NCBI GenBank assembly: GCA_020851855.1
Contig: JADZBY010000457.1
Location: forward strand, 1-47,154
DNA from: Anaerolineae bacterium
GTDB lineage: Bacteria; Chloroflexota; Anaerolineae; Aggregatilineales; UBA2796
DNA: 47,154 nucleotides
Direction: 5' to 3'
A program made the translations under genes and the position numbers. Of the stretch, positions 1 to 47,154 are shown in pieces. A model generated the notes under the pieces. It did not search any database. It saw only the letters and a program-made list of their open reading frames with translations, and was not told the DNA's origin. Each line of letters begins with the position of its first letter. The stretch's first letter is position 1.

Positions 1-127
1 GGCGACACGATGCAGGCTGGCAATCGTCTGCTCGCTGTCACCGTAGGCGGCGCGCGCCTGGACAATCAGCGCGTCCAGCCTGCGTGCGCCTTCCTCATCG
101 CCCGCCTGTGACAGCTTGCTCACCCAC
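1..127. repeat. Terminal direct repeat, identical to 47028-47154 (circular contig signature)
   Basis: Exact 127-base identity read directly between the window start and end. Confidence 0.97.
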
Positions 128-840
128 TCGGTCGCGGTCTTGGCGTGCTTGGCGATGCGGTCTTTGGCCGCCTGGCGGGTGTTGGACTTTGGCTCATCGC
201 TCTGCGTCTGCTCCGGTTGCTCAGGCTCAGGCTTGCGCTCTACGGTGCGTGTTGTGGCCTCGATTGCCGGGTTGTCAGCCTGTCCCATTTCTTCCTGTGT
301 GTACAGGCCGCTCAACTCCTGCGGGAACGCCTTGCGGAGCGCCAGCGATTCGGCGCACTTGGCGAGCATGATGTCGGGCATCTTGCCCCACATGCTGTTA
401 GGCGAGCCGTCCTTTTTGGTCTGCACGTAAGCGTCGTAGCGCGCGACAGCCCACAGCGGTTCCTTGAAGTCACTGCGCAGCACGCCCACTTTGGCGGCGG
501 CGGGAGGCTTATCCTCAAACCACACCTCGCGCCATACACCGTCCCTGCCGCACCAGAACGGCCCTAGCTGCCCAGCGTACTTGCCGGTGCGCTCGGCAAT
601 CAGGCGAGAGCCGTCAATACTCACCTGGGTTTGCATCACCTCGCGCTGCTGGCGCGAGTCCCAGCGCTTGATGGCGTAAATCTGGCGCGCAAACGGGTCT
701 AACCCTGTGCGCTTCGCCTGCATGATGAATAGCTTCAGTTCATCGTCAGAAGCGCCCACAGCGATGGTGCGCTTGATTAGCTCAACCGTTTCGCGGTCAA
801 ACTCAATGGTGCCGTTAGCAGGAACAATCTCTGTGCTCAC
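1..840 (-). CDS. bet: Bet/RecT-family single-strand annealing recombinase, N-terminal part (continues across the junction to 46944)
   Basis: Reverse-strand translation from GTG at 840: [77 protein letters not shown]...; typical Bet family N-terminus; GAGGAG upstream; joins in frame with 46944-47154 (307 aa total). Confidence 0.88.
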
Positions 841-841
841 G

Positions 842-1057
842 TTACTCACTCCTCTGCGAATAAACGACCGGGCGCGGCATGTGGACGGCCTGCCCGATCA
901 ACGCGTCTGTTACTGCGCTCTCGTCGTCTTCGAGCGCAAGCGGCTCTGCGCATGGCGCGCCTGCGGTCTCCGCCAGGTACGCGCCCACGTCGGCCACGCT
1001 CAGGCCCGCCACGCGGCGGCCTTGCGCGATCACGGTCACATCGCTGGGTTGTTTCAC
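842..1057 (-). CDS. Small hypothetical protein (71 aa)
   Basis: GTG start with GAGGTGGG upstream; [33 protein letters not shown]...; directly upstream of bet. Confidence 0.6.
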
Positions 1058-1362
1058 TTCCCACCTCGTTTGCAAGCGCCATTGACGGCTGCCCAGTCGC
1101 CATGCCCCAGGTGCAGGTAGTACGACTGGCGCGTCTGCGGCGTCTGAATCCGCACGCCGTAATGCGTGCGATGGCACAAAGGGGGCCGGGTGGCCGACTG
1201 CGCGAGGGATGCGACAGCCAGCCACACAGCCACGGCGAACAGCACTGCGAGCGTCAAGCGCAGGAGGATTCGCCCACGCCCGCGAATGCTCAAACGTTGG
1301 CGCGGCTTGTAGTGCCGAATCGACTGCGAACGCGCCAGCGCGATGATTTCGTTATCGGTCAT
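1054..1362 (-). CDS. Small membrane protein (102 aa)
   Basis: MTDNEIIALARSQSIRHYK...LLRLTLAVLFAVAVWLAVASLAQ; one TM segment; overlaps next start. Confidence 0.6.
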   Translation of the reverse strand: MTDNEIIALARSQSIRHYKPRQRLSIRGRGRILLRLTLAVLFAVAVWLAVASLAQSATRPPLCHRTHYGVRIQTPQTRQSYYLHLGHGDWAAVNGACKRGGK

Positions 1363-1364
1363 GG

Positions 1365-1481
1365 TTATTCGTCCTTGTGGTCGTAAATGGCCGCCCACTG
1401 CCAGGCGGCGATGGCGATGGCCGTAACGCCGCCGCCGATCACGACGATGGCAATGGCGATGAGGACATACAGGTTGCTCAT
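1365..1481 (-). CDS. Very small single-TM peptide (38 aa)
   Basis: MSNLYVLIAIAIVVIGGGVTAIAIAAWQWAAIYDHKDE*; not in the ORF track; translationally coupled position. Confidence 0.5.
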   Translation of the reverse strand: MSNLYVLIAIAIVVIGGGVTAIAIAAWQWAAIYDHKDE

Positions 1482-1612
1482 GGTTGCACTTGCTCCAGTT
1501 GCGCCCCAAAGGGACTTTTAGCCGCCGGTCTCTCCCGGCCGGAGGTCCTGTAAGGGCGGCGAATGGTCGTGGGAATGTCGGACGTGGTAGGCGGGATGGG
1601 GCGGTTGCTCAT
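1478..1612 (-). CDS. Small Pro/Arg-rich peptide (44 aa)
   Basis: MSNRPIPPTTSDIPTTIRRPYRTSGRERPAAKSPFGAQLEQVQP*; ATGA overlap with next ORF. Confidence 0.4.
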   Translation of the reverse strand: MSNRPIPPTTSDIPTTIRRPYRTSGRERPAAKSPFGAQLEQVQP

Positions 1613-1614
1613 GG

Positions 1615-1836
1615 CTACGCGGCCTCTTGCGTGTAAAAGTCAGCGTTGACCACAATGCCGTCGTACCATGTGCTGCTACTAGCGAGAATCTCGCTGGCCG
1701 TGCGGCGCGTGATGGCGCGCGCGTGGCTGCTGCGCTTGCGTGATGTCCTGTGCAGGCAGCGCGTTTGATGCGTCTTCGATGCGTAGGTGCGCTTGCAGTT
1801 CGGGCACCTGTTTGAACGCTTGTCTGTTGATGGCAT
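1615..1836 (-). CDS. Small putative zinc-finger protein (73 aa)
   Basis: CPNCKRTYASKTHQTRCLHR Cys/His pattern. Confidence 0.5.
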   Translation of the reverse strand: MPSTDKRSNRCPNCKRTYASKTHQTRCLHRTSRKRSSHARAITRRTASEILASSSTWYDGIVVNADFYTQEAA

Positions 1837-1974
1837 TTGAATCCTCCCTGTCTTGTTACTGTTGTGTTTGCGGAGGCCGGGAGATGCGTTACAATACGCA
1901 TATACCTCGGCCTAAATGGTGGGTCGAATCGGGAGCCGCGTGGTGTGCTGGGCAAGCAAACCTCTACGCGGCTC

Positions 1975-2175
1975 TCACTCTGTCTGAGCCACCTCCATCT
2001 CAATTCGCCGAAGTTCATCGATGCCCGCCTGGATCACATCCACCTGAGCAAGGCACTTGCGCTTGGCAAACTGTTCCAGCCATTTCGCGCGGTCAGGCGT
2101 AAGCTCAAACAACTTCTTTACCTTCCGCTCCTTGCGCTTAGGCTGACTTCTAACGAACTCATACGCCTGGATCAT
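1975..2175 (-). CDS. Small basic helical protein, possible transcriptional regulator (66 aa)
   Basis: MIQAYEFVRSQPKRKERKVKKLFELTPDRAKWLEQFAKRKCLAQVDVIQAGIDELRR...; first gene of leftward operon, divergent from repressor. Confidence 0.55.
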   Translation of the reverse strand: MIQAYEFVRSQPKRKERKVKKLFELTPDRAKWLEQFAKRKCLAQVDVIQAGIDELRRIEMEVAQTE

Positions 2176-2191
2176 TCGCGCCTCCTATATG

Positions 2192-2207
2192 GTTATCTAT
2201 AGATAAC
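2192..2207. promoter_or_regulatory. Perfect 16-bp palindrome, probable repressor operator in divergent promoter region
   Basis: GTTATCTATAGATAAC; extends to 2186-2213 with one mismatched pair; lies between divergent regulator genes. Confidence 0.7.
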
Positions 2208-2288
2208 TATATATCACTTACGGACAACCTTGTCAAGGGGTGACTTATACTCATCCGCAGATGACGTAACTATAATCATCTTCAAGGT

Positions 2289-2708
2289 ATGCCCAGTACA
2301 CCAGAGACAACCGAGTTCGTTAATTGGCTCCTCGCTGAGTTGGCGAATCGGGGATGGAATCAAGAGCAACTAGCACGCCGGATGCGCGTTCATCCCGGTG
2401 TCGTTAGCGGCATCGTTAACGGCGTGAAAGGGGTGGGGCCCGATACGGCGCGGAAGATTGCTAAAGCTCTTGGAACTCCTCAGATCAAGGTTTTTCGCAA
2501 GGCGGGACTGATTGACGATCCCTTGCTCGAAGAGGTCGATGACGAAGATCTGCTGAGCCTTGTTAAGCGCTTCATGTCGCTCCCCGCGATTAAGCGCAAG
2601 ATGGTGCTCAGCATGTTGGAGCCTTTGCTCGAAGGGGAGGACGTCGAAGATGGTCAACGATCTCAGCGCGTTCGCAGGGATTCTGATAAAGGCCTGGCGA
2701 AACGATAA
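2289..2708 (+). CDS. XRE/Cro-CI-type HTH transcriptional regulator (prophage repressor candidate)
   Basis: LANRGWNQEQLARRMRVHPGVVSGIVNGVKGVGPDTARKIAKALGTP HTH. Confidence 0.85.
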   Translation: MPSTPETTEFVNWLLAELANRGWNQEQLARRMRVHPGVVSGIVNGVKGVGPDTARKIAKALGTPQIKVFRKAGLIDDPLLEEVDDEDLLSLVKRFMSLPAIKRKMVLSMLEPLLEGEDVEDGQRSQRVRRDSDKGLAKR

Positions 2709-2913
2709 GTTGCGTGAGGTGGGGGCTGCTTTAACCGTAGCCGAAAGAGCAGCTGAATGCGAGCGCCGCCTGAGCCGCGCTCGCAAGCCAGCGCCGCGCT
2801 ACGTGCAAATACATATCGATCATCGCACCTGGGAAGTGTTGCAACAACAGCCGGTGATTATCGGTGTCGATGAGCGCGGGAATCGCTGGGAGCTGCGCCG
2901 CCAGATCGAGTAG
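2650..2913 (+). CDS. Hypothetical protein (87 aa)
   Basis: MVNDLSAFAGILIKAWRNDKLREVGAALTVAERAAECERRLSRARKPAPRYVQIHIDHRTWEVLQQQ; overlaps repressor 3' end. Confidence 0.55.
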   Translation: MVNDLSAFAGILIKAWRNDKLREVGAALTVAERAAECERRLSRARKPAPRYVQIHIDHRTWEVLQQQPVIIGVDERGNRWELRRQIE

Positions 2914-2988
2914 TGAACATCGAACGTTGAACTAAAGCAAAAGACGCGCTTTGCCGAGCGCGCCTTTCTGCGACACACGGAGGCAGCC

Positions 2989-3675
2989 GTGCATCGAACA
3001 ACGCGGATTATGGCGACCGTTGCATTGTTGTGCGTTGCCGCATCGTCGTCACCTGGCGCGATGACGCCCAGGGCGTGGTTGCCCATCGTGGCGCATCGTC
3101 CCTGCCCGGCGGGACTACCCGTGATGAGTAGCGCGCTGGTGTCCGGCGCGTACAGCATGTACCTGCGCGGCGAGATTTGCAGCGGCATGGATGTGCCAGT
3201 GAGTGGCCTGGAGGTGGCCGCGAATCTCTTCAGCGGCGATCAGTTCACGGCCACGGGGAGGGACTACCTCAGCCTCAGCCCACTCTTGCCCGGTGAATTC
3301 ACCTGCTTTGAGATTGAGTTTCCTCTGGGCACGCCCTGGACGCGCTACGAGTTTGAGCCAGTCAGCTATTACACCTATAAGACCACACGCCCAGCGATGG
3401 GCGCGCACAGCCTCAGTGGCAGCTATAACCCATCCATGCAGCGATATGAGTTGATCGGCATGGTACGCAACGACAGCCAGGCGGTAATCCAGTATCCGCG
3501 CGCGGTAATCACGTTCTACAACGCCGCGCGTGGGGTCGTGTCCTGTTATACGCAGTACGCCAATGCGAACAGCCTGGCGCCCGGTCAGTCGAGCGCATTC
3601 AGCGTGACGCTCTATGGCGCGTGGGCAGCGGAGATTGCGAGCTTCCGCGTGCAGGCGATGGGGCATGTGTTTTAG
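2989..3675 (+). CDS. Putative secreted FxLYD-like beta-sandwich protein (moron candidate)
   Basis: Signal-like N-terminus (ATVALLCVAASSSPGA); 'YELIGMVRNDSQAVIQYPRAVITFYNAARGVVSCY' resembles FxLYD; GGAGG before GTG. Confidence 0.55.
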   Translation: MHRTTRIMATVALLCVAASSSPGAMTPRAWLPIVAHRPCPAGLPVMSSALVSGAYSMYLRGEICSGMDVPVSGLEVAANLFSGDQFTATGRDYLSLSPLLPGEFTCFEIEFPLGTPWTRYEFEPVSYYTYKTTRPAMGAHSLSGSYNPSMQRYELIGMVRNDSQAVIQYPRAVITFYNAARGVVSCYTQYANANSLAPGQSSAFSVTLYGAWAAEIASFRVQAMGHVF

Positions 3676-3802
3676 CAAAAAGGGCGGGATGGAATAGGGA
3701 TACACTGCACGCGGCCGGAGCCGCTCGCCAAGCTTTGGTCGAAACACATTGCCGCACGCTTTGCGATGGGACGTGCGACGTTGCATCTATGGGGGATCAA
3801 CG

Positions 3803-4528
3803 ATGCAAATCATCAAGAACACATGGAGACGCAGCCTTGGCGGCAAGGTCGCTGTTGGCTGTGGGGGATTGATCGCTTTCCTGTGCGCGTGTGGCGGGTT
3901 ATCTGCCGTAGTCTCGCCGCGTACCAACACCACCCCAACACCGGCGGCGACTGTCATGGGCGCGGCCACCACGCAGGCTGAGGCTACAGCGACCGCAACG
4001 CTGTACTGGGCACCGACTGATACGGATGAACCGACTGCTCCAGCCTCACCAACGCGCACGGCCAGGCCGACACGCACGGCGAGGCCAGCCTCATCTGCAA
4101 CCACAGCGCCGACGGACACGCCAGCACCCACGCCCACGCCTGTGCCAACGGAAGCCGAAGCGCCGACGCTGGCTGTGGTGAGCACGGATACGGCAGAGCC
4201 TGCGCCCACGTCTGCGCCCGTGCTAACCGAAGCGCCTGTCGCGACGGAGATCCCGACCGAAGTGCCGACGCCTGAACCTGTTGCGGTGGCCACTGACACG
4301 CCGATCCCGGTTGTCGCGGAAGAGCCGACAGTAGCACCGGTTGTAGAGCAGCCGACTGAGCCAGCGCCTCAAGGCAACTGCGACCCGTCATATCCTGACG
4401 TGTGCATTCCGCCGCCACCGCCTGATCTGAACTGTAAGGATGTTCTTCCATACAAGAATTTCAGGGTGTTGCAGCCGGACCCGCATCAATTTGACAAGAA
4501 TAAGGATGGCATTGGGTGCGAGGAGTAG
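3803..4528 (+). CDS. Putative surface lipoprotein with TP-rich linker and C-terminal Excalibur-type domain
   Basis: N-terminal GLIAFLCACGG; long TPTPxPT linker; NCKDVLPYKNFRVLQPDPHQFDKNKDGIGCEE C-terminus. Confidence 0.7.
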   Translation: MQIIKNTWRRSLGGKVAVGCGGLIAFLCACGGLSAVVSPRTNTTPTPAATVMGAATTQAEATATATLYWAPTDTDEPTAPASPTRTARPTRTARPASSATTAPTDTPAPTPTPVPTEAEAPTLAVVSTDTAEPAPTSAPVLTEAPVATEIPTEVPTPEPVAVATDTPIPVVAEEPTVAPVVEQPTEPAPQGNCDPSYPDVCIPPPPPDLNCKDVLPYKNFRVLQPDPHQFDKNKDGIGCEE

Positions 4529-4558
4529 TCATGACTATTGACTTGATCAGGAGGTGTT

Positions 4559-4960
4559 ATGGGTAAGGTTGACTTTCTTGAAATTCCTAATAGCTTAGAT
4601 GTAGAAGTCATACTGATTGATGCATTAGGCTATCAAGAGATTGCAGATCAGGTGCGCGCGTATGTTGAAGAGCACAAACTTGGCGCGTACAATGAAGAGG
4701 ATAGTCCGTCTAGCAGGCTGCGGCTTGTCTTTACCAATCTGAGTATAGGGGCAAAAGATAAAGTCATTGCCTTTCTCAAAGAGTTCGGCGATCTTGGTGC
4801 TATTCTTGCTCCTAAGCGGATCGTCGTGGGCGATCCAGATGGTTGTGAGTTAAAAGAGGCTTATAGGCAGTTTCTGGCAGAACACGGCGAAAAGGGTGGG
4901 GAGTTATTCAGGTATATGCTGTCAGCAGAACAGCGAGCATTACTCGATGCAGCGCTTTAG
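4559..4960 (+). CDS. Hypothetical protein in AT-richer island
   Basis: 133 aa ORF, AGGAGG upstream. Confidence 0.6.
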   Translation: MGKVDFLEIPNSLDVEVILIDALGYQEIADQVRAYVEEHKLGAYNEEDSPSSRLRLVFTNLSIGAKDKVIAFLKEFGDLGAILAPKRIVVGDPDGCELKEAYRQFLAEHGEKGGELFRYMLSAEQRALLDAAL

Positions 4961-4965
4961 CCGGA

Positions 4966-5143
4966 AGAGTCCCAGGGAACGGCGGTCTTGCTACGAGGGG
5001 AACACGGGAATCGTGTGAGCCTTTCGCGTAGGCTGAGCGCTCGCTCTTACCAAAGAAAAATCATTGTCACAGCGAAGGATTAGAACACCTGTGCGCGATA
5101 TTCTCATATGGGCATCATGGTAGATGCCTGTGGGGAGAGTATC
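4966..5143 (+). ncRNA. Candidate structured 5' leader / cis-regulatory RNA
   Basis: Successive hairpins ACACG/CGTGT (5002-5016), AGCCT/AGGCT (5018-5034), and an extended hairpin 5097-5143 (GATATTCTC...GAGAGTATC outside, GGCATC/GATGCC inside) covering GGGGAG just before ATG 5149. Confidence 0.35.
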
Positions 5144-5148
5144 GCTTC

Positions 5149-5370
5149 ATGCGGAGTGGCATCACCAAGAGTCAATTTCTTCAGCTTTGTGCGGAGCTCT
5201 GGGACAAAGAGGCTGCGCAGACCCCTGACGATCATCCGATTAACTGCGAATTCATCATCAATGTGAGAGGCCTGCAGGTCTCGCGCCGGCGCATGCGTTT
5301 CGACGACACACAGACGTTTCCGAGGTACGGGGGCGGAGGTTTCGCGGCGATGAACCCAACAGGTGATTGA
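5149..5370 (+). CDS. Hypothetical protein (73 aa)
   Basis: ORF following structured leader. Confidence 0.45.
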   Translation: MRSGITKSQFLQLCAELWDKEAAQTPDDHPINCEFIINVRGLQVSRRRMRFDDTQTFPRYGGGGFAAMNPTGD

Positions 5371-5420
5371 ACGGTGCGCGGTGCGTAGCGCGACGCACGG
5401 CCATGCCCATGGCGTGGTGC

Positions 5421-5500
5421 TACAATCCAGTTAATCGAATAGCTGCTGTGGTCAAGTTTTCTTGAGCGGCACATCTCTTCTGAGGTGTGCCGCTTTTTTC
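5421..5500 (+). promoter_or_regulatory. Module A: TACAAT-8-TCGAA leader plus intrinsic terminator
   Basis: TACAATccagttaaTCGAAT, then AGCGGCACA-12-TGTGCCGCT + T6. Confidence 0.6.
5465..5499 (+). terminator. Intrinsic terminator
   Basis: 9-bp perfect stem 5465-5473/5486-5494 followed by TTTTTT. Confidence 0.75.
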
Positions 5501-5547
5501 GTTTTCGGCTTCTGGCAGCAGGCGTTCTCTCGGAGGTACATGGACAC

Positions 5548-5985
5548 ATGAGCAACGCGAACGTGATCGACACCTTGAAGGCGATTCTCCTGATCGTCTG
5601 GGCATTTGATGGCGTCAAGTTCATCACCCTGGGGGTGATCCTCAATCTTGCGCTGGCCGTCGCGCTGGCGCTGCGAACCGGCACATTCTCTTTTCAGGCG
5701 CTGGCTGACTTCCTGTTCAAGCAACTGCTGCCCTATGTGGTGGTGTACGTGTTCTTCAAGCTGTTCGGCGAGGGCGCGGGGTTCGAGTGGGTTGGCGTGG
5801 CTGTGTTCGCGCTGATCCAGGTGCAGATCGTCTCGGCCATCGTTGAGAAGCTCGCCGATCTGGGTGTGCCGATTCCTGACCAGGTCATGCGACTGGTGCG
5901 CCGGCCCAACACGGTGCTGTATGCCCAGGTCGCCGCTCCCTATAGCACTGTACCGACGCCGCCACGGCCGGCGGTCATCGAATAG
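5548..5985 (+). CDS. Multi-TM membrane protein, holin-like
   Basis: MSNANVIDTLKAILLIVWAFDGVKFITLGVILNLALAVALALRTG...; several hydrophobic segments; CGGAGG upstream. Confidence 0.5.
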   Translation: MSNANVIDTLKAILLIVWAFDGVKFITLGVILNLALAVALALRTGTFSFQALADFLFKQLLPYVVVYVFFKLFGEGAGFEWVGVAVFALIQVQIVSAIVEKLADLGVPIPDQVMRLVRRPNTVLYAQVAAPYSTVPTPPRPAVIE

Positions 5986-6008
5986 CCAGGGTAGGGGGGT
6001 AGACATCC

Positions 6009-6389
6009 ATGACGCCGCAGGAAGTGACCACACTCATTGGCTCATTCGGCTTCCCGATTGCGCTGATTCTCTTTTTGCTCATCTTCACCCAACGGACTGT
6101 CTGGCCCTATGTCGTTAAGCGCGTGGAGTTCCTGGATCAGGAGCGCGCCGAACGGCACAACCGCTACATCGCCCAGGTGGAGGCCTCGCGGGTGGCCCAG
6201 GAGACCAACACCAAAGTGCTGATGCTGTTGCAAGAGAAGCTGGAACAGCACGAATCTGGCGTTGACCGGAGGCTCGAAGACGTGAAGGTGGAAATCAAGT
6301 CGTATATCGACGTGAAGTATGACGCGCTGGTACGCGAGGTGCAGAGCCTTCGGGAGGGCCGGGAGGTTCGGGAGGGGCGCAGTCGATGA
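6009..6389 (+). CDS. Single-TM plus coiled-coil protein (holin/BhlA-like)
   Basis: N-terminal TM (FPIALILFLLIF) then charged coiled coil. Confidence 0.5.
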   Translation: MTPQEVTTLIGSFGFPIALILFLLIFTQRTVWPYVVKRVEFLDQERAERHNRYIAQVEASRVAQETNTKVLMLLQEKLEQHESGVDRRLEDVKVEIKSYIDVKYDALVREVQSLREGREVREGRSR

Positions 6390-6622
6390 ACCAGGCTTCA
6401 GCCACAGTCGCCTCTGACTACACGGTGCACGCGCCCAACGCCTACTGCCAGCGCGCGGCCAGGCGGCTCATCGCCCTCATGATGGAGAAGCGGCGCGAGC
6501 GCGGGAAACTGAACGGCAGCCGCATCAGCGTCTCATTCCACGGCCGGCGCATTTCGTTCTCGTATGACGAGCACCTCGGCGAGGAGGTGCTGTCGGCGGC
6601 GGATTGCCCGGACGATTTGTAG
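6386..6622 (+). CDS. Hypothetical protein (78 aa)
   Basis: ATGA coupling with previous gene. Confidence 0.5.
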   Translation: MNQASATVASDYTVHAPNAYCQRAARRLIALMMEKRRERGKLNGSRISVSFHGRRISFSYDEHLGEEVLSAADCPDDL

Positions 6623-6630
6623 GTACTGAG

Positions 6631-7215
6631 ATGGGCCTGAGCAATAAGCGGCGCGTGTTCGTCGAAGAGTATTTGAAGTGTTGGAACGCTTCAGAGGCAG
6701 CCCGGCGCGCGGGTTACTCGGTCAAGAACGCTGATGTGGTGGGCGCACGTTTGTTGGTAAATGTTGGTATTGCCGAGGCGATTGCGCGGCGGTTGAGTGA
6801 AATCCAGATGAGCACCGATGAGGTGCTGGCCAGGCTGACTGAACAGGCGCGCGGGTCGATGGCTGACTTCATCAACCCGGAGACGGACACGATTGACCTG
6901 GTGAAGGCACAGGAGGCCGGGAAACTCCATCTCATCAAATCATTCAGCCGCTCCATTGGCAAGACCCAGACCACGCGCATCGAACTCTACGACGCCCAGG
7001 CCGCTCTGGTGCAGATCGGGCGGGCCAGGGGGATGTTCGTGGATAAGATCGCGCCCACTGATCCCAGTGGCGAGCGCGAGTATCAGCCGGTGGGTGAAGA
7101 GGAACACGAGCGCGCGGCGCTGGAATTAACTGAATGGCGACTCAAGCAGATCGAAGCGTTGAATGGCTTAAATGCGACGCTGACCCGGCATACTTCATCG
7201 ACACCTACGGGGTGA
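6631..7215 (+). CDS. terS: Terminase small subunit
   Basis: MGLSNKRRVFVEEYLKCWNASEAARRAGYS... Terminase_2-type N-terminus; precedes TerL. Confidence 0.85.
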   Translation: MGLSNKRRVFVEEYLKCWNASEAARRAGYSVKNADVVGARLLVNVGIAEAIARRLSEIQMSTDEVLARLTEQARGSMADFINPETDTIDLVKAQEAGKLHLIKSFSRSIGKTQTTRIELYDAQAALVQIGRARGMFVDKIAPTDPSGEREYQPVGEEEHERAALELTEWRLKQIEALNGLNATLTRHTSSTPTG

Positions 7216-8498
7216 TCGACTCCCCGCAAGCCGACGGTTACGCCCAGGAGCGCTTCCGGCTGTGGCCGGCGCAAGTCCAGTTGATGTGGCGCCTGCTGGC
7301 TGAGCGCCTGGTCATCATCCTAAAAGCACGTCAGCTTGGCATTTCGTGGTTGGCTTGCGGGTACGCGCTGTGGCTGTGCCTGTTTCGGCCTGGGCGTGTG
7401 GTGCTGTTGTTCAGCAAGGGCCAGCTCGAGGCGGACGAACTGCTCAGGCGCATCGGCGTGATGTATGTCTCTCTCCCTGAGTGGTTGCGTAACCGCGCGC
7501 CGGCGCTGGTCACCCAGAACGCGAGTGAACTGGCCTGGGCTAATGGATCTGTTGTCAGGTCGCTGCCGGCCACGCAGAACGCCGGCAGAACGTTCACAGC
7601 CTCACTGGTCATCATGGACGAGAGCGCCTTCATGCAGTGGGCGGAGACCTTGTACACCGCGCTCAAACCGACCATCGATGGCGGCGGGCAGCTCATCATC
7701 GTCTCGACGGCCAATGGCACGCGCGGCCTATTCCACAAGCTGTGGGTGAATGCTGTTAAAGGCGTCAACCGCTTCGTGCCGCTGTTCCTGAGCTGGCGCG
7801 CGAGGCCGGACCGGGACGAGGCCTGGCGCGCGAGGGTGGCCAGCGAGGCGATCTCGTCGGCGCTGGACCTGCAGGAGTATCCTGACACGCCTGACGATGC
7901 ATTCCAGAACACCGGCGGCGAGCGCTTCCTGCCCTCGATGAGCTGGTGGGATGCCTGCCGTGATAGCCTGCCGGCGCTCACGCGGCATGAGCCGATGGTG
8001 ATCGCGCTGGACGCGGCCACATCGAACGACTCGTTCGGCCTGATCGCGGTGACGCGCCATCCGGCAGACCATGAGCGCGTGGCCGTGCGGCACGTGCAGG
8101 AGTGGAAGCCCGTCAATGGCGTGGTTGACTTTAGAGAGCCTGAGCAGGTACTACGCGCACTAATTGCATCCTGGGGTGTGGCATGCGTGACGTATGATCC
8201 GTTTCAACTACACGACATGATGCAGCGTATGAAGGCCGAAGGCATTGCATATTTCAGGGAATTCCCTCAACAATCTCAACGCCTGGAGAGTGACAAGGCT
8301 CTACTGGATTTGATCGTGGCCCGCCGTATTGCACATGACGGCAATGAGGCATTACGAACGCACATTGAAAATGCAGACCGTAAGGTAGACGCCGAAAGCC
8401 GTAGGTTGCGTATCGTGAAACGAGAGCAATCCTTAAAAATTGATCTTGCTGTTGCGCTATCAATGTGCACTTACGTGTGCTTGCAATTACCCTTGTGA
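7134..8498 (+). CDS. terL: Terminase large subunit
   Basis: Walker-A-like ILKARQLGIS, Walker B LVIMDESAF, nuclease motif VIALDAATSNDSFG. Confidence 0.92.
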   Translation: MATQADRSVEWLKCDADPAYFIDTYGVIDSPQADGYAQERFRLWPAQVQLMWRLLAERLVIILKARQLGISWLACGYALWLCLFRPGRVVLLFSKGQLEADELLRRIGVMYVSLPEWLRNRAPALVTQNASELAWANGSVVRSLPATQNAGRTFTASLVIMDESAFMQWAETLYTALKPTIDGGGQLIIVSTANGTRGLFHKLWVNAVKGVNRFVPLFLSWRARPDRDEAWRARVASEAISSALDLQEYPDTPDDAFQNTGGERFLPSMSWWDACRDSLPALTRHEPMVIALDAATSNDSFGLIAVTRHPADHERVAVRHVQEWKPVNGVVDFREPEQVLRALIASWGVACVTYDPFQLHDMMQRMKAEGIAYFREFPQQSQRLESDKALLDLIVARRIAHDGNEALRTHIENADRKVDAESRRLRIVKREQSLKIDLAVALSMCTYVCLQLPL

Positions 8499-8501
8499 GC
8501 C

Positions 8502-8577
8502 TATAATCAGGGTGACGAGTTGCTCATTTGTTCCACCAAACGAGCAACTCTAACCAAAACAACTAAGGGGATAGTTG
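8502..8577 (+). promoter_or_regulatory. TATAAT plus two hairpins upstream of GIY-YIG gene; the second holds the SD in its loop
   Basis: TATAAT 8502-8507; GAGTTGCTC/GAGCAACTC 8517-8525/8542-8550; CAACTA-AGGGGA-TAGTTG 8560-8577. Confidence 0.6.
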
Positions 8578-8578
8578 G

Positions 8579-9361
8579 ATGGCTGCTGCTAAGTCTATCT
8601 CACTGAGTGGGGTCTATAAAATCACCTGCACGACTAACGGAAAGTTCTACATCGGTTCGAGCAACAACGTCATCAGAAGACTCAAGGATCACATCTATGC
8701 GTTGAATCGAGGCAGGCACGACAATCAATATCTGCAACACGCCTGGGACTTGCACGGCGGAGCCGCGTTTGAGTTTTGCGTGATTGAAGCGTGTAACACA
8801 CAGTCCCTACTGGAAGCGGAGCAGACATGGATGGATACGCTTGACGCATGTAATCGCTCAGTTGGGTACAACATCGGCATCTTTGCTGCGTCAGGGATGA
8901 GAGGCCGCAAGGCATCTGCTGAAACGAAAGAGAAGCAATCCAGAATTCGTCAGGGGAGAAAGCCGTCACCAGAGTCTGTTGCCAAAACCGCCCTGGGGCT
9001 TATGGGCCACGAATGTTTCGCTGAGACTAGGGAGAAAATATCCAGGGCCAAAAAGGGCAGAAAGGTATCCCCTGCATTTAGAGCGCATCTTCAGTCGATT
9101 AGCAAGGGCAGAAGATTCACGCAACAGCATCGTGATCGTATTGGTGCGGCAAACAGGCGGCGTGATCCAGAGGTATATCGGAGGGTGTCTGATGCGGTTG
9201 CGCACGACTATCTCTTGACTGATCCACAAGGGAATGTCTATCAGGTTCACGGGCTTAAGCAGTTTTGTGATACCCACGGTCTGAATTACACAAATGTGTC
9301 ATGTCATAGCGTCAGCGGGAAGCCCTACAAAGGTTGGAAATGTCAGCGGTTGCCGATTTAA
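8579..9361 (+). CDS. GIY-YIG homing endonuclease with NUMOD3-like repeats
   Basis: SGVYKITCTTNGKFYIGSSNNVIRRLKDH...; repeated [E/P]xxREKISRAKKGRK-type motifs. Confidence 0.9.
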   Translation: MAAAKSISLSGVYKITCTTNGKFYIGSSNNVIRRLKDHIYALNRGRHDNQYLQHAWDLHGGAAFEFCVIEACNTQSLLEAEQTWMDTLDACNRSVGYNIGIFAASGMRGRKASAETKEKQSRIRQGRKPSPESVAKTALGLMGHECFAETREKISRAKKGRKVSPAFRAHLQSISKGRRFTQQHRDRIGAANRRRDPEVYRRVSDAVAHDYLLTDPQGNVYQVHGLKQFCDTHGLNYTNVSCHSVSGKPYKGWKCQRLPI

Positions 9362-9370
9362 GGAGGGTTG

Positions 9371-9431
9371 TACAATACCCTAAGTCGAACGTCTCACAGA
9401 CGCGGCTGCTTAACCAGGCAGCCGCGTTTTT
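9371..9431 (+). promoter_or_regulatory. Module B: TACAAT-8-TCGAAC leader plus terminator
   Basis: TACAATaccctaagTCGAACGTC then CGCGGCTGC/GCAGCCGCG + T5. Confidence 0.65.
9401..9431 (+). terminator. Intrinsic terminator just before portal gene
   Basis: 9-bp perfect stem 9401-9409/9418-9426 + TTTTT. Confidence 0.8.
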
Positions 9432-9452
9432 ATTTGCCTATAGCCTATAGCC

Positions 9453-10958
9453 ATGGCACTCGATGAACTGACCCGTCATTCTGTCACCCGGCGCGAGGTG
9501 GAACAAGCGAGCGTCACCCGCATCATGATTGCGCCGGCGTTTGCAGATCCGCTTGTCTCGATCCCCTATGATCCGCCTGCCTACTGGAGCCCTGATCGTG
9601 ACGTGACCCTTCGGCGCGCGTTTCGCATGGATGGCCTGTGGTCCAGCGCCGTGCACATCGCGCTCACGCGCTTGTCCAGCCTCGGTTATGAGGTGGACGG
9701 CGACATTGGCCTGCGCGTCAAGCGCGCCAAGGAATCACTCGACCGCGACTGGGTCGGGCTGTTGCAGCGCTTTGGCAGAGCCTTCCTCACCTGTGACAAC
9801 GGCGGCTTCATCGAAGTGGTGCGCGCCACACAGGCAGCGGCCAGCCGCGTGCTGGGCTTTGTGCACCTCTCGTCTGCGCGCTGCATCAGGACCGGCAATG
9901 TCGAGACGCCGGTGCTGTATGTAGATCGCACAGGCCGCTACCACGAGCTGCGCGCCCACCAGGTCGCTGAGTTCTCAGACCTGCCCGACGAAGATTTCTA
10001 TGGGGTGGGCCTGTGCTCAACGTCGCGCGCCTATGACGCGATCTACGAGCACATTGCGGTTGCCAGCTACTTCAAAGAGCGTGTCACCGGCAGACGCCCG
10101 ACCGAGCTTCACATCGTGAGCGGCATGGGCCAACAGGCCATCGAGCAGGGCTTGCGCGCTGCGCATGAGGACGCTAGCGCGAAGGGGCTGGTCTCCTATA
10201 TGGGGGCGGCGATTGTGGCGAACCCCAATGCCACAGATCTGAAGGTCGAGACGATCCCGTTCATGTCGCTCCCGCCTGGCTATGACCAGGAGAAGCACGA
10301 AGAGTTAACACAGGTGCGCTACGCCGACGCGCTGGGCATTGACCCGGTGGAGCTGAACCCGCGCCTGATCGGCAATCGGGCGCTGGGGGCCGGTTCGCAG
10401 GCCCAGGTGCTCGACGAGAAACAGTCGAGCAAAGGCATGGTGGCGTTGCGCCAGCAGCTCATGCACTTCTTTAACGACACGGAGCGCTGGCACCCGCTGC
10501 CCAACGCCGTGACGTTCGCCTGGAGCGAGCGCGATCTTCGCGATCAGAAGGCCAAGGCTGAGATCAGCAAGACGCGGGCTGATGTCAGCGCCTCTCGCAT
10601 TGGCGCAGGCATCACCACAGCAGCACAGGAGTTGCAGGTGCAGGTCGATGACGGCGAACTGCCGGTGGAATTCCTGAAGACCGACCAGACGCCCGACGAG
10701 ACTCTCACCGACGAGGACAAAGCTGAGTTTTCTGAGGAGCAGGGCCAAGACCAGGGCGGCGAGCAACCCGAAGCGCCTGTTGCATCCGCTACGCCTACTG
10801 TACCCATTGCGCCCATCGCCCCGGTGCAGGTCGTGCAGAAGGAAGTCTCAGACGATGAGGTGACTAGACTGTTCGAGGCTGAACTGGAAGCAGCGCGCAA
10901 ACTCTACAGGAGCGTTCCAACCAATGGCCGTCCCCGCGCCTTTGCAGTTCCTGATTGA
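9453..10958 (+). CDS. Portal protein
   Basis: 501 aa directly after TerL, followed by MuF-like gene; portal-like sequence and acidic C-terminus. Confidence 0.8.
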   Translation: MALDELTRHSVTRREVEQASVTRIMIAPAFADPLVSIPYDPPAYWSPDRDVTLRRAFRMDGLWSSAVHIALTRLSSLGYEVDGDIGLRVKRAKESLDRDWVGLLQRFGRAFLTCDNGGFIEVVRATQAAASRVLGFVHLSSARCIRTGNVETPVLYVDRTGRYHELRAHQVAEFSDLPDEDFYGVGLCSTSRAYDAIYEHIAVASYFKERVTGRRPTELHIVSGMGQQAIEQGLRAAHEDASAKGLVSYMGAAIVANPNATDLKVETIPFMSLPPGYDQEKHEELTQVRYADALGIDPVELNPRLIGNRALGAGSQAQVLDEKQSSKGMVALRQQLMHFFNDTERWHPLPNAVTFAWSERDLRDQKAKAEISKTRADVSASRIGAGITTAAQELQVQVDDGELPVEFLKTDQTPDETLTDEDKAEFSEEQGQDQGGEQPEAPVASATPTVPIAPIAPVQVVQKEVSDDEVTRLFEAELEAARKLYRSVPTNGRPRAFAVPD

Positions 10959-11478
10959 TCAGCTCACACGCGCGATCGCGCAGCGCACCGCACGGTTCGA
11001 AGAGGACGGCGACGCGGAAAGCTGGCAGCGCGATCTGGAACACGAACTGACACGCTACCACACGTCCGCTTATATGGCCGGGCGTGGTAGTCCGACGATG
11101 AACGACAGTGGTGCGCGGTATGTGCGTGGCCAGGTCAAAGCGCAGATGGAGTTCCTGGACAATTTCCGGCTCGATATCCAGAACGCGCGCGAGTGGCGAG
11201 CGGGCTTCAACCGGCGCGCGGCCAGCTACGCCGAGGCGATTAAGAAGCCCTATTGGAAAGGCGCTACCGAGATATTGCCACTGCCAGCCATGCCAGCGGA
11301 GGGCACGCAGTGTCTGAACAACTGCAAGTGCGCCTGGGAGATCGACGTGATCGACGAGGAAGCAGGGGACTATGACGCCTACTGGCAGCGCGGCGCGACG
11401 GACTCGTGCCAGACCTGTATCGAGCGAGAGATGCGATGGAGGCCGGTGCGCATCCGGGGAGGCGTGTTGCAACTATGA
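10924..11478 (+). CDS. MuF-like head morphogenesis protein with Cys cluster
   Basis: CLNNCKCAWEIDVIDEEAGDYDAYWQRGATDSCQTC; position after portal. Confidence 0.65.
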   Translation: MAVPAPLQFLIDQLTRAIAQRTARFEEDGDAESWQRDLEHELTRYHTSAYMAGRGSPTMNDSGARYVRGQVKAQMEFLDNFRLDIQNAREWRAGFNRRAASYAEAIKKPYWKGATEILPLPAMPAEGTQCLNNCKCAWEIDVIDEEAGDYDAYWQRGATDSCQTCIEREMRWRPVRIRGGVLQL

Positions 11479-11783
11479 ATACGCGAAACAAGACGGGATG
11501 CAAGTGGATGATGCGGCTGCTCGCGTTGCTGTTCCGTGAGCGCCTGGCCGCTTTGGCGCACGATGGTATCTGGGCCACCTGGACACGCTACCAGTTCAGC
11601 AAATGCCGCCCTTACAACGATGGCACGCTTGAAATGCCGGCATGGGCAGTGGAGCGCTGGACGCGCCAGGCGAACACGCCCTATTGTGAACTCCCAGAGA
11701 GTGAGCGTGCGAGTGATCGCGAACAGGCTGACAAGATGATTGCCGTCCTATGTGGCGGGGACTGGCGGGAGTGGGATTCGTGA
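11475..11783 (+). CDS. RyR-domain-like phage protein
   Basis: IWATWTRYQFSKCRPYNDGTLEMPAWAVERWTRQANTPYCELPESERASDREQADKM. Confidence 0.5.
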   Translation: MNTRNKTGCKWMMRLLALLFRERLAALAHDGIWATWTRYQFSKCRPYNDGTLEMPAWAVERWTRQANTPYCELPESERASDREQADKMIAVLCGGDWREWDS

Positions 11784-12232
11784 GATGCGTTGCGATTGTG
11801 CCGCGCGGCGATCTGCCTGATGCGAAGAGTATGGCGCGCGCCATCGAGAACACGCTGAACGGCGTGGCGCTGGACGTTCAGGTTGACTTCGGCGTGACGG
11901 TGCAGACCTGGAAGGAGAAACCGAAGTTCAACATCAAGCGTGAGAAGTATGCGCGCGTCATTTCAACGTCCAGCAAAATCTACCGCTTCGTGACACGAGG
12001 GACGAAGGTGCGGCGTGCGCTCATGTCGCCGGACTTCAGGCCGAAGACGCGCAACCGCTGGATCGGCTCGAACAAGGGCAGGGGCGGGGTGGTGTTCATC
12101 TCGAAGCGGCTGAAGCTGCCTGGGATCAAGGCGCGCGAGTTCGAGGAGACCATTCAGGCGAAGTGGCAGAAGCAAATGCCGAAGACTTTTCAGCGCGCGA
12201 TTGACGCGGAGGTCAGTCGCGCCCGCCGGTAA
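11780..12232 (+). CDS. Putative head-tail connector/tail completion protein
   Basis: 150 aa basic protein in head gene cluster; GTG start coupled to previous stop. Confidence 0.4.
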   Translation: MRCVAIVPRGDLPDAKSMARAIENTLNGVALDVQVDFGVTVQTWKEKPKFNIKREKYARVISTSSKIYRFVTRGTKVRRALMSPDFRPKTRNRWIGSNKGRGGVVFISKRLKLPGIKAREFEETIQAKWQKQMPKTFQRAIDAEVSRARR

Positions 12233-12240
12233 ATCTGGTT

Positions 12241-12304
12241 GTAGAATACAGTTAGTCGAACGTCTGACTTTAGGCGCGGCTCTCGAAAGAGGGCCGCGTT
12301 TTTT
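12241..12304 (+). promoter_or_regulatory. Module C: TAGAAT-8-TCGAAC leader plus terminator
   Basis: TAGAATacagttagTCGAACGTC then CGCGGCTCTC-GAAA-GAGGGCCGCG + T6. Confidence 0.65.
12275..12304 (+). terminator. Intrinsic terminator with GAAA tetraloop
   Basis: 10-bp stem (one G-U) and T tract. Confidence 0.82.
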
Positions 12305-12325
12305 GTTTTTCATTGCCTGGCACAA

Positions 12326-14905
12326 ATGCCATACACGAACATTCCGCGTGCACTTTGGGGTAAGGCCGACAGGCTCGTCAAGAGGCTGACTCGACGTGGC
12401 TACTCCAAAGACAAGGCTGTCGCGATTGCTTACTCCTCCATTGTTGGCACGAAGGAAGCTCGATCCATCACGGTTACCCTGAAAGCCCCCAACTATGGGG
12501 CGCGCGCGGGCCAGACCATCGCCGGCGCGCTGGGCCGTGGCTCTGACGGTCGATTCGTTCGCGCGGGCGGGCCGAACCTCGCCAATCTCTCCCCCATCGC
12601 ACGCGCCAATAAGCCCAAGCCAAAGAAGGGCAAAGCCCAGCCCAACGCTGCATCGATCAGCAAGGCTGGTGAAGGCGTCAACGGTAAGGCGCTTATTGCC
12701 TTCGCAGGCGGTGGATCGCTGTCGGATACAGACGGCGCGGCGCTTGAATCGAAGGGCCTGGTGGAGCGCAGTCGCGACGGCAGCTTCAAGCTATCCAGCG
12801 CGGGCCGATCCCTATTGCGCGCATCGGCACGGAACGATACACGCGGCATGCAGGATGCACTGGCCACAGGGCGCGATCGCGTGGCGGCAGCCGGTGAGCG
12901 ACAGACCAAGCGGGCGCTGTCTGCGCAACAGAAGCTGGATAAGCAGGCCGCGCGCAAAGTCGAGACCGCGCGCCGGCGCGCTGAGGCGGAAGCCAAACGC
13001 GCACAGCGGGAAAGTGCGCGCCAGGTCAAAGCCGAACAGCGTAAAGCTGCACAGCGCCAGAAGGTGGAGAACCGCATCGAGGAGACACAAGCCAAACTCG
13101 AAGCCGAGGGCTTGAGCGAAGACAAGCGCCTCACGTTGACAAATAGGCTCGAAGAGTTGCAGGCGCAACTGGCGACGCTGAAGGAAGGGCACACCGGCGC
13201 GATGGTGGCGCTGTTCGTGCCAGTTGATGTGGCAAAGGGGCTGGTTAATGCAGCGGTTACATCAGGCGTGGACGACGTTGATGTGACGCCTGTGGACGAA
13301 GTGCACCTCACGCTCGCCTATCTGGGCAAAGCAGCGGACATTGAGAATTACAGGATTCCACTGCAAAAGGCGCTGTCGGATTTCGCACGCAACGAACCGC
13401 CTATCACCGGCAAGATCAACGGTGTTGGGCGCTTTGATGGGGTTGAGGACGGGGAGTTGAATGCGTACTACGCCTCTTTCGACGCGCCCGCGTTGCCCGA
13501 TTTCAGGCAGCGGCTCATGGGCGCGATACAGTCTACGGGTATCCCGCTTGAGATCACCCACGGATTCACGCCACATATCACGCTGGCCTATCTGCCAGTG
13601 AATGACAAGGCGCCAGACATCAAAGTGCCCGCTGACAACTTCACGGTGGACGAGGTTGTTCTGGCGTGGGCAGGTGAGCGTGCGGCCTTCAAGCTCGAAG
13701 GCGAGCCTGAGCAAAGCGGCATGGTGGTTGTCAAACAATCGGACGGCCAGTACCGCTGGATCACCTACAGCTCCAACTCATTCGAGGACACCGACCGCGA
13801 AATCATCACGCAGAAGGCGCTGGAGGATGACATCGCGCGCACCGATACGGACGGCAACTATGGGCCGCTGCGCTGGTGGCATTGCGGTGAGTATGCCTTC
13901 AAAGAGGCGGGCAACTGGGAGTCGATTGACCCTGGACCAGGCCTCGACCTGGGGGAGTGCGATTTCTCTGCCATGCACGGGCGCATCCTGATCGAGTCAG
14001 GCACGTTCCGTCATCCGGCCATCGGCGCAGCGATGAAGCAGAAGGCGAGCCAGTTGCAAGTCTCGCTGGGCTTGGTGCACCCGCCTGTCGAACCGGTCGG
14101 TGGGATTTACACGCGCATTCGTCGGTTTGAACGTTCTGCCCTGCCGAGAGGCAAGGCAGCGAATTTATTTACGGGTGTTTCGGTCGCAACACCTGCGACC
14201 GCGAAGGAGAGCAATATGAATGCAGTCAAACTCGCAGCACTCAAGACTTTATTGGGTGATGACTACGAGGCCGTCGCGGCGGTGCTGAAAGGTGCTGAAG
14301 CGACAGAAGCACAAGCCACAGAAGCCGGGGTGCGGTTCAAAGAGGCGAATGAACAGCCGAAGACCGAACCGGAACCCACGCCCGGTACGGCGTCGCCTGA
14401 AAGGGGAAAGCCAGAGGCGGGCGCCACGGAAGCCGACAACGCAGCCACGGTTAAGGAAGCCCCTTCTGCCGGTGGCCCCCCAGCGTCTCCGCCAGATGCT
14501 GCATCGGCAGAGGGGGAGTCTGAGTCCGAGTCAGCATCCGAAGGTGAAGCCGAGGGCGAAGAGGACGTGACCTTCATCGGCGACATGACGCCGGACGAGT
14601 TCATGCAGCTCATCGTGTCCGGCATCTCGCAGGCCTTGCAGCCACTGATGGAGGCGATGCAAGCGCAGACCAAAGCAGCATCGGAGGCCGTGACGAAAGA
14701 GGCAAAAGCTCAGATCGACGGCATGGGCACGCTGGCTGCATCACTGAAGCAGGTCAGTGACCGGCTGAAGGAGCTGGAAGGCGATGCGCCAAAGGGCGGC
14801 TTCCGGGCATCTGAATCGACGGGCACGATCACCACACCGCCAACGCTGAAGCAACAGTCGGAGGATGACCTGGCGAAACTCGCCGGTTTCATGATTAAAG
14901 GTTAG
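12326..14905 (+). CDS. Multidomain head maturation protein: N-terminal domain, 2H phosphodiesterase (LigT-like), XkdF-like protease, acidic scaffold C-terminus
   Basis: HLTLAYLG (13304) and HITLAYLP (13574) 2H motifs; following region WITYSSNSFEDTDREIITQKALEDDIARTD...; acidic coiled C-terminus; immediately upstream of capsid. Confidence 0.75.
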   Translation: MPYTNIPRALWGKADRLVKRLTRRGYSKDKAVAIAYSSIVGTKEARSITVTLKAPNYGARAGQTIAGALGRGSDGRFVRAGGPNLANLSPIARANKPKPKKGKAQPNAASISKAGEGVNGKALIAFAGGGSLSDTDGAALESKGLVERSRDGSFKLSSAGRSLLRASARNDTRGMQDALATGRDRVAAAGERQTKRALSAQQKLDKQAARKVETARRRAEAEAKRAQRESARQVKAEQRKAAQRQKVENRIEETQAKLEAEGLSEDKRLTLTNRLEELQAQLATLKEGHTGAMVALFVPVDVAKGLVNAAVTSGVDDVDVTPVDEVHLTLAYLGKAADIENYRIPLQKALSDFARNEPPITGKINGVGRFDGVEDGELNAYYASFDAPALPDFRQRLMGAIQSTGIPLEITHGFTPHITLAYLPVNDKAPDIKVPADNFTVDEVVLAWAGERAAFKLEGEPEQSGMVVVKQSDGQYRWITYSSNSFEDTDREIITQKALEDDIARTDTDGNYGPLRWWHCGEYAFKEAGNWESIDPGPGLDLGECDFSAMHGRILIESGTFRHPAIGAAMKQKASQLQVSLGLVHPPVEPVGGIYTRIRRFERSALPRGKAANLFTGVSVATPATAKESNMNAVKLAALKTLLGDDYEAVAAVLKGAEATEAQATEAGVRFKEANEQPKTEPEPTPGTASPERGKPEAGATEADNAATVKEAPSAGGPPASPPDAASAEGESESESASEGEAEGEEDVTFIGDMTPDEFMQLIVSGISQALQPLMEAMQAQTKAASEAVTKEAKAQIDGMGTLAASLKQVSDRLKELEGDAPKGGFRASESTGTITTPPTLKQQSEDDLAKLAGFMIKG

Positions 14906-14983
14906 CCACTAGGTGTTAGCGCAGTCGGTACGCGAGCGCTCTCGCGCCGCTGTAAACGTTTCAACTTTAGTTGGAGGAAAGAA

Positions 14984-16405
14984 ATGGATACTCAGATCGA
15001 TTACCAGGCGCTCGCGAAAGCCTTAATGGTCAGCATGAAGGACGCGGGCACAACGCCGAACGTGTTCCCCGGACATGGGCCAGGGGGCGCATTCTCCACG
15101 CCGGGCATTGGGCGCGACTGGATGAATGCGATGGTGCTGCCCAAGCTGGGGCTGTTGCCGAAGCTGCGCGTTCGTCCGTCGAATGAACTGTCGCCCCTGC
15201 ACGCCATTCTCACCGGTGTGACTGACGTGAGTGGTTCTCACCCCAGTGGGCAATGTGATCCGTGCAAGATTCCCGGCAACGTCAAGCGCTGCATCACCTC
15301 GACGGTGTTCGGGCGATTCTGCCTCTCGACGCGCACGATTGACCTGTCGGGCGACCTCGGCGCGATCAACAACCGCGGCGAGTTCCGCGACTTCCGGCTG
15401 ATCGGCAACCCGTTCGAGAACGGCATCGACGGCGTTGCGCCTTCCGTCCCTGGCGCGGGCAACGGTGGCAATGTCCTGAACAGTGAAGTCGCCAAGATGA
15501 TGTTCGAGTTCAAGGTGGGATGGGCGCGCGAGTATGGGCGCAAACTCTACGACGCCAACCCGACCAACAACTCAGGTTCCTATAAGGAGTTTCGCGGCCT
15601 GAACCTGCTCATCAACACCGGCTACCAGGATGCGGAGATGGGCACGCTGTGCCCGGCAGCCGACTCGCTGATCCGCAACTTCAACCTGAACATCACCGGC
15701 AACGGCCCGGCGATTGTGAACGAGTTAACCGGGGTGTGGCGCCGGCAGAACAAGATCGCCAGCGATGCAGGCTTGCAGCCGGTGGGTTGGACGTGGGTCA
15801 TGCCGGAAATGCTGTTCTACGAGCTGACCGCCGTGTGGCCGTGCGCGTACAACTCTTATCGCTGTGTTGCGAACGCCAACGGCGCGACACCCTTCCTGGA
15901 TGCCGAAGCCCAGCGGCGCATGGTCGATGAGATGCGTGCGGGCCAGTACTTGCTGATCGACGGTCAGAAGACGCCAGTCACCCTGGACGACGGGTTGGCC
16001 GAGACAGCCGGCGAGAATGGCGAGTTCACCTCGCAGATCATGCTGATCCCGCTGACCGTGCTGGGGGTCGATGCGACCTACATCGAGTATTACAACTTCG
16101 ACAACGACTTCGGGCGGGAAGCGCGCAACCTCTTCGGCATTGACGCGAAGTACATGACGACTGACGCTGGGCGCTTCCTGTGGGTGCGCCGGACGAACGG
16201 CTTCTGCGTGAGCATGGACGCGGTAGAGCGCAGCCGCGTGCTGCTGGATGCGCCGTTTCTGGCCGTGCGGATCACCAACGTGAAGTACACGCCGCTGATC
16301 CAGACGCGCAGTGGCTGGACTGACGCCGGCGAGCGCTACTACGACGGCGGTGTGTATCAGGGGATTCCTGCGCCCAGCTTTTATGCACCGAACATCTACG
16401 CTTAG
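14984..16405 (+). CDS. Major capsid protein
   Basis: 473 aa after protease/scaffold, strong SD TTGGAGGAAAG; syntenic position. Confidence 0.8.
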   Translation: MDTQIDYQALAKALMVSMKDAGTTPNVFPGHGPGGAFSTPGIGRDWMNAMVLPKLGLLPKLRVRPSNELSPLHAILTGVTDVSGSHPSGQCDPCKIPGNVKRCITSTVFGRFCLSTRTIDLSGDLGAINNRGEFRDFRLIGNPFENGIDGVAPSVPGAGNGGNVLNSEVAKMMFEFKVGWAREYGRKLYDANPTNNSGSYKEFRGLNLLINTGYQDAEMGTLCPAADSLIRNFNLNITGNGPAIVNELTGVWRRQNKIASDAGLQPVGWTWVMPEMLFYELTAVWPCAYNSYRCVANANGATPFLDAEAQRRMVDEMRAGQYLLIDGQKTPVTLDDGLAETAGENGEFTSQIMLIPLTVLGVDATYIEYYNFDNDFGREARNLFGIDAKYMTTDAGRFLWVRRTNGFCVSMDAVERSRVLLDAPFLAVRITNVKYTPLIQTRSGWTDAGERYYDGGVYQGIPAPSFYAPNIYA

Positions 16406-16439
16406 TTAGGGGTAGGACGTGGCAACCATGATGAGGCAG

Positions 16440-16907
16440 CTAGAAATTAGTAGCGGCGAACTCGCCATGATATTTCTTGGCTGCCTCATCATATGCTTTG
16501 GCAGCTTCAATCTCGCTGTCAAAAAAACCCAAGTGGTGATCCTGATAGTCAACAGTGATCTTGGCTTTCCACTTGCCGTATTGAGATGTCCAACTAACGC
16601 CTTTGTACTTGGAACTTGTCTTGCGGCGTTGCTTGCGATTGGACTTGCAGTTCTCACCGTGACGACAAACGCGCAAATTAGCACGGCGGTTATCAAGCCT
16701 GTTCCCGTTGATGTGGTCAGTATCCAAGCCAGCGGGCGTGTTCATGATGAGCCGGTGAAGGTAGCGCTGACGCGCATTCTTCCCATAGCCAATCGTGTGA
16801 GCGGCATACCCTTTAACCAGATGCCATTTCTGTTTGCTGGCCCACTCGTAGACATCCTCATCAACCAGAATTGCTTCGCCGCGCGAAGCCAAGATAGTCT
16901 TGCCCAT
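16440..16907 (-). CDS. HNH homing endonuclease with AP2 domain
   Basis: RYLHRLIMNTPAGLDTDHINGNRLDNRRANLRVC and SKYKGVSWTSQYGKWKAKITVDYQDHHLGFFDSEIEAAKAYDEAA. Confidence 0.93.
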   Translation of the reverse strand: MGKTILASRGEAILVDEDVYEWASKQKWHLVKGYAAHTIGYGKNARQRYLHRLIMNTPAGLDTDHINGNRLDNRRANLRVCRHGENCKSNRKQRRKTSSKYKGVSWTSQYGKWKAKITVDYQDHHLGFFDSEIEAAKAYDEAAKKYHGEFAATNF

Positions 16908-16926
16908 CACGTCGTTCCTTTAACGC

Positions 16927-17045
16927 AAAGAGCTGGATACCTGCCGAGGCAACTTGTCGAGGGTTGCGGATTCAGGCAGATACCCAGCTCTTTACCGACA
17001 AATATTCACTTGTCCCAGAGACGACAAAATCCGCAAACCCTCGAC
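16927..17045 (-). ncRNA. Structured leader of HNH-AP2 gene with interleaved (pseudoknot) pairings
   Basis: Arms 16927-16945/16975-16993 (19 nt, 2 mismatches) interleaved with 16956-16972/17028-17045 (17/18 nt, one bulge). Confidence 0.55.
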
Positions 17046-17058
17046 GCCGTTAATTGTA
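17040..17058 (-). promoter_or_regulatory. TACAAT-8-TCGAG promoter-like motif for HNH-AP2 gene
   Basis: Minus strand TACAATtaacggcgTCGAG, same architecture as modules A-C. Confidence 0.5.
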
Positions 17059-17083
17059 GCCGTCGCATTGCGGGGTGTCAATC

Positions 17084-17767
17084 ATGAGTTGGCCTGATGT
17101 GGCAATCCTGATACCAACCTACAACAGGGCCGCGATTGTCCGCCGCACGGTTCAACTGCTTCGTGAGCACTTGCACTACTCAGGCCACGTGAACATCATC
17201 GTCGGCTGCGACGGCAGCGACGACACGCCCGACGCGCTGCAACGCTTAAGCGATCCGGATCTGCGTGTGCTCACATCACCTTCCAGCGGGCTGGGCGCGA
17301 ACGTCAACCGCTTGATGCGCGCCTGCGGGTGTGACTTCATGCTCAGCATGGACGACGATCACCACCTGATCGCGCCGCTGTCACTTGACCGGCATGTTGC
17401 CAAGCTCATGCGCGACGAGTCGGCGGGCTGGATTCACCTGCTGATGGAAGCCAGGGGCGATGAGCACTTCGACTCGTACAAGTTCACGGCCACGCTCGAT
17501 GGTTCGCACTACTGGCGCGTGGACTGGAATAGCCCTGAGCACTTCATCATGTCATTCAGGCCACACCTGTTCCATCGCAGATGGCTGGAAGTGTATGGGT
17601 GGGTGCCCGAAGGGTTGAAGACGGGGCAGACCGAATACCTGTATGCGCAGGCGTGCAAGGCCAGGGGCCAGCAGGGCAGTGCACCGGCGGTGCTCGTGCC
17701 TCTGTCGGCTTACGGCTTTGACCACTGGGCGCATGTTGGGGAATCGTGGAATAAAAGGGGGCTTTGA
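17084..17767 (+). CDS. Family 2-like glycosyltransferase
   Basis: VAILIPTYNRAAIVRRTVQLL...VGCDGSDDT...MLSMDDDH GT-A motifs. Confidence 0.85.
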   Translation: MSWPDVAILIPTYNRAAIVRRTVQLLREHLHYSGHVNIIVGCDGSDDTPDALQRLSDPDLRVLTSPSSGLGANVNRLMRACGCDFMLSMDDDHHLIAPLSLDRHVAKLMRDESAGWIHLLMEARGDEHFDSYKFTATLDGSHYWRVDWNSPEHFIMSFRPHLFHRRWLEVYGWVPEGLKTGQTEYLYAQACKARGQQGSAPAVLVPLSAYGFDHWAHVGESWNKRGL

Positions 17768-17771
17768 TTCC

Positions 17772-17984
17772 ATGACAACGAATGACGTTCAAACACTGCA
17801 ACGCCAGATTAAGGAAGTCAACCGCCTGGTGAAGCAGCAGTCGAAGCAGATCAAGCTGCTCAACCGGCTGATGCTCAAGTTAGTGAGAACTTCTACACCG
17901 CAAGAGCCAGTGAGGGTAGATGCGGAAACGCCGCTGGCGCTGTCGTTAGTGCAGGAGGTGGCGCGTGAACGCTGCGACGACTGA
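17772..17984 (+). CDS. Small coiled-coil protein (70 aa)
   Basis: MTTNDVQTLQRQIKEVNRLVKQQSKQIKLLNRLMLKL. Confidence 0.55.
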   Translation: MTTNDVQTLQRQIKEVNRLVKQQSKQIKLLNRLMLKLVRTSTPQEPVRVDAETPLALSLVQEVARERCDD

Positions 17985-19920
17985 CCTCTGCATCCTGCGC
18001 GAAGGCGAGCCAATCGACACGGCGGCATTGCGGCGTGCGCTGGTGATCGCGACAGACAGTGAGCGTCTGGCTGAGGCGGTGCGGCGCGACATGCGCGTTG
18101 AGCCGCACATCATTCGTTCGACTGAAGGCCTGCACTTGCTGGAACAGGTCGCGCTGGCACGGCGCGCTGAGCTTGACGCCAATCAGCGGATCAGCGTCGT
18201 GATCACCAACTACAACTATGGGCGCTTCATCGCCGACGCGATTGACTCGGTGCTGGCGCAGACCATGCCAGTCGATGAAATTATCGTGGTGGATGACGCC
18301 TCGACCGATGACTCGCTACACGTCCTGGAGCGCTACGCCAGCCAGGTGAAGGCGAAGCTGATCCGGCATCCGCACAACCGTGGCAATCCCGGCGCGACGC
18401 GCAACACCGGCATTGCCGCGGCCACCGGCGCCTACATCATCTGCCTGGACGCCGACGACATGCTGGAGCCGACTTACGTCGAAACCTGCTTCAACGCCAT
18501 TCGCGGGGATATCGGCATCGGCGTGGTGTACACGGGCGTGCAGACGCTGATCCACGGCACCGGCCAGCGCATCGTGCATCACCACTGGCCCCTCCAATTT
18601 AGCTGGGTGTGGTCGGTGGCGAAGAAGACGCCGCCGAACAACTGCATTCCCACGGCGTCTCTGTTCCGCCGTTCCATGTGGGAGCGCTGCGGAGGTTACG
18701 ACGAGTCGATCCGCTGCGGCGAAGATGCGGCCTTCTGGGTGAAGGCGCTGGGCACCGGGTTCGAGGCGCGCAAGTGCACCGAGGAGCCGCTCTTCGTCTA
18801 TCGCAGGCACGGCCCATCGATAAGCACCACGCGGACATGGGACGACCTGAGCATCTACCACCGTGCCTACACCGGCTACAAGCCGCTGGCCGCACCGACA
18901 GGCGAGGCGCGTATCGCGGCGCTGGCAGTGCCGAGCTTTGAGCGCCCGGTTGTCAGCGTCATCATTCCTTGTGGCGCAAAGCACGCGCGCTACCTGCCTA
19001 CGGCGATTGAATCGGTGCTCGCACAGACGTTCGCACAGTGGGAGATCGTCGTCGCCAATGACACAGGAGACACACTCCCCCTGAAGCCTTACCCGTTCGT
19101 GCGCGTGGTGAACACGAGCGCGCCCGGATCCGGGTCAAGTGCAGCACGCAACGCGGGCATCGAGGCCGCACGTGCGCCGCTGGTGCTGTTTCTGGACGCG
19201 GACGACTGGCTGTTGCCCAGCGCGCTCGAAACCATGCTGCGCGCCTACGCAAAGGGCAACGCGGGCTATGTCTACTGCGACTGGTGGGCGGTGGATGGCG
19301 CTGCGCCGGCGCGGGTGGTTTCGACGCGCGACTATGACCGGCGTGCGTGGCTGGACCCGAACACCAACGGCCTGCATCCCGTGACGGTGCTGATGTCGCG
19401 CGGGGATGCCATCAGCGTCGGGATGTTCAACGAGTCAACACGCGGCTTTGAGGACTGGGAATTCTTCATCCGCTGCGCGATTGCCGGGCTGTGCGGCGCG
19501 CGCATTCGCCAGCCCTTGCTGGCCTATCGCACACACACTGGCGTGAATCGGGAGCGCAGCCTGGCGCTGCGCAAGGAAATTGTTGCATCGCTCATGGATC
19601 GCTACGGCGCGCACATGAGCGGGGAGGAGGAACTGGTGGCCTGTTGTGGCGGAGATGCAAAAGCGGTATCGGCAGTGCAGGATGCGCTGCCTCAGACGAA
19701 ATCGCTGCACTACGAGATTGCCCCGGACGGCACGGTTGAGATGGCTTATACCGGGCTGCATCGGGGCGAAGTGACGTACTTCGGCAAGTACACCGGCTGC
19801 ATCGGCTGCAAGCCAATCCGGGCCGAGGCTGGCGATGTCAAGCGGCTGGAGATGACGGGCGTGTGGCGCGTGGTTGAGAAGACTTTGCCCCCTGCGCCTG
19901 AACCGGCGGTGATCGAATGA
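17965..19920 (+). CDS. Tandem family 2 glycosyltransferase (two GT-A domains)
   Basis: ISVVITNYNYGRFIADAIDSVLAQ...IIVVDDASTDDS...LDADD and VVSVIIPCGAKHARYLPTAIESVLAQ...FLDADDW. Confidence 0.92.
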   Translation: MNAATTDLCILREGEPIDTAALRRALVIATDSERLAEAVRRDMRVEPHIIRSTEGLHLLEQVALARRAELDANQRISVVITNYNYGRFIADAIDSVLAQTMPVDEIIVVDDASTDDSLHVLERYASQVKAKLIRHPHNRGNPGATRNTGIAAATGAYIICLDADDMLEPTYVETCFNAIRGDIGIGVVYTGVQTLIHGTGQRIVHHHWPLQFSWVWSVAKKTPPNNCIPTASLFRRSMWERCGGYDESIRCGEDAAFWVKALGTGFEARKCTEEPLFVYRRHGPSISTTRTWDDLSIYHRAYTGYKPLAAPTGEARIAALAVPSFERPVVSVIIPCGAKHARYLPTAIESVLAQTFAQWEIVVANDTGDTLPLKPYPFVRVVNTSAPGSGSSAARNAGIEAARAPLVLFLDADDWLLPSALETMLRAYAKGNAGYVYCDWWAVDGAAPARVVSTRDYDRRAWLDPNTNGLHPVTVLMSRGDAISVGMFNESTRGFEDWEFFIRCAIAGLCGARIRQPLLAYRTHTGVNRERSLALRKEIVASLMDRYGAHMSGEEELVACCGGDAKAVSAVQDALPQTKSLHYEIAPDGTVEMAYTGLHRGEVTYFGKYTGCIGCKPIRAEAGDVKRLEMTGVWRVVEKTLPPAPEPAVIE

Positions 19921-20216
19921 CTGACGGCTTGCGCTTCGTGATCGCGGCGCTGGCCGTGTACCGCGTTGCACGCATGATCGCGGCGGAGGATGGCCCGTTC
20001 GATGCGTTCTCGCGCGCCCGTCATCGCTTCGGTATTGAGACGCAAGCGACCTGGTGGCAGCGCGGGTTCGCGTGCATTGCCTGCATCAGCTTCTGGCTGG
20101 GGTTATTCGTTGCGGCGCTATACGGCTTTGGCCTGGTGCAGCCGTGGATGGAGTGGGTCATGTTTGGCCTGGCGCTGTCATGCGTCAGCGTGGTGCTGAT
20201 GCGCAAAGTGGGATAG
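19917..20216 (+). CDS. DUF1360-like small membrane protein
   Basis: LAVYRVARMIAAEDGPFDAF...CIACISFWLGLF. Confidence 0.7.
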   Translation: MTDGLRFVIAALAVYRVARMIAAEDGPFDAFSRARHRFGIETQATWWQRGFACIACISFWLGLFVAALYGFGLVQPWMEWVMFGLALSCVSVVLMRKVG

Positions 20217-20228
20217 GAGGAAATAGAC

Positions 20229-20879
20229 ATGCCAACGATGGAATGGTACAGACAAGCGCCGATGCTGGCGTTCGGGAGCGGCGTGGCAGGAAACGCGCCC
20301 AACATCGACTACCTGAGCGACACGATCAAGGGCGCGCTCATTGCCAACACGTATACCCCTGACCGTGACGCCCATGATTTCTGGGACGATGTTGTAGCGC
20401 ACGAAGTCCCCAACGGCAATGGGTACACGACTGGCGGCGCGACGCTGGCAAGTAAGACGCTGACCTACACCGTAGCCAATTCCTGGGCTACGCAGTGGGC
20501 CGGAACAACCGCCTATGTCGCCGGGGCCATCGTGCGCCCCACGGTGGGCAACGGCTTCCTGTATCGCGCTCAGGGCGCGGGCACGTCAGGCGGCTCGCAA
20601 CCGACGTGGCCGACGACCATCGGTGATGAGGTTGCTGACGGCGGTGTGACCTGGACGTGCGTGGGCAGAGGCGCAATCATCTTTGACGCAGCCGACCTGA
20701 GTTGGGCTAACTCCACCATCACGGCGCGCTATCTCGTGGTGCGTGACGACACGCCTGCGAGTGACGCCACAAAGCCTCTGATCGGCCTGATGGATTTCGG
20801 CAGCGACCAGACGACCAACAACGGCGCGTTTGCGGTGACGTTCAACGCGCAGGGGATGCTCGCGCTCTTCGTGGCGTAA
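20229..20879 (+). CDS. Virion structural protein (head decoration/fiber-like)
   Basis: Beta-rich; WAGTTAYVAGAIVRPTVGNGFLYRAQGAGTSGGSQPTWP carbohydrate-binding-like motif. Confidence 0.5.
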   Translation: MPTMEWYRQAPMLAFGSGVAGNAPNIDYLSDTIKGALIANTYTPDRDAHDFWDDVVAHEVPNGNGYTTGGATLASKTLTYTVANSWATQWAGTTAYVAGAIVRPTVGNGFLYRAQGAGTSGGSQPTWPTTIGDEVADGGVTWTCVGRGAIIFDAADLSWANSTITARYLVVRDDTPASDATKPLIGLMDFGSDQTTNNGAFAVTFNAQGMLALFVA

Positions 20880-20890
20880 GGAGGTGGCAC

Positions 20891-21172
20891 GTGGCTGTAC
20901 TTCCTGACACTGACCGGCAACGTATCTGGCGCGGGTTAATGCGCGCCGCCGACTTCGGCGGTATGCCAAATGTGGTCAAGGCAGACCTGAAGGCGGCGGT
21001 AGATGCGGCGGATACGTGGGTAGATTCGAACGCCGCCAGCTACAACACAGCGCTCCCGCAGCCATTTCGCAACAACGCCACAAGCGCACAAAAGGCGCTG
21101 CTATTGTGCGCAGTGGTGCTGATGCGCTTCAACCTCGATCTTCTCAGGCGTGTCTTCGGAGAGGTGGACTGA
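20891..21172 (+). CDS. Hypothetical phage protein (93 aa)
   Basis: AAGGAGGT upstream of GTG start. Confidence 0.5.
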   Translation: MAVLPDTDRQRIWRGLMRAADFGGMPNVVKADLKAAVDAADTWVDSNAASYNTALPQPFRNNATSAQKALLLCAVVLMRFNLDLLRRVFGEVD

Positions 21173-21654
21173 TGGCGACTCGCTTTATCTTCACGCCTGA
21201 AAGCGCGCAGTTCCCGGCAACCAACTTCCCGCAACTGTTGAAAGTCAATGACCGTATGGTATTGGCCTTCGATGCGGGCACGGACGAGAACGCCTACTGG
21301 GTGTTTGTCGCGCCGCAAGGACTCACCGGCACGATCACCGTGCTCGTTCACTACATCATGGCAAGTGCCACATCGGGCGCGCTGTACTTCCAAGGTGCAC
21401 TCGAAGCCGTGACGCCGGGCGACGCGGTTGATCTTGATGCCACTACCTCATTCGACACGGCGAACAGCGGCAATGGCAACGTGCCTGGGACTGCCGGATA
21501 TGAGCAGGCGATCTCGATCACCATGACCAACGCGGACTCTATTGCAGCAGGTGATGTGGTGCGGCTGAGGCTTAACCGTGACGCGGATAACGCCAGTGAT
21601 ACGGCCACGGGCGATGCGTATGTGCTGGCAGTGGAATTCAGGGATGCGGCATAG
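21172..21654 (+). CDS. Putative virion protein (beta-sandwich)
   Basis: 160 aa, ATG overlapping previous stop. Confidence 0.5.
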   Translation: MATRFIFTPESAQFPATNFPQLLKVNDRMVLAFDAGTDENAYWVFVAPQGLTGTITVLVHYIMASATSGALYFQGALEAVTPGDAVDLDATTSFDTANSGNGNVPGTAGYEQAISITMTNADSIAAGDVVRLRLNRDADNASDTATGDAYVLAVEFRDAA

Positions 21655-21665
21655 GCAGAGGTTGA

Positions 21666-23141
21666 ATGTCGATCTTGTTCACCGCAGCCACAGGTAACGC
21701 GATCTGGCGTTCAGACCCGCCGACCACGGCATTTACGTGGATGGCGTGGGTGGCGATGCTTTCAGATACGAACAACTGGAACATCCTGGTCTGCTTCTCG
21801 GCAGGAGATCGTGCGCAGTTAGGCACGCAGGGCGACGGCACGACGCTGGTGTTGCAGGATAACAACAACGACAGCGCCGGATATGCGATGGCACTCAGTA
21901 CATGGACGCATGTATGTTGGGTGCATCGCGGCGACAGCGACAACGAGCTATGGGTAAATGGCTCGCTGATTGCGGATTCATTTGTGCAGGCCGCGCCCAC
22001 CGGAAACCTGGTTGTTGGCACATGGTCGGCAAGCGATCCCAACTACGGTGGCTCCTGGGCAGTTGCCGACATGAAGCTGTGGAGCGCAGCCATCAGTGGC
22101 GCTGAAATCGCGCAGGAGATGTACGTTAAGCGTCCTTTGCGCACGGCAAATCTGTACTCGTGGCTGCCCACCTGGCCCGGCGCAACTGAGCGCATCAAGG
22201 ATTACTCCGGCAACGGACGCGACTGGTCAGTCACACCCACGATCAGCGATGTGGATAACCCGCCAATCTCGTGGGGCGGCGTGCCGCTGTTTACGGGCAA
22301 TCCGGTCAGCGGTGGAACGGGCGTCACCGTTAGCGCCGAACTGGGACTGGCGCTCGCGCTTCCCTTTGATGCGAGTGTGTCCATTGGCTCTACGCTTATC
22401 ACCACACTGAGCCAGGTGATCGCCGCTGGCTTTGATGCGTCTGTCTCTGTCGGCGTCACGATTGCCGCCGAGATGGGGATGGCGCAGGCCGTTGGCGCTG
22501 ATGCCAGTGTATCGACAGGTGTCACCATCAGCGCAGAGCCTGGGCACGGCATAGCTAGTGGGTTTGACGCTACGCTATCCGCCGGCTTGAACATCAGTGC
22601 TGAGATCGGGACAGGGCAGGCGTTCGGCTTTGAAGCAACCGTAACTACTGGCGCGATTGTCGAAGCGCAAACGGGCCACGCGCTCGCCGTTGGCTTTGAG
22701 GCGAGCGTATCCACTGGTGTCACGGTTAGCGCAGAGGTTGGTCTTGCTCTTGCACTCCCACTCGAAGCCGAAGTGTCAGCCCTGAGCGGCGCAATCATCA
22801 ATGCCGACATGGGCGCGGCCTACGCCTGTGGCTTTGAGGCGAGTGTCGCTGTCACGTCGAACGTATCGATTGCGGCTGACATCAGCACTGCGCTCGCCTA
22901 CGGCTTCGATGCGACCGTTGATGCCTCTACCAACATCGTCATTGAAGCGGGTGCGGGCTTTGCCTATGCGGGCGGGCTGGAAGCGCAGGTGAGCACCACG
23001 TCGAATGTGGCTATAGACGCCGAAATGGGCTCTGCGTGGGCGCTGGCCTTCATGGCAGCGGTGTCCACTGGCGGGGGCGGTGAACGCGCAACATTCAGGG
23101 GCATGTGGCGCGGCATGTTCAGGCGCATGGAGGCACAATGA
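21666..23141 (+). CDS. LamG/concanavalin-like virion protein with degenerate ~24-aa tandem repeats
   Basis: N-terminal LamG-like (NDNELWVNGSLIADS...IKDYSGNGRDWS), then about 11 copies of a (x)GFDASVSxGVTISAExGxA-type unit. Confidence 0.7.
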   Translation: MSILFTAATGNAIWRSDPPTTAFTWMAWVAMLSDTNNWNILVCFSAGDRAQLGTQGDGTTLVLQDNNNDSAGYAMALSTWTHVCWVHRGDSDNELWVNGSLIADSFVQAAPTGNLVVGTWSASDPNYGGSWAVADMKLWSAAISGAEIAQEMYVKRPLRTANLYSWLPTWPGATERIKDYSGNGRDWSVTPTISDVDNPPISWGGVPLFTGNPVSGGTGVTVSAELGLALALPFDASVSIGSTLITTLSQVIAAGFDASVSVGVTIAAEMGMAQAVGADASVSTGVTISAEPGHGIASGFDATLSAGLNISAEIGTGQAFGFEATVTTGAIVEAQTGHALAVGFEASVSTGVTVSAEVGLALALPLEAEVSALSGAIINADMGAAYACGFEASVAVTSNVSIAADISTALAYGFDATVDASTNIVIEAGAGFAYAGGLEAQVSTTSNVAIDAEMGSAWALAFMAAVSTGGGGERATFRGMWRGMFRRMEAQ

Positions 23142-23665
23142 ACTGGACGTTGAACCAACAGAACCGGATCACGTTCGTGATGGTCGATGCGGCGGGCGCA
23201 GAGGTCGCCGGGCTGGGCAACACCTTTACGCTCGAAGTCAGTAAGGCAGGCGCGGCGTTTGCGGCATCGGCGGGCGTGGGCGCGGAGATCGGCAACGGCT
23301 GGTATACCTACCTGTCAACGGCGGCTGAGGCTGACACCGTGGGCCCGATCGCGATTCGCGTCAACGGCGCAGGCTGCGTGCAACAGAACCTGGAGTATGT
23401 GGTTGCACAGCGCACGCCGAATGCGATCGCATTCACTTACACCGTCATCGACAGTGCTACGTTGCTCCCGGTCGAAGGTGTGGAAGTGTGGTTCACCACC
23501 GACGCTGGAGGCAGCAATGTCGTGTGGACGGGCGTCACCGATGCGTTCGGCGTGGCGCGCGATGCCAATGGTGCGCTGCCGCTGCTTGACCCTGGCGTTT
23601 ATGCCGTATGGCGTCAGAAGCCTGGATTTACAACCGTGAATCCAGACTGGGAGACGGTGAGCTAA
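23138..23665 (+). CDS. Putative virion protein, prealbumin/CarboxypepD-reg-like
   Basis: VIDSATLLPVEGVEVWFTTDAGGSNVVWTGVTDAFGVARDANGALPLLDPGVYAVWRQ. Confidence 0.5.
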   Translation: MNWTLNQQNRITFVMVDAAGAEVAGLGNTFTLEVSKAGAAFAASAGVGAEIGNGWYTYLSTAAEADTVGPIAIRVNGAGCVQQNLEYVVAQRTPNAIAFTYTVIDSATLLPVEGVEVWFTTDAGGSNVVWTGVTDAFGVARDANGALPLLDPGVYAVWRQKPGFTTVNPDWETVS

Positions 23666-24948
23666 TGCCAAGTTCTGGTGGCGGCACCATTACCCCGATT
23701 GCAGCGCCGACCTCCGCGGCGATCACCGGCGCACCGCGCGCCGCGTTGCCGCTGGACGAGTTCCGGCGCATCATCGGCTTTCATCCGTATCACTTCTGGC
23801 AGCTCGCCGACAATGACAAGGCGCGCATCACGAATAACTGCAACCCGCTGGTGAAGCAGTATGCCTGGCAGAACGCCGACGCGATAGGCCGCGCGGAGAT
23901 TCTGGAGGCCATCGAGTTGGCAGAGCGCAGACTAGCTGAACACCTGGGGTTCTACCCGGCGCCGCACTATGTTTCGTTAAGCGTGCCATTCCCGCAGTTT
24001 GCAGACAGGCGTCAGGGCTACCGGCGCTCGTGGGATGCGCAGGGGCGCTGGATTGGCTTATCGCTCCAGGAAGGGTACGTGCAGACGATCGGCGCCGAGT
24101 CTCTGACGCTGATCGGCAATGCCAACGTGGTGATGAGCGACGCAGACGGCGATGGCCTGAATGACACGTTCACCCTGACGATTGCAACATCCGTCACTGA
24201 CCCAGGGCAGATCGCGGTGTACTTCGTGGCGGCGGATCGCTTCGATGGCTCTGGCGCGTCAGACCGCTGGCGCATTGCACCCATCACCGTCTCAATCTCT
24301 GGCGGCATGGCGACGATCAAGGGGCGCGCGTGGACGATTGTGCGCCCAGTGCTATACGAGGGGCTGGGCACACAGGCGGTTGATCCTGGCGTGGCTGGCA
24401 ACTTCGCTTCACAACTCTCCGTCTATCGGCGCGCGGTCGATACCACGCAGCAAGGGGCATTCGTGTGGGAGACCGTGCCCGGCGATTGCAACACCGCTGA
24501 TCCGTCAGCCACGGCGAGCCAACCGGCGCGCTTCGTGGTACGCGATGCGCCGCTGGGCATCATCGCCGGCGAGACGGCCAGTTACGATGCGGCAACGGGC
24601 CTGTGGTCAGAAAGCGTATGGGCGATTGACCGGCCGCCTGCCAGCGCCCTGGTCAATGTCCTGGCCGGGTTCCCCTTAAGCAGCGGGCAGATGGAGAGCA
24701 AGCTGGCCACTATCGTGGCGCGACTGGCGGCCGCTGAGATGGAGCGCGGCATTTGCGGTTGCGAGACGGCCAACCGGGCGCTTGCGTACTGGCAGTTCGA
24801 TGTCTCGCGCGCCGCCGGCGCCAACGACGAACAGTACCAGGTGAGCGAACTTGATTTGGACAACCCGCTGGGCACACGGCGCGGGCAGGTGTTCGCCTGG
24901 CACGAGATTCAGAACTTGCGGATTCAGCGTGGCCTATCGACCGGTTAG
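23665..24948 (+). CDS. Putative virion/connector protein
   Basis: 427 aa, ATG overlapping previous stop, before major tail gene. Confidence 0.45.
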   Translation: MPSSGGGTITPIAAPTSAAITGAPRAALPLDEFRRIIGFHPYHFWQLADNDKARITNNCNPLVKQYAWQNADAIGRAEILEAIELAERRLAEHLGFYPAPHYVSLSVPFPQFADRRQGYRRSWDAQGRWIGLSLQEGYVQTIGAESLTLIGNANVVMSDADGDGLNDTFTLTIATSVTDPGQIAVYFVAADRFDGSGASDRWRIAPITVSISGGMATIKGRAWTIVRPVLYEGLGTQAVDPGVAGNFASQLSVYRRAVDTTQQGAFVWETVPGDCNTADPSATASQPARFVVRDAPLGIIAGETASYDAATGLWSESVWAIDRPPASALVNVLAGFPLSSGQMESKLATIVARLAAAEMERGICGCETANRALAYWQFDVSRAAGANDEQYQVSELDLDNPLGTRRGQVFAWHEIQNLRIQRGLSTG

Positions 24949-24960
24949 GACGTATAGGCA

Positions 24961-25075
24961 TTAGAATACAGACAGGCGCAAGCGTGCGCGTATAAGCAGG
25001 CAGAAAGTCCTGTAAGGGTCGAACGTTCGGATTGAACGCGGCCATTCCCATCAAAGGGAGTGGCCGCGTTTTTTT
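24961..25075 (+). promoter_or_regulatory. Module D: TAGAATACAG...GGGTCGAACGTT leader plus terminator (expanded spacer)
   Basis: Shares TAGAATACAG with module C and TCGAACGT with B/C, then 13-bp stem terminator. Confidence 0.5.
25037..25075 (+). terminator. Intrinsic terminator before major tail gene
   Basis: CGCGGCCATTCCC/GGGAGTGGCCGCG (one G-U) + T7. Confidence 0.85.
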
Positions 25076-25115
25076 GTTTTTCGCTCTTTCGATTTGATCG
25101 TCATGGAGGTTTGAA

Positions 25116-26678
25116 ATGCCTAAGCCAGGCTCGAACGAGATCATCACCGGCAAGATGGGCCGCCCCTACCTGCAGATCGGCGGGCCACGACCGGGGAACC
25201 GCATCCTCTTCTACGGCGGCGAGACCAACTACGTCGCCATCGCCGGCGTCGAGGCTCCGCAACTGGGCGGGATCGACGCGATCAACGTGCACACGCCCGA
25301 AGCGGTGGGGCGCTACACGCGCGCCGGCGCATCTGTCAGCCCGGCAGACTTCGACTCGTCCACGCTCACGCTCATGGAAAAGCGGGGCGCCATCCCCCGG
25401 CACCTGTTGGGCATCAACTGCTTTCTCAACGCCTACCTGCTGCATGGACGCTGCAAGTCTTTGAGCGACTTCGATTACGGCTGGGAGGATTACGTCGAAA
25501 TCTACTCCACCGGCAGGATCACTTCCCGCTCTCCCGGTGACCGCTTCACGTTCGACAGTGACGACGGCCTGCAGACCGACCTGGAGATGACCTGGCTGGG
25601 CGGCGTGTACCCGGCCGGCGCGATCGCGTTCGCCGAGCGCGCGGCCACGGGCGTCACGCTCGAACTCCAGGACGTGATCTACGCCAATCGCGAGCTGTGC
25701 GGCGAGTGCGGCCCAGCCAACGATGGCACGGGATGGATATACGCAGTCGAGAAAGGCGCGGTCGCAGACAAGCCAATCGTGCACTACTCGACGGACGGCG
25801 GTGCGACCGGGGCTACCTCCAGTATCGCCACAGCCGCCAACGCGGAAGTCCCATGCGCCATTCGCCTGATGGGGCCGTACCTGGTGGTGCTGTCGCCGAC
25901 AGCGAACACGGCGACGCGCGGCGGCTACTACTACACCACGGTTAACCCGGTCACCGGCGTGCCGGGGAGCACCTGGACGAAGGTTACGGCAGGCTTTAGC
26001 GATGCGCAAGAGCCGCGCGATATGTGGGTGGCGGGCGCGCGCGAAGCGTACATCTGCACGGATGGCGGCGAGATTCTGCGACTGACGGACGTGCCAGCCG
26101 GGCCGGTCTCGCTAGGCATCGTGACTTCAAACGACCTGGCGCGCATTCGTGGGGAAGGGGACACGATTGTGGCCGTGGGTGCATCGGCCACGGTGGTGCG
26201 CAGCGTCAATCGCGGGCTGACGTTCAGCGTGACGACCACAGCCCCTGGGGCGGCCGCGCTCACGGCGGTGGAAGCGCTGGACCGCAACCGCATCTGGGTC
26301 GGCAACGCCTCTGGCGCGGTCTATTACACCCTCACCGGCGGTGAGACGGCGTGGGTGGCTGCCTCGCTCCCCGGCGTGACAGCGACGGCGATCCAGGACA
26401 TTCGCTTCGCAACCGACGAAGTGGGCTACATCGCCTACACCATCGCGGGCACCTTGGGGCGGCTGCTTGCCACACTCAATGGTGGCGTGTCGTGGGTTCC
26501 ATCCGATGTGTCCAATCCACGCCTACTGGGGCTGCCCACCACGGTGACGCAGCGCTACAACCGCATCGACGTACCGCAGACGCCCACGCCGGGCATTAAC
26601 GCCAATCACGTGCTCTTGTGCGGGCTGGGCGCAACGACCGACGGTGCGCTGCAACAGGGCGCGCCTAACGTGTTCTAG
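25116..26678 (+). CDS. Major tail protein candidate fused to a BNR/Ycf48-like beta-propeller
   Basis: N-terminal 200 aa without repeats; C-terminal STDGGATG..., ICTDGGEI..., VVRSVNRGLTFSV, LATLNGGVSW repeats; immediately upstream of tail chaperones. Confidence 0.65.
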   Translation: MPKPGSNEIITGKMGRPYLQIGGPRPGNRILFYGGETNYVAIAGVEAPQLGGIDAINVHTPEAVGRYTRAGASVSPADFDSSTLTLMEKRGAIPRHLLGINCFLNAYLLHGRCKSLSDFDYGWEDYVEIYSTGRITSRSPGDRFTFDSDDGLQTDLEMTWLGGVYPAGAIAFAERAATGVTLELQDVIYANRELCGECGPANDGTGWIYAVEKGAVADKPIVHYSTDGGATGATSSIATAANAEVPCAIRLMGPYLVVLSPTANTATRGGYYYTTVNPVTGVPGSTWTKVTAGFSDAQEPRDMWVAGAREAYICTDGGEILRLTDVPAGPVSLGIVTSNDLARIRGEGDTIVAVGASATVVRSVNRGLTFSVTTTAPGAAALTAVEALDRNRIWVGNASGAVYYTLTGGETAWVAASLPGVTATAIQDIRFATDEVGYIAYTIAGTLGRLLATLNGGVSWVPSDVSNPRLLGLPTTVTQRYNRIDVPQTPTPGINANHVLLCGLGATTDGALQQGAPNVF

Positions 26679-26724
26679 GAAGGTCTTGGAAGGTCAATGG
26701 AAGCCATAGGGGGCTAAGAAAACC

Positions 26725-27186
26725 ATGACGCAAAAACTGACGCCGATTCTCTTTTCGACCGACATTCAGATTGCCGTGCGGCCTGTGAGCAATGTGCTCA
26801 TGATGGAAGTGCAGAAGTCCATCCCCAGACCAAAGCCGCCAGTGGAGCGGGTTGCCAACGCGGATGGCACCTTCCGCGAAGAGCCCAACCCCGACCACCC
26901 AGACTATGCCGCTGCGCTGTCGAAGTGGACGGAACAGGTTGAAGAGGCCGTGCGGAAGCTGTGCATCAAGCGCGGCGTGGTGCTGCACATGACCGACGAG
27001 CAGAAGGCCGAAGTCGCTGAGCTGCGGGAGTTCATGCGCACGGAGTTCGACCAGGCGCTGGACGCGGATGACCGCTACGTGTACGTGGCCTATATCGCCG
27101 TTGGTGGGCAGGAAGACTACGCCAAGCTGGTGAACACCATCGTCGGAAGGAGCCAACCCACCGACCCAAAATCCGCGAGTGGCTAG
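26725..27186 (+). CDS. Tail assembly chaperone, short product (G-like)
   Basis: Position between tail tube and tape measure; ends shortly after slippery site. Confidence 0.75.
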   Translation: MTQKLTPILFSTDIQIAVRPVSNVLMMEVQKSIPRPKPPVERVANADGTFREEPNPDHPDYAAALSKWTEQVEEAVRKLCIKRGVVLHMTDEQKAEVAELREFMRTEFDQALDADDRYVYVAYIAVGGQEDYAKLVNTIVGRSQPTDPKSASG

Positions 27187-27425
27187 ACCTCTTTGACGTG
27201 CGCTTTAAGGGGCGCGATGTGTTTCACGCCCCGACGCAAAAAAGCGGCGTCACGTATTCGGTGCAGTTCGAGTGGCGACTGGCCGCGCACTGGGCGGGAT
27301 ACAGGCGCTTTAAGGACTTTCAGGCGCTCGACGGCGACGAGCAGAGCGAGATCGTCGCCACCTACCGGGCCTGGGCGCAAATGCGCGCGGTCGAGGAGTA
27401 TGCGGCGGCGAAGGCGATGAAGTAA
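26725..27425 (+). CDS. Tail assembly chaperone, -1 frameshift product (GT-like, 233 aa)
   Basis: CCCAAAA at 27165-27171 in canonical X XXY YYZ phase; -1 reading gives ...PKIREWLDLFDVRFKGRDVFHAPTQK... continuous with ORF ending 27425. Confidence 0.85.
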
Positions 27426-27428
27426 CCG

Positions 27429-29771
27429 ATGGCACTGGAAGAAGCCGGACTAAAGCTAGTCGCTGAGAACTCTGGCGTGTTCGTCGATGCGCTGGGTCGC
27501 GCGCACGACGCGCGCGGTCGCTTCGTCGCCGGCTTGCAGAAGGCCGGGCCGGAGTCCACCGCCGCCAGCCAGGTTGTGACCGGTGCGCTGCGCCATATCG
27601 GCACGGTCGCGGTGGATGCCTTCATGCAGGCCGGCAAAGCGGCCGTTGGGTTCGTGCAGGATTCCGTCAAGGTGGCCGGCGACTTCGAAGCCGGCATGCA
27701 ACGCTTCGCGGCCGTCACCGGCGATTCGCTCGACGAGAGCGGGCTGTCACTCAAAGACTTTAGAGACCAATTCCTGCAACTGGGCAAAGACACACAGTAC
27801 TCCGCTGCCCAGGCCGAAGAGGCCGCGATCAACCTCGCCAAAGGCGGGATTGACCCGCTCACCATTTCCACGAGTGGCCTGAAGGGCACGCTTGACCTGG
27901 CGGCGGGCGCTGAGGTCGAGCTGGGCCTGGCCAGCGAGATCGTGGCGAAGCAGCTCGGCGTGTGGGCCGACACCGGCGTCACCGGCGCGGATGTCGCAAA
28001 CCTCCTGGCACAGGCTGCCAACGCTTCGACCGTGGGCGTGGAAGACCTGGCACTGGGGTTAGCCAACTCTGGCGGATCCGCGAAAGTTGCCGGCGTCTCG
28101 TTCAAAGACCTCACCACCACCATGGCGCTGATTGCGCCCAACTTCAGTTCCGCTGCCGACGCCGGCACGTCCTTAAAGACCTTCATCTCGCGCCTGATCC
28201 CCACGACGAAGAACCAGGCCGCGGCCATGATCGAGCTGGGTCTGGCGACGGAGGACGGCAAGTCCGCCTTCTTCGACGCGCAGGGTCAATTCGTCGGCAT
28301 GGAGAAAGCCTCGCAGATGCTCCAGAACGCCACGAAGGACCTGACGCAGGAGCAGAAGCTCCAGGCGCTGCAGACCATCTTCGGGCAGGACGCCATTCGC
28401 GCGGCGGCGTCGATTGCCGAGGCCGGGTCGGTGGGCTTCAACGACATGGCCGCGGCGATGAAGAATGCGGGCTCTGCCAGCGAGCAGGCGGCTAAACGCC
28501 AGCAGGGCTTCAACTTCGCCCAGGAACAGTTGAACGGGTCGCTGGAGACGTTGCAGATTGTGATTGGCACCGCGCTCCTCCCTATACTGACCACGCTCCT
28601 GAACGACTGGATATCGCCGGGCGTGGACGCGGTGATGGCCTTCGCGCAAGGCTTCTTCGACGCGAGTGACAAGACGACGTTCCTGAAGGACTCGCTCAAC
28701 AACCTGATCCCTGGGGCGGGTGAACTCATCACGATCATCCAGCAGGTCATTACCTTCATCACCAACCTGGCCACCAGCCTGCAACAGCCGTCGCCGGAGA
28801 TGGAGAAGCTGGCGGACGTGTTCGAGATCGCCGGCGCGGTGATCGACTCGGTGGTCAAGGCTATCGCGAAAGTGGTCGAAGCCATCTTCGGCGAGGTCGC
28901 CAAGTTTATTGACGCCAACGGCAAGGACATTGAGAAGTTTATCGGCGACGCCTGGAACATGATCTTGCAGATCATCACCGGCATCCTGAAGCTGATCCAA
29001 GGCATCGTGGTGCCGATCCTGAACGCCATTGCCAACTTCATCAAGACCAACTCGAAAGACATCCAGAACTTCATCGACAACACCTGGACGTTCATTAAGA
29101 CCATCATCGACACTGCGCTCAAGCTGATCCTGGGGATTGTCAACGCGGCGCTGAAGCTGTTGCAAGGCGATGTCAGCGGCGCACTGAACATCCTGAAGAG
29201 CACCATCAACACGATCTGGAACAACATCAAGACCATCATCGAGACGCTGATCAACCAGATCGCCACCGTGGTGAAGCTGGTCTTCAATGCCCTGGGTGTT
29301 GACATCGGCAACATCCTGAACGGCATCAAGGGCACGATTGAGTCGATCTGGAACAACATCAAGAATGCGATCACCGGCGCGGTGCAAGCGGCTTATGACA
29401 AGGTGGTCGAGATTGTGGGCGGGTTCGTCAGCATCGGCACAAACATCATTAACAACATTGTGAATGGCCTCAACGCCGCCAAGGACGCGGTGATTAACAC
29501 GCTGAAGTGGATCATCGAAGAGGCCATCAATAAGATCAAGGAATTCTTTGGCATCGGCAGTGGCAGCGGAAGTGGCCTCAACCTGAATGTCAACGGACTT
29601 GACCTGCTGGGCGGGCGGCGCATCGCGCAACCCACATCGACCGGCGTGACACGCACCGTCACGAACAATGCCAGTTACGTGCGCAACTACAACCTCGGCG
29701 GCGTGGTGACCACCTCAAGTGCTGGTGAAGTGATTAGCCGCTTCGCCGTGTTGCAAGCCATGGCCGGGTAA
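27429..29771 (+). CDS. Tail tape measure protein (TP901-type)
   Basis: 780 aa; VAGDFEAGMQRFAAVTGDS..., helical repeats, long hydrophobic C-terminal half. Confidence 0.92.
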   Translation: MALEEAGLKLVAENSGVFVDALGRAHDARGRFVAGLQKAGPESTAASQVVTGALRHIGTVAVDAFMQAGKAAVGFVQDSVKVAGDFEAGMQRFAAVTGDSLDESGLSLKDFRDQFLQLGKDTQYSAAQAEEAAINLAKGGIDPLTISTSGLKGTLDLAAGAEVELGLASEIVAKQLGVWADTGVTGADVANLLAQAANASTVGVEDLALGLANSGGSAKVAGVSFKDLTTTMALIAPNFSSAADAGTSLKTFISRLIPTTKNQAAAMIELGLATEDGKSAFFDAQGQFVGMEKASQMLQNATKDLTQEQKLQALQTIFGQDAIRAAASIAEAGSVGFNDMAAAMKNAGSASEQAAKRQQGFNFAQEQLNGSLETLQIVIGTALLPILTTLLNDWISPGVDAVMAFAQGFFDASDKTTFLKDSLNNLIPGAGELITIIQQVITFITNLATSLQQPSPEMEKLADVFEIAGAVIDSVVKAIAKVVEAIFGEVAKFIDANGKDIEKFIGDAWNMILQIITGILKLIQGIVVPILNAIANFIKTNSKDIQNFIDNTWTFIKTIIDTALKLILGIVNAALKLLQGDVSGALNILKSTINTIWNNIKTIIETLINQIATVVKLVFNALGVDIGNILNGIKGTIESIWNNIKNAITGAVQAAYDKVVEIVGGFVSIGTNIINNIVNGLNAAKDAVINTLKWIIEEAINKIKEFFGIGSGSGSGLNLNVNGLDLLGGRRIAQPTSTGVTRTVTNNASYVRNYNLGGVVTTSSAGEVISRFAVLQAMAG

Positions 29772-29780
29772 TGACAACAG

Positions 29781-32279
29781 GTGACTATGAAACTACTGCG
29801 ACAAATCACTGAAGATGTTTCCAACGTTGCACTGGACGATGGGCAGGCCGGCGTGTGGTCGGTGATCGTGCCGGATGAAACAACCAACATGGTTGTGAAT
29901 CCCTCGTTCGAAGTTGACGCCGCATCCTGGGGGGCAACCTGGATCACCGAAACCATCGCGCGGGTGTCCACCCACGCGCATGCCGGTGCATGGTCGCTAG
30001 AGGTGACACCCACCGGAGACCCGGACCTGTATGAAGGGGCAACCACGGTCATCGCTGGATCACTGGCGAGCCATACCTACACGGTCAGTCTCTGGTTTCT
30101 GGGCGCGCATGGGGTCTCCTATCGCACCGGTTTTGGCACGCCCGTGCTACTGAACATGAGCTTTGTGCTCGCCTTCAAGGGCACGGGCGAGTGGCAGCGT
30201 ATTGAGTTCACCTCTACCGCGCCTGGCGCCATGTCACCAGGGGCACTAGCGTTGTTCGTGGCTGTGGGGGAGGTAACCACAGCCCCCTTCTACATCGACC
30301 AGGTGCAGGTGGAAGAAAAACCATACGCCACGACCTACTGCGACGGCGATCAGGACGGCTGTGTGTGGACGGGACTGGCGCACTACTCCGCGTCGCAGCG
30401 CGGGGGCTACTCACCAGAGGGCGGGCGCGTGCGCAACCTGCGCGAGTTCCACTTCACCACAGCGGCCATCATCGGCGCGGGCGCACCACCGCAAGCCAAC
30501 ATCATCGACGCTTATGCCCTTGTTGGCGGGGGCAACTACCAGCGCTCCATCGTTCCACCCCACTCATTCTCCATTGTGGGGCGCTTTGAATGCGACTCGA
30601 CGCTTGACCTCAAACGCGCCAGGCAGGCGCTGTATGACGCGATCAAGCCAAGGCGCACGCCGCGCACCGCGCCCATCCACCTGATCTACCAGCCGGTCGA
30701 TTGCGGCAAGCCCGTGGGCCGCGAGATCGTCATTGAGTGCGTCTACAGGAGCGGGCTGGAAGGCAACCACAGCGCCAACGTGGGCAACAGTGTGGCACTG
30801 GAGTTTGACCTGTTCGACGGGCTGGCGGTGGGCAGAGCGGTAAATGACAGCGCGGCGCTGCTGGCGGGCACGGCGACGGTGCAATACACGAAGAACGTGA
30901 TGCGCCGCGTGGATGGGCAGTGGAAGGCGCTGGGGCGAGGCGTGAATGACATTGTGTATGCCATCGCGAAAGGCCCTGGGGGGCTGATCTACGTGGGCGG
31001 CTCGTTTACGCAGGTGGTGGAATCGGACGGCACGATCTATGCGTCGCAGTACATCGCGCAGTGGACGCCGATGACCGAAACATGGGCCAACATGACCCCC
31101 GCTGGCGAGGGCACGGGGCCGGTGCGCGCGGTTGCCGTCGCGCCCAACGGCGAGGTGTATCTCGGTGGCAGTTTCACCAACTGGGGCTTTCCGCCGATCG
31201 GGGCGGCTGACAACATCGTGAAGTGGAACGGCATCATTTATGAGGCGGTGGGCACGGGCTGCAACAGCGATGTCTCGGTATTGGCTTTCGGCCCGGACGG
31301 GATGCTCTACGCGGGTGGCACCTTCACACTGGCTGGGGGCGTGGCAAACACGGCCTACATCGCCAAATGGGACGGTTCAGCCTGGTCGGCGCTCGGTACA
31401 GGCGCGAACGACGCCGTCTTCGCGCTAGCCTTTGACGCAAGCGGCATGTACGCCGGCGGTGACTTCACCAGCATCGGCGGCGTCGCGGCCACGCGCGTCG
31501 CCAAGTGGAACGGCGTCGCATGGTCAGCGCTTGGCAGTGGCGCAAACGGCCTGGTGATGGCGCTGGCTGTTGCACCGGATGGCACGCTGTACGCCGGTGG
31601 GCTATTCACCACCATCGGCGGCGTGTCAGCCAGCCGCATCGCGCGCTGGACGGGTGCGGCCTGGGAGCCACTTGGGTCGGGCTGCGACGGTAACGTGCTG
31701 GGGCTGGCGGTGGACTCGAAGGGACTCCTGTACGTGGTGGGGGAATTCACCAGCGCGGGGGGAATGCCAACGGTGGGCTTTGCGACGTGGAACGGCTCGG
31801 TGTGGGTACGCCCGGATGCCGACTCGCCGGGCAATTCGCTGGGGTACGCCGTGGCCGTGTTCGGCGATGGCTTCGGCAACGACGATGTTTATCTGGGCTT
31901 CGACGGCACGGATCCATCTATCGCTGACGCGGAGACAGCCGGCTACACAGAAGTGGTGGTGGGTGGCACGGCGGAGGTGTACCCGCGCGTGGCCTTCTCA
32001 ACGCCGGGGCTGCTGTCACGCTTGACCAACTTCACCACGGGGGAAAGTATCTACTTCAACAACACCATCCTGGACGGCGAGCGCGCCGTGCTCAAACTCG
32101 GCCCCAGCTCGACCTTTGCATCCACCTTTCGCATCAGCAAATTGAACGGCGTGTTACCCGGGTCGAACCTCGCGACGTGGCGACTTGTGCCCGGCGTGAA
32201 CAAGATCAGCCTGCTGGGGCCGGAAGCGCTGATGGTGTGGCACGAACAATTCGACTCGATTGACGGAGCGGCATTGTGA
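29781..32279 (+). CDS. Distal tail/tail tip protein with CBM-like and kelch-like beta-propeller domains (start 29781 or 29787)
   Basis: NPSFEVDAASWGATWITET... CBM-like; repeated LYAGGxFTxxGGVxAxxIAxWDGxAWxxLGxG. Confidence 0.8.
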   Translation: MTMKLLRQITEDVSNVALDDGQAGVWSVIVPDETTNMVVNPSFEVDAASWGATWITETIARVSTHAHAGAWSLEVTPTGDPDLYEGATTVIAGSLASHTYTVSLWFLGAHGVSYRTGFGTPVLLNMSFVLAFKGTGEWQRIEFTSTAPGAMSPGALALFVAVGEVTTAPFYIDQVQVEEKPYATTYCDGDQDGCVWTGLAHYSASQRGGYSPEGGRVRNLREFHFTTAAIIGAGAPPQANIIDAYALVGGGNYQRSIVPPHSFSIVGRFECDSTLDLKRARQALYDAIKPRRTPRTAPIHLIYQPVDCGKPVGREIVIECVYRSGLEGNHSANVGNSVALEFDLFDGLAVGRAVNDSAALLAGTATVQYTKNVMRRVDGQWKALGRGVNDIVYAIAKGPGGLIYVGGSFTQVVESDGTIYASQYIAQWTPMTETWANMTPAGEGTGPVRAVAVAPNGEVYLGGSFTNWGFPPIGAADNIVKWNGIIYEAVGTGCNSDVSVLAFGPDGMLYAGGTFTLAGGVANTAYIAKWDGSAWSALGTGANDAVFALAFDASGMYAGGDFTSIGGVAATRVAKWNGVAWSALGSGANGLVMALAVAPDGTLYAGGLFTTIGGVSASRIARWTGAAWEPLGSGCDGNVLGLAVDSKGLLYVVGEFTSAGGMPTVGFATWNGSVWVRPDADSPGNSLGYAVAVFGDGFGNDDVYLGFDGTDPSIADAETAGYTEVVVGGTAEVYPRVAFSTPGLLSRLTNFTTGESIYFNNTILDGERAVLKLGPSSTFASTFRISKLNGVLPGSNLATWRLVPGVNKISLLGPEALMVWHEQFDSIDGAAL

Positions 32280-32458
32280 GACAGAAGACACTGGACGAAC
32301 TGGCGCATGACTGCGCGGGCAGGGGAGCGATCAACAACGCGCGGCTGAGTGAAGAGGAGCGCGCACAGCTTAACGACGCCCAGCGACAGATCGAGTCGGT
32401 GACGTTCTATCGGTCACTGTGCGTGATCCAGCGGAGGTCTAGCGACGATGGCGACTGA
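32276..32458 (+). CDS. Small hypothetical protein (60 aa)
   Basis: Overlapping starts/stops with neighbours. Confidence 0.45.
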   Translation: MRQKTLDELAHDCAGRGAINNARLSEEERAQLNDAQRQIESVTFYRSLCVIQRRSSDDGD

Positions 32459-33566
32459 GTACGAAATCCGGGTGCGCGATGCGTCGGGCGCGCAGATCGC
32501 CTCGATCAACCGCTTCACGATCCTCGAATACACGCTCGTTGAGAACGATGTGGGATCGCTCTTTCTCACGCGCAACGAAGGGCTGCCTTACGAGTTCTTT
32601 AAGACCGATGTGCGGCTGGAGGTGTGGCGCTCGATTGACGGTGGCCCGGCCAGGCTGGAAGGCGATACGGTGTGGTTCGTGCGTAAGCCGGAATTGCAGA
32701 TCAGGGATAACCGCATGCTCTACATCACCGCCTACGACGCCAAGCACTTACTGAAGCGGCGCGTGGTGGCCTACAAAGCGGGCACGTCGCAGGCCCAGAA
32801 GAGCGGGGCGGCCTCGAACCTGATGAAGGCGATTGTGCGCGAGAACTTGGGTTCAACCGCCACCGACACGGCACGGCGGCTGAGCTTCTTCCAGGTGGCT
32901 GCGGACAACGGCGCGGGCTACAGCACGTCGAAGGCGTTCTCCTATCGCCAGGTCATGACCGTGTTGCAGGAGCTGGCGCGCGACAGCGCCGCGAATGGGA
33001 GCTATCTCTCGTTCGACGTGGTGCGCACCGGCGACGCAGCCGGGACACTGGAGTTTCGCACTTACCTCCACATGCGCGGCAACGACCACCGGCACGGCCT
33101 TTCCCCAGCGCCGGTGCTGCTATCGCCCGATACCGGAACGCTTGCCAACATCACCCTGGCCGACGACGCCGTCGAGGAAGTGACGTTCGCCTATGCGCTG
33201 GGCCAGGGCGAAGGGGCTGCGCGTGACGTGCAGACCGCTTCCAACACCGCGCGCATTGGCGTCTCGCCTTACAACCGCATCGAGGCCGCGGTGGAGGCGA
33301 CGAACGTGGCGTTGGGGGACACGGCCAGCCTGCTCGCCGAGGCGAAGGCGCGCCTGCGGGAGGGGCGGCTGCGCCGCTCATTCGCGGGTGAGTTGCGCGA
33401 GACGCCTGACTTGCGTTACGGCGTGCACTTCGGCTTCGGGGATGCCATTACTGCACAGGTGGGCAGGTATGCCTTTAACTGTCGGATCGACAAAGTGCGC
33501 GTGTACATCAATGCCGAACAGGGCGAAGCGGTCAACGTGAATTTGAGGAATGACGAACTGCTGTGA
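32448..33566 (+). CDS. Baseplate/tail hub protein, Gp37-like
   Basis: INRFTILEYTLVENDVGSLFLTRNEG...LLYITAYDAKHLLKRRVV-type sequence. Confidence 0.65.
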   Translation: MATEYEIRVRDASGAQIASINRFTILEYTLVENDVGSLFLTRNEGLPYEFFKTDVRLEVWRSIDGGPARLEGDTVWFVRKPELQIRDNRMLYITAYDAKHLLKRRVVAYKAGTSQAQKSGAASNLMKAIVRENLGSTATDTARRLSFFQVAADNGAGYSTSKAFSYRQVMTVLQELARDSAANGSYLSFDVVRTGDAAGTLEFRTYLHMRGNDHRHGLSPAPVLLSPDTGTLANITLADDAVEEVTFAYALGQGEGAARDVQTASNTARIGVSPYNRIEAAVEATNVALGDTASLLAEAKARLREGRLRRSFAGELRETPDLRYGVHFGFGDAITAQVGRYAFNCRIDKVRVYINAEQGEAVNVNLRNDELL

Positions 33567-33590
33567 GGCCAGTGTTGTGAGGGCAGTGCT

Positions 33591-34211
33591 ATGAACAACC
33601 TCGAAGAAGCCATCATCGGTTTGCAGCGCCAGATCAACGCGCTTCAAGGGCGCGTGGATGTGAACCTGTCGCGCGAGTTCACGCCGTCTGCGCAAGCCGC
33701 CACGCCTGGGACGGTGGTACGGCGCGACGCCGATGGAGACATCACCATCACCGAGTTGCATGCCCTGGGCAGCATTCGTGAGTCCACCGCGCTGGGCGCG
33801 CACGTGTATTACGACGCGGCGCAATCCATTGTGGACAGAACAGTCACGGTGTTGACGTTCAACAGCGAGCGCTTTGACACGGACGACTGCCACAGCAATA
33901 GCGTGAACCCCACGCGCCTGACGTGTCGCACGTCAGGGATCTACGCCATCAGTGGACACGTGCGCTTCGCATCCAATGCGACCGGCACGCGGCGGCTGCT
34001 CCTCCGGCTGAATGGCGCAACCTTCATCGCCGAACAGGGCGTTCCTGCGCTCAGTGGGTCCATCACAGGGATCAGTGTCGCTGTGGCCGCATATCCGTTG
34101 AGTGCGAACGACTACATCGAGCTGGTGGTGCTTCAGACGAGTGGCGGCAACCTGGACGTGCAGTCGGTCGGCAATGCGACGCCGGAGTTCTCAATGGTGA
34201 GGGTGCCATGA
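33591..34211 (+). CDS. C1q/TNF-like tail fiber
   Basis: Coiled N-terminus; TVLTFNSERFDTDDCHSNSVNPTRLTCRTSGIYAISGHVRF...RRLLLRLNGATFIAEQG jelly-roll pattern. Confidence 0.75.
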   Translation: MNNLEEAIIGLQRQINALQGRVDVNLSREFTPSAQAATPGTVVRRDADGDITITELHALGSIRESTALGAHVYYDAAQSIVDRTVTVLTFNSERFDTDDCHSNSVNPTRLTCRTSGIYAISGHVRFASNATGTRRLLLRLNGATFIAEQGVPALSGSITGISVAVAAYPLSANDYIELVVLQTSGGNLDVQSVGNATPEFSMVRVP

Positions 34212-34975
34212 AAGCAACGATTCGATCAAGCCCCTGGCTGCGACTGCGCGCGAGCGCTTCGCTCTCCGGCGCCGTGGTCGGCACGCTGCCCGATGGGGCC
34301 GCTGTGGACTTGAGCCGGCTGTTGTTTGACGCGACTGGCGCGCCGACGTGGGGCGTCATCCCGGCAGTCGTACACAACGCGGAACAGGGTATTCCGATCA
34401 GCACGGAGACCGGTGCGCCGGTCGAGTGGTACCTGTCGGCGCGCTGGCTGGACATCGCGCAGCCGCCCGCGCCCAACCCGGCGACGCCGACCTCCGAGTC
34501 CGTACAAATGCCGTACTTCAGCCAGGTGGGGAATCCGTTTTCCAACGATTGCGGCCCCGCCTGCTGGTGCATGTTGGCCAGCTACGCGGGCGTCAGGACG
34601 ACGGTGGAAGCGCTGGTGCGATTGATGGGCGTGGCGAACAAACTCACCACGTCTAATCAGGCGGTGACGGCGTTAACGCGGGTGGGCTTGCGCACGGTGA
34701 AGGGATCGCACATCTTGCGCCCGCCCTTCATGTGCCTGGTGTCGTATCCGAAATTGCCGGCGCGCTATCTGGATTATGACGGCCTGCACTTCATCGTCGT
34801 GACCGGCATTGACCGCAATGAAGCAAACGAGATTACGCGGGTGGTTTATCACGATCCGTTGTGGCCGACCCCCAGCCAGGGGGCGTACCGACGCATGACC
34901 GTGCCGCAGTTCCACGCGGCGGAAGCAGGCACGCACAACCGGGTGAGTGTCGTCATCGAGCCGCCTGTTGGATAG
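34208..34975 (+). CDS. SH3-like + C39-like cysteine peptidase, endolysin candidate
   Basis: MPYFSQVGNPFSNDCGPACWCMLASYAG and LHFIVVTGID motifs. Confidence 0.75.
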   Translation: MKATIRSSPWLRLRASASLSGAVVGTLPDGAAVDLSRLLFDATGAPTWGVIPAVVHNAEQGIPISTETGAPVEWYLSARWLDIAQPPAPNPATPTSESVQMPYFSQVGNPFSNDCGPACWCMLASYAGVRTTVEALVRLMGVANKLTTSNQAVTALTRVGLRTVKGSHILRPPFMCLVSYPKLPARYLDYDGLHFIVVTGIDRNEANEITRVVYHDPLWPTPSQGAYRRMTVPQFHAAEAGTHNRVSVVIEPPVG

Positions 34976-34983
34976 GAGTAGCC

Positions 34984-36537
34984 ATGAAGGGAACAACAAC
35001 CATTGATGTGAACGCGCGGGCCTCCGTGGGCCTTGTGCCAAAGGGCACGTTGGTAGAGGTGGAAGAATCAGACGTTGAAGGCTTCTATCGCACCAGCCTG
35101 TCTACCGGAGGCCAGCGCGTTGCGGACGTGCTGATCGCCAAGCGGTATGTGCAACTTGAGCAACCACCGCCGCCCCCACCTCCACCGCCGCCGCCGGCAG
35201 ACGTTTGGCGCGTGGAATACTTCAACAATATGACCCTGACCGGTGCGCCGGTCAAAACTGAGACGATCACCGCGTTGGCAATCAATCTGAACTGGGGCAG
35301 CGGCGGGCCGGCTGGCCTGCCGGCGGATGGGTTCAGCGCACGCTTCACGCGCACCATCGAGCAGCCCGCCGGCGCGTCGAAGTTGCGCGTCGTGGCCACC
35401 ACGGACGATGGGTTCAGAATCTTGCTGGACGGCGCGAAGGTGTTCGAGCGCTGGGCCGACATGGCGCCCACACGCCATGAGACGTTCATCGACTGCGCAC
35501 CAGGCAAGCACCAGCTCGTGTTCGAGTATTACGAGAACAAGGGCGGTGCGGTGATCCAGGCGGAGTATGGGCCGTACACGCCGCCTCCGCCGCCTCCACC
35601 GGTGCAGAACACAACGGTGATGATCGGGTTGAACGACGTGGCGCCGGGCCTGGACACGGCGGAGTTTGCGCAGTATTTCGAGAGCGGTTGCGGCTTTGCG
35701 ACGGTGACGTTCAACCCGGCCAAAGCAAAGCAGTGGAAAGAGCGCTGGCCGAACGCGCTCATCTTCGCCCGCCCGATGTTGCCGAAGGGGTATGAGCCGA
35801 GCTTCGAGCAGTGGCACGCCCTGTTGCACGAAGCCTTCACGCCGGGCATGGGGCTGTTCGGGGCGAACGAGAACGACAGCGGGTTCAACGGCGAGCCGGA
35901 TAGCATCCTGCGCCGGGCCGAGTTCGACCGTCGCAACTTCGAGTTCGCGCGGGCCAACGGCATGATCTATGCGGGCTACGGCTTTTCGATGGGTAACCCG
36001 AACTATGTCGATCCGCGCGTGGTCAGAGCCGTGCACGATGGGTATGCGGATCTGTGGCGAGAGGGCATGTGGTTCAACACGCATAGCTACTCCGGCGACG
36101 ATCACTCAGGCATGCCGCTTCGCCAGCGCATCTATGACGAAACGGTGTTTACCGACACCTTCACCGACTGGCAGGATAAGCCGGTGGTGATCCAGCACCA
36201 TCAGACGCTGTGGCTTGAAGAGAACTGGCGTTTCCTGTTCTATCTGTGTGGCCTTGACCCAGCCAACCCCAGCAACGCCAGCATCGTGAGTGACGAGACC
36301 GGCGTCGATCAGTATCCAGGCGGGTTCCCCACCCACGGCTACACCGACGAGGAGATCGCGAGCTGGTCGAAACGGTTTGCCGTGATCAACTCGAGCCCGA
36401 CGATCATCAACGGCGTGAGCTACAAGTCACCTTACAAGGCAGGCGCGCTCTACTGCGTGACGAATGGCATGGACTGGGCTGGGTACAAGGTGAACCTCCC
36501 GGCGAGGCGTTTCCGTGAGCTGGGTGTGTGGCGCTGA
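34984..36537 (+). CDS. SH3-like + poly-Pro + PA14 + glycoside-hydrolase-like protein
   Basis: PPPPPPPPPPP linker, WRVEYFNNMTLTGAPVKTETI...FSARFTRTIE...TTDDGFRILLDG PA14 signature; TIM-barrel-like C-terminus. Confidence 0.7.
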   Translation: MKGTTTIDVNARASVGLVPKGTLVEVEESDVEGFYRTSLSTGGQRVADVLIAKRYVQLEQPPPPPPPPPPPADVWRVEYFNNMTLTGAPVKTETITALAINLNWGSGGPAGLPADGFSARFTRTIEQPAGASKLRVVATTDDGFRILLDGAKVFERWADMAPTRHETFIDCAPGKHQLVFEYYENKGGAVIQAEYGPYTPPPPPPPVQNTTVMIGLNDVAPGLDTAEFAQYFESGCGFATVTFNPAKAKQWKERWPNALIFARPMLPKGYEPSFEQWHALLHEAFTPGMGLFGANENDSGFNGEPDSILRRAEFDRRNFEFARANGMIYAGYGFSMGNPNYVDPRVVRAVHDGYADLWREGMWFNTHSYSGDDHSGMPLRQRIYDETVFTDTFTDWQDKPVVIQHHQTLWLEENWRFLFYLCGLDPANPSNASIVSDETGVDQYPGGFPTHGYTDEEIASWSKRFAVINSSPTIINGVSYKSPYKAGALYCVTNGMDWAGYKVNLPARRFRELGVWR

Positions 36538-36543
36538 GGATGT

Positions 36544-36557
36544 ATTTCCGTGGAAAT
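36544..36557. other. Candidate attP core: ATTTCC-GT-GGAAAT
   Basis: 6-bp inverted arms around an asymmetric dinucleotide, at the end of the serine integrase gene. Confidence 0.25.
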
Positions 36558-36560
36558 GGA

Positions 36561-38219
36561 CTAGGCGACGTGCTCCAGCAACCAGGCCAGGCCGTCTGTA
36601 CGCCTAATTTGTGCGGATTGCTCACCGGGGGCATGATTGGCGTAGTGCTCCGAGCGCGCAGCGTCAGTGATGGAACGGCAGGCGAAGGCCAGTTCGCCGA
36701 ATGCCTGCCGCGCCCATTCCCGTAAGCTGATGCGCGTAATTTCCCCCTTCTCGTCAAACTCCACCCGCTCAAACAGCTTATGGATGGCGCGTTTGCGATT
36801 CTCCGGCGTCATCAGCATGATCGCGCTGCCCAGGTCAGACAGCGTGCTCATGATGCGCTCCACGTCACCCTCTTTGGTCAGCTCGGCCCGCGCGGACTTC
36901 AGCGCGCGATCCAGCTCCGTGTAGCGCTCGTTGTAGTGAGTGCGTTGGATCTGCCCGTCGAGCAGTAAATCAACCAACGACTGCATTCGCTTATCCAGTT
37001 CAGCAATCTCCTCCCTGGCTGCCTGCTGGCGTGCGCTGCCTACACGCTCGGCCACGCAGGCACGAATGGCTGCGCGCAGCTCAGGCGGGAACGCAATGCC
37101 ACCCAGGTGTTCGATCAGATCGGCGTCGGCCTTTTCCGCATCGATCCACACGCCGGCGCGGCGCGTGCAGTAGAAGAATCCGAAGGCGCGCGAGTCGCCA
37201 CGCAGGCGCTGCGCGCCGAAGTAGGCGATGGGCGTAAGTAGGAAGGTGTACGCCAGCGATTTGCGCCCGGCCATCTGATTCTTGAATCGTCGCTCGATCA
37301 CGCTGCTGGCCAGCTCCTCGGTGATCAGCGGGTTAATCGCGGGTGAAACTTCAGCCTTCATGTGGCGCGCGTAGCGCTCCAGGTATGTGCCTTCGCCCTC
37401 CAGCTCAATACGCGCCTCCTTCGCCTTCCAGCGATGCGTGATGATGTGCCCGGCGTAGAACAGCACGTTACCCACGACCGCGCGCACCCCTTCGCGCGTC
37501 CAGCGCTTGGGTTGCTTGTGCCGGTCCACATGGCGGTACTGGTGGTCGTTGAGGATCTGCGCCACGGCCTCATAGCTCAGGCCTGATGCGTACCAGGTGA
37601 GCAGCGTGCGCGCCGTCTCAGCAGGCGAAGGGGAGTTGCCGATCTTCGCGTCGTTGGGCACCAGGCGTGCCTGCCTGCCCTTTCCGGTGCGCGCGTAGCC
37701 GAACGGCCACATGCCCCACGGAATCTTCAACTCGGTGCGAAACTCGCGCGCCGTGCTCGTCATGGCATCGCTCGTTTTGTCGCTCCAGTACTGCGCGAAT
37801 GTGGCGCGCATGTTGATTTCGGCAATGGAATCCGCCGTGAAGCCGCTGCGGTTCGTGTCGATGCCGTCGTAGCAGGTAATCAGGCGCTTGCCGTACTGTT
37901 TGCAGATCTCGATCAGTTCGGCGATCTCGCCCACGCTGCGCGCCGCGCGGTCCAACACGTAGATGATGAGAAACTTGCTCTCCGATGACTTCAGGTATGC
38001 CTTGAGCCTCACCCAGTCGGGGCGGTTCTTGGTGGTGCGCCCGCTGCGGTGCCCGCCCAGATCGCGGAACATGCGGATGCCGGTGGCCGCGATTTCCGCG
38101 CCTTTATCGCGGATGCCGCGCTCTTGCAACTCCGGGCTTATCGTCTCGTGCTCGCGGCCTTTTCGAATGACGGAGCGGCGAATGTACCCGGCTCCTTCGT
38201 AATCGTGACGTTCTGACAT
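36561..38219 (-). CDS. int: Large serine recombinase / integrase
   Basis: YIRRSVIRKGREHETISPELQERGIRDKG...LDRAARSVGEIAELIE; zinc-ribbon/coiled-coil C-terminus. Confidence 0.92.
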   Translation of the reverse strand: MSERHDYEGAGYIRRSVIRKGREHETISPELQERGIRDKGAEIAATGIRMFRDLGGHRSGRTTKNRPDWVRLKAYLKSSESKFLIIYVLDRAARSVGEIAELIEICKQYGKRLITCYDGIDTNRSGFTADSIAEINMRATFAQYWSDKTSDAMTSTAREFRTELKIPWGMWPFGYARTGKGRQARLVPNDAKIGNSPSPAETARTLLTWYASGLSYEAVAQILNDHQYRHVDRHKQPKRWTREGVRAVVGNVLFYAGHIITHRWKAKEARIELEGEGTYLERYARHMKAEVSPAINPLITEELASSVIERRFKNQMAGRKSLAYTFLLTPIAYFGAQRLRGDSRAFGFFYCTRRAGVWIDAEKADADLIEHLGGIAFPPELRAAIRACVAERVGSARQQAAREEIAELDKRMQSLVDLLLDGQIQRTHYNERYTELDRALKSARAELTKEGDVERIMSTLSDLGSAIMLMTPENRKRAIHKLFERVEFDEKGEITRISLREWARQAFGELAFACRSITDAARSEHYANHAPGEQSAQIRRTDGLAWLLEHVA

Positions 38220-38314
38220 AGTGCCTCCGCAATGAGTTCGCAGAATGTGATGCAGTCGGGGTGTTCGTACCATTGTAAGGGCGCGACGATCACGCGCGCC
38301 AGGTTGTCTGCCAT
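38138..38314 (-). CDS. Small ORF overlapping integrase start (58 aa)
   Basis: MADNLARVIVAPLQWYEHPDCITFCELIAEALCQNV... Confidence 0.45.
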   Translation of the reverse strand: MADNLARVIVAPLQWYEHPDCITFCELIAEALCQNVTITKEPGTFAAPSFEKAASTRR

Positions 38315-38315
38315 G

Positions 38316-38714
38316 TTATTCACTCCATATCCATAACCCGTTCTCTTTCGTGATATCGCCTTGCTGAGCCAGGCGCTTGATCGCGCGCCAGTGCAGATCA
38401 TTCGACTGGCGCGCGTGCGGGCATTCGTCCATAAATCGGCGGCGCTCAAGTACGCGGTGATCCTTCATCCACTGAACGGCGAGGTCGGTGCGCGAAGGCA
38501 GCCTGGGATATTTAGAGCCGTCCTTCAATGGGAAGCACAAGACGACCTGCCCGCCGGGCACATGGGTCACATACGGCTCTTCCACGTTCCTGCCCTTGTA
38601 TTCAGCAATAAGGGCAGTGATGAGCGGGTGAGGCGCGTTGCCCGGCGGGCAAGTGCCGTTTTGATTCGTCCGTCCGTCCGTCCGTCCTGTCCTGTCCGTT
38701 GAAATGGTGGTCAT
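38316..38714 (-). CDS. Hypothetical protein (132 aa)
   Basis: Overlaps neighbour by 4 nt. Confidence 0.55.
   Translation of the reverse strand: MTTISTDRTGRTDGRTNQNGTCPPGNAPHPLITALIAEYKGRNVEEPYVTHVPGGQVVLCFPLKDGSKYPRLPSRTDLAVQWMKDHRVLERRRFMDECPHARQSNDLHWRAIKRLAQQGDITKENGLWIWSE
38668..38697. repeat. Short tandem repeat (GTCC)5(TGTCC)2
   Basis: Direct reading; within N-terminal codons of ORF 38316-38714. Confidence 0.9.
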
Positions 38715-39436
38715 TGTTGCTCAGCCTGTGAGAGTAGGGCGGTAAGCTGTTCTTGCGTCACGCCCGCGCGCCACTGCCACCCGCGCCCCACCTTCTCAAG
38801 GGGCGGCGTGGGCATCATGGCAAAGAACCAGGCCGCACGAGTGTAGGCGTCATTGGCCCCTTGCCAGCGTTCATCTCGCGCCGGTTGCGGCCACATGGCG
38901 GCAAACCGATCCACATACTCGCGCTCGCATTCCACTGTCACGCGCTTGCCGTCATTGTCGAAATAGTCATAGCTGTACTTATCAGGTTCCGGCTCTGTCA
39001 GGAGCGCCTGTGCTGGAATGCGCGCGACGCGCCCTGTCCCACTCTGCCCGCCCTGGGCCTGCCCTCTGCCCAGCATGTACGCAGCCATTTGGCGTTGCTG
39101 ATCCTGCACGGCGTTGGCAAGTCCGAGAATGGCCGCCTGCATACTCTCGTTTCTACGATCCATGCCGTTCGCCACAGCATCGATGGTCTTGCGTGTGACC
39201 ATGAGGCTGGTGACGTTCGACAGCACCACGGCTCCGACCACACCGCCGATCAGCACCGTGCCGAGGATAGCAAGCACGCTGGTGTCCAGTCCCTTGATCC
39301 GCTCGATCACGAAATACAGGACACCGCCGGTAATCAGGCACATGAAGAGTAGCGTGAAGAACAGCCCGACCAGCGTGTTGGTGATGCCAGTCAGCCTGTG
39401 CTCCGTGCGCGTATGCGTTATCTGTGGTTCTGCCAT
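38711..39436 (-). CDS. Two-TM membrane protein
   Basis: LVGLFFTLLFMCLITGGVLYFVIERIKGLDTSVLAILGTVLIGGVVGAVVLS. Confidence 0.65.
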   Translation of the reverse strand: MAEPQITHTRTEHRLTGITNTLVGLFFTLLFMCLITGGVLYFVIERIKGLDTSVLAILGTVLIGGVVGAVVLSNVTSLMVTRKTIDAVANGMDRRNESMQAAILGLANAVQDQQRQMAAYMLGRGQAQGGQSGTGRVARIPAQALLTEPEPDKYSYDYFDNDGKRVTVECEREYVDRFAAMWPQPARDERWQGANDAYTRAAWFFAMMPTPPLEKVGRGWQWRAGVTQEQLTALLSQAEQQ

Positions 39437-39939
39437 TCGATAGCCCTCGCAATCAACGGTATCCAGAAGCGAACCGTCACAATCAATAGACCCACAATGC
39501 CGACACCTGCAAGGATCAGCGGCAGTGGACTGGCGCCGGCGCCATTGCTACCTGGTGCATTCGTGCTCGCTATAGGCGCCGGCGTCTGTGTGGCTGTCGT
39601 CTGTGTCGCAGTGGTTTCGGCGGTCGTCGGCTCAGGGGTCGGCGTCGCAGTAGCGGCTATGGTCGCCGTGGGCATCGGTGTCGCAGTAGCGGTTGGCTCA
39701 GGCGTTGCAGTCTGTGTCGCAGTTGCAGTTGGCTCAGGTGTTGGCGTAGGCGGCGGCGCGATGGAAGTCAGGTAATCCGCCCGTGCGGCGGTCTCACGGG
39801 CGCGCGCCTGCTCACCCAACATGCGATTCGTTCCCGCGTTGGCCGTGTCGCGTGTGGACTGCGCAAAATACTCTACGCTTGACGCGCTGCCACAGGCTGA
39901 GAGTAGAACAAGTGTGAGTGTCACCATGAGGAGTCGCAT
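39418..39939 (-). CDS. Lipoprotein with PT-rich linker and C-terminal TM
   Basis: LVLLSACGSASS lipobox; TPTPEPTATATQT linker; PLPLILAGVGIVGLLIVTV. Confidence 0.75.
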   Translation of the reverse strand: MRLLMVTLTLVLLSACGSASSVEYFAQSTRDTANAGTNRMLGEQARARETAARADYLTSIAPPPTPTPEPTATATQTATPEPTATATPMPTATIAATATPTPEPTTAETTATQTTATQTPAPIASTNAPGSNGAGASPLPLILAGVGIVGLLIVTVRFWIPLIARAIEWQNHR

Positions 39940-39952
39940 GTGTGCATTATCT

Positions 39953-40717
39953 TCATCGCACCCTATTGTTATCGCACCCGGTATGCGCCAACGTTAAATC
40001 GCCATGTACGCGCAACACAACATGCGTGCCGGACTGCGACAGGGTCAGATGGGCAGCGCGTGGGAACAGCTTGCACAGAATGGCGTGTTTGGCTTTTACG
40101 TCTCTGATCTTCACGCCCGGTTGCAGGCATAGAACAAACCCTGCCCCCCCCTGCGCATAAGTGCCGCCCTGGACCGTAACGATCTTGCCACAGGCGTTGA
40201 CAACCTGCTCCACGATCCGGCCTAGTTCAGACATGGAGGACTGCGTTACTGCCTCTAGCTGCACGCCCATCTCGTGTCCCTCGTCGCGCCAACGTTGCCC
40301 ATGCGCCGGAACTACCGGAGCTACCGGAGCATCCAACACGGCGCGGGCATACACATCTGCTACCCGTTGGGCATTCTCGAAGGTTAGCCCTTGCTGCATG
40401 GCTTTACTCAGGATCACATCGCGCGATGTGCCAGGTTGGACAGTGACGCGAAAGTCGTTCAGGTTAATGATGATGGGCGCGGGCAGCGGCGGTGGCTGTA
40501 CGGGCTGGCTTACTCTCGCAAGCGCCGCTGTAATATCGCCCCGGTGCGTCAATACCCAGGTGATGATCGTCGCGCACGGCGCGGCAACCAGAATACCGAT
40601 CACCGTGCCCGATAGCAGCGAGACGGTGCGCGGATCGATGCGTGAGCCGACGACAAACGCAATGACCGCGGCGAAGATGATGATGGCGACCGAGGTAACG
40701 CGCAAGACTTTATCCAT
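39953..40717 (-). CDS. Two-TM membrane protein with cytoplasmic domain
   Basis: IIIFAAVIAFVVGSRIDPRTVSLLSGTVIGILVAAPCATIITWVL. Confidence 0.6.
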   Translation of the reverse strand: MDKVLRVTSVAIIIFAAVIAFVVGSRIDPRTVSLLSGTVIGILVAAPCATIITWVLTHRGDITAALARVSQPVQPPPLPAPIIINLNDFRVTVQPGTSRDVILSKAMQQGLTFENAQRVADVYARAVLDAPVAPVVPAHGQRWRDEGHEMGVQLEAVTQSSMSELGRIVEQVVNACGKIVTVQGGTYAQGGAGFVLCLQPGVKIRDVKAKHAILCKLFPRAAHLTLSQSGTHVVLRVHGDLTLAHTGCDNNRVR

Positions 40718-40728
40718 TACCCACCCTC

Positions 40729-41097
40729 CTACTTCAACAGGCTAAGGAACCACGTCACCGGCCCGTGTCCCCACCCTACGAAATACTCAACGGTCAACCC
40801 GACGATGCCAAGCAGGGTAAAAATCCATATCGGCTTCCAGAACTCGTATCGATCTTTTGTCATGTACGGCGTGCGGCCTTGCAAAGCGATAACGAGGCGC
40901 AACACGAGCATGAACAGTAGAAACGCGCCGATGACCACAGCTACCAGCACATCACCGGACATGAGCGCGGCTACCGCGCCGCCGCCTAACAGGAGCACGA
41001 CCACAAGCAGAAACGTGACTGTGAGCGGCGTTTCCTGCCGCACGATCTCTTGGCCGCTGTTCTGGTCTACGATGATGGTTCGGGTTCGCTTGCTCAT
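40729..41097 (-). CDS. Three-TM membrane protein
   Basis: PLTVTFLLVVVLLLGGGAVAALMSGDVLVAVVIGAFLLFMLVLRLVIAL. Confidence 0.65.
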   Translation of the reverse strand: MSKRTRTIIVDQNSGQEIVRQETPLTVTFLLVVVLLLGGGAVAALMSGDVLVAVVIGAFLLFMLVLRLVIALQGRTPYMTKDRYEFWKPIWIFTLLGIVGLTVEYFVGWGHGPVTWFLSLLK

Positions 41098-41185
41098 GCC
41101 ACCCTCCTCAAACTGACATGCCACACCCGCACGCCAGTGACTCGCGCTGTCATTGCGCCGCGCGTCAGCCATTCCACGATTGCCA

Positions 41186-41599
41186 TTACGCGGCCCTCGC
41201 AGTTCTGTAAGTAGTGCGCCAACTCCCGCGCACTTCTGGCAGATCAACCGGCCTGTTGTCGCCAGTCAACCACGCCCTCCCGTCATAGCCCTTAATCTGA
41301 GATAAGACGTTGAGTTGTTCTAGCGACAAGCGAAACCACTCGCCGCGAACGCGCTGCATTTCGAAATGGTCGTGCAGCACCTTCTCTGCAATGTCCATGT
41401 AGCGCGTCTCAATCACGGCATGTACGATCAATGGGAACGGTGACATGACATCGAATATATGCGCGCGTTCCTCGTAGTTCTCCGTCTTCCCTATTTTGTA
41501 GAAGCCGGGGTACGTCTCAAACACATAGACGCATCCGAAGTTGTTGCCATTAAAACTGTCGGGGTATCTCAGCCCTGATCCGCGCCGCTCTCGCTTCAT
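41186..41599 (-). CDS. T5orf172/GIY-YIG-like nuclease domain protein
   Basis: GCVYVFETYPGFYKIGKTENYEERAHIFDVMSPFPLIVHAVIETRYMDIAEKVLHDHFEMQRVRGEWFRLS. Confidence 0.85.
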   Translation of the reverse strand: MKRERRGSGLRYPDSFNGNNFGCVYVFETYPGFYKIGKTENYEERAHIFDVMSPFPLIVHAVIETRYMDIAEKVLHDHFEMQRVRGEWFRLSLEQLNVLSQIKGYDGRAWLTGDNRPVDLPEVRGSWRTTYRTARAA

Positions 41600-42063
41600 C
41601 GTGTCCTCCACAGTTCGATCTTCCACGGCACGCGCACGTGCTTGACGCGCGCCACGTATGTCCCGCCGCTGATATGAATCACCAGCGCCACAATCAACTT
41701 GTGAAACCATTCGACTATGGGCTTAGGCATCCATTGACGCTTCCAGTACCCGCGCGGTAATGGCTTGCGGTTACGCCTGCATCTCTCAGCGCGCTCCCAG
41801 TGTGATAGCGTCGCCTTGCTATACATGCGCCCGCCTGCTTCGTAAATCCAGCGCCGCATGTCGGCCCCTGAAAGTGAAAGGATTTGGCGCAGTTTCAGAG
41901 GCCCAGCTACGTTTTTGAGCTTTTTGACCAATCCCAACCTGTTCCCAACCCGTTCCCAACGGGCTGTGACCCATTCAGGGAGGACTAAAGACAGCCCCCG
42001 CCGTAGAACGAGCGCGCCACTTTGCGCCGAATATGGAACGATTGTTCTATCAGCTTCGATCAT
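41596..42063 (-). CDS. Basic HTH-like protein
   Basis: LKLRQILSLSGADMRRWIYEAGGRMYSKATLSHWERAER. Confidence 0.5.
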   Translation of the reverse strand: MIEADRTIVPYSAQSGALVLRRGLSLVLPEWVTARWERVGNRLGLVKKLKNVAGPLKLRQILSLSGADMRRWIYEAGGRMYSKATLSHWERAERCRRNRKPLPRGYWKRQWMPKPIVEWFHKLIVALVIHISGGTYVARVKHVRVPWKIELWRTR

Positions 42064-42080
42064 TTGTCACTCCCCGGCCT

Positions 42081-42554
42081 TTACTCTTGCGATGCTCGCT
42101 CGATACCGCCTTCCTTTATCAGGTCGGCCTCGTAGTCAAACTCTTCATCGTCTTCGTCATCCTCTTCATTCTCTTCGATGTAATCGCCGTCGCCGTGTTC
42201 GTCCATCTCGTAATCCAGCTCAGCGCCTTCCTCAATCGTCCCGGCTGGCACATTGCCTTCACCTCTTGGCTTTGCTTCCGGCAACAGGAACGTGGACACC
42301 GGGCGCGGCATGATGCGCTGTAGCGCCATGCGCGCCTCTTGCTCACCCACGGGCGTCAAGGAGTACATTGCGCCGTTGCCGTAGAACTTTGTGAAGGCCG
42401 GTCGACCATTCACCGCCGGCACGTCCACGCGCAGGAATGAACAGCCGCCGATGGTGGCTTCGGTGACTAGCCCGGCGATTTGCGTATGACCGAAGAGTTC
42501 CACAATCGCCCACGTTTCAAATTTCTCCGTCTGTGTATTCTGTGTGTTGCTCAC
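42081..42554 (-). CDS. Hypothetical protein with acidic C-terminus
   Basis: MSNTQNTQTEKFETWAIVELFGHTQIAGLVTEATIGGCSFLRVDVPAV...; EENEEDDEDDEEFDYE tail. Confidence 0.65.
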   Translation of the reverse strand: MSNTQNTQTEKFETWAIVELFGHTQIAGLVTEATIGGCSFLRVDVPAVNGRPAFTKFYGNGAMYSLTPVGEQEARMALQRIMPRPVSTFLLPEAKPRGEGNVPAGTIEEGAELDYEMDEHGDGDYIEENEEDDEDDEEFDYEADLIKEGGIERASQE

Positions 42555-42702
42555 AATCCTCTCTCCATCCCAGCCCGCCGCCGTATATGCAGCGGCGGGC
42601 ATTGCGTTTACTACGAGTCGGTTGGTTTGACTTATTCGCTATGCCACTCTCGATGCGCTCTGTCGTTCGCCTTACGGCTGGTTGACTCCGTACCAGCAAA
42701 GC

Positions 42703-42957
42703 TCACGTAGGTGTCACCTCCTGTGAATACTCCTTGATCGCCCTGCCAATGAAGCGCGGGCGCGAGGGCACTCTCACGTTGTTGTCGCTGGCCCGCAGGT
42801 ACATCTTCGATGCCCACTTTTCAGCGCGGTCAAATTGTCGGTTTGTCCACCGGGCAATCACATCACACGGTATGTACACATCGACCAGCAACAACAGGTC
42901 GTGAACCACGTCGTTATCTCTATCCAGGCGCATGGGCTTGGTTTTTGATTTGCTCAT
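42703..42957 (-). CDS. Hypothetical protein (84 aa)
   Basis: MSKSKTKPMRLDRDNDVVHDLLLLVDVYIPCDVIARWTNRQFDRAEKW; CAGGAGGTG upstream. Confidence 0.55.
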   Translation of the reverse strand: MSKSKTKPMRLDRDNDVVHDLLLLVDVYIPCDVIARWTNRQFDRAEKWASKMYLRASDNNVRVPSRPRFIGRAIKEYSQEVTPT

Positions 42958-43064
42958 TCGTGTGTCACCTCCTGTTTGTGATCCGTAACCCACGCTCTCA
43001 GTTGTTTGTTCAGCACCGCGCGGCCTTTGTCGATGGCGCGCATCGCCGTTGATAAGTGTCGCGC

Positions 43065-43700
43065 TCATGCCCTCACCAGCCCACGCGCCAGCTTGATTGC
43101 TGTCGTCTTATTGCGGAACTGCGGTTCGACCCACGTCAGCCCCAGCACCCCGAAGTAATCCCGCTCGGTCTTGCAATCAACACGCTCGTCACCGGCCCAC
43201 AGGTAGCCGTCACGCTGGCGCATGTTGCCGGGCATCAGGCCACCTAGCCTGCGGGGTGTCACCAGCAGGTGCGAGAACTCCGCATCGCCGGTGCGAATCG
43301 CCAGGGTGTTGCCGAAGTTGCCACGATCGGCGATGAACAAATCGAGCGCGATATGCAATGCCGGAAGACGCTCGCGCGGCATGTTGACAACAAAGCGCTT
43401 ATAGCGATCGCCGTTGCGCTTCACATGTGGGTCAAATGCCAGCACGCCATTGGCGCGCATCCGCGAGAGCGTGTCTTCCAGCTTCAGCGCGTAGCGGTCT
43501 GCGGGTTCGTCGGGGAAGTCCACGCCAGCGAACAGGCCTGCCTGTGGCTCAGCCTCGTAGATGGGCAGGCAGACGATCTCGATATCCTTCACGTCTGCCT
43601 TCTGCCTGCGCACCGAGCCAGCGACGCTGATCTGCTCGCACGCCGGCGCGAGGCACACGATTAAACTACTCACAATCTCCTGTGCTTGCTGAAGGTTCAT
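43065..43700 (-). CDS. DNA polymerase beta/PolX-like nucleotidyltransferase
   Basis: ISVAGSVRRQKADVKDIEIVCLP (GSVRR + DxE) and later ALDLFIADRGNFGNTLAIRTGDAEFSHLL. Confidence 0.8.
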   Translation of the reverse strand: MNLQQAQEIVSSLIVCLAPACEQISVAGSVRRQKADVKDIEIVCLPIYEAEPQAGLFAGVDFPDEPADRYALKLEDTLSRMRANGVLAFDPHVKRNGDRYKRFVVNMPRERLPALHIALDLFIADRGNFGNTLAIRTGDAEFSHLLVTPRRLGGLMPGNMRQRDGYLWAGDERVDCKTERDYFGVLGLTWVEPQFRNKTTAIKLARGLVRA

Positions 43701-44227
43701 TCCGACTCCTGCGCGAATAGCGCCGCAAATAACGGTAACCCGGATAGCTCAATTGGCACGCGATCACCACCCACGATGAAAATTTCGTCGCCTTGATAGA
43801 GGCGATACCGTCCATCCCTGAAACGAACGTCATTCAGGAAGTACAGATCGTTATCGAGTCTCCGGCTGGTGGGTTTGCCCACCCTGGCGCAGGTCAGGCT
43901 GGCGCTATCGTCAGCGTATATAAGAATCTTCCGAATGCGGTACGGCCCAGTGCCGTAGGACGTGCAAATTTTCGTGCCCTCGTTCAGGCCGTGCCACTCG
44001 GTGATCGTCGTCACTTGCTCACCTCTCTGCGTCCAACAAACACGATCAACTTGGCGTTGGGCTTCGTGTGGCCGCGTCCCCATGACGCTGTGTGTCGCCT
44101 TCGTCTTACCGCGCTTGCGGCGCTTGGTTTTGGCGACAATGGCCGACGCCTGTTTGAGCGTCTTGCCGCGCCCCAGCCACAGCGCCAGTTGGTCAGCCTG
44201 CCAGCGATATAGTTGATCGTCGCTCAT
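43697..44227 (-). CDS. Hypothetical protein (176 aa)
   Basis: ATGA coupling with neighbours. Confidence 0.6.
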   Translation of the reverse strand: MSDDQLYRWQADQLALWLGRGKTLKQASAIVAKTKRRKRGKTKATHSVMGTRPHEAQRQVDRVCWTQRGEQVTTITEWHGLNEGTKICTSYGTGPYRIRKILIYADDSASLTCARVGKPTSRRLDNDLYFLNDVRFRDGRYRLYQGDEIFIVGGDRVPIELSGLPLFAALFAQESE

Positions 44228-45525
44228 TCCCTTACCTCCATCGCGGCAATCCGCGCAATCGCTTTGTGGAACATCAGCCCCACTGCGCCGGTCTTGCCCT
44301 TGCGGTTCTTCCAGAAGTCGGCCTTCAAAGGCAGCATGGATGCGGGGTCTTTGGGTGGATAGTCGGTGTCTTCTTTCAGGTAGATGACGGTATCCGCGTG
44401 CTGGGTGATGGCCTTTGATTCGCGTGTTTCGCCATCAGCATTGACCTGTGACGCCGTGAAGACGTGAATCCCCAACTCCATGGCCGCCTCTTTCAAACCT
44501 TGCGCCACGGCCCCAACTTCCTGTTCGCGATTGAACTGGCGGTTCATCACGTTCGGTTTGCCCAGTTGGATGTAGTCGAACGCGGCCAGCCCCACCGGCC
44601 CGTATTGTGCGCTGATGCGCTTGACCTCGTACACCAGATCAGCCGGCGATGCGCCCTTGCGCGAAACCGGATGCAGCGGCATTTGAAGGATGCGCGCTAA
44701 CCCATCCTGCACCTTGCGCTTGACTTCGCACTTCTGCGTCGGGTTCAATTTCACGATGGCTTCGGGCGACAGATCAACGCCGGATTCACACGCCGCAATT
44801 GCTTCCACCAGGTCTTCTTCGTTTTGCTCCAGCGACAGGATCACACCCCGGTAGCCCTTGCGCGCCGCGTGCAGCAGCAGGTTCAGCATGATGGTGGTTT
44901 TGCCGTGGCCTGGCAGCGCGCCGAACACGGTCAAGCGCCCAGGTCGCCAGCCGGTCAACTTGTGATCGAACGCGCTGATGCCCGTGGGGATGCCTGGCAC
45001 CACGCCTGTATCGACCGTGGTCTCAAAGTCCGTCCAGAACTTATCAATGGCGTCGGCGAGCGTCACCTCGCGCCGGATGGCTGTATCAGTAACAGCTTTG
45101 ATGAGGGCGGATTGTGCGCGGTCAATCAGCGCATCGGCGTCAAGGTCGGGTGTCCAGGCGTCTTTGGCAATCGCGCTGGCGGCCTGAATTAAGCGCCGCG
45201 ACAGCGCCTTGCGCTTGACGATTTGCGCGTATGCCTGCACGTTGAGCGCTGTGTAAACGCCGGTGGTCAGTTGCGCCAGGTACACTTCCCCGCCGATCTC
45301 GGTCAGTTGATTGCGCTCCGCAAGACAGCGCGCCACGGTGAACAGGTCAGTTCGATCTCCCAGCGCCAGCACCACCTCGTACACCCAGCCGTTCTTCGTC
45401 AGGTAGAAGTCTTCCGGTTTCAGGTAGGACGCAACTGGCGCAATAGCCGAGGGGTCAATCAACAGACTGCCCAGCACCGCTTCTTCGGCTTCCTCATCGT
45501 GGGGCGGTAGCACAACCTGCGTCAT
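44224..45525 (-). CDS. dnaB: Replicative DnaB-type helicase
   Basis: LPPHDEEAEEAVLGSLLIDP...; Walker A GALPGHGKTT; GVILSLEQNEEDLVE; AAFDYIQL. Confidence 0.95.
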   Translation of the reverse strand: MTQVVLPPHDEEAEEAVLGSLLIDPSAIAPVASYLKPEDFYLTKNGWVYEVVLALGDRTDLFTVARCLAERNQLTEIGGEVYLAQLTTGVYTALNVQAYAQIVKRKALSRRLIQAASAIAKDAWTPDLDADALIDRAQSALIKAVTDTAIRREVTLADAIDKFWTDFETTVDTGVVPGIPTGISAFDHKLTGWRPGRLTVFGALPGHGKTTIMLNLLLHAARKGYRGVILSLEQNEEDLVEAIAACESGVDLSPEAIVKLNPTQKCEVKRKVQDGLARILQMPLHPVSRKGASPADLVYEVKRISAQYGPVGLAAFDYIQLGKPNVMNRQFNREQEVGAVAQGLKEAAMELGIHVFTASQVNADGETRESKAITQHADTVIYLKEDTDYPPKDPASMLPLKADFWKNRKGKTGAVGLMFHKAIARIAAMEVRE

Positions 45526-46325
45526 ACCTTCACCGCCGTATAGACCGTGTTACCGTTGGCGTCCACAGATTCAGCGTATTCCACGCGCTCAGCGCCGGGC
45601 GCGAGGGTTGGCGCATGGCCGTTGCCGTTACGGGATAGGCCCTTGCGGTAGTTCTCTAGCATCCACCCAACGCGCTTGAAGTCCTTCACGTCATGGTTCA
45701 GCTTGAACTCTTTCAGCACGCGCCGCCACAGGACAATGTTGGTTGCCGTCTCTACGATCTCGGCGCGCTGTGCATCATTCGGAATAAACCCAAATGCGGC
45801 GATATATTCCGCAATGGCCGGATGCTTGGAACTGGGAATGGGCGCTTGCGCTCGCGGCTTCTGATTTGAAGGTGGCGCGGCTGGCGCTGGCGCATCCTCA
45901 GTCTGGTTCTTTTCAGTCTGGTTATTCAGTCTGGTTAGAGGTGCAGAAGTGCCACTAATGGCGGTGGCAGTTTTGCCACTAATGTCAGTGGCAGAAGTGC
46001 CACTAATGGCGGATGCTCCATTAGTGGCAATATTGCCACTAATGGCCTTGATTGTGTAAATAGTGCTCTGGCTGAAACGGCGCTTGCGCTCTATCCAGCC
46101 GCCTGCCTCCAGTTCGCGCACCGCCTTAGCGATAGTGCGACGGTTCATGCCTGTTAGCTCTTGCAGCGTGTCGTAAGAGGGGAACGAATCGCCCGTTTTT
46201 CCGTTCGTGTAGTAGCGCAACGTGACAAATAGGCGAAAGGCTGTATGGCTCATACCTTTCGCGCCCTCGATAAAGGTGTTGGGGACGGTGGCGAATTGCC
46301 CGATTGCATCGACAAGTTTGCTCAT
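45522..46325 (-). CDS. Replication initiation protein (lambda O/DnaD-like, N-terminal winged helix)
   Basis: FPSYDTLQELTGMNRRTIAKAVRELEAGGWIERKRRFSQSTIYTI HTH; adjacent to DnaB; internal iterons. Confidence 0.8.
   Translation of the reverse strand: MSKLVDAIGQFATVPNTFIEGAKGMSHTAFRLFVTLRYYTNGKTGDSFPSYDTLQELTGMNRRTIAKAVRELEAGGWIERKRRFSQSTIYTIKAISGNIATNGASAISGTSATDISGKTATAISGTSAPLTRLNNQTEKNQTEDAPAPAAPPSNQKPRAQAPIPSSKHPAIAEYIAAFGFIPNDAQRAEIVETATNIVLWRRVLKEFKLNHDVKDFKRVGWMLENYRKGLSRNGNGHAPTLAPGAERVEYAESVDANGNTVYTAVKV
45899..46044. repeat. Iteron cluster (candidate replication origin) inside initiator gene
   Basis: GCCACTAATG at 45951, 45975, 45999, 46035 and inverted at 46019; CAGTCTGGTT at 45899, 45914, 45927. 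Confidence 0.7.
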
Positions 46326-46333
46326 TGTTGACC

Positions 46334-46633
46334 TCAGTACGCCCTCGTGAATCGGTCTGCGACCCACGACCACACCGCTTGTCTGATGCGCAACGGGTAA
46401 ATTGCTTTGCTGCCCTTCTTGCTGTTGCATATCCGACAGCACAAAACGAAGTTCTCCATGTCGTCTTTGCCGCCCCTGGCCTGTGGGTGGATGTGGTCTA
46501 CACAGGCTTTGTTTGCTGCATTGGGTTGCTTGGGGTCGTTGGTTAAGGTGCAACCACAATACACACAGTACCAACCGCCGTCCCTTGCGGCTATCTTGGC
46601 TCCGAACCTCTGCACTAACGTATGCGAACTCAT
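46334..46633 (-). CDS. HNH endonuclease
   Basis: WYCVYCGCTL...ACVDHIHPQARGGKDDMENFVLCCRICNSKKGSK. Confidence 0.93.
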   Translation of the reverse strand: MSSHTLVQRFGAKIAARDGGWYCVYCGCTLTNDPKQPNAANKACVDHIHPQARGGKDDMENFVLCCRICNSKKGSKAIYPLRIRQAVWSWVADRFTRAY

Positions 46634-46659
46634 GGCGGTTCCTCCCCAGGAAAACGCAA

Positions 46660-46751
46660 AACGGGCTACTTAATCCAGTGCTGGCTAGGCCGCCTCCGCC
46701 GACGCCACAAGACGCCGACATCGGCACCAGCACTGGACTAAATAGCCCGTT
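46660..46751 (-). ncRNA. Long hairpin leader upstream of HNH gene
   Basis: 25-nt arms 46660-46684/46727-46751 with 2 mismatches, ending shortly before SD and ATG. Confidence 0.5.
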
Positions 46752-46860
46752 CCAGGCAACACGCAACAAAAAACCGTTTGCCCTTGTGGTTTGCCTGATC
46801 GGATTGCGGGGCCTAACCGCTCTCCGGGCGTTTTGACAATCGGTTGCGCTTGCCAAATAC

Positions 46861-46888
46861 ATTTTACGCTAATCCTTGTGTGTGTCAA
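46861..46888 (-). promoter_or_regulatory. Sigma70-type promoter for leftward HNH/replication operon
   Basis: Minus strand TTGACA-16-TAAAAT. Confidence 0.65.
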
Positions 46889-46943
46889 TCGCGCTCGCAG
46901 ATGCCGCCACACCTGCGAGCGCCCTAACAAAAATGGGTAATGG

Positions 46944-47154
46944 CTACTTTGTGGGTGTGGCGAACACTTCCAGCGCGTCGGCGTTGACGATCTCGGACGC
47001 CTGCTCGCACGCGGCTTTCAGCGCGTCGGCGACACGATGCAGGCTGGCAATCGTCTGCTCGCTGTCACCGTAGGCGGCGCGCGCCTGGACAATCAGCGCG
47101 TCCAGCCTGCGTGCGCCTTCCTCATCGCCCGCCTGTGACAGCTTGCTCACCCAC
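46944..47154 (-). CDS. bet: Bet/RecT-family recombinase, C-terminal part (wraps from 840)
   Basis: Same reading frame across the 127-bp overlap; stop at 46944. Confidence 0.85.
   Translation of the reverse strand, partial: WVSKLSQAGDEEGARRLDALIVQARAAYGDSEQTIASLHRVADALKAACEQASEIVNADALEVFATPTK
47028..47154. repeat. Terminal direct repeat, identical to 1-127
   Basis: Exact 127-base identity with the window start. Confidence 0.97.

Follow-up and report, generated by a model that had tools for sequence, protein, structure and literature searches.

The messenger RNA of an HNH-AP2 homing-endonuclease-type phage gene begins with a leader that can fold into two long interleaved helices, and the same layout, with unrelated letters, recurs at the start of many other phage transcripts, mostly those of replication-initiation and homing endonuclease genes. 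It therefore looks like an undescribed kind of phage on/off leader RNA. From the perspective of its mechanism, which is inferred from sequence, the element is best read as a cis-acting, co-transcriptional switch of the attenuator type, a reading to which a probability of about 0.58 is assigned. The leader lies in the window, that is, the whole stretch of 47,154 nucleotides that was analysed (contig JADZBY010000457.1, assembly GCA_020851855.1), where the following features were identified:

17076-17081, minus strand: -35 box TTGACA
17053-17058, minus strand: -10 box TACAAT, with the predicted start site at the first bases of arm A'
17027-17045, minus strand: arm A', the 5' arm of helix A, at the predicted RNA 5' end
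16975-16995, minus strand: arm B', the 5' arm of helix B
16956-16973, minus strand: arm A, the 3' arm of helix A, inside the loop of helix B
16925-16945, minus strand: arm B, the 3' arm of helix B, with an interrupted U-tract (CUCUUUGCGUU) at its 3' end
16915-16921, minus strand: Shine-Dalgarno AAAGGAA, not inside either helix
16440-16907, minus strand: HNH-AP2 homing-endonuclease-type gene, 155 aa, antisense to its neighbours

All four arms reported in the first-pass annotation are present, in the order A'-B'-A-B. Helix A is formed by GTCGAGGGTT(T)GCGGATT with AATCCGCAACCCTCGAC and comprises 17 bp with one bulged T, or 18 bp when extended to 17045-17027 / 16973-16956, whereas helix B comprises 19 bp as originally delimited and 21 bp when extended to 16995-16975 / 16945-16925. 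A scorer for interleaved helices gives -48.7 for this arrangement, while the best of 3000 dinucleotide shuffles reaches -33.8. It is also the best interleaved pair in the whole window, the next being -36.5, and the nested fold alone has z = -4.4. Two points of the first-pass annotation are corrected. It had missed the perfect TTGACA located 17 nt before TACAAT (11 of 12 consensus), which completes a near-consensus sigma-70 promoter with 7 nt between the -10 box and A', so that the RNA should begin at A'. Additionally, the Shine-Dalgarno starts about 5 nt after helix B, not 13, and the ATG is about 19 nt after it.

The G-U pairs of helix B are pairs only in the RNA of the HNH-coding strand, and the opposite strand gives an interleaved score of only -19.3. 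This strand specificity argues against the possibility that the helices matter as DNA inverted repeats, for instance as a cruciform or a binding site for the HNH-AP2 protein, which the proximity of a DNA endonuclease gene in many loci might suggest. The fixed position after promoters and before Shine-Dalgarno sequences, the occurrence before non-endonuclease genes and the absence of any sequence shared between elements also speak against this possibility, which is considered very unlikely.

The downstream protein carries an HNH_3 domain (30.3 bits, above its cut-off) and an AP2 domain (31.5 against a cut-off of 33.3 bits), and matches phage HNH endonuclease families (PHROG 99 HNH endonuclease). 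A 22-nt inverted repeat (16428-16449 and 16471-16492, 82% complementary, 21 nt apart) surrounds the 3' end and stop codon of its gene, and is possibly a terminator or an insertion boundary. A relative of the neighbouring 473-aa protein was found (29% identity; locus L485, the L labels denoting here the loci that were compared). Elsewhere in the window, a GIY-YIG-type homing endonuclease gene (8579-9361) follows a terminase large-subunit gene (7134-8498), which may be interrupted, and an 859-aa protein (12326-14905) carries a 2'-5' RNA ligase/LigT-like domain near residues 285-458.

HNH-AP2 relatives (roughly 30-65% identity) were collected from viral contigs, and a number of their leaders show the same topology with unrelated sequence. 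Since an unfiltered pseudoknot scan gave many false positives in G+C-rich coding DNA, a U-tract, a promoter and shuffle controls were added. With a strict descriptor requiring interleaved helices and at least 5 T in 7 after B, 25 of 282 non-redundant leaders from metagenomic phages score -20 or better, 17 of them with a -10 box just before A', against 1.05 and 0.12 in shuffles and 1.9 and 0.2 in control segments of the same loci. In 663 kb of phage contigs, 25 hits reach -24 or better with a -10 box, against 0, 1, 0 and 0 in four locally shuffled sets. In most strong copies, a -35 box matching TTGACA at 5-6 of 6 lies about 34-37 nt before A'. Nevertheless, over 85% of the HNH-AP2 leaders lack the element. 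In a second form (L101, L063, L220, L364, L365/L451), A' lies in the apical loop of a 5' hairpin and would kiss the loop of the B hairpin; most of these have a TAnnTTTG-like box, possibly of the Bacteroidetes type. Three other HNH-AP2 genes (L003, L015, L069) are preceded by a different shared leader, GCCCCCGC..CTGCCGGGAGCGTGGCCGATTCTGA..GGAGAACCGACATG-like, with a possible hairpin around the Shine-Dalgarno, which suggests a second leader class. A scan of genome contigs with the HNH alignment gave one locus only, and the leaders of annotated phage HNH-AP2 or initiator genes were mostly inside operons without their own promoter.

The element is not specific to HNH-AP2 genes. Copies also precede replication-initiation genes in four phages (L438, L436, L445, L451; PHROGs 1408, 19658, 2562, 11233) and an N6/N4 DNA methyltransferase gene (L451), as well as genes of unknown function, although the downstream genes that are not HNH are few. 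One phage (L436) has four copies with different arms, one before an initiator and three before HNH-AP2 genes. Two isolated phages have probable copies, namely Flavobacterium phage elemoE_10-3D, upstream of a small gene and its replication gene, and Burkholderia phage BcepMigl, upstream of gp20, HNH gp21 and replication gp22; in neither case was any of 1000 shuffles as good. In the Vibrio phages L488, L489 and L495, a promoter-like box upstream of the replication-like gene is followed at once by a simple terminator-like hairpin and then by the gene's Shine-Dalgarno; simple promoter-terminator leaders may be common on phage replication genes.

Compensatory changes were observed in both helices of alignable relatives. 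Homologous leader pairs of about 70-82% identity, aligned by BLAST without structure, show many double-sided changes, for example L433/L436 with 5 compensatory and no breaking changes, and two copies in L438 with 3 compensatory and none breaking, although some kissing-type pairs also show breaking changes. In a sequence-only MAFFT alignment of nine leaders, 89% of cells pair against 33-45% for slid partners, and 20 of 25 pairs have double-sided changes, 10 in each helix. The structure was taken from one of the nine sequences, which favours the unslid version on the percentage paired; on double changes, the slid versions reach at most 10 pairs and 18 cells, against 20 and 45. No alignable homologue of the window leader itself was found, and DNA similarity searches against phage or plasmid records gave nothing informative for this leader or for the L132, L436 and L451 copies. 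The shared topology and the compensatory changes in alignable relatives support the first-pass interpretation of a structured leader that is either an H-type pseudoknot or two mutually exclusive helices acting as a switch, albeit with a wider range of downstream genes than the HNH-AP2 gene it had considered. Several relatives have only 0-2 nt between A and B, so a full pseudoknot is doubtful there by a geometric estimate, and competition or partial pairing is assumed.

Arms match within an element (0.98 and 0.93 of the outer 8 pairs, high by selection) but not between elements (0.41 and 0.47), and they differ between copies in one phage, so there is no shared trans target. This argues against the terminated RNA of about 90-120 nt being itself the product, a small RNA acting in trans on phage RNA or as a partner of the protein, with the gene expressed by read-through as in type III toxin-antitoxin loci or P1 C4. 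Such a reading would fit the order of promoter, compact RNA, terminator and gene seen in type III loci, and the four arms, complementary in the order a' b' a b, may recall C4. However, no Rfam family, including ribozymes, C4, HEARO and riboswitches, matches the window or its relatives at gathering score, only chance-level matches appear below it, and the leader contains no tandem repeats, all of which make this alternative quite unlikely.

In most strong relatives, B is followed by a U-tract, B'-B looks like an intrinsic terminator and a Shine-Dalgarno comes next, so transcription attenuation is more likely there than pure translational control. In 23 of 31 strong elements, moreover, a start codon lies within 3 nt of the A' start, and its frame is open through the element in 19 of 23, against 5 of 23 in each other frame; with ATG or GTG at -1/-2 it is 16 of 16. 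Some copies are related, so these counts are not fully independent, but they point to a leaderless leader peptide in one large subgroup. The stop often overlaps the ATG of the main gene, and sometimes the frame is fused to it, as in the L438 copy at reverse-strand 16255 and the L436 copy at reverse-strand 10291, where it continues into the HNH-AP2 gene without a stop and an N-terminally extended protein could be made. Regarding the energetics, A'-A is largely or fully in the minimum-energy fold before B is transcribed in 30 of 31 strong elements, while in the full RNA the A fold wins in some and the B fold in the rest, often with similar energies. This is what a co-transcriptional switch needs, but it does not show one.

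According to the preferred reading, the leader decides co-transcriptionally how much of the transcript reaches the downstream gene. A'-A would form first as the RNA emerges and would compete with, or topologically hinder, the B'-B terminator hairpin that would stop RNA polymerase before the gene, and a ribosome starting at the 5'-terminal start codon would disturb A'-A and then B'-B, so the balance could respond to translation. Termination, competition and the response to translation are all inferred. The window copy is a variant whose mechanism may differ: it has no start codon at A', its U-tract is broken (at most 4 T in 7, CTCTTTGCGTT, whereas L317 has CTCTTTGTTTAGGAG at the same place as CUCUUUGCGUU), the loop of B'-B is 29 nt, and no terminator was predicted at 16995-16925. 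It probably works as a weak attenuator or a translational gate that keeps HNH expression low or timed.

For this copy, translational gating is a serious rival. In its general form, this alternative holds that the leader acts mainly on translation or mRNA stability, a stable 5' pseudoknot blocking 5'-end-dependent decay and tuning initiation at the adjacent Shine-Dalgarno, with no role in termination. The missing proper U-tract and the Shine-Dalgarno just 3' of helix B agree with it, as does the fact that phage homing-endonuclease genes are known to be held back by RNA structure at the ribosome-binding site (PMC2988022). Since most strong relatives carry a U-tract right after B, the descriptor that requires one is strongly enriched, and the Shine-Dalgarno is not sequestered in either helix, it is regarded as unlikely overall.

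A bolder version of the preferred reading, which can only be held tentatively, is a new kind of phage attenuator in which the first-formed 5' helix of an interleaved (1:3/2:4) pair topologically gates an intrinsic terminator, read by a ribosome that starts on a leaderless start codon at the very 5' end of the RNA. It would be used by phages of several host groups to set the timing of replication-initiator and homing-endonuclease genes, and would be invisible to sequence-based RNA searches because only the topology is conserved. If true, phages carry a widespread RNA switch that existing RNA libraries miss, which would bear on when phage replication starts and on how homing endonucleases are kept harmless, and which predicts leaderless peptides translated through a terminator.

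No description of this layout was found in the open-licence papers searched, most of them judged by title and abstract, and the element is placed here with transcription attenuators and structured leaders rather than in any named family. Among known systems, the RBS-sequestering hairpins of T-even phage homing endonucleases (I-TevI, segB, Aeh1 mobE) and the seg43(25) hairpin of Aeromonas phage 25 are also structured leaders directly before a phage homing-endonuclease gene, and seg43(25) likewise has a hairpin just upstream of a free RBS (PMC2988022). Those are single hairpins, mostly covering the RBS, and none is described there as an interleaved two-helix leader; here the RBS is free, most relatives have a U-tract and other gene types carry the element. 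Classical transcription attenuators, including leader-peptide, T-box and antisense-controlled terminator/antiterminator leaders (reviewed in PMC7430163), can also form a terminator hairpin or a competing helix, and in many relatives of the present element a leader frame runs through it. In the classical cases, however, the alternatives share a strand (nested 1:2, 2:3, 3:4), while here the pairs are 1:3 and 2:4 and the leader frame starts at the RNA 5' end without a Shine-Dalgarno. Pseudoknot riboswitch leaders controlling terminators, such as those for fluoride and preQ1, may offer a further parallel, in that a pseudoknot at the 5' end competes with a terminator, but the present element has no conserved ligand-binding core, its arms vary freely and its helices are mostly 10-21 bp. 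The P1/P7 C4 antisense RNA and icd-ant leader (PMC8198154) is a phage immunity leader, likewise with complementary segments and a short leader gene, although C4 appears to be a processed trans-acting RNA with a conserved fold, and its Rfam model gives no match here. Finally, type III toxin-antitoxin leaders (ToxI/ToxN) may share the succession of promoter, pseudoknotted RNA, terminator and nuclease gene, but here there are no tandem repeats, the protein is of an HNH-AP2 DNA-endonuclease type and not the ToxN endoribonuclease, and terminator and pseudoknot would be one structure.
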